From positions 1-64,000 of the forward strand of contig JAJZYT010000007.1 in the NCBI GenBank assembly GCA_021797915.1: DNA of 64,000 nucleotides, given 5' to 3'. This document shows, in pieces, positions 1-64,000 of the stretch. Each line of letters starts with the position of its first letter. Position 1 is the first letter of the stretch. This DNA comes from Thermoplasmata archaeon. Its GTDB lineage: Archaea > Thermoplasmatota > Thermoplasmata > Thermoplasmatales > GCA-001856825. Position numbers and translations under genes: made by a program. The notes under the pieces are model-generated. The model was not told where the DNA came from, did no database searches, and saw only the letters and a list, made by a program, of their open reading frames with translations.

Positions 1-277
1 CCCCCACTCTTCTGAAGAAGTTGCCGTACGCCTTATCCAATCTCCTTGCAACGTCCTGAAGAACCTGTGAGTGAATACTGCGGCATTCAGGAAATGCATT
101 CTTTATTTCAGGTATTTCGTCCTGCTGTGAGTTGTAGTTTATCTTCCTTCCCAATTTATAAGCATATATCCTCTGCTGGAGCATTGCGTTGTACAGTTCA
201 CGGCACAGATTGATGGTGGATTCGAGCATACTGATCTGTCTATTGGAAGGATATATCCTGAACCTATAGGTCCTCAT
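1..277 (-). CDS. tnpB: TnpB (IS200/IS605 OrfB), N-terminal part, cut by window edge
   Basis: About 92 codons can be read on the minus strand from an ATG at 277 to the window edge; this frame is not in the ORF track. The start MRTYRFRIYPS and the following helical segment with ELYNAMLQQR match the typical N-terminus of TnpB, the RNA-guided DNA nuclease of IS200/IS605 elements and relative of Cas12. Its ATG overlaps the last 14 bases of tnpA, so the two genes are probably translated together. The RuvC-like catalytic residues, the zinc finger and the right end with its guide RNA would lie outside the window, so integrity cannot be judged. Confidence 0.85.
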   Translation of the reverse strand, partial: MRTYRFRIYPSNRQISMLESTINLCRELYNAMLQQRIYAYKLGRKINYNSQQDEIPEIKNAFPECRSIHSQVLQDVARRLDKAYGNFFRRVG

Positions 278-686
278 TGCGTTTTATCTCCTGCGAATCC
301 ACATATTTCTTCAAAACATCAAGGGTAACCTGCCCGGAGGTTGCAAGAAAGTATGAGGGTGACCAGAACTTTCCCTCCCAGAGTTCTTTCTTCACATCAG
401 GGAAGTTACGCTGTATCTCCCTTGATGTTATCGTCTTGACAGCGTTGATGAATTGTGGTATATTGAGACGTGGTGAAGCTTTGAAAAGCATGTGGAAGTG
501 ATCCTTGTCGCATTCTATGTCCAGTATGTTCACATCAAAGGTATGTGCGATTTCCCTTGTCTTTGTCTTGAGAAGATCCACAATGGCATCATTGACAAAT
601 ACCTTCTTCCTGTATTTCACGACCTGGATGAAGTGGTAGTATAACGAATATACAGAGTGTGCCCCCTTATCCAGTTCGTAAGACAT
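264..686 (-). CDS. tnpA: IS200/IS605 family transposase TnpA (HUH Y1)
   Basis: A 140-residue protein of the usual TnpA length. The HFH triad (residues 63-65, within DKDHFHMLF) is the HUH metal-binding motif, and Tyr128 in LKKYVDSQ is the expected nucleophile of Y1 transposases. These enzymes excise and insert single-stranded DNA by recognising subterminal hairpins. The reading frame is intact and all key residues are present, so the enzyme may be active. It lies upstream of and overlaps tnpB, the IS605 layout in same-strand form. A hairpin fitting a left end lies just upstream at 712-734. Confidence 0.93.
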   Translation of the reverse strand: MSYELDKGAHSVYSLYYHFIQVVKYRKKVFVNDAIVDLLKTKTREIAHTFDVNILDIECDKDHFHMLFKASPRLNIPQFINAVKTITSREIQRNFPDVKKELWEGKFWSPSYFLATSGQVTLDVLKKYVDSQEIKRNEDL

Positions 687-711
687 AGTTACTGCAGTAG
701 TTCATTCACTA

Positions 712-734
712 TAACTATTTCGCTCGCATAGTTA
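712..734 (-). repeat. Left-end hairpin of the IS200/IS605 element
   Basis: A perfect 7-bp inverted repeat, TAACTAT/ATAGTTA, with a 9-nt spacer lies 26 bases upstream of the tnpA start codon. TnpA enzymes recognise subterminal hairpins of this kind at the left end. The cleavage point and the true left boundary cannot be fixed from one copy; they should lie a little beyond the hairpin, between about 735 and 800. Confidence 0.6.
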
Positions 735-939
735 AAACCATTTTCCAATAGTCCTTCAGAGATATCGGACCCTTGGAAGAGTTTGCCTGGAAGTCCGGAG
801 CTCTGTCTCCAATCTTAGGTATCTGTGTAGTCACATTCGTTTCTGCTGTCATTGAGATTTTAGCCTACCTAAAATTAAAAATCTTTTGTATGCTTTATTG
901 CAAAATCGTGACACCGTCTAAAACTGAATTTTCTAATTT

Positions 940-2193
940 TCAACTCTTATTTAGACTATGATTTTCGTTAGATGTTTCCGACTTCTTTTCCCAGTTTCTA
1001 ATTACTCGGTAGTAAACTACGGATCCAACGATCTGAAGGGCTCCTCCGACCAGCAATGGAGATGCAATGTATGTGTCCATCAGATAACCAGAAATGCCGG
1101 ATGTTGTTTGTGAACCCCTAGTTGCTATTCCCTGAAGACTGGATGCAGTACCGTAGTCCTCATTCCCGATTCCCCGGACATTTATTGCTGTTCTCATGGG
1201 CATTCCCATGCCTGCAACTGCGCTTCTGATCGCATATAGAGAGAAGGCTATTGGAACAATTGGAGAAAGGGCCATTCCTATCAACAAAAGTCCCTGGAAC
1301 AATCGGGTCACTGATGAGACTGTTATTGCCCTCACCCTTTCTGAGTTTAGATACCTTCCAGCGATGTATGAACCGAACGCAGTCGCTGCGTATGCTAGTG
1401 TGAAGACTTCTCCAATGTAAGAGATTGAGACGTGGAACCTTAGTTCGAACCAGAGTGTTAGCAGCGGGGAGAAAATACCGATCGCTGCTCCGTTTATTAC
1501 GTTGGGGAACAGCACTCTCAGGAGGTATGAGAAGCTCTCAACCTTCATGATCCTGCTCGTTTTCTTCGGTCTCTTTCTCTCTTTCAAGAAAAGAAGTGAA
1601 ACGAAGGAAACGAGGAGTACGAAAGAAGAGATCCCAAACAGGAAACGGAAGCTACCAGTTATCCCGAAGTACGGATTGAGATATCCGTGCACGACAAGTA
1701 GGGAACTTCCCACTATGGACGAAAGGGAAGCGATCACACTCATATTTGCAATCCTTCTCACTCTGTCGGCTTCATCAGGCCAATTGCTTGCAACAAAAGC
1801 GGTCGTTCCTGGTGAGAAGGCTCCCCTCATTCCGCCAGCAGTTCCTGTTATGCCAGTGATCACCGCAGAAATGGCGATGACATCTATGTTTGTGGATATG
1901 GTCAGTCCTGCGAGGCCAAGAAGTGGCAGTACCTCCCCGATAACGAGAGCTCTCCCATAACCGTACCTGTCTCCGAGGATACCTAGAAACAGGGAGAAAA
2001 TCACGTTGAACAGAATAATTGGAAGAAAGATCAAACCGATGAATACCAGACCATATCCGAGATTGTAGAGGTAGAGGGAGAAAGCTAGCGTGACGAACAT
2101 GAGAGATATGCTTCTTGCTGATCTGGAAACTAGTAGAAATTTGAACGATGAATCAACCTTCTCCTGCGATTCACTGAACACGAAAATGGACAT
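940..2193 (-). CDS. MFS transporter
   Basis: A 417-residue polytopic membrane protein of major facilitator length with about 12 hydrophobic helices. A motif-A-like GDRYGYGRA follows the second helix (near residue 74) and a basic loop (FLKERKRPKKTS) falls near the middle, separating the two six-helix halves. The substrate is not evident; the fold resembles drug or sugar exporters of the superfamily. It is a single gene between the IS element and tRNA-Gly. AT-rich sequence just upstream is compatible with a promoter. Confidence 0.85.
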   Translation of the reverse strand: MSIFVFSESQEKVDSSFKFLLVSRSARSISLMFVTLAFSLYLYNLGYGLVFIGLIFLPIILFNVIFSLFLGILGDRYGYGRALVIGEVLPLLGLAGLTISTNIDVIAISAVITGITGTAGGMRGAFSPGTTAFVASNWPDEADRVRRIANMSVIASLSSIVGSSLLVVHGYLNPYFGITGSFRFLFGISSFVLLVSFVSLLFLKERKRPKKTSRIMKVESFSYLLRVLFPNVINGAAIGIFSPLLTLWFELRFHVSISYIGEVFTLAYAATAFGSYIAGRYLNSERVRAITVSSVTRLFQGLLLIGMALSPIVPIAFSLYAIRSAVAGMGMPMRTAINVRGIGNEDYGTASSLQGIATRGSQTTSGISGYLMDTYIASPLLVGGALQIVGSVVYYRVIRNWEKKSETSNENHSLNKS

Positions 2194-2315
2194 TGCGTCT
2201 TTATATTAATAAATGAACAATCAAAGTGCTTCACATTGAAACTGTTGATGGGAATAGCAAGAAGTGGCCTAATATTTTCCGGACCTTTGAAAAGGTAGGT
2301 TCGGAGAGATAGTTA

Positions 2316-2386
2316 TGCGAGTGCCGGGATTCGGACCCGGGTTAAAAGCTTGGGAAGCTTTTGTGCTACCGCTACACTACACTCGC
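2316..2386 (-). tRNA. tRNA-Gly (anticodon CCC)
   Basis: On the minus strand the sequence folds as a complete cloverleaf: acceptor GCGAGTG/CACTCGC, a D-arm, anticodon stem AAAGC/GCTTT enclosing loop TTCCCAA (anticodon CCC, reading GGG glycine codons), and a T-arm with loop CCGAATC-like sequence between CGGG and CCCG. The discriminator is A and CCA is not encoded. A TATA-like GATATATC lies about 25-30 bases upstream (near 2410-2418), a fitting archaeal tRNA promoter. No intron is seen. Confidence 0.95.
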
Positions 2387-2484
2387 GGTAGGAAAGAAAA
2401 TTTTTCGAGATATATCAACTTATCCTGTTTCAAGAGAACTTTTCTAGCACTGATATTTTTCAGCGCTCCAAAAGACTGCAAAAT

Positions 2485-2493
2485 ACTTTTATT
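2485..2493 (+). promoter_or_regulatory. TATA-like box of the ATP synthase operon
   Basis: An A/T-rich element ACTTTTATT centred about 30 bases before the ATG of atpK (2520). With archaeal TATA-to-start spacing of about 26 bases this predicts a leaderless or very short leader transcript, which fits the absence of a Shine-Dalgarno before atpK. Confidence 0.5.
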
Positions 2494-2519
2494 CTCTCAT
2501 ACATGCACTCCTGATATTA

Positions 2520-2750
2520 ATGGTGGTTACGACTACTGATGCGCTATTTGCCATCGCCGCCTCGATCGCCATGGCTGGTGGACTTATAGGTACAGGAATG
2601 GCACAAAGCGGAATTGGTGCTTCGGGTATGGGAGTAATAGCAGAAAAGCCGGAAAAATTCGGACAGGTTCTGTTCTTCTTCGTTATACCGGAGACATTAT
2701 GGATAATCGGATTTGTGCTCGGACTGATCCTACTCCTGCATATTCTGTGA
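2520..2750 (+). CDS. atpK: A/V-type ATP synthase proteolipid subunit K (c)
   Basis: A 76-residue protein with two transmembrane helices joined by a short polar loop (AEKPEKFG), the size of a classic c-type subunit. The ion-carrying carboxylate is Glu58 in VIPETLWIIG of the second helix. The glycine-rich first helix (AMAGGLIGTG) is typical of ring packing. The ring couples proton flow across the membrane to rotation of the central stalk. It is first in the operon, as in related Thermoplasmatales, and has its own TATA-like box. Confidence 0.95.
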   Translation: MVVTTTDALFAIAASIAMAGGLIGTGMAQSGIGASGMGVIAEKPEKFGQVLFFFVIPETLWIIGFVLGLILLLHIL

Positions 2751-2754
2751 GCTT

Positions 2755-3324
2755 ATGCCGTTAGAAGAAATTCTCGACAGAATACAAAAGGACACGGAAA
2801 AGGAAGAGCAAGCTCTCATCAGTAAGAGTGAAGAGGAAGCAAGGAAAATAATTGAAGATGCAAAGAACAAGGCGTCTGCAATAAGGGCCAGCTATGATGA
2901 GAAGGCAAGGGAAGACGCCGAAACTGAAAAGAGACAGAGAACTTCTTCGGCAACTCTTGAGGGTAGGTCTTTCCTAGAACAGGAAAGGGAAAAGATCGAG
3001 AATAATTATCAGGAAGCCCTTCGATCTAAGTTAGTGGATTTACTGAAAACAGACGAGTACTTGGAATTCCTTAAGAAGGCGATTGGCAACTCTAAGAAAA
3101 TACTGGGCCAGGACGCTGTGGTGTACCTGAACAAGGACGATTCCGCGAGGATGATGGAAAAGGGGATCGCATCGAGCAAGACTTCGGACAAGATCGGTCA
3201 ACTCGGAGGAGTCATAGTCACTTCTGCAGATGGGAAGATGATCATAGATCTGACTTTTTCAGAGATCGTGAGGAACAATAGCGACAAGATAAGAAAGGTT
3301 GTAAGGGACCACATCAACGGGTGA
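2755..3324 (+). CDS. atpE: A/V-type ATP synthase subunit E (peripheral stalk)
   Basis: A 189-residue protein whose first ~100 residues are a charged, alanine-rich coiled coil (EEARKIIEDAKNKAS), followed by a globular C-terminal domain with the family pattern GGVIVTSADGKMIIDLTF. Subunit E pairs with subunit H to form the stator stalk that holds the A3B3 head still. It begins 4 bases after the atpK stop. Confidence 0.93.
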   Translation: MPLEEILDRIQKDTEKEEQALISKSEEEARKIIEDAKNKASAIRASYDEKAREDAETEKRQRTSSATLEGRSFLEQEREKIENNYQEALRSKLVDLLKTDEYLEFLKKAIGNSKKILGQDAVVYLNKDDSARMMEKGIASSKTSDKIGQLGGVIVTSADGKMIIDLTFSEIVRNNSDKIRKVVRDHING

Positions 3325-3328
3325 TCTT

Positions 3329-4390
3329 TTGCAGAATTCTTTCGGTCTTCCTTTTGGTACCCTGAAAGTCACCAAGACGCAGTTTCTCCAGAGGAAGGAC
3401 TTCGAAGAAATGTACAGACTCTCCAACCCGGAAGATTTTGTTTCCTACGTCAACGGACACGGCTACAGTGAAGACATTTCAGAGTCATCAGATTACAAGG
3501 GACTGGACCTCCTGGAATCAGCCAACAACCTTCACCTTGCAAAGATGAATAGACGTGCTCTGACGGTCACCCCACAGAATGGTAAAGACCTGATAGTTTC
3601 GTTCCTCACCAAGTGGGATATACAGAACATCAAGACGATTCTGGTTTCCAAGAACCTCAATCTGAAGATCGAGGAGAACGCTCTTTATCTCGTTTCGGAG
3701 ACCAACACCCAGCTGGGAGTCTTTGCAGGGCTCCTGGACAGGAACGACTACCACAACCTCATCGCAATGGACAACGTGGAGGACATCATCTCCTACACGC
3801 TCAAATTTGGATATGGAAAGGCGCTCCTCGCTTATATGGACGAGTACAGGAAGACGAACAACATTGCAGCCCTGCTCCTTTCGCTCGACCTCTACTATTT
3901 CGACCTGATGAAGGAGAGGTTCAGATTTTATTCAGGGAGTGAGGGACCGATATTCAGATTCATAAAGAGGACGATAGACGTAAAGAACATAATGACAATC
4001 CTGAAGTTCATCGAGTTCAAGGCGAACCACAACGTCTCAAACTACCTTTTGACGGGAGGCAGCCTGTCGAGCCAAGTGGTGGATGATCTCGCCAAGAGCA
4101 CCGACGTAGAGGAGCTCAGCCAAAAGATCAAAGGGTATACTGACTTTTCCAAGGGATTCGATTTCTACAAGAGAAAGGGTTCGCTTGTTGGCATCGAGGG
4201 TGAGCTTAACAGGAACCTCTACTGGGAGTTCGTTAACATCATGGAAATGAGTGCCCTCTCACTGAACAACATAATCGCATTCCTGCTGAGAGCGGAGGCT
4301 GAGTGGAAAGATATCAGAAATTTGGCATTCAGCAGATACTATGCCATAGACGATGAAACAATTAAAATGACAACAATCAATCTGGGGTGA
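3329..4390 (+). CDS. atpC: A/V-type ATP synthase subunit C (central stalk socket)
   Basis: A 353-residue largely helical protein matching the archaeal AtpC/V-ATPase d family in length and position. It forms the funnel that joins the central stalk to the proteolipid ring. The start is a TTG 4 bases after the atpE stop and no better start is near. The gene ends with a GTGA overlap with atpF, indicating coupled translation. Confidence 0.9.
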   Translation: MQNSFGLPFGTLKVTKTQFLQRKDFEEMYRLSNPEDFVSYVNGHGYSEDISESSDYKGLDLLESANNLHLAKMNRRALTVTPQNGKDLIVSFLTKWDIQNIKTILVSKNLNLKIEENALYLVSETNTQLGVFAGLLDRNDYHNLIAMDNVEDIISYTLKFGYGKALLAYMDEYRKTNNIAALLLSLDLYYFDLMKERFRFYSGSEGPIFRFIKRTIDVKNIMTILKFIEFKANHNVSNYLLTGGSLSSQVVDDLAKSTDVEELSQKIKGYTDFSKGFDFYKRKGSLVGIEGELNRNLYWEFVNIMEMSALSLNNIIAFLLRAEAEWKDIRNLAFSRYYAIDDETIKMTTINLG

Positions 4391-4731
4391 AAAAAATGGT
4401 GAAGGATGAACGGTTTGGAAGAATTGCTTTCATAGGGGAAAGGGAACTGGCCATCGGCTTCAAGCTGGTGGGCGTCGAGGACACATTCATAGTCGACAAA
4501 GATTCCTATGCAGACAAGCTCAGGGAGCTTTACCATTCCGGAAACTTCGGGTTGATCCTTGCGTCAAACAGCTTTGCTGGGACCCTGGACAAGAAATTCA
4601 CGAGTCTACTCTACAGCAGCGTTTCACCTCTTGTCGTTTTCATACCCGTGACAGAGGGAGCTGAGGAAGAGGGTATTTCAAACCTCGCAAGAAGGGTATT
4701 GGGTATAAACATGGACCTAGGAGGAATGTAA
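4387..4731 (+). CDS. atpF: A/V-type ATP synthase subunit F
   Basis: A 114-residue protein with the family pattern of an early Rossmann-like strand and loop (RIAFIGERELAIGFKLVGV), characteristic of AtpF, a rotor stalk subunit bound to D. The start is either GTG 4387, overlapping the atpC stop, or ATG 4396. The stop TAA is immediately followed by the ATG of atpA. Confidence 0.92.
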   Translation: MKKMVKDERFGRIAFIGERELAIGFKLVGVEDTFIVDKDSYADKLRELYHSGNFGLILASNSFAGTLDKKFTSLLYSSVSPLVVFIPVTEGAEEEGISNLARRVLGINMDLGGM

Positions 4732-7700
4732 ATGGGAAAGATATTGAGAATTGCTGGACCAGTCGTTATTGCGGAAGATATTGAGAATGCAAAGATGTAC
4801 GATGTCGTCAGAGTCGGAGAACTGGGGCTCCTTGGAGAGATCATCGGCATGGAGGCAGATAAGTCGACCATCCAGGTCTACGAAGATACGAGCGGTATCA
4901 AACCCGGAGAGAATGTTGAGTCGACGGGAAAGCCCCTGTCGGTCGTTCTGGCGCCGGGATTGCTCTCATCAATCTATGATGGAGTTCAGAGGCCCCTCGA
5001 TGTTATAAGGGCTCAGGGAGGGGATTTCATAAAAAGGGGGATTTATCCGACACCGGTGGATATGAAGAAAAAATGGAAATTCAATCCAACCGTCAAGAAG
5101 GGAGACAAGGTGTCTGCAGGAGATATAGTCGGCATAGTGAAGGAAACTTCGCTGATAGACCACAGAATAATGGTACCTCTTGGTATCGAAGGAACGATTG
5201 AAACGATTGAAGAGGGAGAGTTCACTCCACTACAAACAGTAGGTACTGTTTTGTCAAAGTCCGGAATCAAAGAAATTCCGTTGGGTCAGGAATGGCCAGT
5301 GCGTCTACCGAGACCCGTCAAGAGCAAACTCCCTCCAGAGATTCCGCTGGTTACGGGGCAAAGGGTTATAGACTCGTTCTTCCCCGTCGCAAAGGGAGGA
5401 ACTGTAGCGGTCCCCGGACCCTTCGGGTCAGGAAAGTGCGTGACAGGAGATACGCCGGTGCTCTTGGGCAATGGAACCCTAATAAAGATAGAAGACCTGT
5501 ATAAGAAGTACGAAAAAACATCGAGCAAGATCATAGATAAGGATGGAGAATACCTTGAACTTGTTCAACCGATAGACCTGTTTTCATACAAAGGAAACAA
5601 TATAGTCAAAAGCAGATCTAAATTAATATTCAGAGGCAAGAGTGAGAGTGTCTTTAAGATCAGAACTCGAACTGGAAGGGAAGTCAGAATAACTCCTGTT
5701 CATAAGTTATTCAAAGTTAACGAAAGAGGAAAAATAGAGGAGACTATGGCCAAAGACCTATCTCTTGGAAACTATATCTTATCGGCCAAAAAAATTGCCA
5801 TCAATAACCAAGATTCAGAGATCGATTTGTACAGTCTACCCGAAGTCCGAGTCCTGGATGAGGATATCAGAAAGAACGTATCGGAATTGTTGAAAAGAGC
5901 TTCATCAGAAAACATCAGAATTGAACTCCCGAAGAATGTACGGTACAGTTTGACAAGAGCTACAAAATCCGTTGCTCCAAAACTGAAGTGGGTAAAGATC
6001 ATTTATGAGACTATGGGGTTGACTGCTCCCCTACCTAGAGCTCTGATCGGGGATAGACGAAGCTCTACTGTAACTATCCCATCCAAAGTCACCAAAGAAC
6101 TGGCCGAATTCATCGGCTATTATGCCTCTGAAGGTTACATCAGGGGAGACGAAACGGTGGTCTTTACGAATTCCGACAAGTACCTGCTAGAAAGGTTCTC
6201 AGAACTTACATCTCTTGTCTTTGGACTGGATTCCAAGCTAGGACTACAGCAAGATAAGACTCCGAACGTCTTGGTACACAGTTCCGTACTGGTAAAATTC
6301 TTGGACTCACTTGAAGTAGGCAGGACAGCGTCAACCAAACAAATTCCAAACATTTTGTTGAAATCTAGCCAGGGAATTCTGAATGCATTCCTCGAAGCCT
6401 ATTTTATGGGGGAAGGATCATTCAGCAACGGGGAAGTCGAACTTTCAACTGCGAGCTTTCAACTAAGAAACCAGTTGTCCTATCTCTTGACTAGACTTGG
6501 AGTGATCCATACCTTAGGAACCAGAACGATTGAGGAAAAAACGTACTATAGGATATTTGTAAGGAGCATTGTCAATCTGAAGGAGTTTTCATCTATTTTC
6601 TCCAAGAATCTCGCAAAGATTTCATCGATTGCAAAATACGTCAATTCAAAGAGACGCGGCTTTGATTCAATCGATATTGCCCCAGTTTCAAAAGAATACA
6701 TGGCGGAAATGTACAGGAACACTACTTATTCAAAGCTGCTTAAGAACGGAATGGAGATTTATGACTACATAGGGAACAATGAAAACATGAGCATGAATAA
6801 ACTTACAAATTTCATGCAGATAGTGGAAGAAGCGAATCCTCAATTCCCAGAGGTTGATAATTCAATAACTGCCTCATCCGAGTCCGTCTACAGCGATGAG
6901 ATTTCAAGTATTGAAAGGGAGAATGGGCCAGTATGGGTGTATGATGTATCGGTTCCGGATGATGGACAGAATTTTGTTGGTGGGTATGGAGGAATCATAC
7001 TGCATAACACCGTAGTTCAACAACAGCTTGCGAAATGGTCCGATGCAGATGTTATAATATACACCGCATGTGGAGAGAGAGGAAACGAAGCCACGGAAGT
7101 GTTGACAGAATTTCCTAGATTGACGGACCCAAAGACAGGGAAGCCCCTGATGGAGAGGACGACCCTGATAGCAAACACTTCAAATATGCCTGTGGCGGCA
7201 AGGGAGGCCAGCATATATACCGGTATTACCCTTGCAGAGTACTTCAGGGATATGGGCTATGATGTGGGACTGATGGCCGACAGTACTTCTAGGTGGGCAG
7301 AGGCCCTTAGAGAAATTTCTGGGAGACTTGAAGAAATGCCCGGAGAAGAAGGTTACCCTGCATATCTCGGAAGAAGGATCGCGGAATTCTACGAAAGAGC
7401 AGGCAATGCCAGAGTCGTATCGAGCGATCAAAGAAGGGGATCTATTACCGTAATCGGGGCGGTATCGCCTCCTGGAGGGGACACTTCGGAACCGGTTTCC
7501 CAAAACACTTTGAGAGTCACCAGAGTCTTCTGGGCTCTCGACGCATCACTGGCGCAGCGAAGACATTTTCCATCGATAAACTGGTTAAACAGTTATTCGC
7601 TGTATTCCCAAGAATTGAGCAAGTGGTTCAACAAGAACGTTTCGGAGGATTGGTACTCTGCATATCAAAAGAGCATGACCATTCTGGAAAAAGAGGCGGA

Positions 7701-8058
7701 ACTGCAAGAAGTCGCACAACTAGTTGGGTACGATGCCCTTCCTGAGAACGAAAAGGAGGTACTAGATATTGCAAAGTCTCTCAGGGAAGACTTCCTCCAG
7801 CAGAGTGCATATGACGAGGTAGATACATACTGCTCTTTGAAGAAGCAATACCTGATGCTCAAATCCATCCTTGCCATGGACGAAATGGAGAAATATGCAG
7901 TGACAAAGGGGATGACAGTCTCAGAATTGGATTCGCTCGCATTCAAAGAGAAGATCTCAAGATTCAAGGAAGTGAAGGAAAGTGAAATTGACAGTTACTA
8001 CGGTGCTCTTATCAAAGAGATGGAGTCTGAAATCAAGGGAAGGGCTGATAAGCAATGA
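4732..8058 (+). CDS. atpA: A/V-type ATP synthase catalytic subunit A, interrupted by an intein
   Basis: The 1108-residue precursor contains a normal ~584-residue catalytic A subunit split in its P-loop: GPFGSGK ends the N-extein (residue 235) and [10 protein letters not shown] begins the C-extein (residue 760). After splicing the Walker A motif GPFGSGKT is restored. The C-extein carries the expected [17 protein letters not shown] and GAVSPPGGD motifs. The subunit hydrolyses or makes ATP at the A/B interface of the head. The insertion point between Lys and Thr is the one known for Thermoplasma and Pyrococcus VMA inteins. Because function needs splicing, the intein must still self-excise. The stop overlaps the atpB ATG (ATGA). 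Confidence 0.97.
5437..7008 (+). mobile_element. AtpA intein with LAGLIDADG homing endonuclease (524 residues)
   Basis: In-frame insertion encoding residues 236-759. It begins with Cys in block A ([13 protein letters not shown]), has block [15 protein letters not shown] with the Thr and His needed for the N-S shift, and ends with block [13 protein letters not shown]...GGIILHN followed by Thr as +1 nucleophile. The middle holds two dodecapeptide motifs, [13 protein letters not shown] (about residue 456) and [15 protein letters not shown] (about 550), each keeping its acidic residue. That suggests a possibly active endonuclease. Full-length size contrasts with the roughly 170-190 residue mini-inteins known at this site in Thermoplasma. 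By eye the segment is richer in A+T than its exteins. Confidence 0.95.
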
Positions 8059-9437
8059 ATGCTGATATAAGATACAAGACAGTTTCAAAAATTGCGGGAC
8101 CTCTGCTCTTCGTGGAGAAGGTGGACAACATTGGATACAACGAAATGGTTGAGATCACGCTCGGAAACGGAGAGGTACGACAGGGACAGGTTTTGGACAC
8201 GATGAAAGGTACTGCTGTAGTACAGATTTTCGGGGCAACTACAGGACTGGACACGGCGAATACCACGGTGCGTTTCAGGGGAGACATCGCAAGGATTCCG
8301 GTCTCTGATGAAATGATTGGGAGAGTGTTCAACGGGTTGGGAGAGCCACTTGACGGAATGAGCCCAATAGTTTCGAACGAAAAGATAGAGATTGTGGGGA
8401 ACGCAATAAATCCCTACTCAAGGGAAGAGCCGTCTGAGTTCATAGAAACAGGAATTTCAACAATCGATGGGATGAATACCCTGGTCAGGGGACAGAAGTT
8501 GCCAATTTTCTCGGGATCTGGACTTCCTCACAATAAACTCGCCGCACAGATTGCGAGACAGGCCAAAGTGCTGAGCTCTTCGGAAGGTTTCTCTATCATA
8601 TTTGGTGCGATGGGGATCACATCTGAAGAGGCCAACTTCTTCATAGATGAGTTCCGGAAAACAGGGGCCCTGATGAGGTCAGTTCTTTTCCTCAACCTAG
8701 CATCCAGCCCATCCATGGAGAGGATTATCCTTCCAAGGGTCGCACTCACTGCGGCTGAATATCTGGCTTACGAGAGGGAAATGCACGTCCTTGTCATCCT
8801 GACAGATCTTACAAATTATGCCGAAGCGCTACGCGAAATATCGGCCGCAAGGGAAGAAGTTCCGGGGAGAAGAGGCTATCCTGGGTACATGTACACCGAT
8901 CTCTCAACGATCTACGAAAGGGCAGGAAAGATCAGAGGAAAAAATGGTTCAATCACACAGCTTCCGATCCTTTCCATGCCCTCCGATGATATGACTCACC
9001 CAATCCCAGATCTGACAGGATACATTACGGAAGGACAGATTTTCGTGAGCAGGGAGTTGCACAGGAAAGGCATCTATCCCCCAATCAACGTTCTTCCTTC
9101 GCTATCCAGGCTCATGAATCAGGGCATAGGGAAGGGACGAACGAGAGAAGATCACAGAGGCGTCGCCGACCAGCTGTACTCTGCTTACGGTAGGGGAACA
9201 GACCTCAAAAGCCTGAGCGCCATAGTCGGGACTGAGGCGCTCGGCAAGGAAGACAGGCAATACCTAGATTTTGCAAATCTATTCGAAGACAAGTTCGTTA
9301 ACCAGGGATTCAACGAAGATAGAACGATAGAGAAAACATTGGATATCGGATGGGATGCCCTGTCTACGCTACCAGAAAGGGAAATGAAGAGAGTGAAGAG
9401 AGAATTCATTGACAGGTACGGAAAATGGGGGAAGTGA
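8055..9437 (+). CDS. atpB: A/V-type ATP synthase subunit B
   Basis: A 460-residue regulatory/non-catalytic head subunit. It lacks a canonical P-loop, having [17 protein letters not shown] in that place as is usual for B, and carries the family motifs [29 protein letters not shown] and [13 protein letters not shown]. It alternates with A in the A3B3 hexamer. The start overlaps the atpA stop by 4 bases. No intein is present. Confidence 0.97.
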
Positions 9438-9438
9438 T

Positions 9439-10080
9439 TTGGAAACATCCAACATTCGCCCCACCAGAATGGAGCTCCTGAAGACAAAGGGAAGAATCAA
9501 ATTGGCCAAGAGAGGGCTTGACCTACTCAAACTGAAGAGGTCTTCGCTCATACTGGAATTCTTCTCCATATCCAGGGAAGTGAAAGGGCTCAAGGGGAAT
9601 GTAACGGAACTGATACAGAAATCAATTGCAAGCGAGAGACTGGCCGAAATAGTATCGGGAAAACTCATCATAGAAAACACTGCCTTTTTCCAGCCTGGAC
9701 TGAAGGTTGATGTCACATCCAAGAACGTGATGGGGGTGAAGATCCCACAAGTATCTATGGCCAAACAGAACAGTTTCATGGACCAACTATACGAGCTTAT
9801 TTCACTTCCGACCGCGCTGATGGAGACGAGGGAAAACTTTGTAGAACTTCTGAACAGGCTGCTTGTGATTGCTGAAAAGGAGGTCGCAATGAGGAGGCTG
9901 CTCATAGAGATAGACAAGACAAAGAGAAGAACTAACTCGATAGAAAATGTGCTGATCCCAAGGCTGACTGAAACGGCCAGCTACATCAAGATGAAACTTG
10001 ATGAAATTGACAGGGAGACATTCATCACGCTCAAGGTCATAAAGGCCAAGATTGGGGAGAGGGGTGAGGAGAGCGTATAG
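9439..10080 (+). CDS. atpD: A/V-type ATP synthase subunit D (central rotor shaft)
   Basis: A 213-residue protein with the AtpD signature near the start (IRPTRMELLKTKGRIKLAKRGLDLLK) and a second long helix at the C-end (RRTNSIENVLIPRL), which form the antiparallel coiled-coil shaft inside the head. The ORF track starts at 9409 inside atpB. TTG 9439 is preferred because a GGGGGAAG Shine-Dalgarno precedes it by 4 bases and the protein then begins just before the conserved PTRMEL. ATG 9469 would cut into that motif. Confidence 0.92.
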   Translation: METSNIRPTRMELLKTKGRIKLAKRGLDLLKLKRSSLILEFFSISREVKGLKGNVTELIQKSIASERLAEIVSGKLIIENTAFFQPGLKVDVTSKNVMGVKIPQVSMAKQNSFMDQLYELISLPTALMETRENFVELLNRLLVIAEKEVAMRRLLIEIDKTKRRTNSIENVLIPRLTETASYIKMKLDEIDRETFITLKVIKAKIGERGEESV

Positions 10081-10192
10081 GTTCGCAAATCCCATGCAAA
10101 GAAAATTCTTCCTCGTGACCAGACTGATCCTGATTGCGAACGTGCTCATGTTCATGCTGGCTTTGATTATCATAGTGGAGGTTTTATCGTGA
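10064..10192 (+). CDS. 42-residue single-helix membrane protein in the ATP synthase operon
   Basis: This ORF is too short for the track. GTG 10064, preceded by GGGGAGAGG, opens a frame that overlaps the end of atpD by 17 bases and ends with TGA 10190-10192. That TGA overlaps the GTG start of atpH (GTGA). The product has a basic N-terminus (RRAYRFANPMQRK) and one hydrophobic helix (LVTRLILIANVLMFMLALII). The Shine-Dalgarno, double overlap and helix all argue for a real translated gene. Some Methanosarcina operons carry a small gene (ahaG) after D, but homology cannot be claimed. It may be an accessory membrane subunit or assembly factor. Confidence 0.7.
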   Translation: MRRAYRFANPMQRKFFLVTRLILIANVLMFMLALIIIVEVLS

Positions 10193-10506
10193 CAAATGAA
10201 ATGGAAACCCTAAAGGCAATAAGAGAGAAGGAGATTGAATCGCAGAAGAGGATCGAGAAAGCAAGATCCAGAGGGGAAGAGATAGTCAAGAACGCAGCCG
10301 AAGAGGCAAAGAGAATCATAGCAGAGGCGGAAGCGATTTCGAAGAGGGCGTACGACGATCACGTTCGGAAGGAGTTGGAGGCGGCTTCTCTTGAGACCCT
10401 GCAGATCAAGAAGAGGTTCGGAGAACAGGCAGGCAAACTCAGGAAGGAAATTTCAGGGGAAATAGTCGAAAAAATTGCAAACATTGTGATGGAGAATAAC
10501 GATTGA
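10189..10506 (+). CDS. atpH: A/V-type ATP synthase subunit H (peripheral stalk)
   Basis: A 105-residue, almost entirely helical and highly charged protein (KAIREKEIESQKRIEKARSR) with alanine heptads, matching the AtpH/AhaH subunit that coils with E to form the stator. GTG 10189 overlaps the stop of the small upstream membrane ORF. In several euryarchaea H comes first in the operon; here it sits next to I, its membrane anchor. Confidence 0.88.
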   Translation: MTNEMETLKAIREKEIESQKRIEKARSRGEEIVKNAAEEAKRIIAEAEAISKRAYDDHVRKELEAASLETLQIKKRFGEQAGKLRKEISGEIVEKIANIVMENND

Positions 10507-10507
10507 G

Positions 10508-12496
10508 ATGCTGGTTCCCAGGAAGATGAAGAAGGTCAGGATCTATTCTGTCAGGAAGAACGAGGAGGCCATCCTCTCTGCTCTTCATGACCTGGGCATC
10601 TTCCAGGTTGAGCCGGTTTCCATATCGACCGAACTCGTTTCGTCTATGCCTCAGAGCGAGTCGTATGCCAAACTGAGCGAACTTTCGAGAAAGATAAGGG
10701 ATCTTGAGATCTCCCTTTATCCCAGTGAGTCTGTCGACAAGAAACTCTTCAAGAATGTCAGAGAACTCGTTGACGCCGCCAAACAGATAGACATTTATGA
10801 TAGGATGAAGAAGCTCAAGGAAAATGAAGGGGCAGCGCTCTCTTCACTAAAGGTCCTCAACGAGAGCATTGCGACTCTCGAAAAAATATCGTTCTACGAT
10901 GGAGACCTCAGCTATCTCAACGGATCAAACGTCTCGTCGTATGTCATAAGGAATGACGAAGAGACTCTGGAAAAATTGCGCAGTTTTGGAAGGTTGTTCA
11001 TCTTCACTGGAAAAGATTACCTCATCTCTGTCGTGTCAAAATACGACCAGAGCAAGTTTGGCGAACTCTGCAAGAACGAGAAGATAGATGTAATTCCCGT
11101 TCCCTCCCTAACGGGGAGCGTTAAGGACTCTCTCTCTTCGGAGGAAAAAAGGAGGGATGATACTCAGGGAAGGCTGATCGGAATCAGGGATGAGATTGGA
11201 AAGATCTCGAGGGAGAATTATGCGAACGTCGCAGCCATACGAGAACAGCTTGAGATTGAACTCAAGAAAATTGACGTCACCTCAAAACTCTCCGGAACGG
11301 ATAGGGCGTTCATCATGGAAGGCTGGGTCCCCCACGACCAGCTCGGAATAATGAATGCCGCCCTGCACGGCGTGACGGATGACGAGATCATAATTGAAGA
11401 ATTGGAGACGGAAGAGACTCCTCCTACTTCCCTGAAGAATCCTAATGGAATCAGGCTGTTCCAGTTCTTCATTCGCTTCTACTCCCTACCTCAGTCCATA
11501 GAAATCGATCCAACGCTGATATTCGCGCTCGTATTCCCGATATTCTTTGGGCTTATGATTGGAGATGTTGGTTACGGAGTAACCATCCTGATAATCTCAG
11601 TGTGGTTGATCAGGAGGGTGGATCACCCACCGAAGAAATCTCACGTACCCAAATTCCTCGCAAGATTTGTCCTCATGATGATGAGCAAGAGAAGCCTGAA
11701 GATACTTGCCAAGGCGATGTTACCGGGTGCAATAATTGCAATCGCACTGGGAATAATATTTGACTCCTACTTTGGATTCACATTCCCTATTCCAGGCACT
11801 CCTCTACCGGGAGATCCTTATGCCACCTACGCTCACATAAATGTACTCAGCAGATTTGCCCTGGGGAAACTGCTCCTCATTTCCGGTTACACTGGAGTTG
11901 CAATGGTCAGCCTTGGACTAATCTTCGGCTTCATAATAAACTACGTCCATGGCCATATGAAGGAAGCAATCGGAAAGATTGGCTGGCTGATGGTTGCGTA
12001 CTCCATAGTGATACTGGGACTTGAAGTGATATATCACAACTCTGGAGGACTGAACCCCATTACCAATCATCTCGCGCTCTTGGCCTATCCAATGTTGGGA
12101 ATAGGACTTGGAGTCGTTATTTATTCGGAAAAGGCCCAGGCGTTGCTGGAAGTGACTACCATAATTTCACACATCCTCTCGTACACGAGGCTGGTGGGAA
12201 TACTCCTGGCTTCCGCTGGGCTGGCTTTCGTATTTGATTACCTCTTCAGGGGTTCACTCCATCATTCCATCCCGTTCATGATTCTGGGTTTCGTGATCCT
12301 GATAGTTGGTCAGCTGCTGAATCTGATAATAGCTATTTTTGAACCGGGAATTCAGGGTGCAAGGCTAATCTATGTGGAATTCTTCAGCAAGTTCTACAAG
12401 GGGAACGGGAAGGAATTCAAACCATTCGCATCTCCGCGAAACTATACCATAAAGCAATTTTCACTGGAGCCACTGGACGGAAACAGCAAGAAATAG
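10508..12496 (+). CDS. atpI: A/V-type ATP synthase subunit I (a), membrane stator
   Basis: A 662-residue protein with an N-terminal ~330-residue cytoplasmic arm (coiled segments EISKLKEN-like and a globular head) and a C-terminal membrane half of about seven to eight helices. The membrane half contains FFGLMIGDVGYG and, in the last helices, LSYTRLVGILLASAGLA with the buried Arg that forms the ion half-channels. It begins 2 bases after the atpH stop and closes the operon. No clear terminator is seen before the next gene. Confidence 0.95.
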   Translation: MLVPRKMKKVRIYSVRKNEEAILSALHDLGIFQVEPVSISTELVSSMPQSESYAKLSELSRKIRDLEISLYPSESVDKKLFKNVRELVDAAKQIDIYDRMKKLKENEGAALSSLKVLNESIATLEKISFYDGDLSYLNGSNVSSYVIRNDEETLEKLRSFGRLFIFTGKDYLISVVSKYDQSKFGELCKNEKIDVIPVPSLTGSVKDSLSSEEKRRDDTQGRLIGIRDEIGKISRENYANVAAIREQLEIELKKIDVTSKLSGTDRAFIMEGWVPHDQLGIMNAALHGVTDDEIIIEELETEETPPTSLKNPNGIRLFQFFIRFYSLPQSIEIDPTLIFALVFPIFFGLMIGDVGYGVTILIISVWLIRRVDHPPKKSHVPKFLARFVLMMMSKRSLKILAKAMLPGAIIAIALGIIFDSYFGFTFPIPGTPLPGDPYATYAHINVLSRFALGKLLLISGYTGVAMVSLGLIFGFIINYVHGHMKEAIGKIGWLMVAYSIVILGLEVIYHNSGGLNPITNHLALLAYPMLGIGLGVVIYSEKAQALLEVTTIISHILSYTRLVGILLASAGLAFVFDYLFRGSLHHSIPFMILGFVILIVGQLLNLIIAIFEPGIQGARLIYVEFFSKFYKGNGKEFKPFASPRNYTIKQFSLEPLDGNSKK

Positions 12497-12545
12497 AACA
12501 TCGTCCCTCGACAACACATTTTTAAACTCGGTCCGATAATGATTA

Positions 12546-13028
12546 TTGAAACGATACATGCACCGTCTTGAAACCAATGGCCCTAACAGTTTGATTGGTT
12601 TGCTCGAAATTCTGGAAGACATCGGAAAACCAACCGACATAGCGAAGCTCGATGATTCCCTCGATGAAGAGAGGACAATGTTGATGAATCTTCTTGACGA
12701 TGCAGAAAGCCTGAAGCTCATAGAGATTTCAAATGGAGACGTTTCCATAACAGAGACTGGAAAAAAGTTCCTCGGTTCAAGCATTGAACAGAGAAAGAAG
12801 TTGCTGCACTCTCTGGTCAAGGATGTTGAACCATTCCACACTCTGATCGCCTACTTCAATACGCTCAATACGAAGGAAGTCCCGAAGGACGATGTGGGAA
12901 GGTATCTCAACGAAGTATTTCCTCCAGGACAGAGCGACGATATCCTCAAGATCCTCCTGAACTGGGGAAGATATACAAAGCTCTTCACTTATGACAGCGA
13001 CATTGGCAACATCGTGTTGAAGGATTAG
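12546..13028 (+). CDS. Stand-alone AAA-associated (ABC transporter C-terminal) domain protein
   Basis: A 160-residue soluble protein. Residues ~15-75 look like a winged helix, and residues ~85-160 end in the pattern LLNWGRYTKLFTYDSDIG. This matches the 'AAA-associated C-terminal' domain usually fused to nitrate/sulfonate-type ABC ATPases. Here it is a separate gene, converging on the ABC ATPase next door with a 4-base overlap of 3' ends. TATA-like TTTTTAAAC at about 12519-12527 suggests a leaderless start at TTG 12546 or ATG 12558. It probably modulates the neighbouring transporter; that is inference. Confidence 0.7.
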   Translation: MKRYMHRLETNGPNSLIGLLEILEDIGKPTDIAKLDDSLDEERTMLMNLLDDAESLKLIEISNGDVSITETGKKFLGSSIEQRKKLLHSLVKDVEPFHTLIAYFNTLNTKEVPKDDVGRYLNEVFPPGQSDDILKILLNWGRYTKLFTYDSDIGNIVLKD

Positions 13029-13780
13029 TCAGAAGACATCAATTTTACAACGCCGTCTACTACTGCGTAGAATTCCTCGCTCCTGGTGTTCCTTGGCCTA
13101 GGGAGTTCTATCTTCACCTCTCCGAGAACCCTTGACGGTCTGTGGCTCATAACTACGATCTTGTCACTCATCTGGACCGCCTCGTCCACGTTGTGGGTCA
13201 CCATCAGAATCGTATTAGGAGGGAAGGTGGGCGATTCCCAGAGATCAAGGAGTTCTTCCCTGAGCGCCTGGGCTGTGAAAACATCCAGTGCAGCAAACGG
13301 TTCGTCAAGGAGCAGGAGATCGGGGCCAGTGGCTAGTGCACGCGCTATAGAGACCCTCTGCTTCATTCCACCAGAGAGCTCTCTCGGATATGCTTCCTCG
13401 AAACCATCTATTCCAACTATTTTTATGAACTTCTCAGATGTCTCCTTAATGTACTTCTCGTCCTTTGTCAACGGTTCCAGGGCGATCTCAACGTTCTTTA
13501 GGACGTCAAGCCAGGGGAACAGGGCTGCGTTCTGAAAAACCACAGATATCTTTGGATTTGCTTCCCCCAAGGGTTTTCCCCCTATCGTAACGGTTCCCGT
13601 CGATGGACGTAGCAGTTCCAATAGTATCTTGATTATGGTGGATTTTCCGGAACCAGATGGACCTATAATGGAAACGAACTGATTTGTATCTACAGAGAAG
13701 GAGATGTTGCTTAGCGCCTGGAGTTTCTTCCCATTGGACTCGAATTCAACTCCTATGTCCCTCAGGTCGAGGAAGGCCAT
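13025..13780 (-). CDS. ABC transporter ATP-binding protein (nitrate/sulfonate/taurine type)
   Basis: A 251-residue ATPase with Walker A GPSGSGKS (residues 40-47), Q-loop VVFQNAALFPW, signature LSGGMKQRVSIARALA, Walker B LLLLDEPFAALD and the switch His in VTHNVDEA. Sequence style and length match the NitT/TauT (SsuB-like) group. A TATA-like TTTTATAAC about 25 bases before ATG 13780 suggests a leaderless mRNA. It is divergent from the permease gene and drives import of an unidentified small organic or inorganic anion. Confidence 0.92.
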   Translation of the reverse strand: MAFLDLRDIGVEFESNGKKLQALSNISFSVDTNQFVSIIGPSGSGKSTIIKILLELLRPSTGTVTIGGKPLGEANPKISVVFQNAALFPWLDVLKNVEIALEPLTKDEKYIKETSEKFIKIVGIDGFEEAYPRELSGGMKQRVSIARALATGPDLLLLDEPFAALDVFTAQALREELLDLWESPTFPPNTILMVTHNVDEAVQMSDKIVVMSHRPSRVLGEVKIELPRPRNTRSEEFYAVVDGVVKLMSSD

Positions 13781-13928
13781 CGAATCAGAAGGTCATGATG
13801 TTATAAAACGTTCTGCTAACCGTTTCTGTCTTTTCCTTTCTCACTCTTCGACCATCATATTTCATGGAATACAGATTTTATTTACCTTAAGAAAAGCATT
13901 TCTACGGTCCTTTTATAAGGGGGGAGCC

Positions 13929-15554
13929 ATGGTAAGCTTCGCCCTCCTGCTGCTTATTCTCGAGGCCACGGGTGTCACGTTTCTTAGATTATGGATTCTA
14001 ATGGCCGTTTCAATACTTCTCGCACTCGTTTTCGGTATCTTGGCTGCAAGGGTGAGGATTGCTGAGTTGATTCTCATACCGATCGTCGATGTTTTGGAAG
14101 CAATTCCTGTAATCTCTTTTTTCCCGATCGTGTTGGTTTTTTTCCTGAAGGATATTGGGGGACCCCTTGGAACAGAACTCGCGGTCGATGTTCTGATCAT
14201 CACAGCCCTTGTTTGGAACCTCATAACAGGAGTATACCAGGCTGTTTCACACATCCCGTTGGAATTAATGGAGTCTACACGCGCAATCAAGATGACGCTC
14301 TGGAAAAAACTCAAGTATTTGTACATCCCTGCGAGTTACCAGAAGATTGTCGCAAATATTATGCCAAGTTTTGCTAGTGGACTGTTCTACATCACACTTG
14401 CAGAGGTCATATCGCTTGGGACCCAGAATTACCATGTTTTCGGTATTGGGCAGGTGGCGGTAGCACTTTCTCAGCGCCAGGATCTTTTTGGTACTCTTTT
14501 GCTGATTCTGGTGATGATAATAGTGATCATACTGAACTCTCAGCTTATCATAAATCCACTCATAAGACGCGTCGAAAGATTCACCTTTGAGACGGAATCG
14601 GGGAACCAAAACCAGAAGAAAACTAGAAGAAAGAGCGAGTTAATGACTTCCATCTCCCAGAGAACTACTCAGGTAGCGGGATCTCTAACTCAGTTGGTGT
14701 CCTCGGTTGGAAAAATGTCATCTAAGCTGTCAACAGTCAGTACGGGAGGAAAGAAATTGAATCCGTCATCCAGAGTCCTAAATGTTATGATTGGTTCGTC
14801 TCTCATATTGATACTCATAGTGGCTCTCTACCTTATCGCCCAATCAGGATTCGCCGCCGCCTTTACGCTCTACGTGGTGAAACCGTCGTTCCTAAAAGAA
14901 GCGAGCATAGGTACGGCTTACGACCTTCTCAGAATTGCGATCGTCTACTTCATATCATTGGCAACAATGGTCCCACTGGCAATCATAGCGGGCAAGAAGG
15001 GTAGAGAGGGGGACATGATAAACGGAGGTATGCAGGTTCTCTATTCTGTCCCTGCCCCGATATTTTACCCATTAATCCTCGTCTACCTTACTCCGTTCCT
15101 GATGAGGGCATTCAGCTACGACTTTTCGCTGAACGTTGACGTATTGATTATAACATTCCTTTCAGCTGCTTCTTACATTTTCTTCAATGTTTTCGGCGCT
15201 GCAAGGAGTATTCCTGCTGAGTACGAAATGGTTGCATCTACGATCAAACTCAAGAGGTTCGCAAGGCTGAGGTACCTCACGTTGCCGGCAATAATACCTG
15301 CGTTAATCACGGGTTCAATGTCGGCCATTGGAAGTTACTGGGCTGGACTAATGGTCGCGGAATATGCAAAGCTTCCCAGCGGGACGTATACAGTCTCCTA
15401 CGGTCTTATGAAGTTGATAGATGAATCGATAGCCCAGGGAAATCTGCCCTACACGGATGCTATAGACATCTTCATGATCGTTGTGATCATAATCATGAGC
15501 TACTTATTGTGGATCAGACTCTTTGACTATTCGAAAAAGAGGTTCACATTTTGA
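13929..15554 (+). CDS. ABC transporter permease, two fused permease domains
   Basis: Two binding-protein-dependent permease domains in one chain of about 541 residues. The first carries the EAA-like loop ELMESTRAIKMTLWKKLKYLYIPAS and the second EYEMVASTIKLKRFARLRYLTLPAI, each the contact site for the ATPase, joined by a polar linker rich in Ser/Thr. The ORF track starts at 13704 inside the opposite ATPase gene. ATG 13929 is chosen because AAGGGGGGAG lies directly before it and it precedes the first hydrophobic helix. No solute-binding protein gene is adjacent, unusual for this class. Confidence 0.85.
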   Translation: MVSFALLLLILEATGVTFLRLWILMAVSILLALVFGILAARVRIAELILIPIVDVLEAIPVISFFPIVLVFFLKDIGGPLGTELAVDVLIITALVWNLITGVYQAVSHIPLELMESTRAIKMTLWKKLKYLYIPASYQKIVANIMPSFASGLFYITLAEVISLGTQNYHVFGIGQVAVALSQRQDLFGTLLLILVMIIVIILNSQLIINPLIRRVERFTFETESGNQNQKKTRRKSELMTSISQRTTQVAGSLTQLVSSVGKMSSKLSTVSTGGKKLNPSSRVLNVMIGSSLILILIVALYLIAQSGFAAAFTLYVVKPSFLKEASIGTAYDLLRIAIVYFISLATMVPLAIIAGKKGREGDMINGGMQVLYSVPAPIFYPLILVYLTPFLMRAFSYDFSLNVDVLIITFLSAASYIFFNVFGAARSIPAEYEMVASTIKLKRFARLRYLTLPAIIPALITGSMSAIGSYWAGLMVAEYAKLPSGTYTVSYGLMKLIDESIAQGNLPYTDAIDIFMIVVIIIMSYLLWIRLFDYSKKRFTF

Positions 15555-15647
15555 TCTGCCGTATATCTCAAATTCTGAAAATTTGACTGGACTTTTTCTG
15601 GAGCATAGTGAACAAGAATTAATATACGGTTCCAAATCCAGAAAACA

Positions 15648-17570
15648 ATGAACAAAGAAGAGAATTTCAATAGGAGCCCATACCTGGAGGATCACAAGAC
15701 TGACCCGGTAAAATGGAACGTCTGGGGGGATGACCTGTTTGAGAAGTCAAGAAAGGAAGACAAACCACTCTTCATCACTATAGGTTATTCGACCTGCCAT
15801 TGGTGCCACGTGATGCAACGGGAATCATTCAGGGACGAAGAAGTCTCAAAGATACTGAACGAAGATTACATCCCAGTCGTTGTTGATCGGGAAGAGAGGC
15901 CAGACGTTGACTCCTTTTACATGAATGTTTCCCAAGTGATGAACGGGAGCGGAGGATGGCCATTGAACGTAATTGCAATGCCGGATGGGCGACCCTTCCA
16001 GGTGTTCACTTACCTTCCTGCGAGGGATTCTGACAGCAACGGTGGGATGGTTGGTATCCTAAATGCGATTTCCCAGATCTGGAAAAATGAGCGAGGAAGG
16101 ATCATCGAAGCGACCGATCAAGTCTCGTCCATCATCCTCAGTCCGGATAAAGAGATGGAGGGAGAGATAAGGTTCGAGGACTCTGTTGAGACTCTCCAAA
16201 GCATGTACGACAGGAAGAATGGTGGCTTCGGGGAGGCGCCGAAATTCCCCAATTTCCCGTACTTGCTGTTTCTCATGAACTATATGCATACCAAGAGGAC
16301 CAAGAATCTATCGTACATCTTAGAGAAGACGCTCAAGAACATGCGTAATGGAGGAATATACGATCAGGTCGGCCACGGTCTGCACAGATACTCGACTGAT
16401 TCTGAATGGAAGCTTCCCCATTTTGAGAAGATGCTCTATGACCAGGCACTGGCCATTCAGACATTTACTCAGTTCTATAGATTTACTGGTGACAATGGTT
16501 TTCTTGAAGTAGCTGGAGAGATCTTCGATTTCGCAGACAGGGAAATGAGAAATTCTGACGGATTTTATGCGAGCGGACTGGATGCAGATTTCAACGGGAA
16601 CGAGGGAGAGTATTACACTTGGAGTGAAAAGGAACTGGAGGAAAACTTTGACCTCCAAACAAGGAAACGGATCGAGGAGAGCTATTATTTCGATAGAGAT
16701 GCAGAAAATAGGATAGTGTTCAGAAGGAGAGAGCTCTTCAATGTTTCAAAGGAAAAAATAAAGACTCTGAGGGAATTAAATCTGGTAATTCTTGAAGCTA
16801 GAAACAAAAGAGGAATTCCCAAGAAGGATGATAAGGCGATACTTTCATGGAACTGCATGCTTCTTTCTGCAGAACTTGCATTTTCAATGTCGAGTTCAAA
16901 GAGGCATTTTAAAGAGATAATCGAGACATCTCGAAAAGTTATTGAATTGTTTTCCAAGGGAGACTCTCTCTACAGAACTGTGCGAAACGGGAGGAAAGGT
17001 GTAGACGGTTTGCTCGAAGATTACGCTTATTACTCCGCACTGATGCTTGATCTGTATGAATACACGGGGGACAACAAGTTCCTTTCAGAAGCGATCGAGA
17101 AGATTAATTCTGCTAGAGAAAAGTTCTTCGACACCAAAGATGGAGGATTCTTTACCAGTGGGGAAGGAATGTACAAATCCATATCAAGGAACAAGGACAG
17201 GCTGGATATCATTTATCCTTCAGGCGAGTCGATCATGTATGCGGTGCTTGAAAAACTATACATGGCAACCGGAGTAGAAGAATACAGGGATTTAAGCGAA
17301 TCAATACTTCACTCGAGGAGAAACGAAATGATTAGAAATCCTCTCTCCTCTGTTTACCTTCTATCTGCGCTCTTGTTCAGAGGGAAACAAAAGAAGATCG
17401 AGACTCCTGAGATATTCAGGGAGCAATTTCTATCATATCTGGGGAAGACTTTCCTGCCGGAAGTCTTACTAATACCTGGAATTGACAATATTCAGGTATG
17501 CGATGATAAGTCCTGCCAATTCACCGGCAAGGAAATTAATGATGCTTTAGAGTTTATCTCACATAAATAG
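15648..17570 (+). CDS. DUF255/YyaL-type protein: thioredoxin-like domain plus (alpha/alpha)6 barrel
   Basis: A 640-residue protein beginning RSPYLEDHKTDPVKWNVWG, with a thioredoxin-like domain (to ~residue 170) carrying CHWC (residues 50-53). A long helical-barrel region resembling N-acylglucosamine epimerase/glucosidase-type folds follows (HGLHRYSTDSEWKLPHFEKMLYDQA, LLEDYAYYSALMLDLYEYT). This is the widespread SSP411/YyaL family, whose precise role is unresolved though redox or sugar-related functions are suspected. TATA-like TTAATATACGG about 25 bases upstream of ATG 15648 suggests a leaderless mRNA. Confidence 0.9.
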   Translation: MNKEENFNRSPYLEDHKTDPVKWNVWGDDLFEKSRKEDKPLFITIGYSTCHWCHVMQRESFRDEEVSKILNEDYIPVVVDREERPDVDSFYMNVSQVMNGSGGWPLNVIAMPDGRPFQVFTYLPARDSDSNGGMVGILNAISQIWKNERGRIIEATDQVSSIILSPDKEMEGEIRFEDSVETLQSMYDRKNGGFGEAPKFPNFPYLLFLMNYMHTKRTKNLSYILEKTLKNMRNGGIYDQVGHGLHRYSTDSEWKLPHFEKMLYDQALAIQTFTQFYRFTGDNGFLEVAGEIFDFADREMRNSDGFYASGLDADFNGNEGEYYTWSEKELEENFDLQTRKRIEESYYFDRDAENRIVFRRRELFNVSKEKIKTLRELNLVILEARNKRGIPKKDDKAILSWNCMLLSAELAFSMSSSKRHFKEIIETSRKVIELFSKGDSLYRTVRNGRKGVDGLLEDYAYYSALMLDLYEYTGDNKFLSEAIEKINSAREKFFDTKDGGFFTSGEGMYKSISRNKDRLDIIYPSGESIMYAVLEKLYMATGVEEYRDLSESILHSRRNEMIRNPLSSVYLLSALLFRGKQKKIETPEIFREQFLSYLGKTFLPEVLLIPGIDNIQVCDDKSCQFTGKEINDALEFISHK

Positions 17571-17632
17571 AACTCGCATAGTCAGAAGCTTTAGTGGATC
17601 TATAAAATAGTCTTCGAGTCAGATTCCTATTT

Positions 17633-19039
17633 TTAAATTGTTTTCGTTTTACTAGGGTCTGGCATCTTTTCACCACAATAAGGACAGTACTTTGTCCCAT
17701 CAAAAGGTAGTTTTCTTCCGCATTCTGGACAGAATTTCAACGATTCGCCCTTTGAGGAGTCTGCGGTGGAATTATCCGTATTTGAGTTGTAATGGCTTGT
17801 CTCTGGAATCTCTTCCTCCTTCGTATCTCCGCTACCTGAGAAGTTCACTTTTTTCTCTTTGAAGGGCTGATCAAGAGGTCTCTTAACAGATGACTGTGGG
17901 TGAAAGGGCTCACCTGATTTTGCTTTGTTGTTATTTCTATTTGATGAAATGGGCTGTTTTTTCCTGTCAATCGATGAACCACAGCTATCACAGAAATTTG
18001 ATTTCGGATTCAAAATTTTTGATCCGCAAGTTGTACAAAAAACATCTGTGGCTATTCCGTGCGGGCTAACAACGTCGTTCCTTTGGTTCTCATTTTTACC
18101 ATACTTGCTTTTTCCTGAGTAGCTTCGGGAATCGATATTTCCACTTGCATTGTTTAAGACTGCTGTACCTGTCCTGTTCGAATACAGAGGGACTACATTC
18201 AGAGGGTCTACATCCTCGACAAGGCACGGAGTAGGAACTGCTTCACCGGTGTAACCTTGACTCTGACCACACCAGGTACAAACCTTAGTTCCCAGCGGCA
18301 TCTCCGATTGACCGCACCTCAGGCATGTGACGAATTTTGCGGGATTATCCTTCCTCACCTTCTCGAGGAGTTCTGAATATTTTGAAACTTGCTCAGTGAA
18401 GGTCTGTATTCGCTGTTGGCTGAATTTCAGGTAATTTTGAGTCCAGTTGAGTTCATTGACCGCCTGCTGATCAACCACCTGTCGTTGCATCGGAAAAACC
18501 AAGAAATCGTATGAAAATGTACCTGTGCCCCCAAAAGTGCTGACCGGATTGTAAGTATTACCAACTATCGGTGCTGGTGTTATCACAGTCTTGGTGGTCT
18601 GAATACTTCCCAAACCTTTCTGTGCAGCTGACACACCGTCCATACCTGCTTGCAGATAGGCCTTGGAAAACGTAACTATCCCTCTGATGAGCTGTGAAGG
18701 CCATTGGTCCACATCGATCTTTCTCTTTATGAGACCGTCCACAAGATCGAAGTGTCTTTTGCACAAAGAGAGACCACCAGGTGTGGTAAACTGGACTTGG
18801 TCGATGAACTGCGCAGCAGGGAAAAAATTGGGAACATCCTTTTCTGGATATAGTTGTAGCCTACATACATGGCATATTGTCTGCATGTAGTAGCTTGCCC
18901 CCCATATTTGGCCAGCTGTGCCACCAAATTCTGGGCTGAGATCCCTCTGAAGTTTAGACGGGTCCCGGTGGTACATGTCAAATCCCTTCGGGAAATTGGA
19001 CTGGGAATTTGCTGGGGGTCGTTCCTTAAAAAGAGGCAC
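17633..19039 (-). CDS. Multi-zinc-ribbon protein of unknown function
   Basis: A 468-residue soluble protein not recognised as a named family. It shows four probable metal sites: CHVC with a later CKRH (residues ~56-95), CLRCG...CTWCG (~240-260), CTTCG...CDSCG (~335-355) and a C-terminal CPECG...CPYCG (~435-460). Between the last sites lie low-complexity, Ser/Asn/Lys-rich linkers. The middle has a helical region (QQRIQTFTEQVSKYSELLEKV). There is no signal peptide or transmembrane segment. A second zinc-ribbon protein is encoded just upstream on the same strand beyond an IS relic. Confidence 0.75.
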   Translation of the reverse strand: MPLFKERPPANSQSNFPKGFDMYHRDPSKLQRDLSPEFGGTAGQIWGASYYMQTICHVCRLQLYPEKDVPNFFPAAQFIDQVQFTTPGGLSLCKRHFDLVDGLIKRKIDVDQWPSQLIRGIVTFSKAYLQAGMDGVSAAQKGLGSIQTTKTVITPAPIVGNTYNPVSTFGGTGTFSYDFLVFPMQRQVVDQQAVNELNWTQNYLKFSQQRIQTFTEQVSKYSELLEKVRKDNPAKFVTCLRCGQSEMPLGTKVCTWCGQSQGYTGEAVPTPCLVEDVDPLNVVPLYSNRTGTAVLNNASGNIDSRSYSGKSKYGKNENQRNDVVSPHGIATDVFCTTCGSKILNPKSNFCDSCGSSIDRKKQPISSNRNNNKAKSGEPFHPQSSVKRPLDQPFKEKKVNFSGSGDTKEEEIPETSHYNSNTDNSTADSSKGESLKFCPECGRKLPFDGTKYCPYCGEKMPDPSKTKTI

Positions 19040-19083
19040 TTTACAAATATCTAAGCAAGAAAGCCACTGAGCTTGCGATGTAG

Positions 19084-19272
19084 ATGAATTGCGAAACTCT
19101 TAATATGGCAGGAAATATATCGAATCAAGTACCGCAGGGCATGCGGGATTTGAAGCCTGATAAGCTGCCCGGAAGGGACAGCGGGAGACAGAGTAAGACC
19201 TTCGGATCGAATGAAGGAGGCGCTGTTGATGAAGCAGGAACCTCCAATCCTTCAGGATGGAGAGGATGTCAG
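19084..19272 (+). mobile_element. Relic of an IS200/IS605 element: TnpB C-terminus and right end
   Basis: The reading frame from about 19090 gives VPQGMRDLKPDKLPG and, further on, GGAVDEAGTSNPSGW, the composition and spacing of the variable C-terminal tail of TnpB proteins. It is followed by a right-end hairpin, CCTCCA-A-TCCT/AGGA-TGGAG (19241-19262), and the terminal motif AGGATGTCA. The 46.4-kb relic ends in the same way. No TnpB catalytic region, tnpA or left end is present. The right end would also have encoded the guide-RNA scaffold of the element. Confidence 0.65.
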
Positions 19273-19808
19273 TTAGCTCCCACAATTTTGTAATTGTGAG
19301 CTTTGATTCCGTCTTTAACTAGATGATTGAATGGCAGGTACGTGAAAATGGCAATGACAATGACCTCTGCAACCGTTATCCACGCTCCTGCGATTACATC
19401 GAAAATAAATGCTATCACTATTGCAGCAGTTGCAAAGTAAAGTGCTTCCTTGTCACCATCAAAGAAATCATAGACCGCTGCAGCAGAGAGGAATGTGAGT
19501 AATAGGTCAAGTCCAAATCCTATCCTATTTCCGATTATAGCGTTGGCTATAACCAGATAAAAATTTGCTAGAGCAGTTAAGATCCAGACTATTGCAGCTA
19601 ATGTGGCAGTCCAGTGCCTCTTGAGTACGGTGATAGTGGACTGCGCCTGTGTTTGGTTTGAATTACTTGGCTGTGCTTCAAATTTTCCCTGTCTATCATC
19701 TTTCTTGTTTTCTGTTTGAGCATCCTGAGGGGATGAAAGGGAAGCTCCACATCTCGCACAAAAATTTGCTCCAGAACGGTTTTCGTAACCGCATCTTGAA
19801 CAGAACAC
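19269..19808 (-). CDS. Zinc-ribbon membrane protein
   Basis: A 179-residue protein with an N-terminal zinc ribbon (CSRCGYENRSGANFCARCG, residues 3-21), a polar Gln/Asn-rich linker (to ~65), then about four hydrophobic helices. The function is unknown; the architecture is common in archaea and in Firmicutes small membrane proteins. The start is GTG 19808 with a TATA-like ATTTAAGC at about -26. Its stop codon TGA falls on the last bases of the neighbouring IS right end, so the natural C-terminus may have been changed by that insertion. Confidence 0.8.
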   Translation of the reverse strand: MFCSRCGYENRSGANFCARCGASLSSPQDAQTENKKDDRQGKFEAQPSNSNQTQAQSTITVLKRHWTATLAAIVWILTALANFYLVIANAIIGNRIGFGLDLLLTFLSAAAVYDFFDGDKEALYFATAAIVIAFIFDVIAGAWITVAEVIVIAIFTYLPFNHLVKDGIKAHNYKIVGAN

Positions 19809-19837
19809 GCTTAAATACTTCCGTCATCTATTTAAGC
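19809..19837. promoter_or_regulatory. Inverted repeat over the promoter of the zinc-ribbon membrane protein
   Basis: GCTTAAAT and ATTTAAGC form perfect 8-bp arms separated by 13 bases, directly before the GTG start. The arm at 19830-19837 also serves as a good TATA-like box. The element could be an operator, or simply two opposed TATA-like sequences. The rest of the 19838-20070 interval is AT-rich with no further gene visible. Confidence 0.4.
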
Positions 19838-20070
19838 TTTCTTGCCTGCATTAATATTTTTAACTTGGTTAAAGTGTCTGGATCATTTGTTATTGATCAC
19901 TGCTGAATTTTCGGTCAACTTATTTGAACTACTTTGTAGCTTCATTTGTTCACTTTTTATATAGGTATTCAAGTCATTTACAGACACTGTTGATACGTCT
20001 TAATTTACTATGCAAACAGCTATTCGCTGCAAAGCTTTTAATGGAGGTTCTCGATTAGCCCGAATAATCG

Positions 20071-23000
20071 GTGGACTTGATGGATTCAATGAGCAGAATA
20101 AAGGTGCTGAAGAACTCCTTAACAAACATGAGCACTGAGACGAAGACTGGAATTATCCTTGCGATAACATTCTTCTTCTCCCTGTTTCTGAGTTTGTACT
20201 TCGTTATCGGTCCTTCGGTAAAGGCGCAGTACGCTGTTTCCGGAGGTTCTGATGCATACTACAACATGAGAATTGTTCAGTACATACTGTCCACCCATCA
20301 TCAGTTATTGTTCGATCCTAGTCTCAATTTTCCAATCGGTCTTGAGAACCCGAGACCGCCGTTATTCCACTGGCTGATAGTCCTGTTAGGCTATGCATTC
20401 TCCCCATTCCTTGGAGGGGTGTTCAAGTCTACCATGACCATGTTCATTGCTAGCACAGCAATAGGAGGAGCGTTCATCGTTTTCCCTACCTACTATCTTG
20501 GAAAGGAATTGTTCGGGTACAAGGTTGGATTGTTGGCGGCTGTACTTGTGGCTATGTCTCCACTGACCCTTATGAAGAGCATCGGGACTATCGGGCTCTT
20601 CGATATTTACACGGCACTGTTTGGATTGATGTTCATATATTTCTTCCTTCGCGCTGTCAATACTTTCAAATTCGATGCTCCTGACATGCCAATAGTCAAG
20701 AGCATAGTTCCATCCATAAGAAGCAATCCAATTTCAGTTATCTACGCGTTGCTAGCAGGAGTTTCCCTAGCTGCATCGCTACTCACCTGGGTAGGCTCAA
20801 TATCGCTGATGCTAATACTCGTGGGAGCTTCGGTATTACAACTGGCAATCTTTGCAATCAAGAAAAAGAACTCACTCGGAATATTCGTCTCAAATCTCTT
20901 CTTTGGTTCGGCATTCATCATAGCTTTCCCATGGTATTATGTCGCACACTTCATCCCGATCAGGTTCGACTACCCATTAATGATGTGGGGTATCCTGCTT
21001 CTTGTGTCCATATATTTCCTTTTCTTACAGAAGAGACCGTGGTTGTTGTCCATCGGACTTTTCATCGTTCTCGCAGCAGCTGGAATTGCATTGCTTTACA
21101 AATTTGATAACACCATCCTTAAATCGATACTTTCCGGACAGCACTACTTCGTCAAGAACAAGATATACGATACGATTGCTGAAGCCCAGGCACTTCCCTT
21201 GGGAGAGGACCTCCTGGAATTCGGTGCTTTTACTTTCTTCGCCTCTTTCATAGGCCTCGCATACCTGGTCTACAAGTGGATAAGAACTGCCACATTCAAT
21301 ATGACTCTGGCTATCCTCTACTTCGGCGGCATCATTGTCATAAGCATGATAGCTTCAAAGTTCCTTTACTTCGGTGCTACTGCAGCTTCAATACTTACAG
21401 GCTACATCGTTGTCAGGGCTTTCGAGCTACTGTCGTTCAAAGAGGCAGTCGACAAGTCGAAGGGAAGATCCATTAAGACTGCTCTTAGGAGAGAGTTCAA
21501 ATTTGCCCATTATGCAGCCATACTCATCGTAGTCTTCCTCCTTATCGTTCCAACAACATTCTACGCTGTCGATTCAGCCATTCCATACAACAACAAGACT
21601 TCCTATGATCGCCAGCTTTACAACGATACCCCTAACTTCCTGAAACCTGCAAACTATTCTGCCCCGTACTATCTGGGGGCGTTCGGCGCAGCCATGGCTA
21701 CTCCACAACAGCCGTGGAACAGGGCACTAGTGTGGTTCCAGAACCAGGATGCTAACCAGTCGCCTAACCAACGTCCCGCTTTCATATCCTGGTGGGACTA
21801 TGGTTTCCAGACGCTGGAACAGGGGAACCATCCTGTAATGGCCGATAACTTCCAGGACGGAGTCTATCCTGCCGCCCAGATACTGCTGGCCCAGAACGAA
21901 AGTGAAATGCTCTCCGTGATGATTACTCAGATGCTCTACAATTACACGGTAACGGGCAACTTTAACAATTCGCCTATTCTGCCTCTCCTGAATGATTACC
22001 TCGGTCAAAATGGCACAAACCTTGTAATGAGCTACATGGCTAATCCGAGCAACTCACATCAGGATGGAATGATAGCACAGATCAACGCAAACCCTTCCTA
22101 CTATGGTCAACACCAGTCAATTCAGAGAGGAGATGCTGTTTACATAATAATGGAACATTTCCTGACGAACACATATTCACTTGCTACTCTGATCAACCTG
22201 TACTCAGCCGTTGAGCAATTCATGAGCAAGTACATGAGTTACGTAGCGGTGGACTACAGCCTCTTCCCGTTCAATGGAACGAATACGGGAATATTCTACG
22301 CTCCTTCGTATCTAGGTGATTTCCCGTACGTCAATGCATCTGGGGAAATAGTTCCGACAGAATTTTACAACATAAACGTCACGGACACTTCCGGCAACAC
22401 TTACGCAATACAGAATTTCCCATCTGGAGATACAGCGGCCAGCTACAACATCTCATATACGCCACAGTTCTACAACACTACTATCTACAGAGGGTTCATC
22501 GGATACCCACCGTCCACAATTGGATCTACCAACGGTATACCTGGGTACTCTAGCGGCCTGAGTTCGTATCCCGCCATGCAGGGATGGGGGATGTCCAACT
22601 TTGAAGTTGCCTACAAGACAGTTTTGTGGAATCCATATACAGATTATCAGAACCATTCCTCTGCATGGAAAGAGGTTTCCCTAGAGCAGGGATACCAATA
22701 TCTGAAGAACCACGACGGCACAACGGATCTATTCCCGCCGTCCTATATCCTATCAAGTGACGTGGTTTTCCTGCAGTACTACCCCGGTGCAATCATCAGT
22801 GGTAGAGTGTATGACAATAGCGGGCAACCTGTTCAGGGAGCAAGAGTAACAGTGACAGACCAGTACGGAATCCCACACGAAACCGTCCTGACGAATTCTA
22901 CAGGATATTACTCAATCTATGCAGTTGCAGGGAACGATACCATCACCTATTCCACTGGAGCATACAACCAGCTGTACATGGTCGGAAGCAAGACTCTGGG

Positions 23001-26000
23001 ATACTACAACGTCACGATCTCCAATGCTCAGGCAGATAGGTTGAGCTACAACAACTATGGGCCGACCTGGAATATCACACACAATCTGGTTATCAACTCA
23101 ACAGACGTCAATGGTCTTGCATTTCTGAACATCGCTAAGATCAGCACATTCACTAATCCCGACCAACCAATAAATGGAACGGTCAAATTTTACAACCTAA
23201 CATACAACAGGGCCTACTACACCACTACATCACCAAATGGAACATACCACTTCTCAAACGTCGCTCCATACAGCTACGAAATTTCCGTATACACGGAAGG
23301 GAAATGGTATAACAACATCTCCTCTGTCACTGTCTCGGATTCCACCGTTTCACATGACATCCCCATGACGTACGGGACGTTGAACGCCACGCTTGCAGGC
23401 GGGAACTCAATCTCTCCTGGTGCAAATATAACCTTCAGTAGAGGGAATTATAGCAAGACATACAATCTCACCAAGCCTGCACAGCTATTTGAGCTGCCTC
23501 CGGGAGTGTTCAATGTCAGCGCAACTAGCTCCGGACAATGGGATAATTTCACGACAAGAGTGACAAACAATACGACCACTCGTCTGGATCTATCGTTCTC
23601 CAGAACGTACAAAATCACTTTCATCACTGAGGTCGATGGTCACGTTGTAAGTGCACCCATTCAAATCAACAACGGTTCGGGTAATCTGAGTACTCAGACA
23701 GTGCTGACAAATTCTCAGGGCATCGGATATTACAGTTCACCAGTCTCCACCAATACATTCTATACGGATATTCTCTTCGATGGCTCATACTACTCTGCTT
23801 CGGGGATCTTGAACGTTTCTGGGGCGAAGACTGTTTTACTTAACCTTCTGAGGTCTTATCTTGTAACGGGCCAGTACACAGTTAGTAATACAACCCAGAG
23901 CTACACACACATCTCAATCACCGGAAGCAATACTCTTGTCAGCCTTTACGGCAACAACACAGGTCACTTCGCAATCTATCTGCCTCCAGGCGACTATAGC
24001 GTGGTGACGCACTCGCAATATAACGCTTCACTCTACGTCGCATCCTTGTACTTCACGCTGGGTGACCAAACCCAGTACCTGAACCTTAAAGGAAATCTAG
24101 GACAGCAGCTGGATGGGACAGTCACAAGCAATGGTACGACGGTAAAAGGTCTTCTGACTACCCAGATGGGAAGTGGTCCGTATTACGACTCGTTCGTTGG
24201 ATCCAACGGTTCATACTCAATATACCTCTATGATGGAGCGAGTTTGAGCAGCACCGGCTTCATTTCTCCGGGTTATACCGTACAGTCCTCTTCACCAACC
24301 AATATTGAACTTCAGGCTCTGCCGGTGAATGTTTCCGTCTATGCGTCGTACTCCGGAAGCGTTCCAATCAATCTCTATCTGAATGGCACACAGGATTACG
24401 TGATTTCGGGCACTCACTACTTCAACCTCACAATGTTACCAGGAAACTATTCCATGACTTTCTCTCATCCAGGGACGGGTGTCACTTCCTCCCAGAATAT
24501 CATTACTGTTGGTCCTGGGGCTTCGCCTCAAGGCTTTACCGCTAGCCTGTCAGTGATGGCCAGATTGAATGTCGACCCGGTCCAGGAGGTCTATGTCTTC
24601 AGTAATGGTACTCTCGTATCCACAACGCTAAACACCACACTGCCGGTAGGTACCTATACGATCTATGCTTATAGCGGGACAACTGCAGCACTCGAAAAGA
24701 TATACCTAACAAAAGACACGAACATCTCACTGAATTTTAAGACGGCCTATAACGTCACCCTTTCTGCTTCTCCGTCGGGTAACGTCAACATAGGTTCGTC
24801 GTCCGGAAATGTGAGCTGGGGGGGCTCCATTCTTCTGCCAAAAGGAACTTATTCCTTTACCCTTGAAAAGAACTTCAACACCTCCTACATCTATTATGCC
24901 TCCACTACAAGTTACATTTCTTCCCCACAATCCATCACACTCAAGGGTGTACTTGTTGAAGCGCTTTCCAACGTTTCTATGAACTTTACTTATGGTGGAT
25001 CAACACTCAACGCAGGAACATATTACATCCAGGGACCAAAGAACGTGACAGGTATGGTGGGTTCTGAAACGATATCATTACCCCGAGGAAACTACTCCAT
25101 CTACGTGACCTCTGGCAATCTCGCATATTTCGGCGGGTTCGATCTCAAGAGCACGGGCCTCAACTTGAACATAGCCCTACATAAGGCGTATCCCCTTAAC
25201 TATGGAACATACCTGAACAATTCATCATATTCAGGGATGGTTTCGATCAAGAGCGATGCACCTTATTATCTCCATTCATCGGGAATCATAAATCTGCCTA
25301 ACGGCACTTACACATTCAGCGCCACCACGACCTATTCGAACTACGGGTATCTGGACAACTATTCGATCAACCAGAATGTAAAAGTGTCGGGTATAAGCTC
25401 TGCCACGCTAGCCTTCAAGCTAAACCTGATTGTGAAGGCATCATTCTATGCGGAATCGGGTCAACCGCTTCTCTCTGCGGGCCAGTCTTATACCTTCCCG
25501 CTCCTAATAACGAACCACGCAAATGTCCCCTTGAAATTCACGATCGGTAATTCGTCGACATTCTACGTAAGCGGCAATGCAATAACGCTGCTACCGAACA
25601 CTTCAGGGGAGACCAACGTAACGATCAAGATTCCATCTGGTGCGACCGCCGGCTCACAGAGCGTCGATGTTAGGGTCTATTTCGGAAACACGTTCCAGAA
25701 TGTCCAAGTCAATTTCACGGTAAATAAAGTTCAGGACATAACTGCAAAGTTGAGCAACAGCACCGGCAAGGTCGTTGGAAATGTGCTGGAGATCCCTCTG
25801 ACAATATACAACACTGGGAACGTACTGACCGCAATAAATGCATCGATCCTCGATCAAGGACTGTTGACCTCGAATGGCATAATGGCGACCTTCAACAATT
25901 CTGGAAACTTCACCACTTACCTTGCATCAGGCAGAAACAACACGACGTACATCTTCATCAATTCTACCTCAGGAAAATCACTGGCTGGTCAGGAAATTTC

Positions 26001-26211
26001 CGTGCTGATAAGCTATGGAAACACCACAAAGATCGTCACAGTCACGCTTGCAACTCCGCAGCTGAAGCTGAGCACCGGGACCGGAACTGGACATGACCTT
26101 TCCCCGTACTCTCACCTCACCCAAGACTATTACATCTACGCTTTCTCTGCCTTCATCGTGCTCGCAATGGTAGCGGTAATGTTGATATTCAGAAGGAGGT
26201 TCAGATCGTGA
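20071..26211 (+). CDS. aglB: Giant AglB/STT3-type oligosaccharyltransferase with long extracellular C-terminal region
   Basis: A 2046-residue membrane protein. Residues ~25-510 contain about 12-13 hydrophobic helices of the GT-C fold, with the acidic loop motif GGSDAYYNMR near residue 60. The signature WWDYG lies at 574-578, the peptide-sequon binding site of oligosaccharyltransferases, which move a lipid-linked glycan to Asn of surface proteins. From ~900 an extracellular region of about 1100 residues follows. It begins with a carboxypeptidase-regulatory-like repeat (SGRVYDNSGQPVQGARVTV) and is rich in Asn-X-Ser/Thr. It ends in a helix and RRRFRS tail. The extension roughly doubles the usual length. 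The start is GTG 20071 or ATG 20080. Confidence 0.92.
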   Translation: MDLMDSMSRIKVLKNSLTNMSTETKTGIILAITFFFSLFLSLYFVIGPSVKAQYAVSGGSDAYYNMRIVQYILSTHHQLLFDPSLNFPIGLENPRPPLFHWLIVLLGYAFSPFLGGVFKSTMTMFIASTAIGGAFIVFPTYYLGKELFGYKVGLLAAVLVAMSPLTLMKSIGTIGLFDIYTALFGLMFIYFFLRAVNTFKFDAPDMPIVKSIVPSIRSNPISVIYALLAGVSLAASLLTWVGSISLMLILVGASVLQLAIFAIKKKNSLGIFVSNLFFGSAFIIAFPWYYVAHFIPIRFDYPLMMWGILLLVSIYFLFLQKRPWLLSIGLFIVLAAAGIALLYKFDNTILKSILSGQHYFVKNKIYDTIAEAQALPLGEDLLEFGAFTFFASFIGLAYLVYKWIRTATFNMTLAILYFGGIIVISMIASKFLYFGATAASILTGYIVVRAFELLSFKEAVDKSKGRSIKTALRREFKFAHYAAILIVVFLLIVPTTFYAVDSAIPYNNKTSYDRQLYNDTPNFLKPANYSAPYYLGAFGAAMATPQQPWNRALVWFQNQDANQSPNQRPAFISWWDYGFQTLEQGNHPVMADNFQDGVYPAAQILLAQNESEMLSVMITQMLYNYTVTGNFNNSPILPLLNDYLGQNGTNLVMSYMANPSNSHQDGMIAQINANPSYYGQHQSIQRGDAVYIIMEHFLTNTYSLATLINLYSAVEQFMSKYMSYVAVDYSLFPFNGTNTGIFYAPSYLGDFPYVNASGEIVPTEFYNINVTDTSGNTYAIQNFPSGDTAASYNISYTPQFYNTTIYRGFIGYPPSTIGSTNGIPGYSSGLSSYPAMQGWGMSNFEVAYKTVLWNPYTDYQNHSSAWKEVSLEQGYQYLKNHDGTTDLFPPSYILSSDVVFLQYYPGAIISGRVYDNSGQPVQGARVTVTDQYGIPHETVLTNSTGYYSIYAVAGNDTITYSTGAYNQLYMVGSKTLGYYNVTISNAQADRLSYNNYGPTWNITHNLVINSTDVNGLAFLNIAKISTFTNPDQPINGTVKFYNLTYNRAYYTTTSPNGTYHFSNVAPYSYEISVYTEGKWYNNISSVTVSDSTVSHDIPMTYGTLNATLAGGNSISPGANITFSRGNYSKTYNLTKPAQLFELPPGVFNVSATSSGQWDNFTTRVTNNTTTRLDLSFSRTYKITFITEVDGHVVSAPIQINNGSGNLSTQTVLTNSQGIGYYSSPVSTNTFYTDILFDGSYYSASGILNVSGAKTVLLNLLRSYLVTGQYTVSNTTQSYTHISITGSNTLVSLYGNNTGHFAIYLPPGDYSVVTHSQYNASLYVASLYFTLGDQTQYLNLKGNLGQQLDGTVTSNGTTVKGLLTTQMGSGPYYDSFVGSNGSYSIYLYDGASLSSTGFISPGYTVQSSSPTNIELQALPVNVSVYASYSGSVPINLYLNGTQDYVISGTHYFNLTMLPGNYSMTFSHPGTGVTSSQNIITVGPGASPQGFTASLSVMARLNVDPVQEVYVFSNGTLVSTTLNTTLPVGTYTIYAYSGTTAALEKIYLTKDTNISLNFKTAYNVTLSASPSGNVNIGSSSGNVSWGGSILLPKGTYSFTLEKNFNTSYIYYASTTSYISSPQSITLKGVLVEALSNVSMNFTYGGSTLNAGTYYIQGPKNVTGMVGSETISLPRGNYSIYVTSGNLAYFGGFDLKSTGLNLNIALHKAYPLNYGTYLNNSSYSGMVSIKSDAPYYLHSSGIINLPNGTYTFSATTTYSNYGYLDNYSINQNVKVSGISSATLAFKLNLIVKASFYAESGQPLLSAGQSYTFPLLITNHANVPLKFTIGNSSTFYVSGNAITLLPNTSGETNVTIKIPSGATAGSQSVDVRVYFGNTFQNVQVNFTVNKVQDITAKLSNSTGKVVGNVLEIPLTIYNTGNVLTAINASILDQGLLTSNGIMATFNNSGNFTTYLASGRNNTTYIFINSTSGKSLAGQEISVLISYGNTTKIVTVTLATPQLKLSTGTGTGHDLSPYSHLTQDYYIYAFSAFIVLAMVAVMLIFRRRFRS

Positions 26212-26975
26212 GAACATTCATTGTGAGCCTGATAATTATCGCTCTTATTGCTGGTTCAGTAATAGCCGTGGGTGCGAATGCCACCAATCAAACCACAACC
26301 GGTCCGGTGACAGTCACAGGTCCTTCATCGGTTGCAATCAGCTCAAACTTCACTTATAGCATTAACGTGCAGCAGATCTTCAAGAACTACTCGATAACGA
26401 TGATCATCTCCGGGTACAACCTGACTGGTGCATCCCCTATATCTCCCACGTACAGGACCGACATCAGGGCTGGTCCTACAGTTTTCAATGTCACTGCACC
26501 TTCGGTTGAAACAACTATGAGACTCCTGTTCCAGGTTACTGGTTACATGACAAACGGACAGATCTTCGTTTACAACATGACATCGAAAGTCACAGTAGAG
26601 CAATACACAACACTCAAAGCAACCATCAACAACACTTCCGACTTCAACCTGACTGCGATCAGCGTGACATTCAATGTCAACGGGAAATATGTAGGGAGTG
26701 AATTGGTGAACGTTTCCAGCCATTCCACGAAGAACATTTCATACAAATGGGTATCGGGAGTACTCCCTACTGGGGTCTATACCGTTTCTATCATTCTCAA
26801 CAACAGCATAGCAAATCTTCAGAACGGAAACTCCTATACATTCCAGATCCAATCAGGGAACCCATACGTGATCTACATCTACATCGGGATCATCGCTTTC
26901 TTCGCAATCATCATCGCAGTTCTCTTCATCGCAAGCTACTACGCACGTAAGAGAAGACCAAAGTGGAAGAAGTGA
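26208..26975 (+). CDS. Secreted, C-terminally anchored envelope protein coupled to aglB
   Basis: A 255-residue protein with a signal peptide-like N-terminus (MRTFIVSLIIIALIAGSVIA), an extracellular beta-rich region with many Asn-X-Ser/Thr sites, and a C-terminal helix followed by RKRRPKWKK inside. GTG 26208 overlaps the aglB stop (GTGA), so it is co-translated and likely works with AglB or the same surface layer. The beta domain resembles the Ig-like NPCBM/CARDB style repeats in the AglB tail. The family is not recognised. Its 3' end overlaps the convergent next gene by 37 bases. Confidence 0.8.
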   Translation: MRTFIVSLIIIALIAGSVIAVGANATNQTTTGPVTVTGPSSVAISSNFTYSINVQQIFKNYSITMIISGYNLTGASPISPTYRTDIRAGPTVFNVTAPSVETTMRLLFQVTGYMTNGQIFVYNMTSKVTVEQYTTLKATINNTSDFNLTAISVTFNVNGKYVGSELVNVSSHSTKNISYKWVSGVLPTGVYTVSIILNNSIANLQNGNSYTFQIQSGNPYVIYIYIGIIAFFAIIIAVLFIASYYARKRRPKWKK

Positions 26976-27523
26976 TCAGAGAGGATATCGTCGCTCAGGG
27001 CAATGTTGATCGCGGAACCAAAATCCTCTCCCCTCTTTATAGTCCTAGAACTTCCGCTCTCATCAACTATCTGCAATCTGAAGTCCACCAAGCTCCGGAT
27101 GATCTGGTTCCTGTATCTCCTGTCCCCGTTACCTACCTTAATCAAAAAGCTGCTGAACTCGCACTCTCTTCGGACCTTGGAAACGTAGTGTCTTATCTCC
27201 CCGACGTCGTAGATGCTGCGCTTGTCGATAACCACATTATTTGCCAGCGTTGCAACCCCTGGGGTAGGACCCGGGTCTATGCCAACAACTATTTTTTCAG
27301 AGTTCTTTGAACGAACCAGCTGTTTCAACCTGAATTCATCTACCCCTTTCGTTTGGAATACGTTTCTTCCCCTGAGCTCCATGTCTGTGAAAACTACGTC
27401 GAATCCGGTGAAATTGTCTTCTGGTCGCAGAGATATGAAGGGCTCATTCATGCCCTTGAGCAGAGTCAGTAGTCTGTTATAAACCCTGAAATCCTTTGCC
27501 ATGACTCCTAACTTCAACGACAA
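26939..27523 (-). CDS. Conserved archaeal protein with RuvC/RNase H-like motif
   Basis: A 194-residue protein. The central VVGIDPGPTPGVATL matches the first strand and Asp of RuvC/RNase H-like folds (GIDPG.T.G). Later acidic residues (DESGSS, GEDFGSAINIALSDD) could complete an active site. The N-terminal 75 residues form a small alpha/beta domain. An exact family or substrate cannot be named. The start is TTG 27523 or ATG 27502; a TATA-like ATATTTTTAA lies near 27540-27550. The gene converges on and overlaps the envelope-protein gene. Confidence 0.65.
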   Translation of the reverse strand: MSLKLGVMAKDFRVYNRLLTLLKGMNEPFISLRPEDNFTGFDVVFTDMELRGRNVFQTKGVDEFRLKQLVRSKNSEKIVVGIDPGPTPGVATLANNVVIDKRSIYDVGEIRHYVSKVRRECEFSSFLIKVGNGDRRYRNQIIRSLVDFRLQIVDESGSSRTIKRGEDFGSAINIALSDDILSDHFFHFGLLLRA

Positions 27524-27584
27524 TACATGGCAAATGGTTAAAAATATTTTCCGTTGGTATTTATTTGCGGCACCTAGGAGTATG

Positions 27585-27830
27585 CTAAAAGACGTAATCT
27601 GCTTTCTTTTCCTTCTCTATTGCTTCCAATTTGTCATTTGTCTCTATGTATATTATGTCTCTCATATTTATGAGGTAGTTCTTGTCCTTGTCTGCCAGGT
27701 AAAGGAGTGGCTGGAATGTATCGGATAACCCCTTAAATTCTCCTTCAAGCGCCATTATCTCGTTTCCCGACCTCAGGTATATCTTCACTTTGGAACCTTC
27801 CTTCAGGCTGAAATTCGGAAACTCTTTCAT
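27585..27830 (-). CDS. Small conserved protein, possibly Sm-like beta-barrel
   Basis: An 81-residue soluble protein. The pattern GSKVKIYLRSGNEIMALEGEFKGL followed by YLINMRDIIYIE resembles the strand layout of Sm-like or other small beta-barrel domains, but no diagnostic motif is present. The track starts at 27884, overlapping uspA. ATG 27830 is preferred because TTTTTATTA lies about 25 bases upstream, consistent with a leaderless mRNA. The function is unknown. Confidence 0.6.
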   Translation of the reverse strand: MKEFPNFSLKEGSKVKIYLRSGNEIMALEGEFKGLSDTFQPLLYLADKDKNYLINMRDIIYIETNDKLEAIEKEKKADYVF

Positions 27831-27859
27831 GCCATCTGATAGTTCGGGGTAATAAAAAT

Positions 27860-28330
27860 TTATTTCACGATCAGGACTGCACATTCTGAGTTTGCAGCTA
27901 CCCTTTGGCTCACGGAGCCTAGGAATACTCCTCTCAGGAATCCCCTCTTTCTGTTCCCTATGACAATGAGGTCCGGATTTGTGGCTTTAGCAAGGTCAAG
28001 AATTTCTCTCGCAGGATCTCCCTGCTTGAGATATGTCTTGAGCTTCATTACTCCATTGGAGATGGAATAATCCTTGGCGTGATTTAGTATGGTCTGTCCC
28101 CCCTCTTTTAGGGTCGCAAGTCTTTCAACAATAGTCAAGTCCCCGGTCGGGTTTTCTCCAGTCACGTATTGAACTGGATAAGGGACCACCATCACTATTT
28201 CCACTTCCAGGCCAGATTGCACCTTTGCTAGGCTTATTCCCATATCTAGCGCTCTCATAGAGGGCTTGGTACCATCTATTGCGACAAGAATCTTGGACAA
28301 AGGCAGTATGCCTCTAGTCTTTTGATCCAT
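27860..28330 (-). CDS. Universal stress protein (UspA family)
   Basis: A 156-residue alpha/beta protein starting ILPLSKILVAIDGTKPSMRALD and ending GNRKRGFLRGVFLGSVSQRVAANSECAVLIVK. The ATP-binding loop G-x2-G-x9-G-S is only partly kept: the second Gly is Lys, but the last GS is present. ATP binding is therefore likely but unproven. ATG 28330 is chosen over the track start (28354) because TTTTATAT is centred 27 bases upstream. The gene is divergent from nth. Confidence 0.88.
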   Translation of the reverse strand: MDQKTRGILPLSKILVAIDGTKPSMRALDMGISLAKVQSGLEVEIVMVVPYPVQYVTGENPTGDLTIVERLATLKEGGQTILNHAKDYSISNGVMKLKTYLKQGDPAREILDLAKATNPDLIVIGNRKRGFLRGVFLGSVSQRVAANSECAVLIVK

Positions 28331-28353
28331 GCGTAAATAATGATTACATGACA

Positions 28354-28390
28354 TATAAAATGTGCCCTGATCATCCTGAAATATTATAAT
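28354..28390. promoter_or_regulatory. Divergent uspA/nth promoters
   Basis: Two TATA-like boxes face outward: TTTTATAT (28354-28361, minus strand) centred about 27 bases before the uspA ATG at 28330, and TATTATAA (28382-28389, plus strand) about 28 bases before the nth ATG at 28415. Both imply leaderless transcripts. Confidence 0.5.
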
Positions 28391-28414
28391 ACCAAAGACT
28401 GATTTGACTCAAAG

Positions 28415-29041
28415 ATGAATGCCAACCTCATTCTTGACAGGATAGAGAAGATGGTCGATCCCCACATTGCGATCTGGGATGATGCATTCAGGATACTGAT
28501 AACTGGAATTATGTCTACGAGGACGAAGGACGAGGTCACGGACAGGGCCAGTATTAGACTTTTTTGCAGATTCCCGTCAATTGAAAAACTCTCCAGAGCT
28601 TCTCCCGCTGTCGTTGAGGGTTTGATAAAACCAGTTGGATTCTACAAGAATAAGGCAGTAGACATAATCGAAACTTCAAAGATGATTATAAGAAAATTCG
28701 ATGGAAGGGTTCCGGATAGCATGGAAGAGCTTTTGGAACTGAAGGGAGTTGGACGAAAGGTCGCAAACATAGTTCTTTCGGAGGGAGTGGGTAAGTATGG
28801 ACTGGCTGTAGATACCCACGTCCAGCGAATTTCATTCCGGTTGGGACTCACAACTTCCGAAAAAGCTGAGGACACAGAGTTGATTCTCAAGAAAAGAATA
28901 CCAAAGCAAAGGTGGAACGAGGTAAACTCTTACTTTGTAGAATTTGGCAAGAAGATTTGCAAACCAATCACCCCCTTGTGTGACCTGTGCAGTCTGAAAA
29001 AAGATTGCAAGTACTGGAGAGATCATGAAGATAGTCGTTGA
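28415..29041 (+). CDS. nth: Endonuclease III (DNA glycosylase/AP lyase)
   Basis: A 208-residue HhH-GPD enzyme that removes oxidised pyrimidines and nicks abasic sites. The helix-hairpin-helix LKGVGRKVAN carries the catalytic Lys115; the catalytic Asp is Asp133 in VDTHVQR. The four Fe-S ligands C182-x6-C189-x2-C192-x5-C198 are intact. The length is normal. Its 3' end overlaps nob1 by 17 bases. Confidence 0.96.
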   Translation: MNANLILDRIEKMVDPHIAIWDDAFRILITGIMSTRTKDEVTDRASIRLFCRFPSIEKLSRASPAVVEGLIKPVGFYKNKAVDIIETSKMIIRKFDGRVPDSMEELLELKGVGRKVANIVLSEGVGKYGLAVDTHVQRISFRLGLTTSEKAEDTELILKKRIPKQRWNEVNSYFVEFGKKICKPITPLCDLCSLKKDCKYWRDHEDSR

Positions 29042-29516
29042 TGCCTCATCACTCTTTTATGGCTTTCAGGTTGAAGGCAGTAATGAATACATGATCACCT
29101 CAGCCGTGCTGGATGAAGTGAAAGGGAGGAAAATGAAAGGAAGCCTTGAAACAGTAATTGAATTGTTCAAAATCATTGAACCTGACAAATCAACAATCGA
29201 AGAAGTCAGGAATAAGGCAAAAGAGACCGGTGATCTGGATCAACTGAGCGTCACAGATATAGAACTTATAGCCCTGGCAAAGGATTCTGATGCGACCCTC
29301 TTGACAAATGATCTATCCATACAAAACGTGTGCAAGAGAATGAAGATCAACTATCAATCATTCGGAGGGAAATCCATCAACACAGAGATAGAGTGGGGTT
29401 ATAGATGCATTGGCTGCAACAGAAAGTTTGATAGATCGTTTAAAGAGTGCCCTCACTGCGGAAATGAATTGAAAAAATATCCCAAGAAGAGAAGGCCTAT
29501 AATCGATTCCACTTGA
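29025..29516 (+). CDS. nob1: rRNA maturation endonuclease Nob1
   Basis: A 163-residue protein with an N-terminal PIN domain (acidic residues Asp6, Glu31, Asp96 in LTNDLSIQ) and a C-terminal zinc ribbon with Cys128, Cys131, Cys142 and Cys145. This is the arrangement of archaeal Nob1, which cleaves the 3' end of precursor 16S rRNA. The start ATG lies inside the end of nth, so translation is probably coupled. Confidence 0.93.
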   Translation: MKIVVDASSLFYGFQVEGSNEYMITSAVLDEVKGRKMKGSLETVIELFKIIEPDKSTIEEVRNKAKETGDLDQLSVTDIELIALAKDSDATLLTNDLSIQNVCKRMKINYQSFGGKSINTEIEWGYRCIGCNRKFDRSFKECPHCGNELKKYPKKRRPIIDST

Positions 29517-30246
29517 TCTCAAGGAATAGTATTTCTCTCTTCTTTTCCAAAAAGCATGCCTGAACAAATGTCTTCCTGACGGACTGAGCAATTCTAACTT
29601 TGGCAGCGAGGTCACGGGCAAGAGAGATTGATCCGAATGTCATCAGATATCTGGCGTGCGACGAGTCTTTTTTATATATTCTAAATTCTGAACCGAACTT
29701 CAGTCCGCTTGCGACCTTCAATCCCCTTGATTCAAGCAGATCTATCAATCCCTTATGCTTTCTGCGCTCGCTGACCGCTCCCCTCGAATCGTTGAATTCC
29801 ATTTTTCTTTTCATAGGAAGCCTGCTGACAGAATACAACAGGCAGCTTCCTTCTGAGTCCGTTATGGCCAAATAACAGGACCTTGTTCTCACGTTTTCGA
29901 AATTGATTCTTTCACTGTCCCGAAAGACCATAACTCTTGTACCGGAAGAGAACAGGGATCCTTTCTTGATCACTGGTTTCAGTCCCTTGATTTTCAGAAA
30001 ATGGTAAGCCGTTGCGACTTTCATTTCGTCCTGAGACAACATCTTAACGATGTGGTCCGAAGTAACTTGTTCCGTTCTTCTCCTTACCTCTATCTTCTTC
30101 CTCAGGAGAAGATCAAGTGATGTCATGAGGTCTAGGGAGAGCTTCTGCCCGATATTTCTGCCTAAAAATCCCTTATTCCTTAGAGTGGAGGCATCTGCTT
30201 CATTCTCAATCATTACCCTTCTGTTTCTCAACTTTCCCTGGATCAT
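29497..30246 (-). CDS. endA: tRNA-splicing endonuclease
   Basis: A 249-residue protein cutting bulge-helix-bulge introns in archaeal tRNA precursors. The C-terminal catalytic domain carries the Tyr/His/Lys triad: Tyr191 (FGSEFRIY), His197 (DSSHARYL) and Lys225 (SVRKTF). The N-terminal half has a degenerate copy of the same fold (KGLKPVIKKGSLFSSGTRVMVF), as in homodimeric alpha2 enzymes of Thermoplasma and Archaeoglobus type. The start ATG 30246 follows the upstream stop by one base; the track start 30276 lies within that gene. The 3' end overlaps nob1 by 20 bases tail-to-tail. Confidence 0.9.
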   Translation of the reverse strand: MIQGKLRNRRVMIENEADASTLRNKGFLGRNIGQKLSLDLMTSLDLLLRKKIEVRRRTEQVTSDHIVKMLSQDEMKVATAYHFLKIKGLKPVIKKGSLFSSGTRVMVFRDSERINFENVRTRSCYLAITDSEGSCLLYSVSRLPMKRKMEFNDSRGAVSERRKHKGLIDLLESRGLKVASGLKFGSEFRIYKKDSSHARYLMTFGSISLARDLAAKVRIAQSVRKTFVQACFLEKKREILFLEIKWNRL

Positions 30247-30247
30247 C

Positions 30248-30718
30248 CTAAGTGAGCACCATATCAGACAGATCAAGCATTAGCTGCTTGATGTTTTCTC
30301 CAGTCTTTGAGGAGACCGGAACGACTTTTATGTTCTTCTTTCCCAAGATTTTCTTGACGTCATCCACCCAGAAAGCAGCCGAGTAATGCAGATCTGCCAT
30401 ACACAGTGCAATGATTACCTTTTTGTCTGAAATAAGTGATAAAGTGTTTGGAAGATTTTCGATATCACTCTTGCTATTAGAATTAAGAGTCAAAATGTAC
30501 GCAGATTTCTTTTCTGTTGTGGGAAGATTATTTACCTCTTTGAAAAGGAAGGAAACGCTATCTCCGTCCCCCCTTGAAAAACTGAACTTCAAAAACTGCC
30601 CAGGTACCTGCCCGCATTCATCGGTTGAGTCATAGATCATTCTGCACAGTAGACTTGTCTTTCCCGAACCTTTTGGACCTACGACTAGCACCTTGGAGAT
30701 GCTGGGAGACGCCTGCAT
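30248..30718 (-). CDS. Small P-loop GTPase-like protein, degenerate
   Basis: A 156-residue protein with a clean P-loop GPKGSGKTS (residues 14-22) and a Ras-like C-terminal SSKTGENI (G5), but no recognisable DxxG. ALCMADLHY stands where NKxD is expected. It may bind nucleotide with altered base specificity or act as a pseudo-GTPase. It is directly upstream of endA in the same transcript. A TATA-like TATTTTATAC lies about 30 bases before the ATG. Confidence 0.75.
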   Translation of the reverse strand: MQASPSISKVLVVGPKGSGKTSLLCRMIYDSTDECGQVPGQFLKFSFSRGDGDSVSFLFKEVNNLPTTEKKSAYILTLNSNSKSDIENLPNTLSLISDKKVIIALCMADLHYSAAFWVDDVKKILGKKNIKVVPVSSKTGENIKQLMLDLSDMVLT

Positions 30719-30915
30719 ATAAGGTTCGAATCTAACCTCGTATAAAATACTTGTCGCTGAATATTTTAATTATTTTGATCGAAGTCAACGCGGAGTGCGT
30801 GTGCTTTTTTCTCTCTTTTTTCTGATGAATAATATGTCGTTCCCGTCTAGCAAGATACGGGGAAAAATTTTAGGGGAAAGACTGAATTTTCTTTTCTTCT
30901 TGATTCCTTATTTTA

Positions 30916-31854
30916 TCACTTGCTCTCAGCCATCTTCGTACGTTGCAACGCAACGCTTTCCCTGTATCCCATGTACAAACTACTCATTCCAATTACTCCA
31001 ACCACCATTATGACAAGTACTGTCGCTACACCTATGGAACTGAGATTGGGTATAGGATTGCCTGTGTTGATGGCTATTCGGTCTATGAAGGGGAATCCCA
31101 GTACGAGCGCCCCTATTGCAGCAAACGCGATCCCTCCTAGGTAGAGAGTTCGTGCAGCTGTGGACCTGCCAACATATTTTATCTGTTCCAAAGAGAGCTT
31201 TTTGACTCTCATTATGTTTGCAAAGGTCGCGCCAATAACCACTTGCATAACCATGGTTCCGAGACCAAAGAGAGCACCTACTAGGGGAGCGTAAAATATG
31301 CTTGGCATCTGAGGGGCTAGTATGAAGGTTATGATCGTCGAGAATCCCCCAAACCCCCATCCAGCTATGAAACCATGGAGGAAAGCCATGTTCGCTGGAA
31401 CAGCTTTGACATTGCTTTCTACTTCCTGTATCGGAAGTCTCTCTGATTTGGTTGAGTGATGTACATGCCCTCCTAATAATCTATCTAGAGGGATGTGTAA
31501 ATCCGTTCCTTTGAGCAAATAGTACCCCACGATGAACATTACTACCCCCACTAGAACGTACACAGGACCGTCAAGGTTGAATTTGATGTAAATAGTTGCA
31601 AGTCCGACAAATCCTAATGTGGTGAGTATTGCCCTCTGAACTGTGAATCCAGAGGAGAAGATAAAACCAGACTTCATACCCCCCTTCGTGCTGTAGCTTC
31701 CGATCGAGTAACTGAAAGTGATAGGCCAGGTGTGTTCATCTGGTGTGATACCGTGCATCAATCCCAATATGAATGCTATCAGAAGTATGAAATAGACAGA
31801 GAGACCTGTCGGAGGGTTCAGAATAAAGCCTAGAAAAGACATTTTATTCCACAC
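30916..31854 (-). CDS. Nickel/cobalt (NiCoT/UreH-like) transporter-type membrane protein
   Basis: A 312-residue protein with about seven to eight hydrophobic helices. The early motif LMHGITPDEH resembles the His/Asp signature of NiCoT and UreH/NicO-like transition metal transporters. A histidine-containing loop (GGHVHHSTK, ~residue 130) may also bind metal. The GTG/ATG region overlaps the 3' end of the DtxR-type repressor gene by 11 bases, making an operon. Metal transport, probably Ni, Co, Mn or Fe, is inferred. Confidence 0.75.
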   Translation of the reverse strand: MWNKMSFLGFILNPPTGLSVYFILLIAFILGLMHGITPDEHTWPITFSYSIGSYSTKGGMKSGFIFSSGFTVQRAILTTLGFVGLATIYIKFNLDGPVYVLVGVVMFIVGYYLLKGTDLHIPLDRLLGGHVHHSTKSERLPIQEVESNVKAVPANMAFLHGFIAGWGFGGFSTIITFILAPQMPSIFYAPLVGALFGLGTMVMQVVIGATFANIMRVKKLSLEQIKYVGRSTAARTLYLGGIAFAAIGALVLGFPFIDRIAINTGNPIPNLSSIGVATVLVIMVVGVIGMSSLYMGYRESVALQRTKMAESK

Positions 31855-32260
31855 CGATAATTGGTTTGCCGTGCGGACACATTTTAGGATTACCGATTGT
31901 ACGCAATATTAACCGTGCGTTTCTAGCTGGGATTATAAAATCTACTTCTGCGGCCTCTTCGCAAGCAGAGTTCTCTGACACCCCGCTCTTGCATAGCAAA
32001 GATTCGTATGTCCTGTGAACCAGCAGAATCCCGTCCGCAATCTTCTTACCAGAATCTGTAAGTAGAGTCATTCCATCTACTGATTTTGCCAGCCCCTTCT
32101 CTTCCAACCTTTTAATCACATTTAGAGCAGTTGGTGGCTTGATGCCAAGGGTTGAAGCGATTTGGTGCAAACGCATAGGGAAACCATCCTGGGAATCTTC
32201 CTCGAGAGCGATTAAACAGTCTCTTTCACGTTTTGTAACCGTATTAGTATTATCTTCCAC
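31844..32260 (-). CDS. DtxR/MntR-family metal-dependent repressor
   Basis: A 138-residue protein. Residues ~10-65 are a winged helix-turn-helix (LHQIASTLGIKPPTALNVIKRLEEKGLA). The following helix and C-terminal domain hold likely metal ligands (HRTYESLL, CEEAAEVDF, CPHGKP), as in the iron/manganese-dependent DtxR family. The start is GTG 32260. A palindromic operator lies 4 bases upstream and a half-site lies inside the first codons, implying autoregulation of this repressor-transporter operon by metal. Confidence 0.88.
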   Translation of the reverse strand: MEDNTNTVTKRERDCLIALEEDSQDGFPMRLHQIASTLGIKPPTALNVIKRLEEKGLAKSVDGMTLLTDSGKKIADGILLVHRTYESLLCKSGVSENSACEEAAEVDFIIPARNARLILRTIGNPKMCPHGKPIIGVE

Positions 32261-32278
32261 TTGTTAGTATTATACTAA
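32244..32278. promoter_or_regulatory. Operator of the DtxR-type repressor operon
   Basis: A 15-bp palindrome TTAGTAT-T-ATACTAA at 32264-32278 sits between the TATA-like AATAATATTA and the GTG start. A second copy of the half-site TTAGTAT lies at 32244-32250 within the first codons. Size and symmetry fit DtxR-family operators. Confidence 0.65.
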
Positions 32279-32441
32279 TATTATTAAACCTTTTGTTTCG
32301 ATACATTAGATTAGAGGATCATTCTATTGACCTGATAATCCTCATTGCTAGATATCAAGTGGCACAATCGTGTTGAGATATCTGAGTTGTTAAGTTAGAA
32401 TGTTAGAAAAGGATAAAACCGAGATGTAATTTACCACTGAA

Positions 32442-32984
32442 ATGCCGTCAATGGTGCCTCGGAAAATATTCTTCGTTAAAGGAGTAGGGACACATCGGAG
32501 CCAACTGGGATCTTTCGAAAATGCCCTAAGGGACGCAGATATCGCAAAATACAATTTGGTTGAGGTAAGCTCAATTTTTCCACCATATGCAGAAATGGTA
32601 GACAGGGAGGAGGGACTCAAACTGCTGAAACCTGGACAGATACTTCACTTGGTACTGGCAAGAAATAGCTCAAACGAGCTCAATAGATTGATTGCTGCTT
32701 CTGTGGGATTTGCAATTCCCAGAAACAGAACTATGTATGGATATCTTAGCGAACATCACAGTTTTGGAGAGACATCGGAGGTGGCGGGTAAGTTCGCAGA
32801 GGAGCTTGCGGCAGAAATGCTTGCAAGCACTATGGGATTGAATTCTTATCGGGTCGATGAAAATGGGAAGTTCAGACTGAATGATGCAATTTTGCTCACA
32901 AGCAACATAACGGCGTCCTCGACTGTGAAGAATGAGGATGAGTGGACAACAGTAGTCGCCGCAGCAGTGATGATTCTGGACTAA
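32442..32984 (+). CDS. pdaD: Pyruvoyl-dependent arginine decarboxylase
   Basis: A 180-residue proenzyme. The self-cleavage site is the Ser43-Ser44 pair in VEVSSIFPP; Ser44 becomes the pyruvoyl group of the alpha chain. It makes agmatine, the first step of archaeal polyamine synthesis and also needed for agmatidine in tRNA-Ile. The gene directly precedes leuS, 9 bases apart, probably in one transcript. Confidence 0.93.
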
Positions 32985-32993
32985 GGTGATCTG

Positions 32994-35705
32994 GTGACAT
33001 ACGATTTCAATGCTTTAGAGGAAAAATGGTTAAAGAAATGGAGAGATGAGAGAGTCTTTGAGCCCAGACCTGACGGAAAGAAATTCATGCTAACGGTACC
33101 CTGGCCGTACTGCAATGGTGCCCTCCACATAGGTCATGGAAGAACTTACACGGTCGGAGACATTATTGCAAGGTACAGGAGAATGGCAGGATTTAATGTT
33201 CTTTATCCAATGGGATTCCACATTTCTGGTACACCCATATTGGCATTCAGCAAGAAGATAGAACACGGCGACGTGCCAACAATAAACCTTTACAAGAGTT
33301 ATCTAGAACTTTACGGGGACGACCCCTCGAGAGTCGCAGAGTTTTCAGTGCCTTCAAACATCGCATCATACTTTTCAGAGAAAATAATCAATGATTTTAC
33401 GAACATGGGATTCTCTATAGATTGGACGAGGAAGTTCACTTCGGGAGAACCCATCTACAACAAGTTTATAGAATGGCAGTTCGGCATCCTCCAGGAAAAG
33501 AAACTGATCAAGATCGGGGACTATCCTATACTCTATTCTGAAGAAGAGGGAAATCCAGTTGGTGAGGATGACATCCTTGAGGGCGATACGGATAAAGTCT
33601 CGATCACCCAATTCACGGGGGTCTTCTTCTATGTGGAGAATGACATCCTGCTTGCATCTACGGTCCGACCCGAGACGCTCGACGGAGTCACAAACCTATT
33701 TCTCAATCCAGACGGAAAGTACTGCCGTATAAGGATGAGTGGACAGTCATTTATTGTTAGCAAGAGGGCCTATGAGAAATTGAAACATCAGAGGGAAGTA
33801 CAGTTTGTTGGAGACGTCGATATCAAGAATTACTTCAATAAGAAGGCAAGGGAACCTCTCTATTCCAGGGAAATTCCTATTTTCCCCGGCCAGTTTGTGG
33901 ATCCTGATATAGGAACGGGGGTCGACTATTCAGTGCCAGCGCATTCCATATGGGACCACGTAGGGTTGTCGGCTATATCGGAGAAACCGGAGTACATTCA
34001 GGTGATAGAAACATTGGGTCACAATCTTGACATGGAAGAGGTAAGGAAGAAATTTGGAATTGCAAATCTTGACGATAGAGAGAAATTGGTTGAAGCTACC
34101 AAGTTCGTGTATGAACAGGAGTTCTACCACGGCAAGATCATCAGGGGAAAGTTCAAGGGAAGTGTCGTGAAGGATGTCAAAGACAAGATTACCGAAGATC
34201 TTATGCGGATGGGAATTGCAATACCGGTGTACGAAACGTCCAGAAAGGCTGAAACCCGTGAAGGGAACCCGGTAGTAGTTGCGGTCATCAAGAACCAGTG
34301 GTTCATCGACTATTCGATTGAGGAGTGGAAGGAAAAGGTCAGGGAGCTCATAGGAAGAATGTATCTGAGACCAGACAATCTGAAGAGTCAATTCCTGCAA
34401 ACAGTAGACTGGATAAAGGAAAGACCTTGCGCAAGAAAGAGGGGACTGGGGACCAAACTCCCGATGGATAAGGAATGGGTAATAGAGAGCCTGAGCGATT
34501 CCACGATCTACACTGTTGTCTATACGATCATGCCCTTCCTGAGGAAGATGAGGTTCGAGGAAATAGACGGAGAGTTGTTCGATCACATATTGCTCGGAAG
34601 GGGTAACCTATCCGGGAAGAGCGAAGAAACGAGAGGACTCGCTTCTGAGGCGAGGAAGGAATTCCTGTACTGGTATCCTGTCGACCTCAGGCACACCAGT
34701 TATCCTCACATATCCAATCACCTCACATTCTACCTTTTCAACCATGTAGCAATTTTTCCACCTGAAGAGTGGCCAATTGGGATATCTACCGGTGGAATGG
34801 TGAATTCGGAGGGGCAGAAGATGAGCAAGAGCAAGGGGAACGTCTATCCCCTACTGACGATCAAACGGAAGTACGGAGCGGACCTCTTCAGAATGTACCT
34901 CGCTTCAAATGCTGACGTGTGGTATGACGTTGACTGGAGGACGGGAGAGGTGGAGAATTATTCCAAGAAACTCGAAAGATTCTATTCCCTCCTCGAAGAG
35001 GCAAGAAACGTTGAAGGGGAACCCGACGAGAGGGACCTGTGGCTAGCATCTAGGATGATCGATAGGATCACAGCGAGCTCAAAGAGTTATGAATCCATGA
35101 GAGTGAGGGAGGCCACTGTCGAATTATTCTTCAACGCACTGAATGATGTGAGGGACCTGGAGAACTTTTCTGGAAAGGAAAGGGCACTCAGGGTCGTAAA
35201 AAAATTCGCAAAAGAGTGGGCACTCAGTCTTTCACCAGTAGTGCCTTTCCTTGCTGAAGAGATATACGAGATGTACGGCGGAAATGGGTTTGCGTCGTCC
35301 CAAATTTATCCCTCAATGGAGAATCATTACAATATACATGAGTCGGAGTGGAATTTCGTAGAATCAATTATCGAGGACTTCCGCAGCATAACGAAGGTTT
35401 CCACCGTTCAACCTAAGAGAATGGTGATCGGAACTGCGGAAGAGTGGAAGTGGAAGCTCTTGGAAGAGTCGAAATCAAAAGACATAAAATTGATGATTAA
35501 GGATGCAAATCCTGAGGAGAGAGATTTCCTCATTACACTAATCAAGAAGAAGGATCTGACCCAGAAAATAAGAGACGAAGGCAAGATTCTGGAAAAGTAT
35601 AGGGACGATCTTTCGAGATATCTCAACGTTGAGGTAGTAATATCTCAGGATCCGGTTTACTCCAAGAAAGCGTTGCCTGGTCGTCCAGCCATCAGGCTGG
35701 AGTGA
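32994..35705 (+). CDS. leuS: Leucyl-tRNA synthetase (archaeal type)
   Basis: A 903-residue class I synthetase. HIGH (residues 45-48, in GALHIGHGRT) and MSKSKGN (about 610) form the ATP site. The CP1 editing domain with ASTVRPETLDGVTNL lies between them, and the C-terminal region is of the archaeal/eukaryotic type. The length is normal. The GTG start follows pdaD with an AAGGTGATCT ribosome-binding site. Confidence 0.96.
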   Translation: MTYDFNALEEKWLKKWRDERVFEPRPDGKKFMLTVPWPYCNGALHIGHGRTYTVGDIIARYRRMAGFNVLYPMGFHISGTPILAFSKKIEHGDVPTINLYKSYLELYGDDPSRVAEFSVPSNIASYFSEKIINDFTNMGFSIDWTRKFTSGEPIYNKFIEWQFGILQEKKLIKIGDYPILYSEEEGNPVGEDDILEGDTDKVSITQFTGVFFYVENDILLASTVRPETLDGVTNLFLNPDGKYCRIRMSGQSFIVSKRAYEKLKHQREVQFVGDVDIKNYFNKKAREPLYSREIPIFPGQFVDPDIGTGVDYSVPAHSIWDHVGLSAISEKPEYIQVIETLGHNLDMEEVRKKFGIANLDDREKLVEATKFVYEQEFYHGKIIRGKFKGSVVKDVKDKITEDLMRMGIAIPVYETSRKAETREGNPVVVAVIKNQWFIDYSIEEWKEKVRELIGRMYLRPDNLKSQFLQTVDWIKERPCARKRGLGTKLPMDKEWVIESLSDSTIYTVVYTIMPFLRKMRFEEIDGELFDHILLGRGNLSGKSEETRGLASEARKEFLYWYPVDLRHTSYPHISNHLTFYLFNHVAIFPPEEWPIGISTGGMVNSEGQKMSKSKGNVYPLLTIKRKYGADLFRMYLASNADVWYDVDWRTGEVENYSKKLERFYSLLEEARNVEGEPDERDLWLASRMIDRITASSKSYESMRVREATVELFFNALNDVRDLENFSGKERALRVVKKFAKEWALSLSPVVPFLAEEIYEMYGGNGFASSQIYPSMENHYNIHESEWNFVESIIEDFRSITKVSTVQPKRMVIGTAEEWKWKLLEESKSKDIKLMIKDANPEERDFLITLIKKKDLTQKIRDEGKILEKYRDDLSRYLNVEVVISQDPVYSKKALPGRPAIRLE

Positions 35706-35707
35706 TC

Positions 35708-36427
35708 TCACCTCTTCAGGAACTTTTCTAGGGTGACTCTTGCTGCAGGCGTCTGCAGCACCTCTCCGAATAGCTTTTCCTCTTTCTCGGATGAATAGAC
35801 GTCCTGGGCGATCAGCGCCTTGATCCTCTTTATGCTCTCCACAGATTTTTGAGATAAGGTAGCTGCAAGGTCTTCAGAAAACTTGACAGGGCTTTCCGCA
35901 AGATAGCTCAGTATGCCGAGTCTGTATGCCTCATTACCGTCGAGTATCTTTCCTGTGAGAGCAACGTATCTTGCAGTGCCTGCTCCAGCGACCCTTATCA
36001 ACCTCTTCATTCCACCCCATCCTGGAATCAGGCCAAGGTTGACTTCGCTGAGCCCGATCTTTGCTTGAGGGGAAGCTATTCTCAGATCGCAGCTGAGAGC
36101 CAATTCGAGTCCTCCTCCGTAAGCTCCTCCTTCGATCGCTGCAATAGTAATTGCCCCGTAATTCTGGACGAAGTCTGCGAATTCATTTCCAATTTTTGAA
36201 AACTGGAATCCTTCTTCTTCAGACGCGGAAAACATTACCGAAAGATCCCCTCCTGCGGAGAAAAAGCCACCTTCTCCTCTGATTATCACCACTGCTACTT
36301 CTTCAAGTGACTCGAAGGCACTCCTGATGTCCTTGATAACTTCTGGAGAGAGTGCATTTTTTTTCTCAGGTCTGTTGATGACAATCTGTGCTACCCGTTC
36401 TTTCTTCTCGACTCTCACAAGACTCAT
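35708..36427 (-). CDS. Enoyl-CoA hydratase/isomerase family protein
   Basis: A 239-residue crotonase-fold enzyme. The oxyanion-hole loop SAGGDLSVM and the GGAYGGGLELALSCDLRIAS and GLSEVNLGLIPGWGG segments are typical, with both candidate catalytic glutamates present (Glu in GLEL and in LSEV). It probably hydrates trans-2-enoyl-CoA in fatty or branched-chain acid breakdown. It converges on leuS with 2 bases between the stops and lies 8 bases after the preceding same-strand gene. Confidence 0.9.
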   Translation of the reverse strand: MSLVRVEKKERVAQIVINRPEKKNALSPEVIKDIRSAFESLEEVAVVIIRGEGGFFSAGGDLSVMFSASEEEGFQFSKIGNEFADFVQNYGAITIAAIEGGAYGGGLELALSCDLRIASPQAKIGLSEVNLGLIPGWGGMKRLIRVAGAGTARYVALTGKILDGNEAYRLGILSYLAESPVKFSEDLAATLSQKSVESIKRIKALIAQDVYSSEKEEKLFGEVLQTPAARVTLEKFLKR

Positions 36428-36435
36428 ATAAAAGC

Positions 36436-36975
36436 CTAGCCGATCTTGAATTTGAACGAGGCTTCTTCGCTGGTGACCTTCTTTTCTGTGATAGTAAGTG
36501 ACTTCCCTGTTTGATCCAGTACAGCGGTAACGTAACCATCAGCCACGTCTAGGAAATTCTCGCCGTTCTTTCTTGCCGTTACCCTAAGTATAGTGACGTG
36601 CTTGGATAGCTCGTTTACTGAAGATTTCACAAAAGGGACATCCGTTATGATGCCGTCTTCAATCAGTCTTACTAGCTGCTTGGGTGTGGAGAACCTAGCT
36701 ATGAACTTGGTCATCTTTGCTCGATCTCCCAGAGCATAACCAAGCTGATTCAACCTTGTCTTGAGGTCTCCCCCAAGAGTAACGGCGGCGGCCTCAATGA
36801 GCTTCTTGTAGATTTCTTCTCTGAAAACCTGAGTCCTGCCGATGTTGGTCAGAGTGGTGAATAGTATCGATGGCTTGTTCAGTTCGTTTAGCAACACCCT
36901 AACCCCGCTCTGTCCTCTCTTCTGCTTTACATATTCTATTATGAATTTCAAGTCAGAACCAGTAGCCTCTTGCAT
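36436..36975 (-). CDS. Protein of unknown function
   Basis: A 179-residue soluble alpha/beta protein, not recognised. Residues ~55-110 are helical and basic, and the C-terminal part has strands with VADGYVTAVLDQTGKSLTI. There is no transmembrane segment or metal motif. ATG 36975 is preferred over TTG 36990 because TATAAATT lies about 20-25 bases upstream, suggesting a leaderless mRNA. It probably shares a transcript with the enoyl-CoA hydratase gene. Confidence 0.65.
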   Translation of the reverse strand: MQEATGSDLKFIIEYVKQKRGQSGVRVLLNELNKPSILFTTLTNIGRTQVFREEIYKKLIEAAAVTLGGDLKTRLNQLGYALGDRAKMTKFIARFSTPKQLVRLIEDGIITDVPFVKSSVNELSKHVTILRVTARKNGENFLDVADGYVTAVLDQTGKSLTITEKKVTSEEASFKFKIG

Positions 36976-37137
36976 TAATATCCCAATCAATATAAATTAC
37001 TGTTTATTATGACTTTCTGTGTCAACACACTGATGTTTACGTAGATTTCAGATTTCGATTAGTGACACACAAATAGGATCCAGATACGACCCTCCAATTA
37101 GCGAGTTTCTCATTTCCATCATAAAAAGTCACTCGAT

Positions 37138-38034
37138 TCAGACGTAATCGCTGATTGATTTTATCTCACCAGTGAATCCGTCCATAACAAGCACGGAAGA
37201 AGAATAAATTGGATAGAAACAGGTGTTGATGAACGTCACCTTTATTGTGTCCTCCAGTGGTTTTACTCGGCTCCTTGAGTAGATTATGAAACCCGCTGTT
37301 TCACTCTTTTCCAGGACCTCTGTCTCGAGGCTGTCACCTGCCCATCTCTTAGCCCTTTCCATAGAAGCCAGTGGTTCCCACTTCGGGTCCAAATCCCTGT
37401 GAGTTGTCGGCCAAGAATCGAGTAGCTCATAACCGTTTATCGATCTGTAGACCTTTCCATTTACTGCATTGATCATTGCAGTCCCTTCCTTGGTCGCAAT
37501 GTTGTCCCCCTCCAACACCTTCATGGAGTAGGAAACGAAATGATAGGGAACAAAGATAAGATCTGAACGCAGGCCGATTGAGCCTGTGACCACCTCCCCC
37601 GTAACCACTGGTCGAATGTACTTTGGATTGTTTCCTTCCTCTAGATAGACTAATATGAAGTCCTTGTTCTCGCTCACCTGCTGGACCTCTGGTCTTTTCG
37701 CAGTCTTCTTGGCCAAGTGCATGTCGATAAGTGTCATTCCAAGCATCTTTGCAGCCTCATTTCTCGTGACTGGGGTGATCTTGTGTCCCTTGCAGTACGA
37801 AAGTATCTCCTTGTTCGGACCGTCAAAGAGCAGGAAAAGAAATCTCTCCCCTGGGAATGAAACAGTAGATGAATTGTACTCCCTTATCTTTTCCATGTCG
37901 TCATTTTCTAGGAGCATTATGACCTCTCCCGACCCGTCACCATGATCCACCCAGATGTAATCCTCCGGATACCCGGGGTAAGTTCTGTACCCCATGTTCT
38001 TGACAATTTCGTCGATGAGTATCCTTACGTCCAT
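37138..38034 (-). CDS. Protein of unknown function
   Basis: A 298-residue soluble protein, not recognised. The first ~110 residues (DEIVKNMGYRTYPGYPEDY, then ENDDMEKIREY) have an alpha/beta look reminiscent of restriction-endonuclease-like domains, but a D-ExK motif is not clear. The C-terminal half has a beta-rich part ending LVMDGFTGEIKSI, as in proteins that read a turn repeat. It lies alone, divergent from the ferredoxin oxidoreductase operon across an AT-rich 190-base gap. Confidence 0.6.
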   Translation of the reverse strand: MDVRILIDEIVKNMGYRTYPGYPEDYIWVDHGDGSGEVIMLLENDDMEKIREYNSSTVSFPGERFLFLLFDGPNKEILSYCKGHKITPVTRNEAAKMLGMTLIDMHLAKKTAKRPEVQQVSENKDFILVYLEEGNNPKYIRPVVTGEVVTGSIGLRSDLIFVPYHFVSYSMKVLEGDNIATKEGTAMINAVNGKVYRSINGYELLDSWPTTHRDLDPKWEPLASMERAKRWAGDSLETEVLEKSETAGFIIYSRSRVKPLEDTIKVTFINTCFYPIYSSSVLVMDGFTGEIKSISDYV

Positions 38035-38164
38035 TTCCGTTTGGTATAAACTTACAGATAATATTATTATTGTTTTTAATTCAAGTTAGGTTATGTTAAA
38101 TTCAATGATTTTGTGGATTGAAATCATCATTAAACCTCGAATAATCCAATGTCTACAAGATTTA

Positions 38165-38208
38165 AGTGCACCTAAAATTCCTAATGTCTTTTTATAACAT
38201 CGTGCACT
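38165..38208 (+). promoter_or_regulatory. Promoter of the ferredoxin oxidoreductase operon with flanking inverted repeat
   Basis: TATA-like TTTATAA at 38191-38197 lies about 33 bases before ATG 38227. It is bracketed by AGTGCAC (38165-38171) and GTGCACT (38202-38208), an inverted pair 37 bases centre to centre, a placement suited to a regulator that blocks or recruits TBP. Confidence 0.45.
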
Positions 38209-38226
38209 ATTGGATTAGTGTAAGAT

Positions 38227-38772
38227 ATGTACGAAATAAGGTTCCACGGTAGAGGTGGACAAGGGGCGGTCACTGCCTCTAAAATTCTTGCTACGGCTGC
38301 ATTCCTTGAGAGCAAGTGGGTGACCTCCTTTCCCTTCTTTGGTACGGAGAGAAGAGGTGCGCCTGTAACAGCCTTCACCAGAGTTGACGATCAGAGGATC
38401 GAACTCAGGAGCCAAATTTATGAACCAGATGCAGTGATAATTTTGGACAAATCACTGATGAACGGCGTGAACGTCACCGAGGGACTGAAGAACGATGGCA
38501 TTATCGTTGTGAATGGCAAGGGCGGTAACCTGAAGGAGGCAGGAAAGTACAGGGTGGCTAGCGTCGATGCAACCAGCATCGCACTCAGGAATGGTCTTGG
38601 AGATCCATCTCACCCAATAGTCAATACCGCTATCCTTGGGGCATTCGCAAAGATATCTAATCTAGTTTCACTTCAATCAATTAAGAACGCAACCTCCGAC
38701 ACAGTTCCTTCAAGAAAGAAGGAAAATGTCAATGCTATACAGGAAGCGTTCGAAGAGACGGAGTTGAACTAG
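38227..38772 (+). CDS. porG: 2-oxoacid:ferredoxin oxidoreductase gamma subunit
   Basis: A 181-residue protein starting IRFHGRGGQGAVTASKILATAA, the signature of the gamma domain of pyruvate/2-ketoisovalerate ferredoxin oxidoreductases. GTERRGAPV and the late NTAILGAFAKI segment are also typical. It is first of seven genes transcribed together and contributes to the CoA-binding part of the four-subunit enzyme. Confidence 0.93.
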   Translation: MYEIRFHGRGGQGAVTASKILATAAFLESKWVTSFPFFGTERRGAPVTAFTRVDDQRIELRSQIYEPDAVIILDKSLMNGVNVTEGLKNDGIIVVNGKGGNLKEAGKYRVASVDATSIALRNGLGDPSHPIVNTAILGAFAKISNLVSLQSIKNATSDTVPSRKKENVNAIQEAFEETELN

Positions 38773-38774
38773 GC

Positions 38775-39065
38775 ATGCCCTTTCTCCCAATAACTTACGC
38801 TTCAACATCTACAAAAATACTTTCCTCCTGGAGGACCAGCAAGCCAGTGATTGATTATACCAAGTGCACGAGATGTGCAATTTGCTGGAAGTTCTGCCCA
38901 GACGTTGCAATTGACCTTGTCGTTGACTCTAGCCTGAAGTCGCCGAATGAGAAATTCTCATCTCTAGAGGCACCTTCAATAGACTACGATCACTGCAAGG
39001 GATGTGGGATATGTGAAACAGAGTGCCCATTCGGTGCCATAGAGATGGTCAGGGAGGAGGAGTGA
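38775..39065 (+). CDS. porD: 2-oxoacid:ferredoxin oxidoreductase delta subunit (ferredoxin-like)
   Basis: A 96-residue protein with two [4Fe-4S] motifs: CTRCAICWKFCP and CKGCGICETECP, both complete. It passes electrons from the catalytic subunits to soluble ferredoxin. The start lies 2 bases after the porG stop and the end 1 base before porA. Confidence 0.95.
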   Translation: MPFLPITYASTSTKILSSWRTSKPVIDYTKCTRCAICWKFCPDVAIDLVVDSSLKSPNEKFSSLEAPSIDYDHCKGCGICETECPFGAIEMVREEE

Positions 39066-39066
39066 A

Positions 39067-40242
39067 ATGGAATCGATGCAGTCGTCCAGACGTATAATGA
39101 CTGGAAACGAGGCTGTCGCAGCTGGCGTCAAATTATCAAATGTAAAGGTCATAGCTGCTTATCCAATAACTCCACAAACCACCATTGTTGAGAAACTGGC
39201 AGAGATGGTGGCCAATGGCGAATTGAATTCGAAGTTCATCGAAGTCGAAAGCGAACACAGTGCAATGTCAGCTGTTACTGCAAGCGAAATGACGGGCGTG
39301 CGATCTTTTACAGCATCTTCCTCACACGGCCTACTGTATATGCACGAAGCACTTCACTGGGCAGCTGGAATGAGGTTGCCACTGGTCATGACTGTCGTAA
39401 ACCGTGCGATAGGCCCACCGTGGAGCATATGGGGTGAGCATACTGATTCCTTCAACCAGAAAGATACGGGTTGGCTTCAGATGTACTGTGAGACAAATCA
39501 AGAGGCTATGGACAGCATACTTCTTGGATACAAGATTGCGGAGAACAACAAGCTGTTACTCCCCGTTATGAATATGCTGGATGCATTCACCCTCTCTCAT
39601 ACGTCCGAACCTGTTGAAGTTAGAAGTCACAGTACGGCAGCAGATTACCTGGGTGAGCTTGAGCTGGAATCGAAAATGGATTTCAATAATCCCGCTGGAT
39701 ACGGATCAATTGTACCCCCCGATGGTCCCTTTATGGAAATGAAGAAGGACATGAGGGACAGCATGTATAATGCCACAAACGCGATCAAGAAAGAGATTAC
39801 CACCTTTAATGATCTATTCAATGCAGAGCTTCCGGGACTCACTGAGAATTTCATGATGGAAGATGCAGATTATGCGCTGATTACGTTGGGAGCTATTTCC
39901 TCTACCGCAAAATACACTATAAGGAAACTCAGGGAAAGGGGTCAGAAAGTGGGGCTCATTAGGCTATATTTCTACAGACCTTTTCCAGGAGAGGAAATTG
40001 TCAAAGCCGTCAAGGGTCTCAAGGGACTTGGCGTGGTAGAAAGAAACCTCTCGTTCGGTCAAAGGGGACCCACGTTTGAAGATGTGGCTACCGCCATTTA
40101 TGGAAGGGTGGACGTCCCGATGAGGAATTATGTGGTCGGATTGGGAGGAAGGGACGTTAGAGTCAAGGATTATGAACTGATGTTCGAAAATCTGGTAGAG
40201 GGCAATAATGAGATAGAGTGGGTCAATGTGGGGGCGAAATAA
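39067..40242 (+). CDS. porA: 2-oxoacid:ferredoxin oxidoreductase alpha subunit
   Basis: A 391-residue subunit with the N-terminal RIMTGNEAVAAGVKLSNVKVIAAYPITPQT, the thiamine pyrophosphate pyrimidine-binding domain of the POR family, and VESEHSAMSAVTASEMTGVRSFTASSS-type segments. With PorB it decarboxylates a 2-oxoacid to an acyl-CoA. Pyruvate or 2-ketoisovalerate are the likely substrates; sequence reading does not separate them. Confidence 0.93.
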   Translation: MESMQSSRRIMTGNEAVAAGVKLSNVKVIAAYPITPQTTIVEKLAEMVANGELNSKFIEVESEHSAMSAVTASEMTGVRSFTASSSHGLLYMHEALHWAAGMRLPLVMTVVNRAIGPPWSIWGEHTDSFNQKDTGWLQMYCETNQEAMDSILLGYKIAENNKLLLPVMNMLDAFTLSHTSEPVEVRSHSTAADYLGELELESKMDFNNPAGYGSIVPPDGPFMEMKKDMRDSMYNATNAIKKEITTFNDLFNAELPGLTENFMMEDADYALITLGAISSTAKYTIRKLRERGQKVGLIRLYFYRPFPGEEIVKAVKGLKGLGVVERNLSFGQRGPTFEDVATAIYGRVDVPMRNYVVGLGGRDVRVKDYELMFENLVEGNNEIEWVNVGAK

Positions 40243-41124
40243 ATGCCTCTCACAATACCGAGGGAAGAATACATGGAACAGGGACATACTGCTTGCGCGG
40301 GATGTGGAGCAGCCCTCTCGATGAGGTATATGCTCAAGGCAGCCGGTCCCAAGACTGCACTTGCAATCCCAGCCTGCTGCTGGTCAGTAGTCCCGGGAGA
40401 GTTTCCGGCCACCAACCTGAAAGTCCCGTTGCTTTACACTCCTTTCGCGGCTGCCGGCGCAGCAATATCCGGTTTGAGAGAGGGACTTGATGCACAGGGG
40501 AAGGAAGACTACAATGTGTTTGCATTCGCAGGCGACGGAGGAACTGCTGATATCGGTCTGCAGGGACTGAGTGCCGCTATGGAAAGGGGCCACAACGTGA
40601 TCTATATCATGTACGATAACGAGGCATACATGAATACCGGAATCCAGAGAAGCGGCAGTACTCCTTACGGAGCATGGACAACTACGACTCCTGTCGGAAT
40701 GAAAAGAGATTTCAAGAAACAGAACAAGAAGTTTGTAGCGGACCTCATGATAGCACAGAATGTTCCCTATGTTGCTACGGCTACGATCGGGTACCCGGAA
40801 GACCTAGAGAGAAAGATATCAATAGCCAAGTCGATCAAGGGCCCAAAGTTCATACAGATTCTCTCACCATGCCCGCCAGGATGGTATCACAATTCGGCTG
40901 ATACCGTAAAGATCTCCCGACTTGCGGTTGAATCAAAAGTGTTCCCGCTCTATGAATTCAAGAATGGTAAATTTTCTCTATTCAAACCCAGCAAGACAGC
41001 TCGGTTGACGGATTACCTGTCTCTGCAGGGGAGATTTGCACACCTGAAGGAGGACGAGATCAAGGTGATCGAAGAATCGGTCAACGAGAGATGGTCATAT
41101 CTCCTGAAAAAGGAGCAGTCGTAG
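40243..41124 (+). CDS. porB: 2-oxoacid:ferredoxin oxidoreductase beta subunit
   Basis: A 293-residue thiamine pyrophosphate-binding subunit with CAGCGAALSMR near residue 12, the TPP/Mg site AFAGDGGTADIGLQG and the POR-typical YMNTGIQRSGSTPYGAWTTT. Cys residues near positions 12, 15 and 46, and Cys at ~213 (SPCPPGW), are the expected ligands of a [4Fe-4S] cluster. The gene begins directly after the porA stop. Confidence 0.94.
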   Translation: MPLTIPREEYMEQGHTACAGCGAALSMRYMLKAAGPKTALAIPACCWSVVPGEFPATNLKVPLLYTPFAAAGAAISGLREGLDAQGKEDYNVFAFAGDGGTADIGLQGLSAAMERGHNVIYIMYDNEAYMNTGIQRSGSTPYGAWTTTTPVGMKRDFKKQNKKFVADLMIAQNVPYVATATIGYPEDLERKISIAKSIKGPKFIQILSPCPPGWYHNSADTVKISRLAVESKVFPLYEFKNGKFSLFKPSKTARLTDYLSLQGRFAHLKEDEIKVIEESVNERWSYLLKKEQS

Positions 41125-41125
41125 A

Positions 41126-42952
41126 ATGGCATACGACTTGCTTCTTGGTTCTGAGGGAAAAATGGAATTTCTCCTTGGAAACGAAGCAGTCGTAAGGGGA
41201 TTGTACGAAGCTGGAGTGTCTGTCGCAGCAGCTTATCCAGGTACTCCAAGTTCGGAAATAGGCGATGTTCTCTATAAGTTATCGGACAGGATTGGAATAA
41301 AATTCGAATTTTCTACAAACGAAAAGGTTGCTCTGGAGGTAGCTTCCGCAGCATCTGCTGGAGGACTGAGATCATTCGTTTTCATGAAGCACGTGGGTCT
41401 GAACGTCGCGATGGATTCGTTCGTCTCACTGTCTGGAGCAGGGGTGAAGGGAGGCATGGTCGTCTTCTCTGCTGACGACCCTTCCATGCATTCGTCCCAG
41501 AACGAACAGGACAACAGATTCTTGGGAAAATTTGCACGGACCATAGTAATAGAACCATCGAGCCCGCAGGAGCTCAAGGACTATATCGTTCACGCTTTCG
41601 ATATTTCAGAAGAGATTGGACATCCTGTCTTGATCAGGAGTGTCACTCGTATTTCGCACGTAAGAGCCCCGGTTAGACTTGGAGAGAGGAGGGAAAAGAA
41701 CGAGTGGAAATACAAGAAGAGTGCTTCATTAGTTTTGTTGCCGGAAAATGCCTACAAGGCACAGATGTCAATTGCGAACAGACTTGAAAAAGTCAGATCT
41801 TCTAAATATAACGGTATCCTGAACAGTGTGTACGGCGATTCCTCCACGCTGATAATTACGTCTGGAGCTGCCTACAACTACATAGATGAAGCGCTCCAGA
41901 TGCTTAACTTGAAGGCTAGAATCTTGAAGATCGGACTGAGCTTTCCCCTCGACCAAGAAATGATCCTCAAGGAGGTAGAGAAAGCCGAACGAGTTATCTT
42001 CATCGAAGAAGGTGGTCCCTTCTTGGAGGAACAAGTTCTATCGCTCTGCGCTATTCGCTCGATCAACAAGAAATTCTATGGGAAGATTAACGGGAGCATT
42101 TCCACTTCATACGAAATGGATGTCGACCGTGTGGCAGGTTTTCTCTCCGAGATATACGGTATCCCGTTCCAAACGAAAACCCAAAATTTGAATCTTCCGG
42201 AAAGAGCGCCAGTACTTTGTCCAGGTTGCCCTCACAGAGCGACTTATTATGTGGCAAAGTTGGCCATGAAACAGAGGGGAATCCAGAACGCTATCGTACC
42301 AACTGACATCGGCTGTTATTCCCTCGGATATTACGAACCGTATCAACTCGGAGACTACTGCTTCTCTATGGGTTCTTCGGTCGGGTCCTCTAGCGGATTC
42401 ACGATAGAGGCAAAAGAAAGGGTCGTCAGTTTCATAGGAGACAGCACCTTCTTCCACGCTGGAATCCCTGGTCTTATCAACGCATACCACAACAATCACA
42501 ACTTCGTCTTGGTCATCATGGACAATTACGTCACTGCGATGACCGGCGGACAGCCTACCCCTGAAACGACCCCACCCTTCAAGAGGGTCGACATCGAGAG
42601 CGTGGTGAGGGGCATCGGAATCAAGAACGTATACTCGATGGATCCTTATGACCTCAAGAATTCACTCGACACATTCAAGAAGGCCCTAGATTCCAATGAA
42701 CTTGCTGTCATTATAAGCAAGAGGGAGTGTGCCCTAGAAGTAGACAGGAAGAGAGCGCCCTCTGAGGCGAAGGTCTTCCAGATAAACCAAGACAAGTGCA
42801 ATCTCTGTTACAACTGTGTGAAGAATTTCACTTGCGCTGCCTTTTATGTGGATGAGGGCAGAGTTTACATCGATCCCGAACTGTGCGACGGTTGCTCAGT
42901 CTGTTCAGAGCCACTCGTCTGTCCGTTCAACGCCATCGAGGTGAAACCATAG
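41126..42952 (+). CDS. iorA: Indolepyruvate:ferredoxin oxidoreductase alpha subunit
   Basis: A 608-residue subunit: N-terminal pyrimidine-binding domain (LGNEAVVRGLYEAGVSVAAAYPGTPSSE), a central linker, a TPP domain (VLCPGCPHRATYYVAKLA, then GDSTFFHAGIPGL), and a C-terminal ferredoxin domain with CNLCYNC and CDGCSVC motifs. The second motif of the first cluster is shortened (KNFTCAA). It oxidises aryl pyruvates from aromatic amino acid transamination. It starts one base after porB. Confidence 0.94.
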   Translation: MAYDLLLGSEGKMEFLLGNEAVVRGLYEAGVSVAAAYPGTPSSEIGDVLYKLSDRIGIKFEFSTNEKVALEVASAASAGGLRSFVFMKHVGLNVAMDSFVSLSGAGVKGGMVVFSADDPSMHSSQNEQDNRFLGKFARTIVIEPSSPQELKDYIVHAFDISEEIGHPVLIRSVTRISHVRAPVRLGERREKNEWKYKKSASLVLLPENAYKAQMSIANRLEKVRSSKYNGILNSVYGDSSTLIITSGAAYNYIDEALQMLNLKARILKIGLSFPLDQEMILKEVEKAERVIFIEEGGPFLEEQVLSLCAIRSINKKFYGKINGSISTSYEMDVDRVAGFLSEIYGIPFQTKTQNLNLPERAPVLCPGCPHRATYYVAKLAMKQRGIQNAIVPTDIGCYSLGYYEPYQLGDYCFSMGSSVGSSSGFTIEAKERVVSFIGDSTFFHAGIPGLINAYHNNHNFVLVIMDNYVTAMTGGQPTPETTPPFKRVDIESVVRGIGIKNVYSMDPYDLKNSLDTFKKALDSNELAVIISKRECALEVDRKRAPSEAKVFQINQDKCNLCYNCVKNFTCAAFYVDEGRVYIDPELCDGCSVCSEPLVCPFNAIEVKP

Positions 42953-43545
42953 TGGTCTCCTTGGTCTTAGCAGGTGTAGGAGGACAGGGAATAATAACGG
43001 TGGCCAACATAGTTGGAAAGGCAGCTTTGATTGAAGGTAAAAATGCTCTAATGACAGAACTGCATGGCATGGCACAGAGAGGAGGAAAAATAGTGGTAGA
43101 AGTCAGGATCGGAGACTACAAGAGTGCCATTATCCCAGCGAGATCTGCGGATATCATGCTCGCATTCGAGGAACTCGAGGGGGCCAGAAACCTATCAAAG
43201 TTGAAAGAATCCGGAGTGATACTGTTGAACAGAAGAATGATACATCCCGTTTCCCTCACAATGAAGATACAGGATTACCCTGAAGGGATCGTTGCGGAGG
43301 CACTGAGCAAGTACAAGACGATCAACGTGGAGGCAGACCAAATCGCAATGAACTTAGGAAACAAGAGGGTAGCTAACACTGCCATGATTGGTGCGACCTT
43401 TTCAACCGGGCTGCTGAACCTCGGAGAAGAGAGCCTGATAACCGCAATCAAGGAATCGTTACCGGAAAAGCACTGGGACATCAACATGAAGGCGTTCGAG
43501 CAGGGTAAAATTCTCCCCGCATTCGAGACGGCAAAGGTCGCATGA
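42952..43545 (+). CDS. iorB: Indolepyruvate:ferredoxin oxidoreductase beta subunit
   Basis: A 197-residue gamma-like subunit beginning VSLVLAGVGGQGIITVANIVGKAA. The track start (42883) lies inside iorA. GTG 42952, overlapping the iorA stop as TAGTG and preceded by GAGGTGAAACC, is the natural start and gives the standard length. MTELHGMAQRGGKIVVEVRIG is a family hallmark. It partners IorA. Confidence 0.93.
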   Translation: MVSLVLAGVGGQGIITVANIVGKAALIEGKNALMTELHGMAQRGGKIVVEVRIGDYKSAIIPARSADIMLAFEELEGARNLSKLKESGVILLNRRMIHPVSLTMKIQDYPEGIVAEALSKYKTINVEADQIAMNLGNKRVANTAMIGATFSTGLLNLGEESLITAIKESLPEKHWDINMKAFEQGKILPAFETAKVA

Positions 43546-44411
43546 AAATAAACATAATTGGCGCAGGTTCGATGGGCATAGTTCTGTCTTACTTCCTCCA
43601 CAAGAAAAATGAAGTAGTGCTGACGGTCAAGCGTGGGGAAAAGAAGTACTACGAAGATGGTCTCGTGTTGTGGTACAATGGGAAAGAGGAGAAGTTTGTT
43701 GTAAAAATCTCAGAAGGAATAGAGGACTCCGATCTCACGATAATTGCGGTAAAGTCTTATGACCTGCAAAGGGTATACGCGAGCTATAATCTCAAGGGTA
43801 AGGTGATCCTAATCCAGAACGGGCTGACCCACATCAGCACTGAAATAGACGGAGTTTTGAAAATATATGCGGTCACAACCTGGGCTTCGAAGAGACTATC
43901 TAAGGGAGTCGCTGAACTCACTGGAAAGGGTTACTTCAGACTAGGAAGCAAATCCGGAGAGATAGACCTGAGATTTTTGAGGGAATCGGGAATTGAAGCC
44001 GAATGGGTGAATGACATAGAACTGGAACTGTACAGGAAAGCTGCAATAAACGCAGTGATAAACCCCATAACATCCCTATTCGGCGTGAAGAATGGACAGC
44101 TACCGCGTGTTAAAGAGCTGTGGAGCATAGCTTCGGCTACCATAAATGAACTTGAAGAACTATTTTCGAAAATGGGTTACAGACTAGAAGTTGAGAAGAA
44201 CGTTTTGGAGACCTGCAAGGTTACTGCCGACAATGATAGCAGCATGCTTCAGGACATAAGACAGGGAAAGCGGACCGAGATTGATTCAATAACGGGAGAA
44301 CTGATCTCGCTTGGCCTGAAGAATGGAGTTGATATGAAGACCAACGTCTTCCTTTACGATTCCATAAAATTTCTGCAGTCCCACCAGAGCAGCAAGAAAA
44401 ATAATTTCTAA
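43542..44411 (+). CDS. Ketopantoate reductase-like protein (PanE/ApbA family)
   Basis: A 289-residue NADPH-dependent reductase: dinucleotide-binding INIIGAGSMGIVLSYFL at the start, the catalytic Lys region YRKAAINAVINPITSLFGVKNGQL, and the PanE signature SSMLQDIRQGKRTEID-SITGEL. It could make pantoate for coenzyme A, which would suit the CoA-using operon it ends. The start overlaps the iorB stop (ATGA). Confidence 0.88.
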   Translation: MKINIIGAGSMGIVLSYFLHKKNEVVLTVKRGEKKYYEDGLVLWYNGKEEKFVVKISEGIEDSDLTIIAVKSYDLQRVYASYNLKGKVILIQNGLTHISTEIDGVLKIYAVTTWASKRLSKGVAELTGKGYFRLGSKSGEIDLRFLRESGIEAEWVNDIELELYRKAAINAVINPITSLFGVKNGQLPRVKELWSIASATINELEELFSKMGYRLEVEKNVLETCKVTADNDSSMLQDIRQGKRTEIDSITGELISLGLKNGVDMKTNVFLYDSIKFLQSHQSSKKNNF

Positions 44412-44423
44412 ATGTACCGCAGC

Positions 44424-45830
44424 TCAGTGACTTCCAATTCTCACGGGATACTTGTCATTAAGGCAACCGAGGCACAGATTTTCTTTTCCTAGGCTAGTAG
44501 CCTCGATAAGTCCTTCCAGGGAAATGTAGCGAAGACTGTCAGCCCCTAGTTTTGCATTTATTTCCTTGAGGCTCCGGTTTGCGGCTATGAACTGGTCCTT
44601 TGTTTTCATGTCTATTCCGAGGTAACAGGGAAAACGCACTGGTGGACACGCTATCCTCAGATGGACCTCTTTCGCACCGTATTTCTTCAGCATCTTTACG
44701 ATCTTTCTGGTGGTGTTCCCCCTTATGATACTGTCATCGACCAGGACCACTTTCTTTCCCTCTATCAGCTGTCTTATCGGATTCAGTTTTATGTCGAGCT
44801 CACTTTCCCTGCCTGCCTGCTCTGGCATGATGAAAGTTCTGTCCACATATCTGTTCTTGATTAATCCTTCCGTGAGTGGTATTCCTGATTCTTCGGCATA
44901 TCCCTGCGCGTGGGTTCTTGCAGAGTCCGGAACCGCAACTACGCAGTCGGCTCCCTTTACTGGACTCTCCCGAGCGAGAATCCTGCCGAGTTCCATCCTT
45001 GTCTCGAATACGCTCCTTCCATCAACCACGCTGTCAGGTCGTGCAAAGTAAACATACTCAAACATGCAATGAGCGGTCTTCGAAGATTCATTGTACATGA
45101 AGGAATCGAATTCATTCTTCTTGATCTCCACTATTTCTCCGGGGCGGACATCCCTTATCATCTTTCCGTTGAGCTGATCGAACACCACGCTCTCTGATGC
45201 AGCGCCATAACCAAATTCTGTAGTCCCAACTACAAGTGGCCTGATTCCATTTGGATCACGAGCAACGAAAACACGCTGATTGATCATTAAGTTTAGGGAG
45301 TATGCTCCAACCAATTTTTTGAATGTGTTCTTCATTGAGAGAACAGGATCAGACGTTTTGGATAGTTCAATCGAGAGCAATTTCATCACGACTTCTGTAT
45401 CAGAATTAGTTGCAAACGAGTACCCCTTGCTCTCAAGCGACCTTTTGAGCTGGAGAGCGTTGACTATCTCGCCGTTATGCCCGATAGCTATCTCAAACTT
45501 TCCGATGTTTGCGTACAGGGGCTGGGCATTCTCAAGTGTGGAAGAGCCTGCCGTGCTGTACCTGATGTGCCCTATTCCTATACCAGTATCTTTCTCTATC
45601 TTCACGCCCGAAAAAACTTCGTTGACAAGACCCATTCCCTTATAGTTCTTGAGAACTTTTCCGGTGTTTATAGAAATTCCAGAAGATTCCTGTCCCCTGT
45701 GTTGGATTATCCTCAGTGACTGTACTAATCTGTAACCGACCGGGATGCTCTCTGCAAGAGCCACAATCCCGCAGGATTCACCTAGACTTCGCCCAGTTAT
45801 AACTTCTGATCCGTGAGTCTGGGTATCCAC
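44424..45830 (-). CDS. purF: Amidophosphoribosyltransferase
   Basis: The first committed enzyme of purine synthesis. The class II glutaminase nucleophile is Cys20 in SCGIVALAE; the QHRGQESSG and NTDTEV-type motifs follow. The PRPP loop is VVLVDDSIIRGNTT, and a Cys-rich end CLGCLNDKYP suggests the Fe-S type. The only standard start codon in frame is GTG 45830, within the L37e gene, which would add a 19-residue propeptide ahead of Cys20. The L37e stop lies only four bases before the Cys codon. Propeptides before Cys are known in some PurF enzymes; a nonstandard ATA start cannot be excluded. Confidence 0.93.
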   Translation of the reverse strand: MDTQTHGSEVITGRSLGESCGIVALAESIPVGYRLVQSLRIIQHRGQESSGISINTGKVLKNYKGMGLVNEVFSGVKIEKDTGIGIGHIRYSTAGSSTLENAQPLYANIGKFEIAIGHNGEIVNALQLKRSLESKGYSFATNSDTEVVMKLLSIELSKTSDPVLSMKNTFKKLVGAYSLNLMINQRVFVARDPNGIRPLVVGTTEFGYGAASESVVFDQLNGKMIRDVRPGEIVEIKKNEFDSFMYNESSKTAHCMFEYVYFARPDSVVDGRSVFETRMELGRILARESPVKGADCVVAVPDSARTHAQGYAEESGIPLTEGLIKNRYVDRTFIMPEQAGRESELDIKLNPIRQLIEGKKVVLVDDSIIRGNTTRKIVKMLKKYGAKEVHLRIACPPVRFPCYLGIDMKTKDQFIAANRSLKEINAKLGADSLRYISLEGLIEATSLGKENLCLGCLNDKYPVRIGSH

Positions 45831-45939
45831 AGTGTGCGCACCTTTTATGCGTTACGTTGTAAGAATGCTGGCCACATCTTCTACACTTTATATGGACTTT
45901 TATCCTGTTTCTCCTTCCCATTGAAGGGGTTCCTCTCAT
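45778..45939 (-). CDS. rpl37e: Ribosomal protein L37e
   Basis: A 53-residue gene missing from the ORF track. It reads MRGTPSMGRRNRIKVHIKCRRCG and ends NWAKSR before TGA, with a zinc finger C19-x2-C22-x11-C34-x2-C37 as in archaeal and eukaryotic L37e of the large subunit. ATG 45939 follows the LSm stop by one base. The last ~50 bases overlap the 5' end of purF in another frame. The LSm-L37e-purF order is a known archaeal gene string. Confidence 0.95.
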   Translation of the reverse strand: MRGTPSMGRRNRIKVHIKCRRCGQHSYNVTHKRCAHCGYPDSRIRSYNWAKSR

Positions 45940-45940
45940 C

Positions 45941-46177
45941 TTATATCGCCTCCGAAGGTGAAATGTAGACTACTACGTCTCCTCTGACTACCATTATGGG
46001 GAATGTCCCCCTGCTCTTGTTTTCCACTACCTCCTCGGCATTCTTGATGACAAGGTTGAGGTGTTGGTCATAACCATCCAGCAGTCCCCTATACTCTCTG
46101 TTCCACTTAACCTTGACCAGTACGTACTGGTTCAGGCTATTTCCTAGAATGTTAAGAGGACGTAGCTTGCCTTCCAT
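45941..46177 (-). CDS. Archaeal Sm-like protein (LSm)
   Basis: A 78-residue Sm-fold protein with the Sm1 motif VKWNREYRGLLDGYDQHLNLVIKNA and Sm2 VVRGDVVVYISP, which forms a heptameric RNA-binding ring. The TATA-like TTATATATGA (46196-46205) is centred about 25 bases before ATG 46177, so the mRNA of this three-gene operon is probably leaderless. Confidence 0.95.
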   Translation of the reverse strand: MEGKLRPLNILGNSLNQYVLVKVKWNREYRGLLDGYDQHLNLVIKNAEEVVENKSRGTFPIMVVRGDVVVYISPSEAI

Positions 46178-46369
46178 GAAACCAGATTGTTACCTCATAT
46201 ATAATAATGATTAGTTTTGGCGTCGGGCTGATAGTGTTGGTAATACTGGAGGAAAGCCAATATTCGTCCCCTTGATTGAACTACTCGTTCATTGGTGATA
46301 TTTTTCTCCGATCTGTAGTTCAGCAAACCATCTGGGCTAAGAAAACGTTATTTGGATTGGAGAACCTGA

Positions 46370-46458
46370 TTTAAGCCCATGGAGATCGGAGCTCTGCCAA
46401 TGGCAACTCCGGTCGCTGAAACGGGAAGCCCCATGCGTTAGCTTGGGGAGGATGTCAC
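46370..46458 (+). mobile_element. Relic of an IS200/IS605 element: TnpB C-terminal tail and right end
   Basis: From the ATG at about 46379 the frame gives MEIGALPMATPVAETGSPMR and a stop, with the composition of a TnpB C-terminal tail; upstream coding sense is broken by stops and a frame change. A right-end hairpin CCCCA-TGC-GTTA-GCT-TGGGG follows (46429-46448) and then AGGATGTCA, the same terminal motif as the 19-kb relic. No transposase or nuclease core remains. The rest of the 302-base gap (46178-46369) shows only the LSm promoter and AT-rich DNA. Confidence 0.65.
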
Positions 46459-46479
46459 GAAGTAATGAGTTAGAAATTG

Positions 46480-48075
46480 CTAACCACTTTTTTTCCGCAA
46501 CTCGTCCATTGCATACTGCGCGAGTTTCCCAGGATTCATCATATTTGAAATGTCTACAAGCTCCTCTTTGGTTATGGCTTTTGAAGCTAACAACAACCCC
46601 AGGTAACTAAGGCCATAAGCAAGGAACAGACCTATCATGATGAAGATCGACATCCTGTTGTAACCGTGAAAGAAATAATAGAACAATCCACCAAGGAGTA
46701 TTGCCATTACCGCGCTCCTTGCAGATTGGTAAGTCACTTTTATTTTTACTTCGAAGAGCAGCGCTATTATGGACGTCAGGAGTAGAGCAATGCCAGAAAT
46801 AAGATATGAGTAAGCCCCACCAACTACACCCAAACCCCCAAGATGGACATCTGCCAATGTCCTTGGAATGAGGACTATGCTCAGTACAATCCATAGGACA
46901 TAACCCACGTTGGTCAGCAAGGCTGTAATTTTGGTTTTCGCAACTGCGTTAAAGTGGGTCCAAAATGGAATTGCCATAGTCCAGAACCAGGACCCAATAA
47001 GCATTACTTGAAGGGGGAAAGTGAAAGCAATCAATGCAGAGTTCCAAAGGTTGAGAATTGGCGCAGCGAAGATTATCGCAAACACGGTAAGGGGGGTTAC
47101 GAAGAGTGTCAGGTACTTAATCGATAATCCCATGGTCTTTCCGTAATCTCCGTTAGATGCAAATTGAGAGGTCAGAGAAGGGAGTATAAGGACAGTGACG
47201 GACATGGTGAATCCTGTCATCATTAGTATCAACCTGTAATCGGTTGCAAATCCTCCTGATTGGAATGACCCAAAAGCGATATAGACTAGCACCTGGGGCA
47301 CATTGGTGGATATTGCGGTCGCGATGGAAACTCCGATAAGAGGATATGAATATTTCAGGTAAGTTCTGATCGTTTCCAAGCGGGGCCACTTGAAATTCCA
47401 CGGCATTCCTATGACAAAGCTCACGACTGCATACACAGTGTAAGAGATGGAGTAGGAAACGGCTATCAATATGGCCATTTCGGGAATTCCAGAACGTGAG
47501 GTGGGGAAGTGGAAGATGTTGAAGTGCAGGAATATAACGATAGATGCAAATCTTGCTACAGACTCTATTATGGGAGGGAGAGACATCTTAAATGCTTCCC
47601 GAGTTCCTGTGAAAAAGGCTCGGTTAGCCTGGATGTATGGAAGACCCACGAAATATGGAATCAAGAAGAGTATGCTGATGTATATCAACGGGGATTGGAA
47701 GTGCTGATGGAGGACCGTTGTCCATACAAAAACAGCAAGAAGTATGATGCCGACGTAAATGATCGTGAGAATGACCTTCATGAAAATCAGGGCATTGTTG
47801 TATTCGTTTCGGTATTTTCCCAGAGCGATCATTCTGGTATGAGCCGTGTTTATTCCAAAGTCGGAAACGAACGAAAACACTAGACCAAACGAAAGCGCCG
47901 TGGAAAAAATTCCCCACGAGCTGATCCCTGCATCCCTCAGGATTAAGAGCATCGTAAGGAATCCAACTATCAGGCCGAAACCATTCTGCAATAGAATCCA
48001 CGCAGGTTTGGCAGTTTCCATCTCTGTGGCCGTAGTAGGCAAGTGTAGAAAAATGTTGGTATAATGAGAAATCAT
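46480..48075 (-). CDS. Polysaccharide flippase-like membrane protein (MATE/RfbX superfamily)
   Basis: A 531-residue protein with about 14 hydrophobic helices. Its length and the early GFLTMLLILRDAGISSWGIFSTA plus the QANRAFFTGTREAF-type loops match Wzx-like lipid-linked oligosaccharide flippases. It could supply glycans for AglB, though the substrate is inferred. Start options are ATG 48075 and ATG 48021; an ATTATACC box near 48060 favours the latter. Confidence 0.82.
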   Translation of the reverse strand: MISHYTNIFLHLPTTATEMETAKPAWILLQNGFGLIVGFLTMLLILRDAGISSWGIFSTALSFGLVFSFVSDFGINTAHTRMIALGKYRNEYNNALIFMKVILTIIYVGIILLAVFVWTTVLHQHFQSPLIYISILFLIPYFVGLPYIQANRAFFTGTREAFKMSLPPIIESVARFASIVIFLHFNIFHFPTSRSGIPEMAILIAVSYSISYTVYAVVSFVIGMPWNFKWPRLETIRTYLKYSYPLIGVSIATAISTNVPQVLVYIAFGSFQSGGFATDYRLILMMTGFTMSVTVLILPSLTSQFASNGDYGKTMGLSIKYLTLFVTPLTVFAIIFAAPILNLWNSALIAFTFPLQVMLIGSWFWTMAIPFWTHFNAVAKTKITALLTNVGYVLWIVLSIVLIPRTLADVHLGGLGVVGGAYSYLISGIALLLTSIIALLFEVKIKVTYQSARSAVMAILLGGLFYYFFHGYNRMSIFIMIGLFLAYGLSYLGLLLASKAITKEELVDISNMMNPGKLAQYAMDELRKKSG

Positions 48076-48101
48076 TATATTTTGCTAAACTCTCGCAGAA
48101 C

Positions 48102-48647
48102 GTGATACCATCGTTCATCACCTCCCTCGTCCTCTTCATACCGGCATTCATAGCCAACCCAAGCGCAGTAATCACGGGCGGAAAGTTAGTCATAGATGGA
48201 GGCAGAAGCTGGAAGGGGAAGCGAATATTTGGCGATCACAAGACCTGGTCTGGGCTAGCCGGTGGGGTATTCGCAGGATCCCTAGTAGGTCTAATCCTGA
48301 ACTATGTATTTCTTTTCACCAATGTCGGGGAATTGACTTTTTCGAATCAGTTAGGTACTGCATTTGAGATGGTGCTGGTTCTTTCGTTCTTCTCAATGTT
48401 TGGCGATTTAGTGGGATCTTTCATAAAGAGAAGAATCGGAAGGGCTCCTGGTGCGGAATCTCTATTCCTAGATCAGTATCCATTTGCCCTTTTTGCGCTC
48501 GCATTCTTTTACTTATTTTTTGGAAGTAAGGGAGTAGGGCTGTTCCCATGGCCTGGAGTAATTGCAATTCTGGTAGTCACTCCATTGATCCATAGGGCAG
48601 TCAACATTATAGGGTATAAACTCAAGATGAAGAGTGTCCCATACTAG
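48102..48647 (+). CDS. carS: CDP-archaeol synthase
   Basis: A 181-residue membrane protein with about five helices and the family signature GGKLVIDGGRSWKGKRIFGDHKTWSGLAGG, plus GDLVGSFIKRRIGRAPG. It transfers CTP to unsaturated archaetidic acid (DGGGP), the step before polar headgroups are added to archaeal ether lipids. The start is GTG 48102, about 26 bases after a TATA-like ATTATATTTT, so leaderless. It is divergent from the flippase. Confidence 0.93.
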   Translation: MIPSFITSLVLFIPAFIANPSAVITGGKLVIDGGRSWKGKRIFGDHKTWSGLAGGVFAGSLVGLILNYVFLFTNVGELTFSNQLGTAFEMVLVLSFFSMFGDLVGSFIKRRIGRAPGAESLFLDQYPFALFALAFFYLFFGSKGVGLFPWPGVIAILVVTPLIHRAVNIIGYKLKMKSVPY

Positions 48648-50479
48648 TCCAGGAAGGCATTTGTCTCGGATACCACGTCTTTGCTCAGATAGAGGTTTGG
48701 CAGTTCTGGCCTGAATTTCTTCGCTCTAGAATCGAGTATGATTGCCACCCCCTTTTCCTCGGGGCTCCTTATCAATCTGCCTATCGCTTGTCTTATCCTG
48801 GTAGCTGCAACAGCGTCATAAGCGTACTCCCACCCCCTCCTAAATTTCATTTCATAGAAGAGTTCCATTGCCGATGTTTCCGGGGAAGGTGGAGGATAGG
48901 GAATACCTGTAAGAACAGCCATCTCGACCAGTTTACCGGGTAGGTCTATTCCCTCTGATATGCGTCCGTTGATTACGGCGAAGAGATTGCCGCCTTTCTG
49001 TTTGAAGTTGGTTATAAGGTTGACGAATTCCTCATTGCTCATGCCCTTCCTCTCAAAGAATATCTTTCCCTTCATGTCTATCTCTAGGAACGAAGATAGT
49101 TGTTCGTATGATGTACAAAAAATGATCTTGTTGTGCTTGACATTTTCCACTATGTCTCTGATGTAACCATCTATTCTCTCCCTCGATTCATCCTTCATCG
49201 TGTACTTTGAGGTGACATCATCCACGAACAGTACCTTGAGGTTCCTCTCAAGGTAATCTGCTTTTATGACAACTTTCTCAGGATCCTTAACCCCGACCTC
49301 GTCAATGAACTTACTGAAAGGAGATATGGTCCCAGACATAAAATAGGTCCTATAGGATTCTCCGAAAAAGCGTAGAATTTCATAGGTCTCCAGATTCATT
49401 ATGCTGATACCAGATGGTTCCTCGTTGTGAGAAATCATAACACTGTACCCTTCATCATCATCCATGAGCCTGGAACCTAGGACTGATGCATTGTATATGT
49501 AGCTCCTAGGGAGCTTCCCCTCCGCGCTCTTGGATTCCTTTATCGATAGTCCAAAATTTGCAGCTAGGTTCAGGAGATTCTTGATGTCTAAAGAGTTCAT
49601 CTGGAATGAATCCATGTAGGCCTCTGTGACTTCCTGAGTGGTGATGATCCTATCTCCCTCTTTCAGTAAGGTACCCAGAGCTTTGTTAAGGGATTCCACG
49701 ATGTACGAAACATTCACCTTATTGATCAGCAGATCTCCAAACTGATCTATCTCCTTGGAACAGTTGGAGAGCGTATTGAAAGTGAGCTTCTTGGAGAGCA
49801 GGTTTCTTGTAAGGTCAGGGATGTTGTGTGCCTCGTCGGCTATCAGTATGATGTCCTTCAATTCTGCCTCCATCCATCCAAGGAATCTCTCCCTGATGAA
49901 CGGATTCAGAAAGAATGAGTATGAGGTGACAAGCACATTCGCATCTGCTGCCAAACTCTTCTGAGCAAAGTATGGACAGTATTCCTCTTTTCCAAGGTTC
50001 AGAAAGTCTTCCTGAGACATTATGGTCTTCTTCCAGTCTCTTTCAAAGTTGGTTTCGTACTGGCACCCTCCCTTTCCACTCTTGTGCATCTCGACCAAAA
50101 CCCTGCAAAAACTACTCTGCTCTTCTGGAGTGCCCTGTGACATCTCGGACGCCTGTTTCTTGTAAAGACACATCTCCCCCCTCCCAAAAAAAGTCATTAC
50201 CTTCTCAAGCCCTAACGCTCTTGCCTCCCTCAGCAAATTCTCTCCCTGCGAATTGGTTCTAGTCAGGAACACAACCCTCCTATCGGGATACTTCGATACC
50301 GCGTGGAATAGTACGGATACTGTCTTTCCGGATCCCGTGGGACTTTCGAGTATGGTGGACCTCTTTTCACTCTGGCCCAGTTTCTGAAATATCATCTCCT
50401 GCCATGGGTATATCTCATACGGAAACTTTGGTGCATCTTTCAAGGAACAAATCCACCTCCTTGACCAAAGGAAGTCCAA
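48644..50479 (-). CDS. xpd: XPD/Rad3-type Fe-S DNA helicase
   Basis: A 611-residue superfamily 2 helicase with Walker A SPTGSGKT (46-53), DEAH (214-217) and motif VI QAIGRLIRSPEEKG. Four cysteines (103, 124, 138, 167) between motifs I and II fit the XPD [4Fe-4S] domain. It acts 5'-3' in nucleotide excision repair. The track start lies 65 bases inside the upstream gene. TTG 50443, after an AAGGAGGTG Shine-Dalgarno, is an alternative start that would trim 12 residues. The 3' end meets carS tail-to-tail. Confidence 0.94.
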   Translation of the reverse strand: MDFLWSRRWICSLKDAPKFPYEIYPWQEMIFQKLGQSEKRSTILESPTGSGKTVSVLFHAVSKYPDRRVVFLTRTNSQGENLLREARALGLEKVMTFFGRGEMCLYKKQASEMSQGTPEEQSSFCRVLVEMHKSGKGGCQYETNFERDWKKTIMSQEDFLNLGKEEYCPYFAQKSLAADANVLVTSYSFFLNPFIRERFLGWMEAELKDIILIADEAHNIPDLTRNLLSKKLTFNTLSNCSKEIDQFGDLLINKVNVSYIVESLNKALGTLLKEGDRIITTQEVTEAYMDSFQMNSLDIKNLLNLAANFGLSIKESKSAEGKLPRSYIYNASVLGSRLMDDDEGYSVMISHNEEPSGISIMNLETYEILRFFGESYRTYFMSGTISPFSKFIDEVGVKDPEKVVIKADYLERNLKVLFVDDVTSKYTMKDESRERIDGYIRDIVENVKHNKIIFCTSYEQLSSFLEIDMKGKIFFERKGMSNEEFVNLITNFKQKGGNLFAVINGRISEGIDLPGKLVEMAVLTGIPYPPPSPETSAMELFYEMKFRRGWEYAYDAVAATRIRQAIGRLIRSPEEKGVAIILDSRAKKFRPELPNLYLSKDVVSETNAFLD

Positions 50480-51347
50480 AGCTCGATACTTGATTCTCGA
50501 GGTCCTTCTTACTGATGGAAGTGGTAAATTTGTAGGAATTCAGGCTGTTGAATACATCTCTTTCTCCAACACCAATCAGCTTGCCAAGATCCTTCGAAAT
50601 TGCGTGCTTCTCCCTTATCGTTAAATCTGACTCAACGTTGCTCTCGTACCTTTTCAAGAAAGATGAGACCGATTGTCCCGGGTTCCCAACTGTGAAGAGA
50701 CAGCAGCAAATTCCATCGCTTTCTGTTTTCAAACCTCGACGCATTGTGAGGTACGGCTCCCATATCTGAGCGGCGTCGATCTCCTTGCCCTTATATGCTC
50801 GGATAATGTCTTCGATGCTCTTGTAATAGACCTGCTCGTAGTTCCCTGAATTCCTGGAATCTTTGTCCATCCTCGACAAAGGAGTAGTGCCTATCCGACC
50901 CGAGGAATGCCTTCGAATCGTTCCGGACCCACCCGATGCAATTCCCGCAACAGGGGAAATTTTCCTGTCGATGAGGTAGAAAAAGTATCCGGAAATGAGC
51001 GGGCTTGCAACTATGTCCTCCGAACCAGTCATCAGTTCCTTGAGGGCTTCCAGGCTGTTATCGTAGACATTCACTCTGAAAGGAATGCGGTTGCCCAGCT
51101 GGTTCAACGTAGCGACAACATTGATGTATTCTGCACTCCGTAGTATTCCTACTCTCAGTGTCCTCGAATGATTTAGAGCGACAAGGATAGTTCGCTGACT
51201 TACCTTCTTCCTTAGGATAAGTTTCTCTCTTTCCAACTTACCAAGTACTTCAGACATTCGAGATCTCGAAGACTTGAGTCTCAAAGTGAGTTCCTTCTGA
51301 GTTACATTTTCTTTGAAAAGTATTTCAAGTACTTTTTCTCTCAACAT
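50415..51347 (-). CDS. Winged-helix regulator fused to a periplasmic-binding-protein-like domain
   Basis: A 310-residue cytoplasmic protein. Residues 1-60 form a winged helix (ENVTQKELTLRLKSSRSRMSEVLGKLEREKLI). Residues ~64-305 have the layout of the solute-binding fold used by nitrate/taurine/NMT1-type ABC importers: a strand LRVGILRS, then LEALKELMTGSEDIVASPLISGYFF and EIDAAQIWEPYLT. There is no signal peptide, so the binding domain probably senses an internal ligand and tunes DNA binding. It sits in a run with xpd and the beta-CASP nuclease. The ligand is unknown. Confidence 0.7.
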   Translation of the reverse strand: MLREKVLEILFKENVTQKELTLRLKSSRSRMSEVLGKLEREKLILRKKVSQRTILVALNHSRTLRVGILRSAEYINVVATLNQLGNRIPFRVNVYDNSLEALKELMTGSEDIVASPLISGYFFYLIDRKISPVAGIASGGSGTIRRHSSGRIGTTPLSRMDKDSRNSGNYEQVYYKSIEDIIRAYKGKEIDAAQIWEPYLTMRRGLKTESDGICCCLFTVGNPGQSVSSFLKRYESNVESDLTIREKHAISKDLGKLIGVGERDVFNSLNSYKFTTSISKKDLENQVSSFGLPLVKEVDLFLERCTKVSV

Positions 51348-51352
51348 AGGGT

Positions 51353-52573
51353 TCAGATTTCAAACTCTTCCCCATTCTTCGGTAGGACGATCTTGGGCGA
51401 GGTGAGATCTTTTGCCAATTCCTCTCTCTTCTCCCCGTGCATTAATACAACTTTGTCGGGTTTAGATCCCTCAATGAATTCAACAAGTTCCTTGTGTCCA
51501 GAGTGTGCAGAAAAGTCGAAGAACTTCACGTCCATGTTCACTTTTGTTGTCACACCTGCCAGATTGATGCTACCTGTTTCCAGAAGCATCCTTCCATTGG
51601 TATCTTCAACCTGGTATCCGGTTAGGAAAAGGCCGTTCTTTTGATCGTTGAGATTAGAAATGTAATTGAGGACAGGTCCGCCATCTAGCATTCCACTTGT
51701 GGTTAGAATCACGTCTCCGTTAAGCGCTTTTTCTCGATCTGACTTGCTCCGTACAAATCTTACCCTCCTAAGCATTTTCTTGTATCTTTGGTAGTTCTTT
51801 ATGTACTTCGGGAAACTGAGTAGGACATTGGAAACAGTCCTGCCCATTCCATCGATCCAAATTTCATAGTCTGTGTTTTCAAGAACCATCAATAACTCTT
51901 GAGAACGGCCGATTGCGAAAGATGGCACCACAGCTACCCCATCACCCTCTACTACTTTCTGAATCGAGGATAGGAAATTCTCTTCGACGCTAGGTCTCGG
52001 AGGATGCTCCTTTCCCGCGTATGTACTTTCAACAACCAACACATCGGTACTGATCGGTTTGATACCGAAAGTCAGGTGGGTGTCTATGCTCTGGATATCG
52101 CCCGTGAAAACTATGCTGCTCTCATTCTGGACACGGTACATGGCACTTCCTACGAGGTGACCGGTAGAATGAGAAGTAATGTCCTGGTCTTTGAACTCCA
52201 TAGTCTCACCATAGTTCAGAGGCGTGAATGTTTCTATTATGCTATCTACATCGAATTCTTCGAAGGGAAGACTATTCCCTTCCAGGTTCGCTATCTTGAC
52301 CGAGTCGTAGAGAAGAATGGGTACCACCGAGAGTGTCGGCGGTGTTGCATAGACATTGGCCCCTCCATTCTTGTTCAGCCAAGGTAACATTCCTACATGA
52401 TCAAGGTGTGAATGTGTCACGAATACCCCATCTACTTTTGGTGCAAGCATCGGGAAAGTTGGAGGTTTCGTGGGATTCATCCCGTAATCAAAGAGGAATT
52501 TGTATCTGTCAGTTGAGAGGACCATTCCCAATCTGCCAACCTCGTCTCCCCCTCCCAAAAACCTGGCTTTCAT
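51353..52573 (-). CDS. Beta-CASP metallo-beta-lactamase RNase (CPSF-like)
   Basis: A 406-residue nuclease with the metal site HSHLDHVGM, later Asp and His (STGHLVGSAMY, FTGDIQS) and the beta-CASP motifs (VPSFAIGRSQELL, SGMLDGGPVLNYI, FDFSAHSGH, LMHGE). It lacks N-terminal KH domains, so it is the short aCPSF2-like type, an RNase in 3' end formation or mRNA decay. ATG 52573 overlaps the MTA phosphorylase stop (ATGA); the track start is 36 bases too far. Confidence 0.9.
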   Translation of the reverse strand: MKARFLGGGDEVGRLGMVLSTDRYKFLFDYGMNPTKPPTFPMLAPKVDGVFVTHSHLDHVGMLPWLNKNGGANVYATPPTLSVVPILLYDSVKIANLEGNSLPFEEFDVDSIIETFTPLNYGETMEFKDQDITSHSTGHLVGSAMYRVQNESSIVFTGDIQSIDTHLTFGIKPISTDVLVVESTYAGKEHPPRPSVEENFLSSIQKVVEGDGVAVVPSFAIGRSQELLMVLENTDYEIWIDGMGRTVSNVLLSFPKYIKNYQRYKKMLRRVRFVRSKSDREKALNGDVILTTSGMLDGGPVLNYISNLNDQKNGLFLTGYQVEDTNGRMLLETGSINLAGVTTKVNMDVKFFDFSAHSGHKELVEFIEGSKPDKVVLMHGEKREELAKDLTSPKIVLPKNGEEFEI

Positions 52574-53343
52574 AGTCCAGCCTCCTTGAGGTGAAGACCA
52601 CATTTGCATGTTCTTCCGGCAGATATTCTTGGTATAGCGTTTGTCAATACTTTCTTTATATTTTCTTCGTTCTCTTTCATAACCCTAATTACTTCCTTTG
52701 AATTTACTGGTATATCGGCCCAGACATCATAATCCGTCACAGTTGCAAGTGTCAAGTAGCACATCTCCTTCTCCCTGGCCAGGTTGATCTCCGGTACGAG
52801 TGTCATCCCTATGATATCCCCCACCCCCCTGAAAAACTTGCTCTCAGATCTTGTGGAGAACCTTGGACCCTCAATGCAGACATAGGTTCCGCCCTTCTTC
52901 GACTTGATCCTTAGATCGATTAGACTCTTGTGGAATGTATCCAAGAGCTCGGGACAGAATGGATCTGCCATCGAGATGTGTACAACTTCCGGTCCATCGA
53001 AAAAGGTATAATCCCTACCCTTGGTGTAATCAAAAAACTGATCCGGCAGAGCAATCGCTCCCGGTTCGATATCTTTCTGAAGCGACCCAACTGCAGAAAC
53101 TCCTATTATTCTTTCCACTCCAACTTCCTTAAGTCCATATATATTGGCTCTGAAGTTTATTTTGTGCGGCGGTATCTTGTGTTCCTTTCCGTGCCTATAA
53201 AGTACTGCAACCTCCTGTCCCCCTATCTTTCCAAGTTCTATTGGTGAAGACATTTCTCCATAGGGGGTGTTGAGTTTGACGACTTCGGCATTTTCTAGTA
53301 ACTTTCCAGTAACCGAACCGCCTATTAGTCCTACTTTTGCCAT
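52570..53343 (-). CDS. S-methyl-5'-thioadenosine (or thioinosine) phosphorylase
   Basis: A 257-residue purine nucleoside phosphorylase-like enzyme: VGLIGGSVTGKLLE phosphate loop, GVSAVGSLQKDIEPG, EGPRFSTRSESKFF and GMTLVPEINLAREKEMCY with TDYDVW, all MTAP family hallmarks, plus a CKCG tail. It recycles methylthioadenosine left from polyamine synthesis. MTA or MTI as preferred substrate cannot be told. ATG 53343 lies about 15 bases after a TATATA-like run. Confidence 0.9.
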   Translation of the reverse strand: MAKVGLIGGSVTGKLLENAEVVKLNTPYGEMSSPIELGKIGGQEVAVLYRHGKEHKIPPHKINFRANIYGLKEVGVERIIGVSAVGSLQKDIEPGAIALPDQFFDYTKGRDYTFFDGPEVVHISMADPFCPELLDTFHKSLIDLRIKSKKGGTYVCIEGPRFSTRSESKFFRGVGDIIGMTLVPEINLAREKEMCYLTLATVTDYDVWADIPVNSKEVIRVMKENEENIKKVLTNAIPRISAGRTCKCGLHLKEAGL

Positions 53344-53759
53344 CGGAACTATATATTTGGCAGTCTAAAAATGTGTTGGAATGGCAAACTGCAGCTAAGT
53401 TTGGTTTAGCAATTGGATATCTTTTACCTCCATCTTGCAGCTCTTTTACTTACATTTTCGATGCTTACGGAGTTGCATTTAAAATCGCATTTCGAAAAAG
53501 GAGCCTTTATCACATTTTTCTAGTAGGAAGATAAGGATGGAAACTTAAGGATCTACTATGATACTGCTGCAGATTCATACTTATTCGTGGTTGGTACGGT
53601 ATGTATCTGAGTTTGTTCTCGTGTGCAAAGGATATTCCGAAGCACGAGTTCGTCGACATTCTTCGCATTTTCAACGCAAAAAAGTAGCTAAAGTAAGAAT
53701 TTGATGAGCTCAAAAGGAAGTCTCAATAATGTTTTATCTTACTCATACATCATAAATTT
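53344..53759. other. 416-base gap with possible decayed coding sequence
   Basis: Between MTA phosphorylase and archease lies a stretch with no intact gene. A plus-strand frame around 53530-53600 reads KDGNLRIYYDTAADSYLFVVGTV before a stop. A second frame then carries SCAKDIPKHEFVDILRIFNAKK to about 53695. The wording looks protein-like, suggesting a frameshifted remnant, but the source family is not recognised. TATA-like GTTTTATC at 53731 serves archease. Confidence 0.3.
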
Positions 53760-54158
53760 GTGCCAGTAGAAAGCCTAGATCATACTGCCGATGTGAGACT
53801 CAGAGCCTGGGGTAGATCGTTTCAAGGTACACTCCTGGAACTGTCAAATTACATGCTCAGAATGATCTACTCTGACATTATTAGACCAGAGGTGTTGTTG
53901 AGTTCTACTATCGAATATGATACTGATGAGGGATGCGTCACCAGATTGCTGAATGATCTGATATACAAGTCTGAATCAGCACAACTCGCCATAAAGATGA
54001 GGAAAATTACTGTATGTGAAGGAAAAGTTAGATGGGACGGTATGGGGGAGCCTTTTAGTAAGAAGGAGAGAGGGTCAATTCTTGTGAAGGCTGCAACCTA
54101 CGACAGACTGATTGTGAAGAGGGCCCCTGCTCTAATTGAAATTACTCTAGACATTTAG
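53760..54158 (+). CDS. Archease (RtcB RNA ligase cofactor)
   Basis: A 132-residue protein beginning DHTADVRLRAWG, the conserved metal-binding start of archease, which activates the RtcB tRNA ligase by helping form the His-GMP intermediate. Acidic residues near the C-terminus (KAATYDRLIVKR) complete the usual layout. The GTG start lies about 26 bases after a TATA-like GTTTTATC. RtcB is not in the window. Confidence 0.9.
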   Translation: MPVESLDHTADVRLRAWGRSFQGTLLELSNYMLRMIYSDIIRPEVLLSSTIEYDTDEGCVTRLLNDLIYKSESAQLAIKMRKITVCEGKVRWDGMGEPFSKKERGSILVKAATYDRLIVKRAPALIEITLDI

Positions 54159-54208
54159 CTAGAAGGTGTCACAGCAATAGCTATTATATGACTTTGGTAT
54201 AACATCTC

Positions 54209-54550
54209 ATGGCCAAAGACGAAAATTTCATCTTGGAGGATTCAAAGAAACTAATGATTTCAGACGAAATAATTGTTCAGGCTATTCAGGAAATCTACAA
54301 GGACGAAATCAAGGAAAGAATCAAGGAAAAACTGAAGGAGAATCCTAGGATGGAAAATGAGCTGAAGGACTCTATTCGGGATTACACTCGAGGGAAGCTC
54401 CTAGAGGCCGGGGCCCAAGCAAAGATGTTGAAGGTAGTGGCGGAACTTGGACTGATCTCGATCCCGGAATCTTTCAGGGACGAGATGGTCAAGTCGATAC
54501 TCAAGGCCATAGGCCCAGAACTCGATACTCTTCTAAAGAACACGCTTTGA
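54209..54550 (+). CDS. Small helical protein of unknown function
   Basis: A 113-residue soluble protein, almost wholly helical and charged (EIIVQAIQEIYKDEIKERIKEKLKENPRME). There is no metal motif or membrane segment. It stops at the base before the ATG of the transporter gene, so both may be co-expressed. No family is recognised; similar short helical proteins are common in archaea. Confidence 0.65.
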   Translation: MAKDENFILEDSKKLMISDEIIVQAIQEIYKDEIKERIKEKLKENPRMENELKDSIRDYTRGKLLEAGAQAKMLKVVAELGLISIPESFRDEMVKSILKAIGPELDTLLKNTL

Positions 54551-55615
54551 ATGAAGTTAACAGTAAATAAAATACTGCTTCTTGTCTTGGGACTTGCGTA
54601 TTTTGTTATCATCTTAGTTAAAAGAAACCTCTATTCTCCTGGACTGGTCGACTGGAATACTATCGCCATCCTTTCTACCCTAATTGTGGTTAATACAGGC
54701 TTAATGTATTCTGGTGGTCTGAACTACGTTGCTTACCAGATAATTAAGGTAACTGACGGTAGGAGGAAGTTGATGATCATATCTATACTTTTGACTGCTT
54801 TCTTGGCCATGTTTCTCACGAATGATGTTTCTCTTCTTGTATTGATTCCAATCACAATTGCGATAGGGAAATTTTCTGGAAAAAATCTTGATGATGTCAT
54901 TATATTTCAGGCAATTGCTGCTAATGTTGGATCACTTCTGATGCCTTTCGGAAATCCCCAAAATATCATATTGTTTCGACTTTATTCACTCAATTTTTTT
55001 ACATTTGTCAAAACAATGGCACCAATCTTCCTGGTATCAATTGCAATTCTGATCGTATTTTCCCTCGTTTTCAAGAATGAAAAGCTCCCTCCGAACGACG
55101 TTAAGGAAAAACCACGATTTTATTTCTTCATTTTTTATCTATTCCTGTTAGTCGCAACAATAGTGGGGATGCTGCTCAATGCGACAATTTTTCTGTTCAT
55201 CGCTCTGATAGCTATTGCCCTGGTATCACTACTATTCCTGGAACCACAAGCTGTCGCGAGAGTCGATTACGTGTTGATAGTGGTCTTCATTCTAATTTTC
55301 CTGGTTATGAATTCCATTAGGTCAATGATATCTCTCCCCTTTACAGGAGGAGGGATACTGACTTACTTCGCTTCGATAATGTTCTCACAGGTTATATCCA
55401 ATGTTCCGACAACTGTTCTCTTTGGCAAAGTCTCTTCGTGGGCAGTTCTATCATACGGAGTGAACATTGGCGGGAACGGCACAGTCATTGCATCGCTGGC
55501 CAACATCATAGCTCTGAGGAATCTTTCTGGAAAGAATTTCTTGAAATTCAACAAATATTCTTTCCTCTTTCTCCTGATAACTGCATTAGCGGGATTTCTG
55601 ATTCTCTTCAGATAG
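54551..55615 (+). CDS. ArsB/CitM-superfamily anion transporter
   Basis: A 354-residue protein with about 9-10 hydrophobic helices. The motif FLTNDVSLLVLIPI and the GSLLMPFGNPQN motif in the first half, with a second half ISNVPTTVLFG and GVNIGGNGTVIASLANIIA, follow the repeat structure of the ArsB/NhaD/CitM group. Arsenite, a dicarboxylate or another anion may be carried; the substrate is unproven. The length is somewhat below the ~420 usual. Confidence 0.82.
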   Translation: MKLTVNKILLLVLGLAYFVIILVKRNLYSPGLVDWNTIAILSTLIVVNTGLMYSGGLNYVAYQIIKVTDGRRKLMIISILLTAFLAMFLTNDVSLLVLIPITIAIGKFSGKNLDDVIIFQAIAANVGSLLMPFGNPQNIILFRLYSLNFFTFVKTMAPIFLVSIAILIVFSLVFKNEKLPPNDVKEKPRFYFFIFYLFLLVATIVGMLLNATIFLFIALIAIALVSLLFLEPQAVARVDYVLIVVFILIFLVMNSIRSMISLPFTGGGILTYFASIMFSQVISNVPTTVLFGKVSSWAVLSYGVNIGGNGTVIASLANIIALRNLSGKNFLKFNKYSFLFLLITALAGFLILFR

Positions 55616-55643
55616 GATAAATAAGAAAAAGCAATAGCAACGC

Positions 55644-56927
55644 ATGCAAATCCTGTTGAAGGACGGCATTTTACTCACTGAAGATCACGCACCAAAGAGG
55701 ATGGACTTATTCATCGATGGGAATTCTATTTCTCAGATTTCTGAAAAAATAAGCGTTGAAGCAGAGTACGTCATTAATTGTTCCAACAAGATTATCTCCC
55801 CCGGATTTGTAAACATGCACAATCACGTCGCAATGACAAACATGAGGACCCTCTTGGACGATATTCCTTTTTCCGAGTTCCTCGATACAGGATTCAAACT
55901 TGATTCCGTCAGAACGGACGAAGAGGTCTATTATGGAAGCAAACTGGGTATCGCAGAAATGTTGAGGAAAGGGACCACCACTTTCTTGGATATGTATTAC
56001 GGGGAAGATATGGTAGCACGAGCTGCTCAGGAAGTTGGGATACGCTCGTATCTGGGTTGGAGTATCGTGAACAAGAACCTGACCACCCAGAAAGGCGACC
56101 CTCTCAAGAATGCAGAACAATTTATTTCAAAGTTCAAGGGAAGCGAACTGGTCACTCCTCTCCCTGCACCACATGGAATCTATTCGTGTGACAGAGATGA
56201 TCTGATTGCTTCGAAGGAACTTGCAGACCGGTACGATCTTCCGTATACTATACACCTGAGCGAAAATAGGAGGGAGGTATATGACATCGTCAAGAAGGAA
56301 AAGAAGAGGCCGGTAGAATATCTAGATGCCTTCGGGTTTTTGAGTGACAGGCTGATTGCGGCTCATACGATCTATGTTACCCTGAATGAGATTAAGATTA
56401 TGGGGAGGAACAAGGTAACAGCAGTGAACAACCCGGTGAGCAATATGAAACTTGCAAACGGAAATTTCGTCCCAGTTCTCGAAATGATACAGCATGGAGT
56501 TAACTTGACACTTGGGACCGATTCTGCCGCTACTGGAAATTCCCTTGATATGCTTGAAAATGCAAAGCTTGCTTCATTGCTTCAAAAGAATTACAGAGAA
56601 GAAGGGCAAATTCTTCCACCATCCCAGGTTATAGATTTCATGACCAAGAACCCTTGGAAAGCGCTCGATAAGAAATCGGGAGTCTTGAAGGAGGGGGCCC
56701 TTGCAGACATCACAGTGGTTGGCGGGGGCGTTGGACAGATTCCGCTGAGAAGGGACAACGCTGAAAACATTCTGATTTATTCGTCCAATGGAAATGACGT
56801 TGAACAGACGATTGTAAATGGTAAATTGCTGTACTCAGAGGGAGACTTCTTTGGCTTGAACTTGGATGAACTCAGAAAGAAAAATGAGGAGATATTTGAC
56901 CGCTACAGTTCATTGATAAAATCGTGA
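55644..56927 (+). CDS. Amidohydrolase: MTA/SAH/5'-deoxyadenosine deaminase-like
   Basis: A 427-residue metal-dependent hydrolase: PGFVNMHNHVAMTNMRTLLDD carries the HxH metal pair in a deaminase arrangement, with APHGIYSC, THIHLSENRREV-type IHLSE, and LGTDSAATGNSLDM bearing the late Asp. This pattern matches the MtaD/SAH/5'-deoxyadenosine deaminase family. With the MTA phosphorylase 2 kb away it would handle nucleoside by-products of SAM chemistry. The 3' end overlaps the AsnB-like gene by 25 bases. Confidence 0.87.
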   Translation: MQILLKDGILLTEDHAPKRMDLFIDGNSISQISEKISVEAEYVINCSNKIISPGFVNMHNHVAMTNMRTLLDDIPFSEFLDTGFKLDSVRTDEEVYYGSKLGIAEMLRKGTTTFLDMYYGEDMVARAAQEVGIRSYLGWSIVNKNLTTQKGDPLKNAEQFISKFKGSELVTPLPAPHGIYSCDRDDLIASKELADRYDLPYTIHLSENRREVYDIVKKEKKRPVEYLDAFGFLSDRLIAAHTIYVTLNEIKIMGRNKVTAVNNPVSNMKLANGNFVPVLEMIQHGVNLTLGTDSAATGNSLDMLENAKLASLLQKNYREEGQILPPSQVIDFMTKNPWKALDKKSGVLKEGALADITVVGGGVGQIPLRRDNAENILIYSSNGNDVEQTIVNGKLLYSEGDFFGLNLDELRKKNEEIFDRYSSLIKS

Positions 56928-57649
56928 ACATTTTTTCCTTTTCTCTTTGCCATTCTCGCCACCACATCTTTGAACCCGGAAGAGTACTGTGCAGCTTTCT
57001 TCTGTTTCCACACTATCTCCTTATCCAGTTTAATTCGAGAGGCAGTCGACCTAAGAATGTACTTTCTAGAACCATTCTGGACCTTGAGGTCATACGGAAT
57101 TCGAGAGGCCACATCTACAACACTTTTGTGGAGGTACGGATACAGAAGTTCTTTTCCGTTGTATGAAGCGATCTTTCGCTCCATCGGTACGACGTAATTC
57201 ACAACCCTGTCAAGATCTTCCTTTGATGTGTCTTTGGTCTCATATTTCTTGTATCCTAAGAAGAGTTCATCCGCTCCCTGGCCAGTGGCAAGTTTGTGAT
57301 CAGTGGAGAATTTGGTGGTGAAATAGAGAGGAAGCTCTATCAGAATCGAAAGAGCTGATGTCTGTCCAGTAATCTGTTTGATGCTCCTAATACCTTCCAA
57401 AATGTCACTCTCGTGTTCACTCAAGAAGTTAACCTGCATATCCATTGATTTGGCTGCTATCGGTGCCCAGATTGAGTCGTGGGATCCGTCACTTCCACAG
57501 ACATACAATCGTACTTCCTTTCCTTCTTTCTTTGAGAGGTACGCAATCAAGGAACTATCTAGTCCGCCTGAAAAAAGTATTCCTACTTCATTGGGTAATT
57601 CTAGAACTGATTTCGTTAGTGATACTTCTAATTCGCTTTCCCATTCCAT
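56903..57649 (-). CDS. Asparagine synthase-like ATP pyrophosphatase without glutaminase domain
   Basis: A 248-residue protein that equals only the C-terminal synthetase half of AsnB: the PP-loop SGGLDSS (27-33), GQGADELFLGYKKYE and the late YPYLHKSVVDVASRIP and RKYILRSTA motifs. There is no N-terminal Cys glutaminase domain. It may use free ammonia to make Asn or modify another acid such as a tRNA or cofactor. It lies downstream of glyS, overlapping it by 22 bases. Confidence 0.83.
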   Translation of the reverse strand: MEWESELEVSLTKSVLELPNEVGILFSGGLDSSLIAYLSKKEGKEVRLYVCGSDGSHDSIWAPIAAKSMDMQVNFLSEHESDILEGIRSIKQITGQTSALSILIELPLYFTTKFSTDHKLATGQGADELFLGYKKYETKDTSKEDLDRVVNYVVPMERKIASYNGKELLYPYLHKSVVDVASRIPYDLKVQNGSRKYILRSTASRIKLDKEIVWKQKKAAQYSSGFKDVVARMAKRKGKNVHDFINEL

Positions 57650-59271
57650 GGGTCGGATCCTAGATAACGCGGAATATCTTCGATCTTGATTCTTATTTGT
57701 TCCCTAGTATCTCGATGTCTGATAGTCACATCTCTATTCTTGATTGTATCATAATCTATCGTGATGCAATACATGATTCCAACTTCATCGTATCTTGAAT
57801 ACCTCTTGCCTATCGATCCTGAGTCATCGTACAGAACCGAGAACTTACACTTGAGTAGGTCTTCAAAAATTTTACCTGCACTTGCGTCCATTCCGTCCTT
57901 ATTCATTAAGGGCAGTATTACCGCATCATAAGGGGAGATTGAGTAGGGTATTTTCAGGTAAGCATAACCTGAATCTTCCCTGGACGAGAGATTGTGGTCC
58001 AGTATAGTGTACAGGATTCTGTCAAGTCCAAATGCTGGCTCTATTACAACTGGAACGAAACTCTCCCTGTCGACAACAACTTTCTCCTCCCGTTCTGTAG
58101 TGAATCTGTCGAGTTGGATGTTCTTGTCATCTATTGTTACCTCGGTCTTTCCTTCCTTCATTGCTGTTATTATTTTGGAAGAGATATCGGGATATTCCGA
58201 TTTCACCTTTTCGTAGTCTATTTCCTTGACCTTTTGAAATTCTTCTCTCTTTGGAATTATCCTTTGAGCATACAGGTCTTTCCCGGATGATCTTATGTGG
58301 TTGGTCAAATCGAAGGTACCCCTGTGGGAGTTTCCGGTTATCTCTATCCAACCTATGTCGGTCAACGCCTCTGCATCCCAGGTTTCTGAAGAATAGTGTG
58401 CTCTCTCCTCCTTTTTGTGTTGTCTGTACCTGATCTTCTCCAAGTCGATACCCACTTTTGAATAAAATCTAAGTGCAAGGCCAAAGAAATATGCCATTGG
58501 CTGACTCTTAACAATTCCCTTGTCATACACTTCCTTTGAAGTCGCCTTGATCTCTTTACCCTCATTTGTAAGGAATGTCACCTTGATTTCGTTATCGGGT
58601 TCACGGACCCACTTTTCGTTCTTGGGATCAAAGAAAGATTCGCACTCCATCATGTTGAACTCCCTAAGTCTGAAAATGGCTCTTCTTGGCGATATTTCAT
58701 TTCTGTAACCTCTACCAACGGTGATCATAGCAAACGGCAATTTTTCCCTAAAGAACCTATAGTATTCCTTGAAGTTTACAAACATGCCCTGGGCAGTTTC
58801 GGGCCTCAGGAACAGTGGCTCTAGGTTTTCCCCCTGCTCAACTGGGAACATTAGTTTCTGTATCTTCACTTCCCCCAGATCTCCTTTGCACTTCTCGCAC
58901 TTTATCCCCAATTCAAGAATCTTATCCTGAAGCCACTTCTTGTCGAGCGTTGCTGCTACTCCCATTTTTTCAATTAGGTCGTCAGCGCGGTACTTAGTGT
59001 GGCATTTTGTGCACTCTATCGAATAGTCAAAAAACCTGTCGTAATGACCAGAAGCCTTCAGAACCTGTGTGTGAGTGATAGTGGTTCCATCGAACTCCGC
59101 GATGTTCCCCTCACTCAACATGTTCTCCTTCCAGATTCTAATGACCTTATCCTTTATACGTGCGCCATACGGACCGTAATCGTACAACCCGGATAATCCA
59201 CCGTATATTCCAAATCCCTGGAAATAAATTCCCCTTCTCCTAGAGACTTCTTCTTGATCCACACCCTTCAT
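57628..59271 (-). CDS. glyS: Glycyl-tRNA synthetase (alpha2 type)
   Basis: A 547-residue class II synthetase. The N-terminal RRRGIYFQGFGIYGGLSGLYDYGPYG and the motif 2 region PFAMITVGRGYRNEISPRRAIFRLREFNMMECE are typical of archaeal/eukaryotic homodimeric GlyRS. A zinc site CTKCHTKY...CEKCKG lies near residues 87-120, and the anticodon domain is at the C-end. ATG 59271 overlaps the CBS protein stop (ATGA). Confidence 0.96.
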   Translation of the reverse strand: MKGVDQEEVSRRRGIYFQGFGIYGGLSGLYDYGPYGARIKDKVIRIWKENMLSEGNIAEFDGTTITHTQVLKASGHYDRFFDYSIECTKCHTKYRADDLIEKMGVAATLDKKWLQDKILELGIKCEKCKGDLGEVKIQKLMFPVEQGENLEPLFLRPETAQGMFVNFKEYYRFFREKLPFAMITVGRGYRNEISPRRAIFRLREFNMMECESFFDPKNEKWVREPDNEIKVTFLTNEGKEIKATSKEVYDKGIVKSQPMAYFFGLALRFYSKVGIDLEKIRYRQHKKEERAHYSSETWDAEALTDIGWIEITGNSHRGTFDLTNHIRSSGKDLYAQRIIPKREEFQKVKEIDYEKVKSEYPDISSKIITAMKEGKTEVTIDDKNIQLDRFTTEREEKVVVDRESFVPVVIEPAFGLDRILYTILDHNLSSREDSGYAYLKIPYSISPYDAVILPLMNKDGMDASAGKIFEDLLKCKFSVLYDDSGSIGKRYSRYDEVGIMYCITIDYDTIKNRDVTIRHRDTREQIRIKIEDIPRYLGSDPWNGKAN

Positions 59272-60113
59272 TTGATCAAGGAAGATATTACGTCAAAGTC
59301 ATAAACCATTCCGCTCAGTTCATCATCTACGTCTCTGACGGGTAGCTGGGTGAACTTGTTTTTCTTCATGATCTTCGCTGCATCATATGCAGAAGCTCCC
59401 TCAAAGATTGAAATCGGGTTCTTTACCATAATCTTCTCGACCTCAACGTTTGGGATCTCCAAGTCCCTTATTGTGTAGTAGAAAGTGTATACATCCCTAA
59501 GGCTTTCCCAGCTCCACGCATCATCATCTTCCCCTATTCCGAGTTGAGTTGATACCGTCTTCGAATCGAGGTTTGCTCCGTTCAGCAAATCCCTTTCTGT
59601 AACTAGTCCTTTCAAATTCCCATTGTTGTCGAGTACGGGGAATGCAGTAACTTTCGTCAGCTTTATGACTCTCTCGACCATTTTAGCAGTTGACTTTGTG
59701 TAGATGGGTATTGCCGTCCTGGTTATCAGCTTCGATATTGGTGTTTCGAGTTTCTTTGCAATAACCGCATCGAGAATATCGTACGGGGTTAGGATTCCGA
59801 CTACCTTCTTGTTGTCAACGACAGGCAAATGTCTTCGTAATATCTTGGTGAATAGCGTAACTGCCTTTTCCAAAGGTTCCTTGGAAGTGAGGGTGGGTAG
59901 ATCCGTTCTCATAAGAAGCGATAACTCGTCTTCCTTCGGATGTTCCAAGATGTCCCTCCTTGACACAATACCAGCAAAGTTTGTTTTAGGATCTATTATA
60001 GGCACAGCGGCAACGTCCTTGCTTGCCATAATTTGCATTGCATCAGAAACAGATGCCGGAAGTTTCAGGGTAAACGGTTTCTTGGTCATATATGCTTCAA
60101 CGGTGAAATTCAT
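59268..60113 (-). CDS. Four-CBS-domain protein
   Basis: A 281-residue soluble protein made of four CBS motifs in tandem: near residues 8-55, 70-118, 135-180 and 225-280 (for example MTKKPFTLKLPASVSDAMQIM and MVKNPISIFEGASAYDAAKIM). CBS pairs bind adenine nucleotides, so it is probably an energy- or SAM-sensing regulator. It begins the transcript that includes glyS and the AsnB-like gene. Confidence 0.9.
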   Translation of the reverse strand: MNFTVEAYMTKKPFTLKLPASVSDAMQIMASKDVAAVPIIDPKTNFAGIVSRRDILEHPKEDELSLLMRTDLPTLTSKEPLEKAVTLFTKILRRHLPVVDNKKVVGILTPYDILDAVIAKKLETPISKLITRTAIPIYTKSTAKMVERVIKLTKVTAFPVLDNNGNLKGLVTERDLLNGANLDSKTVSTQLGIGEDDDAWSWESLRDVYTFYYTIRDLEIPNVEVEKIMVKNPISIFEGASAYDAAKIMKKNKFTQLPVRDVDDELSGMVYDFDVISSLIK

Positions 60114-60569
60114 TCACATTCCCTCAGGAGTTTCGTGATGTAAGAGATTCTGATTACTTTAATCTTATCGTCGTTGGGGATGGGGGGGATTACTTCTTTC
60201 CCCATCTATTTGCACGAATTTAAGAATTGGAAACTTCATCTTATACCTTAGAGGAATGCAACGCCAACGGCTTGGCAGAGTAGAAATGCATCGCGAGGAG
60301 TTCCTGTCGAATACAGTACCATATCCTGTACGTATTTATGGGTAACCCATTGGGAGAACATGGGAATGTGCTCCCACTTCCTCGGTGTAAGACTGACTAG
60401 TGGATCAGCGGGCCTACTACGATTAGGACAAGAGGCAATCCGATTATGAGAACCATTCTATAATTGAATACCCGGATCTTCAGACATTGAGCACGACTAG
60501 ATGCTATACGTTAAATTGCTCCGTTGTTGCAGTAAGAATATATAACAAGCAATGTTATCGTTCGTTCAC
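60114..60569. other. Gene-poor interval upstream of tRNA-Glu, with a GNRA-type hairpin
   Basis: No protein gene of useful length is seen. Around 60348-60371 the RNA-like sequence GGGAG-A-ACAT-GGGA-ATGT-G-CTCCC can fold with two stems and a GGGA tetraloop, preceded by TGGGTAACCCA. This might belong to a small RNA, but SRP and RNase P signatures are not found. The 61527-61745 gap further on is similarly empty. Confidence 0.3.
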
Positions 60570-60644
60570 GCTCCGGTAGTGTAGTCCGGCCAAGCATATC
60601 GGCCTTTCGAGCCGACGACCCGGGTCCAAATCCCGGCCGGAGCA
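60570..60644 (+). tRNA. tRNA-Glu (anticodon TTC)
   Basis: A full cloverleaf: acceptor GCTCCGG/CCGGAGC with A discriminator, D-arm, anticodon stem TCGGC/GCCGA with loop CTTTCGA (anticodon TTC), and T-arm CCGGG/CCCGG with loop TCCAAAT. No intron and no encoded CCA. TATA-like ATATATAA at 60538-60545 is about 28 bases upstream. The T-loop second base is C rather than the more usual T. Confidence 0.95.
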
Positions 60645-60926
60645 CTCTTCAAATTATCTTGTGAATCAACTTGGATTGAATCAGAATATAGTGATGGGTC
60701 TATATATTAAGATGAGTAATTGCAAATCTTACTCCTGCTAAAATTCAATTTCTTGAGCCTTTAAATCTTTTGAGGGTATTCTCAACTGATCGTAGTTAGG
60801 AAGGTTTTCTCCATTATCCAGAGGAAGAGCGTTTATTGGGAATATCAAAACTTATGAAATACCTGAAAATTGGGAAGTCTTCGGATAATATACCACACAA
60901 ACGGACTAATTTGTCTCTAGAAGCAA

Positions 60927-61526
60927 GTGTTTAATATGGAATTCAAATCTGAACGCGTGTTTCTGAGTGGTTCTTACGTTGTCCTTGTTGGCTATGTTCT
61001 CGGACTATCTCTAGCAGCTCCCCCGGGACCGGTCAACGCCGTGATAATGAATGAATCCTCAAAAACTATCCTCCACGGAACTAGCGTTGGGATCGGGGCT
61101 ATGACTGCGGACTTCATTTATCTCATTGTTCTATATTTCGGGAGAGCAGCAATTCCTCCTTTCGCTTTCAAATATCTCTATATTTTCGGTGCTGCAGTAA
61201 TGGTCTATCTAGCGATCTCAGTCATTAGATCCAGAATGCCTTCAAAAACCCCGAAAGGGAACTACTTTGTTGGTCTGACAATGGGGATAACAAACCCATT
61301 CCAAATTATATGGTGGGTAACAGTTGGACTATTCTTGATCGAAAAAATGACCCTCCTTTCAGTGGCCGGATTTTTTGTAGGGATACTTACCTGGATCACA
61401 GTATTTCCTTATGCCATGCACAAGGTTGGAAGCAGATATTCACCATTACTGAGAGTTTTCTCTTTCATAATCCTGGTTGCATTCGCTGTTGGAATGCTCT
61501 ACTATGGGGTAAGGTCATTTTTCTGA
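60927..61526 (+). CDS. LysE/RhtB-family amino acid exporter
   Basis: A 199-residue protein with six hydrophobic helices and the LysE hallmark AAPPGPVNAVIMNES in the first loop, and GITNPFQIIWWV in the middle. Such proteins export amino acids or related solutes. The start is GTG 60927 or ATG 60936, with AATATACC about 30 bases upstream. Confidence 0.85.
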   Translation: MFNMEFKSERVFLSGSYVVLVGYVLGLSLAAPPGPVNAVIMNESSKTILHGTSVGIGAMTADFIYLIVLYFGRAAIPPFAFKYLYIFGAAVMVYLAISVIRSRMPSKTPKGNYFVGLTMGITNPFQIIWWVTVGLFLIEKMTLLSVAGFFVGILTWITVFPYAMHKVGSRYSPLLRVFSFIILVAFAVGMLYYGVRSFF

Positions 61527-61766
61527 TGCATTAATTGGATTTCACTCCGCTGATGCCGATGATTGCTCAACAGACAAAATCACCCAGTCAGGCTTTTGTA
61601 AATGGAATATTTCACGTTGAGGTAATCTGAAACCGTTCTTCATTCGCATATATTGCATTTGACAGTCATTTCTTGGACGATTGGAAGAAGTTGATTAGAA
61701 TTACACGCCATTTCCAATTTTAGCTTAAAGGTTTAATATTTCATATTGAATACTGTCTTGATACAA

Positions 61767-62372
61767 ATGCCAGCAACAGAGCAACCGAAGGACTGGTTTT
61801 CTAAGCTTGAGGAGCAACTTTCAAAGAAAGAGAAGGAAGTAATGAAGGAGAGTTCCCAGACCACCGGAAAGAAATCGGAATTCAACAAGAGGATTCTGAC
61901 AGACCTGTGGCAAACTTGGGTTAGATTCAATAAGCAAAATATTCACTTCACGATAGACCCTCCCCCGAATAAGTGGCTTGAATTCACTAGTTACCCTGAG
62001 AAATTCCAGCTGAGCAACGATTTCTTTTTTGAGAACGTCAGCAACATAACTTTCAAAGACACAGCCGGGGAAGTTGAAAGAGTGGGAGACAACTTGAAGA
62101 TAATCTACAAGAAAGAGGAAAATGAATCCATTTCCGCAATGTTCGAGTTTTCCGAGGGGGAGAAGTACGACAGGTATACAGGCTGGCACCGGTATTTCAC
62201 TCAGTACATCCTTTATCAATCTCCAATGAAGGGTGCAAAGGTCGAGGAGTTGGAGGAGATACTGCTGAACGTCTTTGCCAAGTGGTACGAGAGCCAGTTG
62301 AGAAGGAACAGAGACCTAATAATCGAGGAGATAAAGAAGAACTACACCAAAGGTGAAACATTCATTGAGTGA
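61767..62372 (+). CDS. Protein of unknown function
   Basis: A 201-residue soluble, acidic and helical protein, not recognised. It begins PATEQPKDWFSKLEEQLSKKEKEVMKE and contains TWVRFNKQNIHFTIDPPPNKWLEFTSYPEKFQL, an unusual aromatic and proline-rich segment. The track start TTG 61746 is replaced by ATG 61767, about 30 bases after the TATA-like TTTAATATT. It overlaps alaX by 20 bases and may be co-expressed with it. Confidence 0.65.
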   Translation: MPATEQPKDWFSKLEEQLSKKEKEVMKESSQTTGKKSEFNKRILTDLWQTWVRFNKQNIHFTIDPPPNKWLEFTSYPEKFQLSNDFFFENVSNITFKDTAGEVERVGDNLKIIYKKEENESISAMFEFSEGEKYDRYTGWHRYFTQYILYQSPMKGAKVEELEEILLNVFAKWYESQLRRNRDLIIEEIKKNYTKGETFIE

Positions 62373-63042
62373 TGGAGGTTCGTTACTGTACCTCCATGGC
62401 ATAGAAGGCTCATACATTAAAGAGACAGAAGTCAAAGTTCTTGGATACGCGAATGGAGGGTACATCCTCGATAGAACAATATTGCACTACCAAGGGGGTG
62501 GGCAGCCTGGAGACCGGGGGATGCTATTATCGGGGGATTTGAAGATACCTATCTACAACGTAAGAAAGAATGGTAAGAACGTCCTGCATCTATCCACTGT
62601 AGAAGCACCCATAGTTAGCGCAAAGTTGGTCTTGGACTGGGAAAGAAGATACAGGATCATGAAAATGCACACTCTTCAACACGCAATCTCTGCCGTTGTT
62701 TTCAAGACAGGCTTTCCATCATTGGTTACGGAAGTTTTTCCAGGATATGGGTACATCGAGAGCGATTCGAGCAGCATCAAGGTGAATGGCGAGGGATACA
62801 CAATAAACAAGACCGCAAGAAACGTGAAGAGATACGAGGTCAAGCGTGACGACCTTGAACCAAAGTTGATGGCTAGATGCAACCTTGACAAGCTTCCTAA
62901 GTCGGTAGAAGAAATTTCGGTGGTAGAGATAGAAGGACTTGACTCCTGTGCCTGTGCAGGCACTCACGTAAAGAACACTTCAGAGATTGGAGATTACTGG
63001 TTGAGAGCGCCAGGGAAGAGAATCGAATTCGGATTATTTTGA
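62353..63042 (+). CDS. alaX: Alanyl-tRNA editing protein (AlaX)
   Basis: A 229-residue stand-alone editing domain related to AlaRS. The N-terminal HYQGGGQPGDRG corresponds to the YPTGGGQPxDxG element of the family. The zinc site uses the two His of HTLQHAIS and the Cys and His of CACAGTHV. It removes Ser or Gly wrongly attached to tRNA-Ala. The start is GTG 62353 within the previous gene; TTG 62365 is an alternative. Confidence 0.92.
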   Translation: MKHSLSDGGSLLYLHGIEGSYIKETEVKVLGYANGGYILDRTILHYQGGGQPGDRGMLLSGDLKIPIYNVRKNGKNVLHLSTVEAPIVSAKLVLDWERRYRIMKMHTLQHAISAVVFKTGFPSLVTEVFPGYGYIESDSSSIKVNGEGYTINKTARNVKRYEVKRDDLEPKLMARCNLDKLPKSVEEISVVEIEGLDSCACAGTHVKNTSEIGDYWLRAPGKRIEFGLF

Positions 63043-63049
63043 AGCAGGT

Positions 63050-63745
63050 TCATTGAAACAGTTCTGATTTTGCAAGGATCTCTATTCCATTTGATCCGAT
63101 GCTGTATGGTCTGGCTTTTCTGTCGTGATTGGTCAGCCTCATCTTAAGAACTCTTATTATGCTCGTTGTGGAACCTATGCTGTCGTCGTACCTGTTCTGT
63201 AGTGAGATTACTCCGTCTGAAACGAATTCAGCTAGCCCGTCTCTGCTGGAGTAGGGAATCGAGACGTTTGATTCCGCCAAGAGGAAAGATGTGACATTCA
63301 GATCTCTCAGCGCATTGGAGAGATTGATTATCACGTTCCGTTTCAGTACATCATTTTCTGCCACCATCAGTATCAGTGATATGCTGTCTATCACAATTCT
63401 CTTAGGCTTCAGAGACTCAATACTGGCCTTGAAATTCCCCTCAGACTTCAACATCTCAACGAATTCGACTGTGCCCGGATTCAGAAGGAACAGGTTCTTG
63501 TCTAAGTAGGGGCTGAAATCCTTGTTGTATGATTTGGAGGCTAGAATTATGCCCTCCTTCCTCTCCTCAAGGGTGAAATAAACGACGTTCTCGCCATTCA
63601 ACGCCCCTCTGTGTGCAAAGTGTATGCCCATGGTTGTCTTACCAGCGCCATAGCTACCAAGCACGAGCGTAGAGCTTCCAGAAGGGATCCCTCCTCCCAG
63701 CATCGTGTTTAGTCCGTCCACTCCAGTGTCTACATTCTCCATCAT
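63050..63745 (-). CDS. KaiC-like RecA-superfamily ATPase
   Basis: A 231-residue single-domain ATPase: TGVDGLNTMLGGGIPSGSSTLVLG and Walker A GSYGAGKT (30-37), then YFTLEERKEGIILAS and Walker B RIVIDSISLILM. Single-domain KaiC-like proteins are common in archaea and often act in signalling or motility. It overlaps the preceding small gene by 4 bases. The target is unknown. Confidence 0.88.
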   Translation of the reverse strand: MMENVDTGVDGLNTMLGGGIPSGSSTLVLGSYGAGKTTMGIHFAHRGALNGENVVYFTLEERKEGIILASKSYNKDFSPYLDKNLFLLNPGTVEFVEMLKSEGNFKASIESLKPKRIVIDSISLILMVAENDVLKRNVIINLSNALRDLNVTSFLLAESNVSIPYSSRDGLAEFVSDGVISLQNRYDDSIGSTTSIIRVLKMRLTNHDRKARPYSIGSNGIEILAKSELFQ

Positions 63746-63978
63746 TTCACCTTCGTAGTGTTGAGTACTATCATTCCAGTCTTGAAATCAAATTCGGTGT
63801 CAAATCGTTCTATCTTCTCCCTCTCAATCAGAGGCAGCACTCCCGTAAATCTGGGGATTGACATGTACCTCTTCCTCTTGCTTGATCTTTCCATGCTGTT
63901 CCATTCAAAGAGGAGCGTCCCGTCAAATATCTCCATCAAAACATACTCGGCCCTTTTCTCGATTATGTTTGCAGTCAT
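63742..63978 (-). CDS. Small partner of the KaiC-like ATPase, possibly truncated by window edge
   Basis: A 78-residue protein (ATG 63978; the same frame stays open to the window end) of mixed alpha/beta character, with NIIEKRAEYVLMEIFDGTLLFEWNSMERSSKRKRYMSIPRF. Its stop TGA overlaps the ATPase ATG, so the two are translated together. It could be the end of a longer gene: a GTATATG TATA-like box only a few bases upstream leaves room for doubt. Confidence 0.55.
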   Translation of the reverse strand: MTANIIEKRAEYVLMEIFDGTLLFEWNSMERSSKRKRYMSIPRFTGVLPLIEREKIERFDTEFDFKTGMIVLNTTKVK

Positions 63979-64000
63979 CAAAACATATACTATTGAATTC

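Follow-up and report, generated by a model that had tools for sequence, protein, structure and literature searches.

The window (the whole stretch of 64,000 nucleotides analysed, from contig JAJZYT010000007.1 of a Thermoplasmata archaeon) encodes an archaeal oligosaccharyltransferase (OST), AglB, of 2046 residues, raising the question of what the additional length represents and whether the enzyme acts alone. An earlier note on this DNA had given the usual size of AglB as about 800-1000 residues, which agrees with the 754-1054 aa of six characterised AglBs (PMC5131992), enzymes that are described as single-subunit (PMC5131992, PMC3703281). The giant form with a membrane anchor of its own, also claimed there, is borne out by an intact frame, about 12 beta-sandwich domains between residues ~905 and 2000, and a C-terminal helix. 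The features of the gene are as follows.

20071..26211, + strand: aglB (STT3/GT66 oligosaccharyltransferase), 2046 aa, single open frame, listed start GTG
20251..20253, + strand: Asp61, first metal/LLO-binding Asp (SGGSDAYYNMR), invariant (one gap)
21172..21183, + strand: TIAE, residues 368-371, TIXE-type loop motif, Glu371 invariant class-wide
21790..21804, + strand: WWDYG catalytic motif, residues 574-578, invariant in 62/62 class-level sequences
22771..26094, + strand: ectodomain array, residues 901-2008, about 12 Ig-like/beta-sandwich domains, 55 sequons
22789..23019, + strand: D1 (907-983), first ectodomain beta-sandwich, CarboxypepD_reg (profile match, conservation, model)
23968..25845, + strand: central array, residues about 1300-1925, missing through a natural deletion from Acidiplasma aeolicum and two related MAGs
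26122..26205, + strand: C-terminal transmembrane helix of AglB, residues 2018-2045, with basic tail

The frame has no internal stops; its start is the GTG as listed, the exact position being putative. Residues 60-337 match PF02516 (STT3) at 44.2 bits (gathering cut-off 24.5), residues 547-628, around WWDYG, match the C-terminal domains of solved archaeal OSTs (3vgp and 3vu0), and residues 909-966 match PF13620 (CarboxypepD_reg) at 42.4 bits (cut-off 32.3). aglB is the sole STT3 gene found in the assembly. Elsewhere in the window, positions 4732-8058 (+) hold an A-type ATP synthase subunit A gene with an in-frame intein carrying splicing and LAGLIDADG domains.

With the AglBs of Archaeoglobus, Pyrococcus, Haloferax and Methanococcus (GT66) the protein shares a polytopic STT3 region, the first-Asp motif, TIXE, WWDYG and an extracytoplasmic catalytic domain. 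It differs from the characterised enzymes in its ~1100 extra residues, its C-terminal transmembrane (TM) helix, a coupled companion gene and a score of 188.9 bits against TIGR04154 (archaeo_STT3, archaeosortase A system-associated), below the curated cut-off of 450. The catalytic residues of WWDYG, the first Asp and TIXE are kept, Glu371 in all 62 class-level sequences, and transfer of glycan to N-x-S/T is predicted. A second DxD motif (residues 178-180, window 20602-20610) is degenerate or shifted across the class, column 178 holding D (32), H (25) or L (5) and the +2 residue being non-acidic (180 is mostly P or F), in a region where the alignment may be off. Also, the segment D728...I741FYAP745 (window 22252-22305) is conserved class-wide, with Ile at 741 in 60 of 62 sequences. 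It is apparently a DK-type motif with an insertion and Ile replacing Lys, an assignment made by eye without a structure, and may constitute a third type of Ser/Thr pocket.

Giant size is normal for AglB throughout the class Thermoplasmata and is not peculiar to this genome. Within the order, every one of the 31 full-length relatives measures 2033-2120 aa and is collinear and almost gap-free in the columns of the window's protein. In the class, an STT3 match was found in 190 of 200 genomes (a set that overlaps in part with that of the order), most of the intact frames listed being of about 2050-2440 aa. The earlier note took the length for an anomaly and named an ordinary family trait as what would overturn this; as the relatives share the length, an ordinary family trait is what it is. 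Class members with an AglB match include I-plasma, DHVE2/Aciduliprofundum, whose MAGs carry the same long form, Methanomassiliicoccales, Lutacidiplasma and Acidiplasma.

Over the wider phylum Thermoplasmatota, AglB lengths span from about 900 (~920 aa) to more than 3200 aa. Sister lineages (L181-L186) have frames of about 3000-3280 aa with no companion gene of the kind described below (ORF2) adjacent, and some genomes (L195/L196, L197/L198, L219/L220) each hold a canonical AglB of ~930-1000 aa, above the TIGR04154 cut-off, together with a divergent one of 1130-1360 aa. The aglB of E-plasma (L054/L179) is in two pieces, frames of 1232 and 893 aa with an overlap of ~38 nt, followed by an intact ORF2; this is either an apparent frameshift or a true split. 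The literature searched, with partial coverage, contained no mention of long AglBs or of a range from ~900 to >3000 aa; the available text of a 2013 study reports an AglB homologue of I-plasma with no mention there of its size (PMC3750248).

A structure prediction for residues 885-2046 that drew on 61 relatives (mean pLDDT 83.7) shows nothing but beta domains, 96 strands in ~12 sandwiches, up to the terminal helix 2018-2045. Column conservation in D1 (mean 0.68 over 901-950, with an invariant DQYGIPH-type block) is at the level of the catalytic core, and beyond D1 falls to 0.34-0.46. In Acidiplasma aeolicum (L174) and two MAGs (L145 and L154), AglB is 1425-1442 aa long. A natural deletion of ~620 residues has removed roughly residues 1300-1925 of the window's AglB and left D1-D4, the last domain, the TM helix and ORF2 in place. 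From a D1 conserved like the core and a middle that is variable and deletable, we infer a role for each part: D1 belongs to the functional enzyme, the middle of the array acts as a spacer whose length can vary, and the return to the membrane is required.

As for the origin of the array, generic Ig-like domain arrays are among the matches shown in a fold search (Foldseek) with its model. Among PDB sequences, the array profile best matches NOMO2 of the BOS complex in the ER multipass translocon (E=3.8e-24), a protein of ~1200 residues of Ig-like domains with one C-terminal TM helix at the membrane where proteins are inserted. However, these matches pile up on the same CarboxypepD_reg-type repeats (profile 159-355 only) and are not collinear, and NOMO2 is absent from the Foldseek matches shown for the array. 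Homology to a NOMO-like protein fused to an OST was ruled out, the signal being repeated matches of one domain type, and the likeness is kept as an analogy only. A copy of another surface protein was also rejected as a source, the array profile finding no match among other proteins in 400 kb of I-plasma. Archaeal surface proteins with CARDB or CarboxypepD_reg Ig-like domains are built from the same types of domain as the array and ORF2; here these are fused to, or coupled with, an OST.

The companion gene lies immediately downstream of aglB.

26195..26200, + strand: GGAGGT, Shine-Dalgarno-like (SD-like) site for ORF2, within the 3' end of aglB
26208..26975, + strand: ORF2, proposed OST companion subunit, 255 aa, GTG start overlapping the aglB stop (GTGA)
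26577..26831, + strand: CARDB-like Ig domain of ORF2, residues 124-208 (profile matches and model)
26868..26951, + strand: transmembrane helix of ORF2, residues 221-248 (predicted structure)
26958..26972, + strand: basic C-terminal tail of ORF2, PKWKK, residues 251-255 (conservation)

ORF2 is predicted (pLDDT 87.9) to have a signal helix at its N-terminus, followed by two Ig-like sandwiches, a helix that spans the membrane and a short tail of basic character. The tail reads PKW[KR] in 41 of 59 distinct members, and all 59 have at least 3 K/R within the last 12 residues. PF07705 (CARDB) scores 18.5 against the window's ORF2 (gathering score 22.7), and across the family 58 of 60 members match it at E<=0.1 (best 4.9e-12). 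For ORF2, the matches shown by Foldseek include transglutaminase, macroglobulin and antibody Ig pairs; neither OST48, ribophorin nor Ost3/6, by sequence or fold, is among the matches shown, and an OST48- or TRAP-like subunit was rejected on these grounds. Convergent to ORF2 lies a gene (26939-27523, -) for a 194-aa protein of no clear family, with a weak DUF460 match, whose position is conserved in most of the order.

A homologue of ORF2 stands directly downstream of aglB in 31 of 31 full-length order relatives, and, wherever class loci extend far enough downstream, it follows the long aglB in essentially every one, those of Methanomassiliicoccales among them (these class-locus counts include duplicates). 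The few class loci without a full-length match are near a contig edge or have a frameshift-broken aglB. Among 82 distinct, deduplicated junctions, 63 have a 4-nt overlap and 6 a 1-nt overlap; of these 69 overlapping junctions, 65 carry a suitably spaced SD-like site, as judged with a loose pattern. The upstream neighbour of aglB is on the same strand in merely 15 of 34 loci. Searches of Thermoplasmata genomes gave a strong ORF2 match (E ~1e-21 or better) in 26 of 26 sampled, each time on the contig of the STT3 match and separated from it by one gene-length. Co-translation of aglB and ORF2 is strongly suggested by this arrangement.

Outside the class, ORF2 was found neither beside AglBs of about 900-1430 aa nor beside the ~3000-aa AglBs of other Thermoplasmatota lineages. 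The CARDB and TM half of ORF2 forms the C-terminus of AglB itself (2400-2750 aa) in three lineages outside the class (E=1e-14 in L204, 5e-9 in L209 and about 1e-5 in L200). Genes fused in one lineage and coupled in another are the usual sign of physical partnership, but the fusion match is modest, CARDB is common, and the fused segment could be a generic CARDB domain.

The reading we favour, with some confidence, is that the giant archaeal OST of the class is made as a two-gene unit, AglB and ORF2 being bound to each other in the membrane. The two proteins would be made together by translational coupling and would associate as a two-subunit OST, in which D1 would pack against and buttress the catalytic domain and the variable middle of the array would serve as a glycosylated spacer arm carrying the enzyme, or exported substrates, through a thick surface protein layer. 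The arm would return to the membrane with ORF2 beside it, basic tail facing the cytoplasm, where ORF2 might brace the returning C-terminal helix, recruit substrates or engage a cytoplasmic partner through its tail. The array would itself carry N-glycans, as seems to hold for the other exported proteins here. More tentatively, at chances we put a little under even, Thermoplasmata would have a heteromeric OST of giant AglB and an obligate, translationally coupled Ig-like subunit that arose independently of the eukaryotic accessory subunits and scaffolds the handling of surface substrates. The likeness to eukaryotic OST, in which STT3 works with OST48/Wbp1, ribophorins and others, would lie in a catalytic STT3 with single-pass beta-sandwich partners; as ORF2 has no sequence match to that complex, nor an OST subunit among the Foldseek matches shown, the resemblance is one of layout only.

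In favour of the two-subunit proposal are the length and collinearity of AglB across order and class; the conserved D1 and variable middle, with a natural deletion that leaves D1-D4, the last domain, the TM helix and ORF2 untouched; the class-wide downstream position of ORF2 with its near-fixed overlap and SD-like sites; the fusion of CARDB and TM to AglB in sister lineages; the lack of ORF2 beside the ~900-1430 aa AglBs outside the class; and sequon enrichment in both proteins. The conserved, coupled ORF2 argues against a single-subunit OST in Thermoplasmata. Weighing against the proposal, conserved coupling can equally pair enzymes with substrates or assembly factors. In addition, the ~3000-aa AglBs without an adjacent ORF2 imply that a long array does not require it, and the PDB matches of ORF2 are generic Ig pairs, with no OST subunit among those shown. 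Characterised AglB and PglB also work alone (PMC4287180), and since archaeal OST is described as single-subunit (PMC3703281, PMC4287180), the proposal is a clear departure.

It is unlikely, in our estimation, that ORF2 is instead a co-expressed but independent exported protein, for instance a dedicated substrate or a folding chaperone of AglB, with AglB a single-subunit enzyme bearing an accessory spacer. Such independence would suit the single-subunit nature of the characterised AglBs (PMC3703281) and the commonness of CARDB-type Ig domains in archaeal surface proteins, as well as the many weaker CARDB matches in sister-lineage genomes. It accounts poorly for one dedicated family at one locus class-wide, a near-fixed 4-nt overlap, a conserved basic cytoplasmic tail and the existence of a fused version in sister lineages.

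The earlier note had further suggested that the enzyme may be part of the cell surface coat and its own substrate. The whole AglB has 71 N-x-S/T sequons, 55 of them in residues 901-2008, where composition-preserving shuffles give 25.0 (sd 4.1) and the reversed motif occurs 25 times, a 2.2-fold enrichment. Sequons exceed each protein's own expectation in 31 of 31 full-length order relatives and in 60 of 61 AglBs of the class (median 2.1-fold), and the 59 ORF2 members have 490 against 199 expected. As a control, 400 kb of a same-genus I-plasma genome was surveyed with crude ORF and TM calls: exported proteins are 1.6-1.7-fold enriched (1.69 for those with 1-3 TMs), and proteins without a predicted TM, taken as cytoplasmic, stand at 0.91 of expectation. 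No protein in the sample has more sequons than AglB and its I-plasma ortholog, owing to their length; at 3.5 per 100 aa, density is ordinary beside the 3-6 of other exported proteins. A density special to AglB is thereby ruled out. Of the self-substrate suggestion, N-glycosylation of AglB stands as very probable and its singularity falls: as exported proteins share the enrichment, the ectodomain is probably glycosylated like them and not marked out as coat.

That the ectodomain is nevertheless a structural part of the coat, the enzyme doubling as a coat glycoprotein anchored at both ends and ORF2 being another coat protein of the same operon, we regard as quite doubtful. Its ~12 Ig-like domains, sequon density and TM anchor would be fitting, as would the sequon richness of ORF2. 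Two Thermoplasmatales species, according to the available text of one report, have no S-layer and carry on their exterior a dense protein layer, unordered and about 20 nm thick, the proteins of the layer not being identified in that text (PMC12448462); S-layer-like genes in I-plasma are reported in what is available of the 2013 study (PMC3750248). However, AglB's sequon density is ordinary for an exported protein, the same-genus contig has other sequon-rich surface proteins of 900-1400 aa, and the middle of the array is absent in Acidiplasma. Also, abundance is typical of coat proteins but not normally of an OST, and the same long AglB occurs in MAGs of DHVE2/Aciduliprofundum, a group that has an S-layer. 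AglB is a possible coat component, with nothing here favouring coat over an enzyme with a long arm.

A sequencing or assembly artefact, or a frameshift fusion of two genes, which the earlier note had named as something that would overturn its claim, is excluded, as the same frame at the same length recurs across tens of independent assemblies, with several single-contig genomes among them, and the one relative with an apparent frameshift (E-plasma) is split by it.

Returning to the two-subunit reading, what is new here is the near-constant linkage of aglB to a small, unnamed gene for a membrane protein that may be the enzyme's partner; no paper on a companion gene of AglB or on a two-subunit archaeal OST was found in the literature searched, with partial coverage. 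ORF2 is a candidate for the first accessory subunit of an archaeal OST, near-invariant across a class that includes both gut methanogens and extreme acidophiles, and, if the reading is correct, the complex would provide a second case of a one-protein enzyme gaining subunits. AglB is also a defined membrane protein, rich in sequons, to which studies of the surface of archaea that lack an S-layer can turn.
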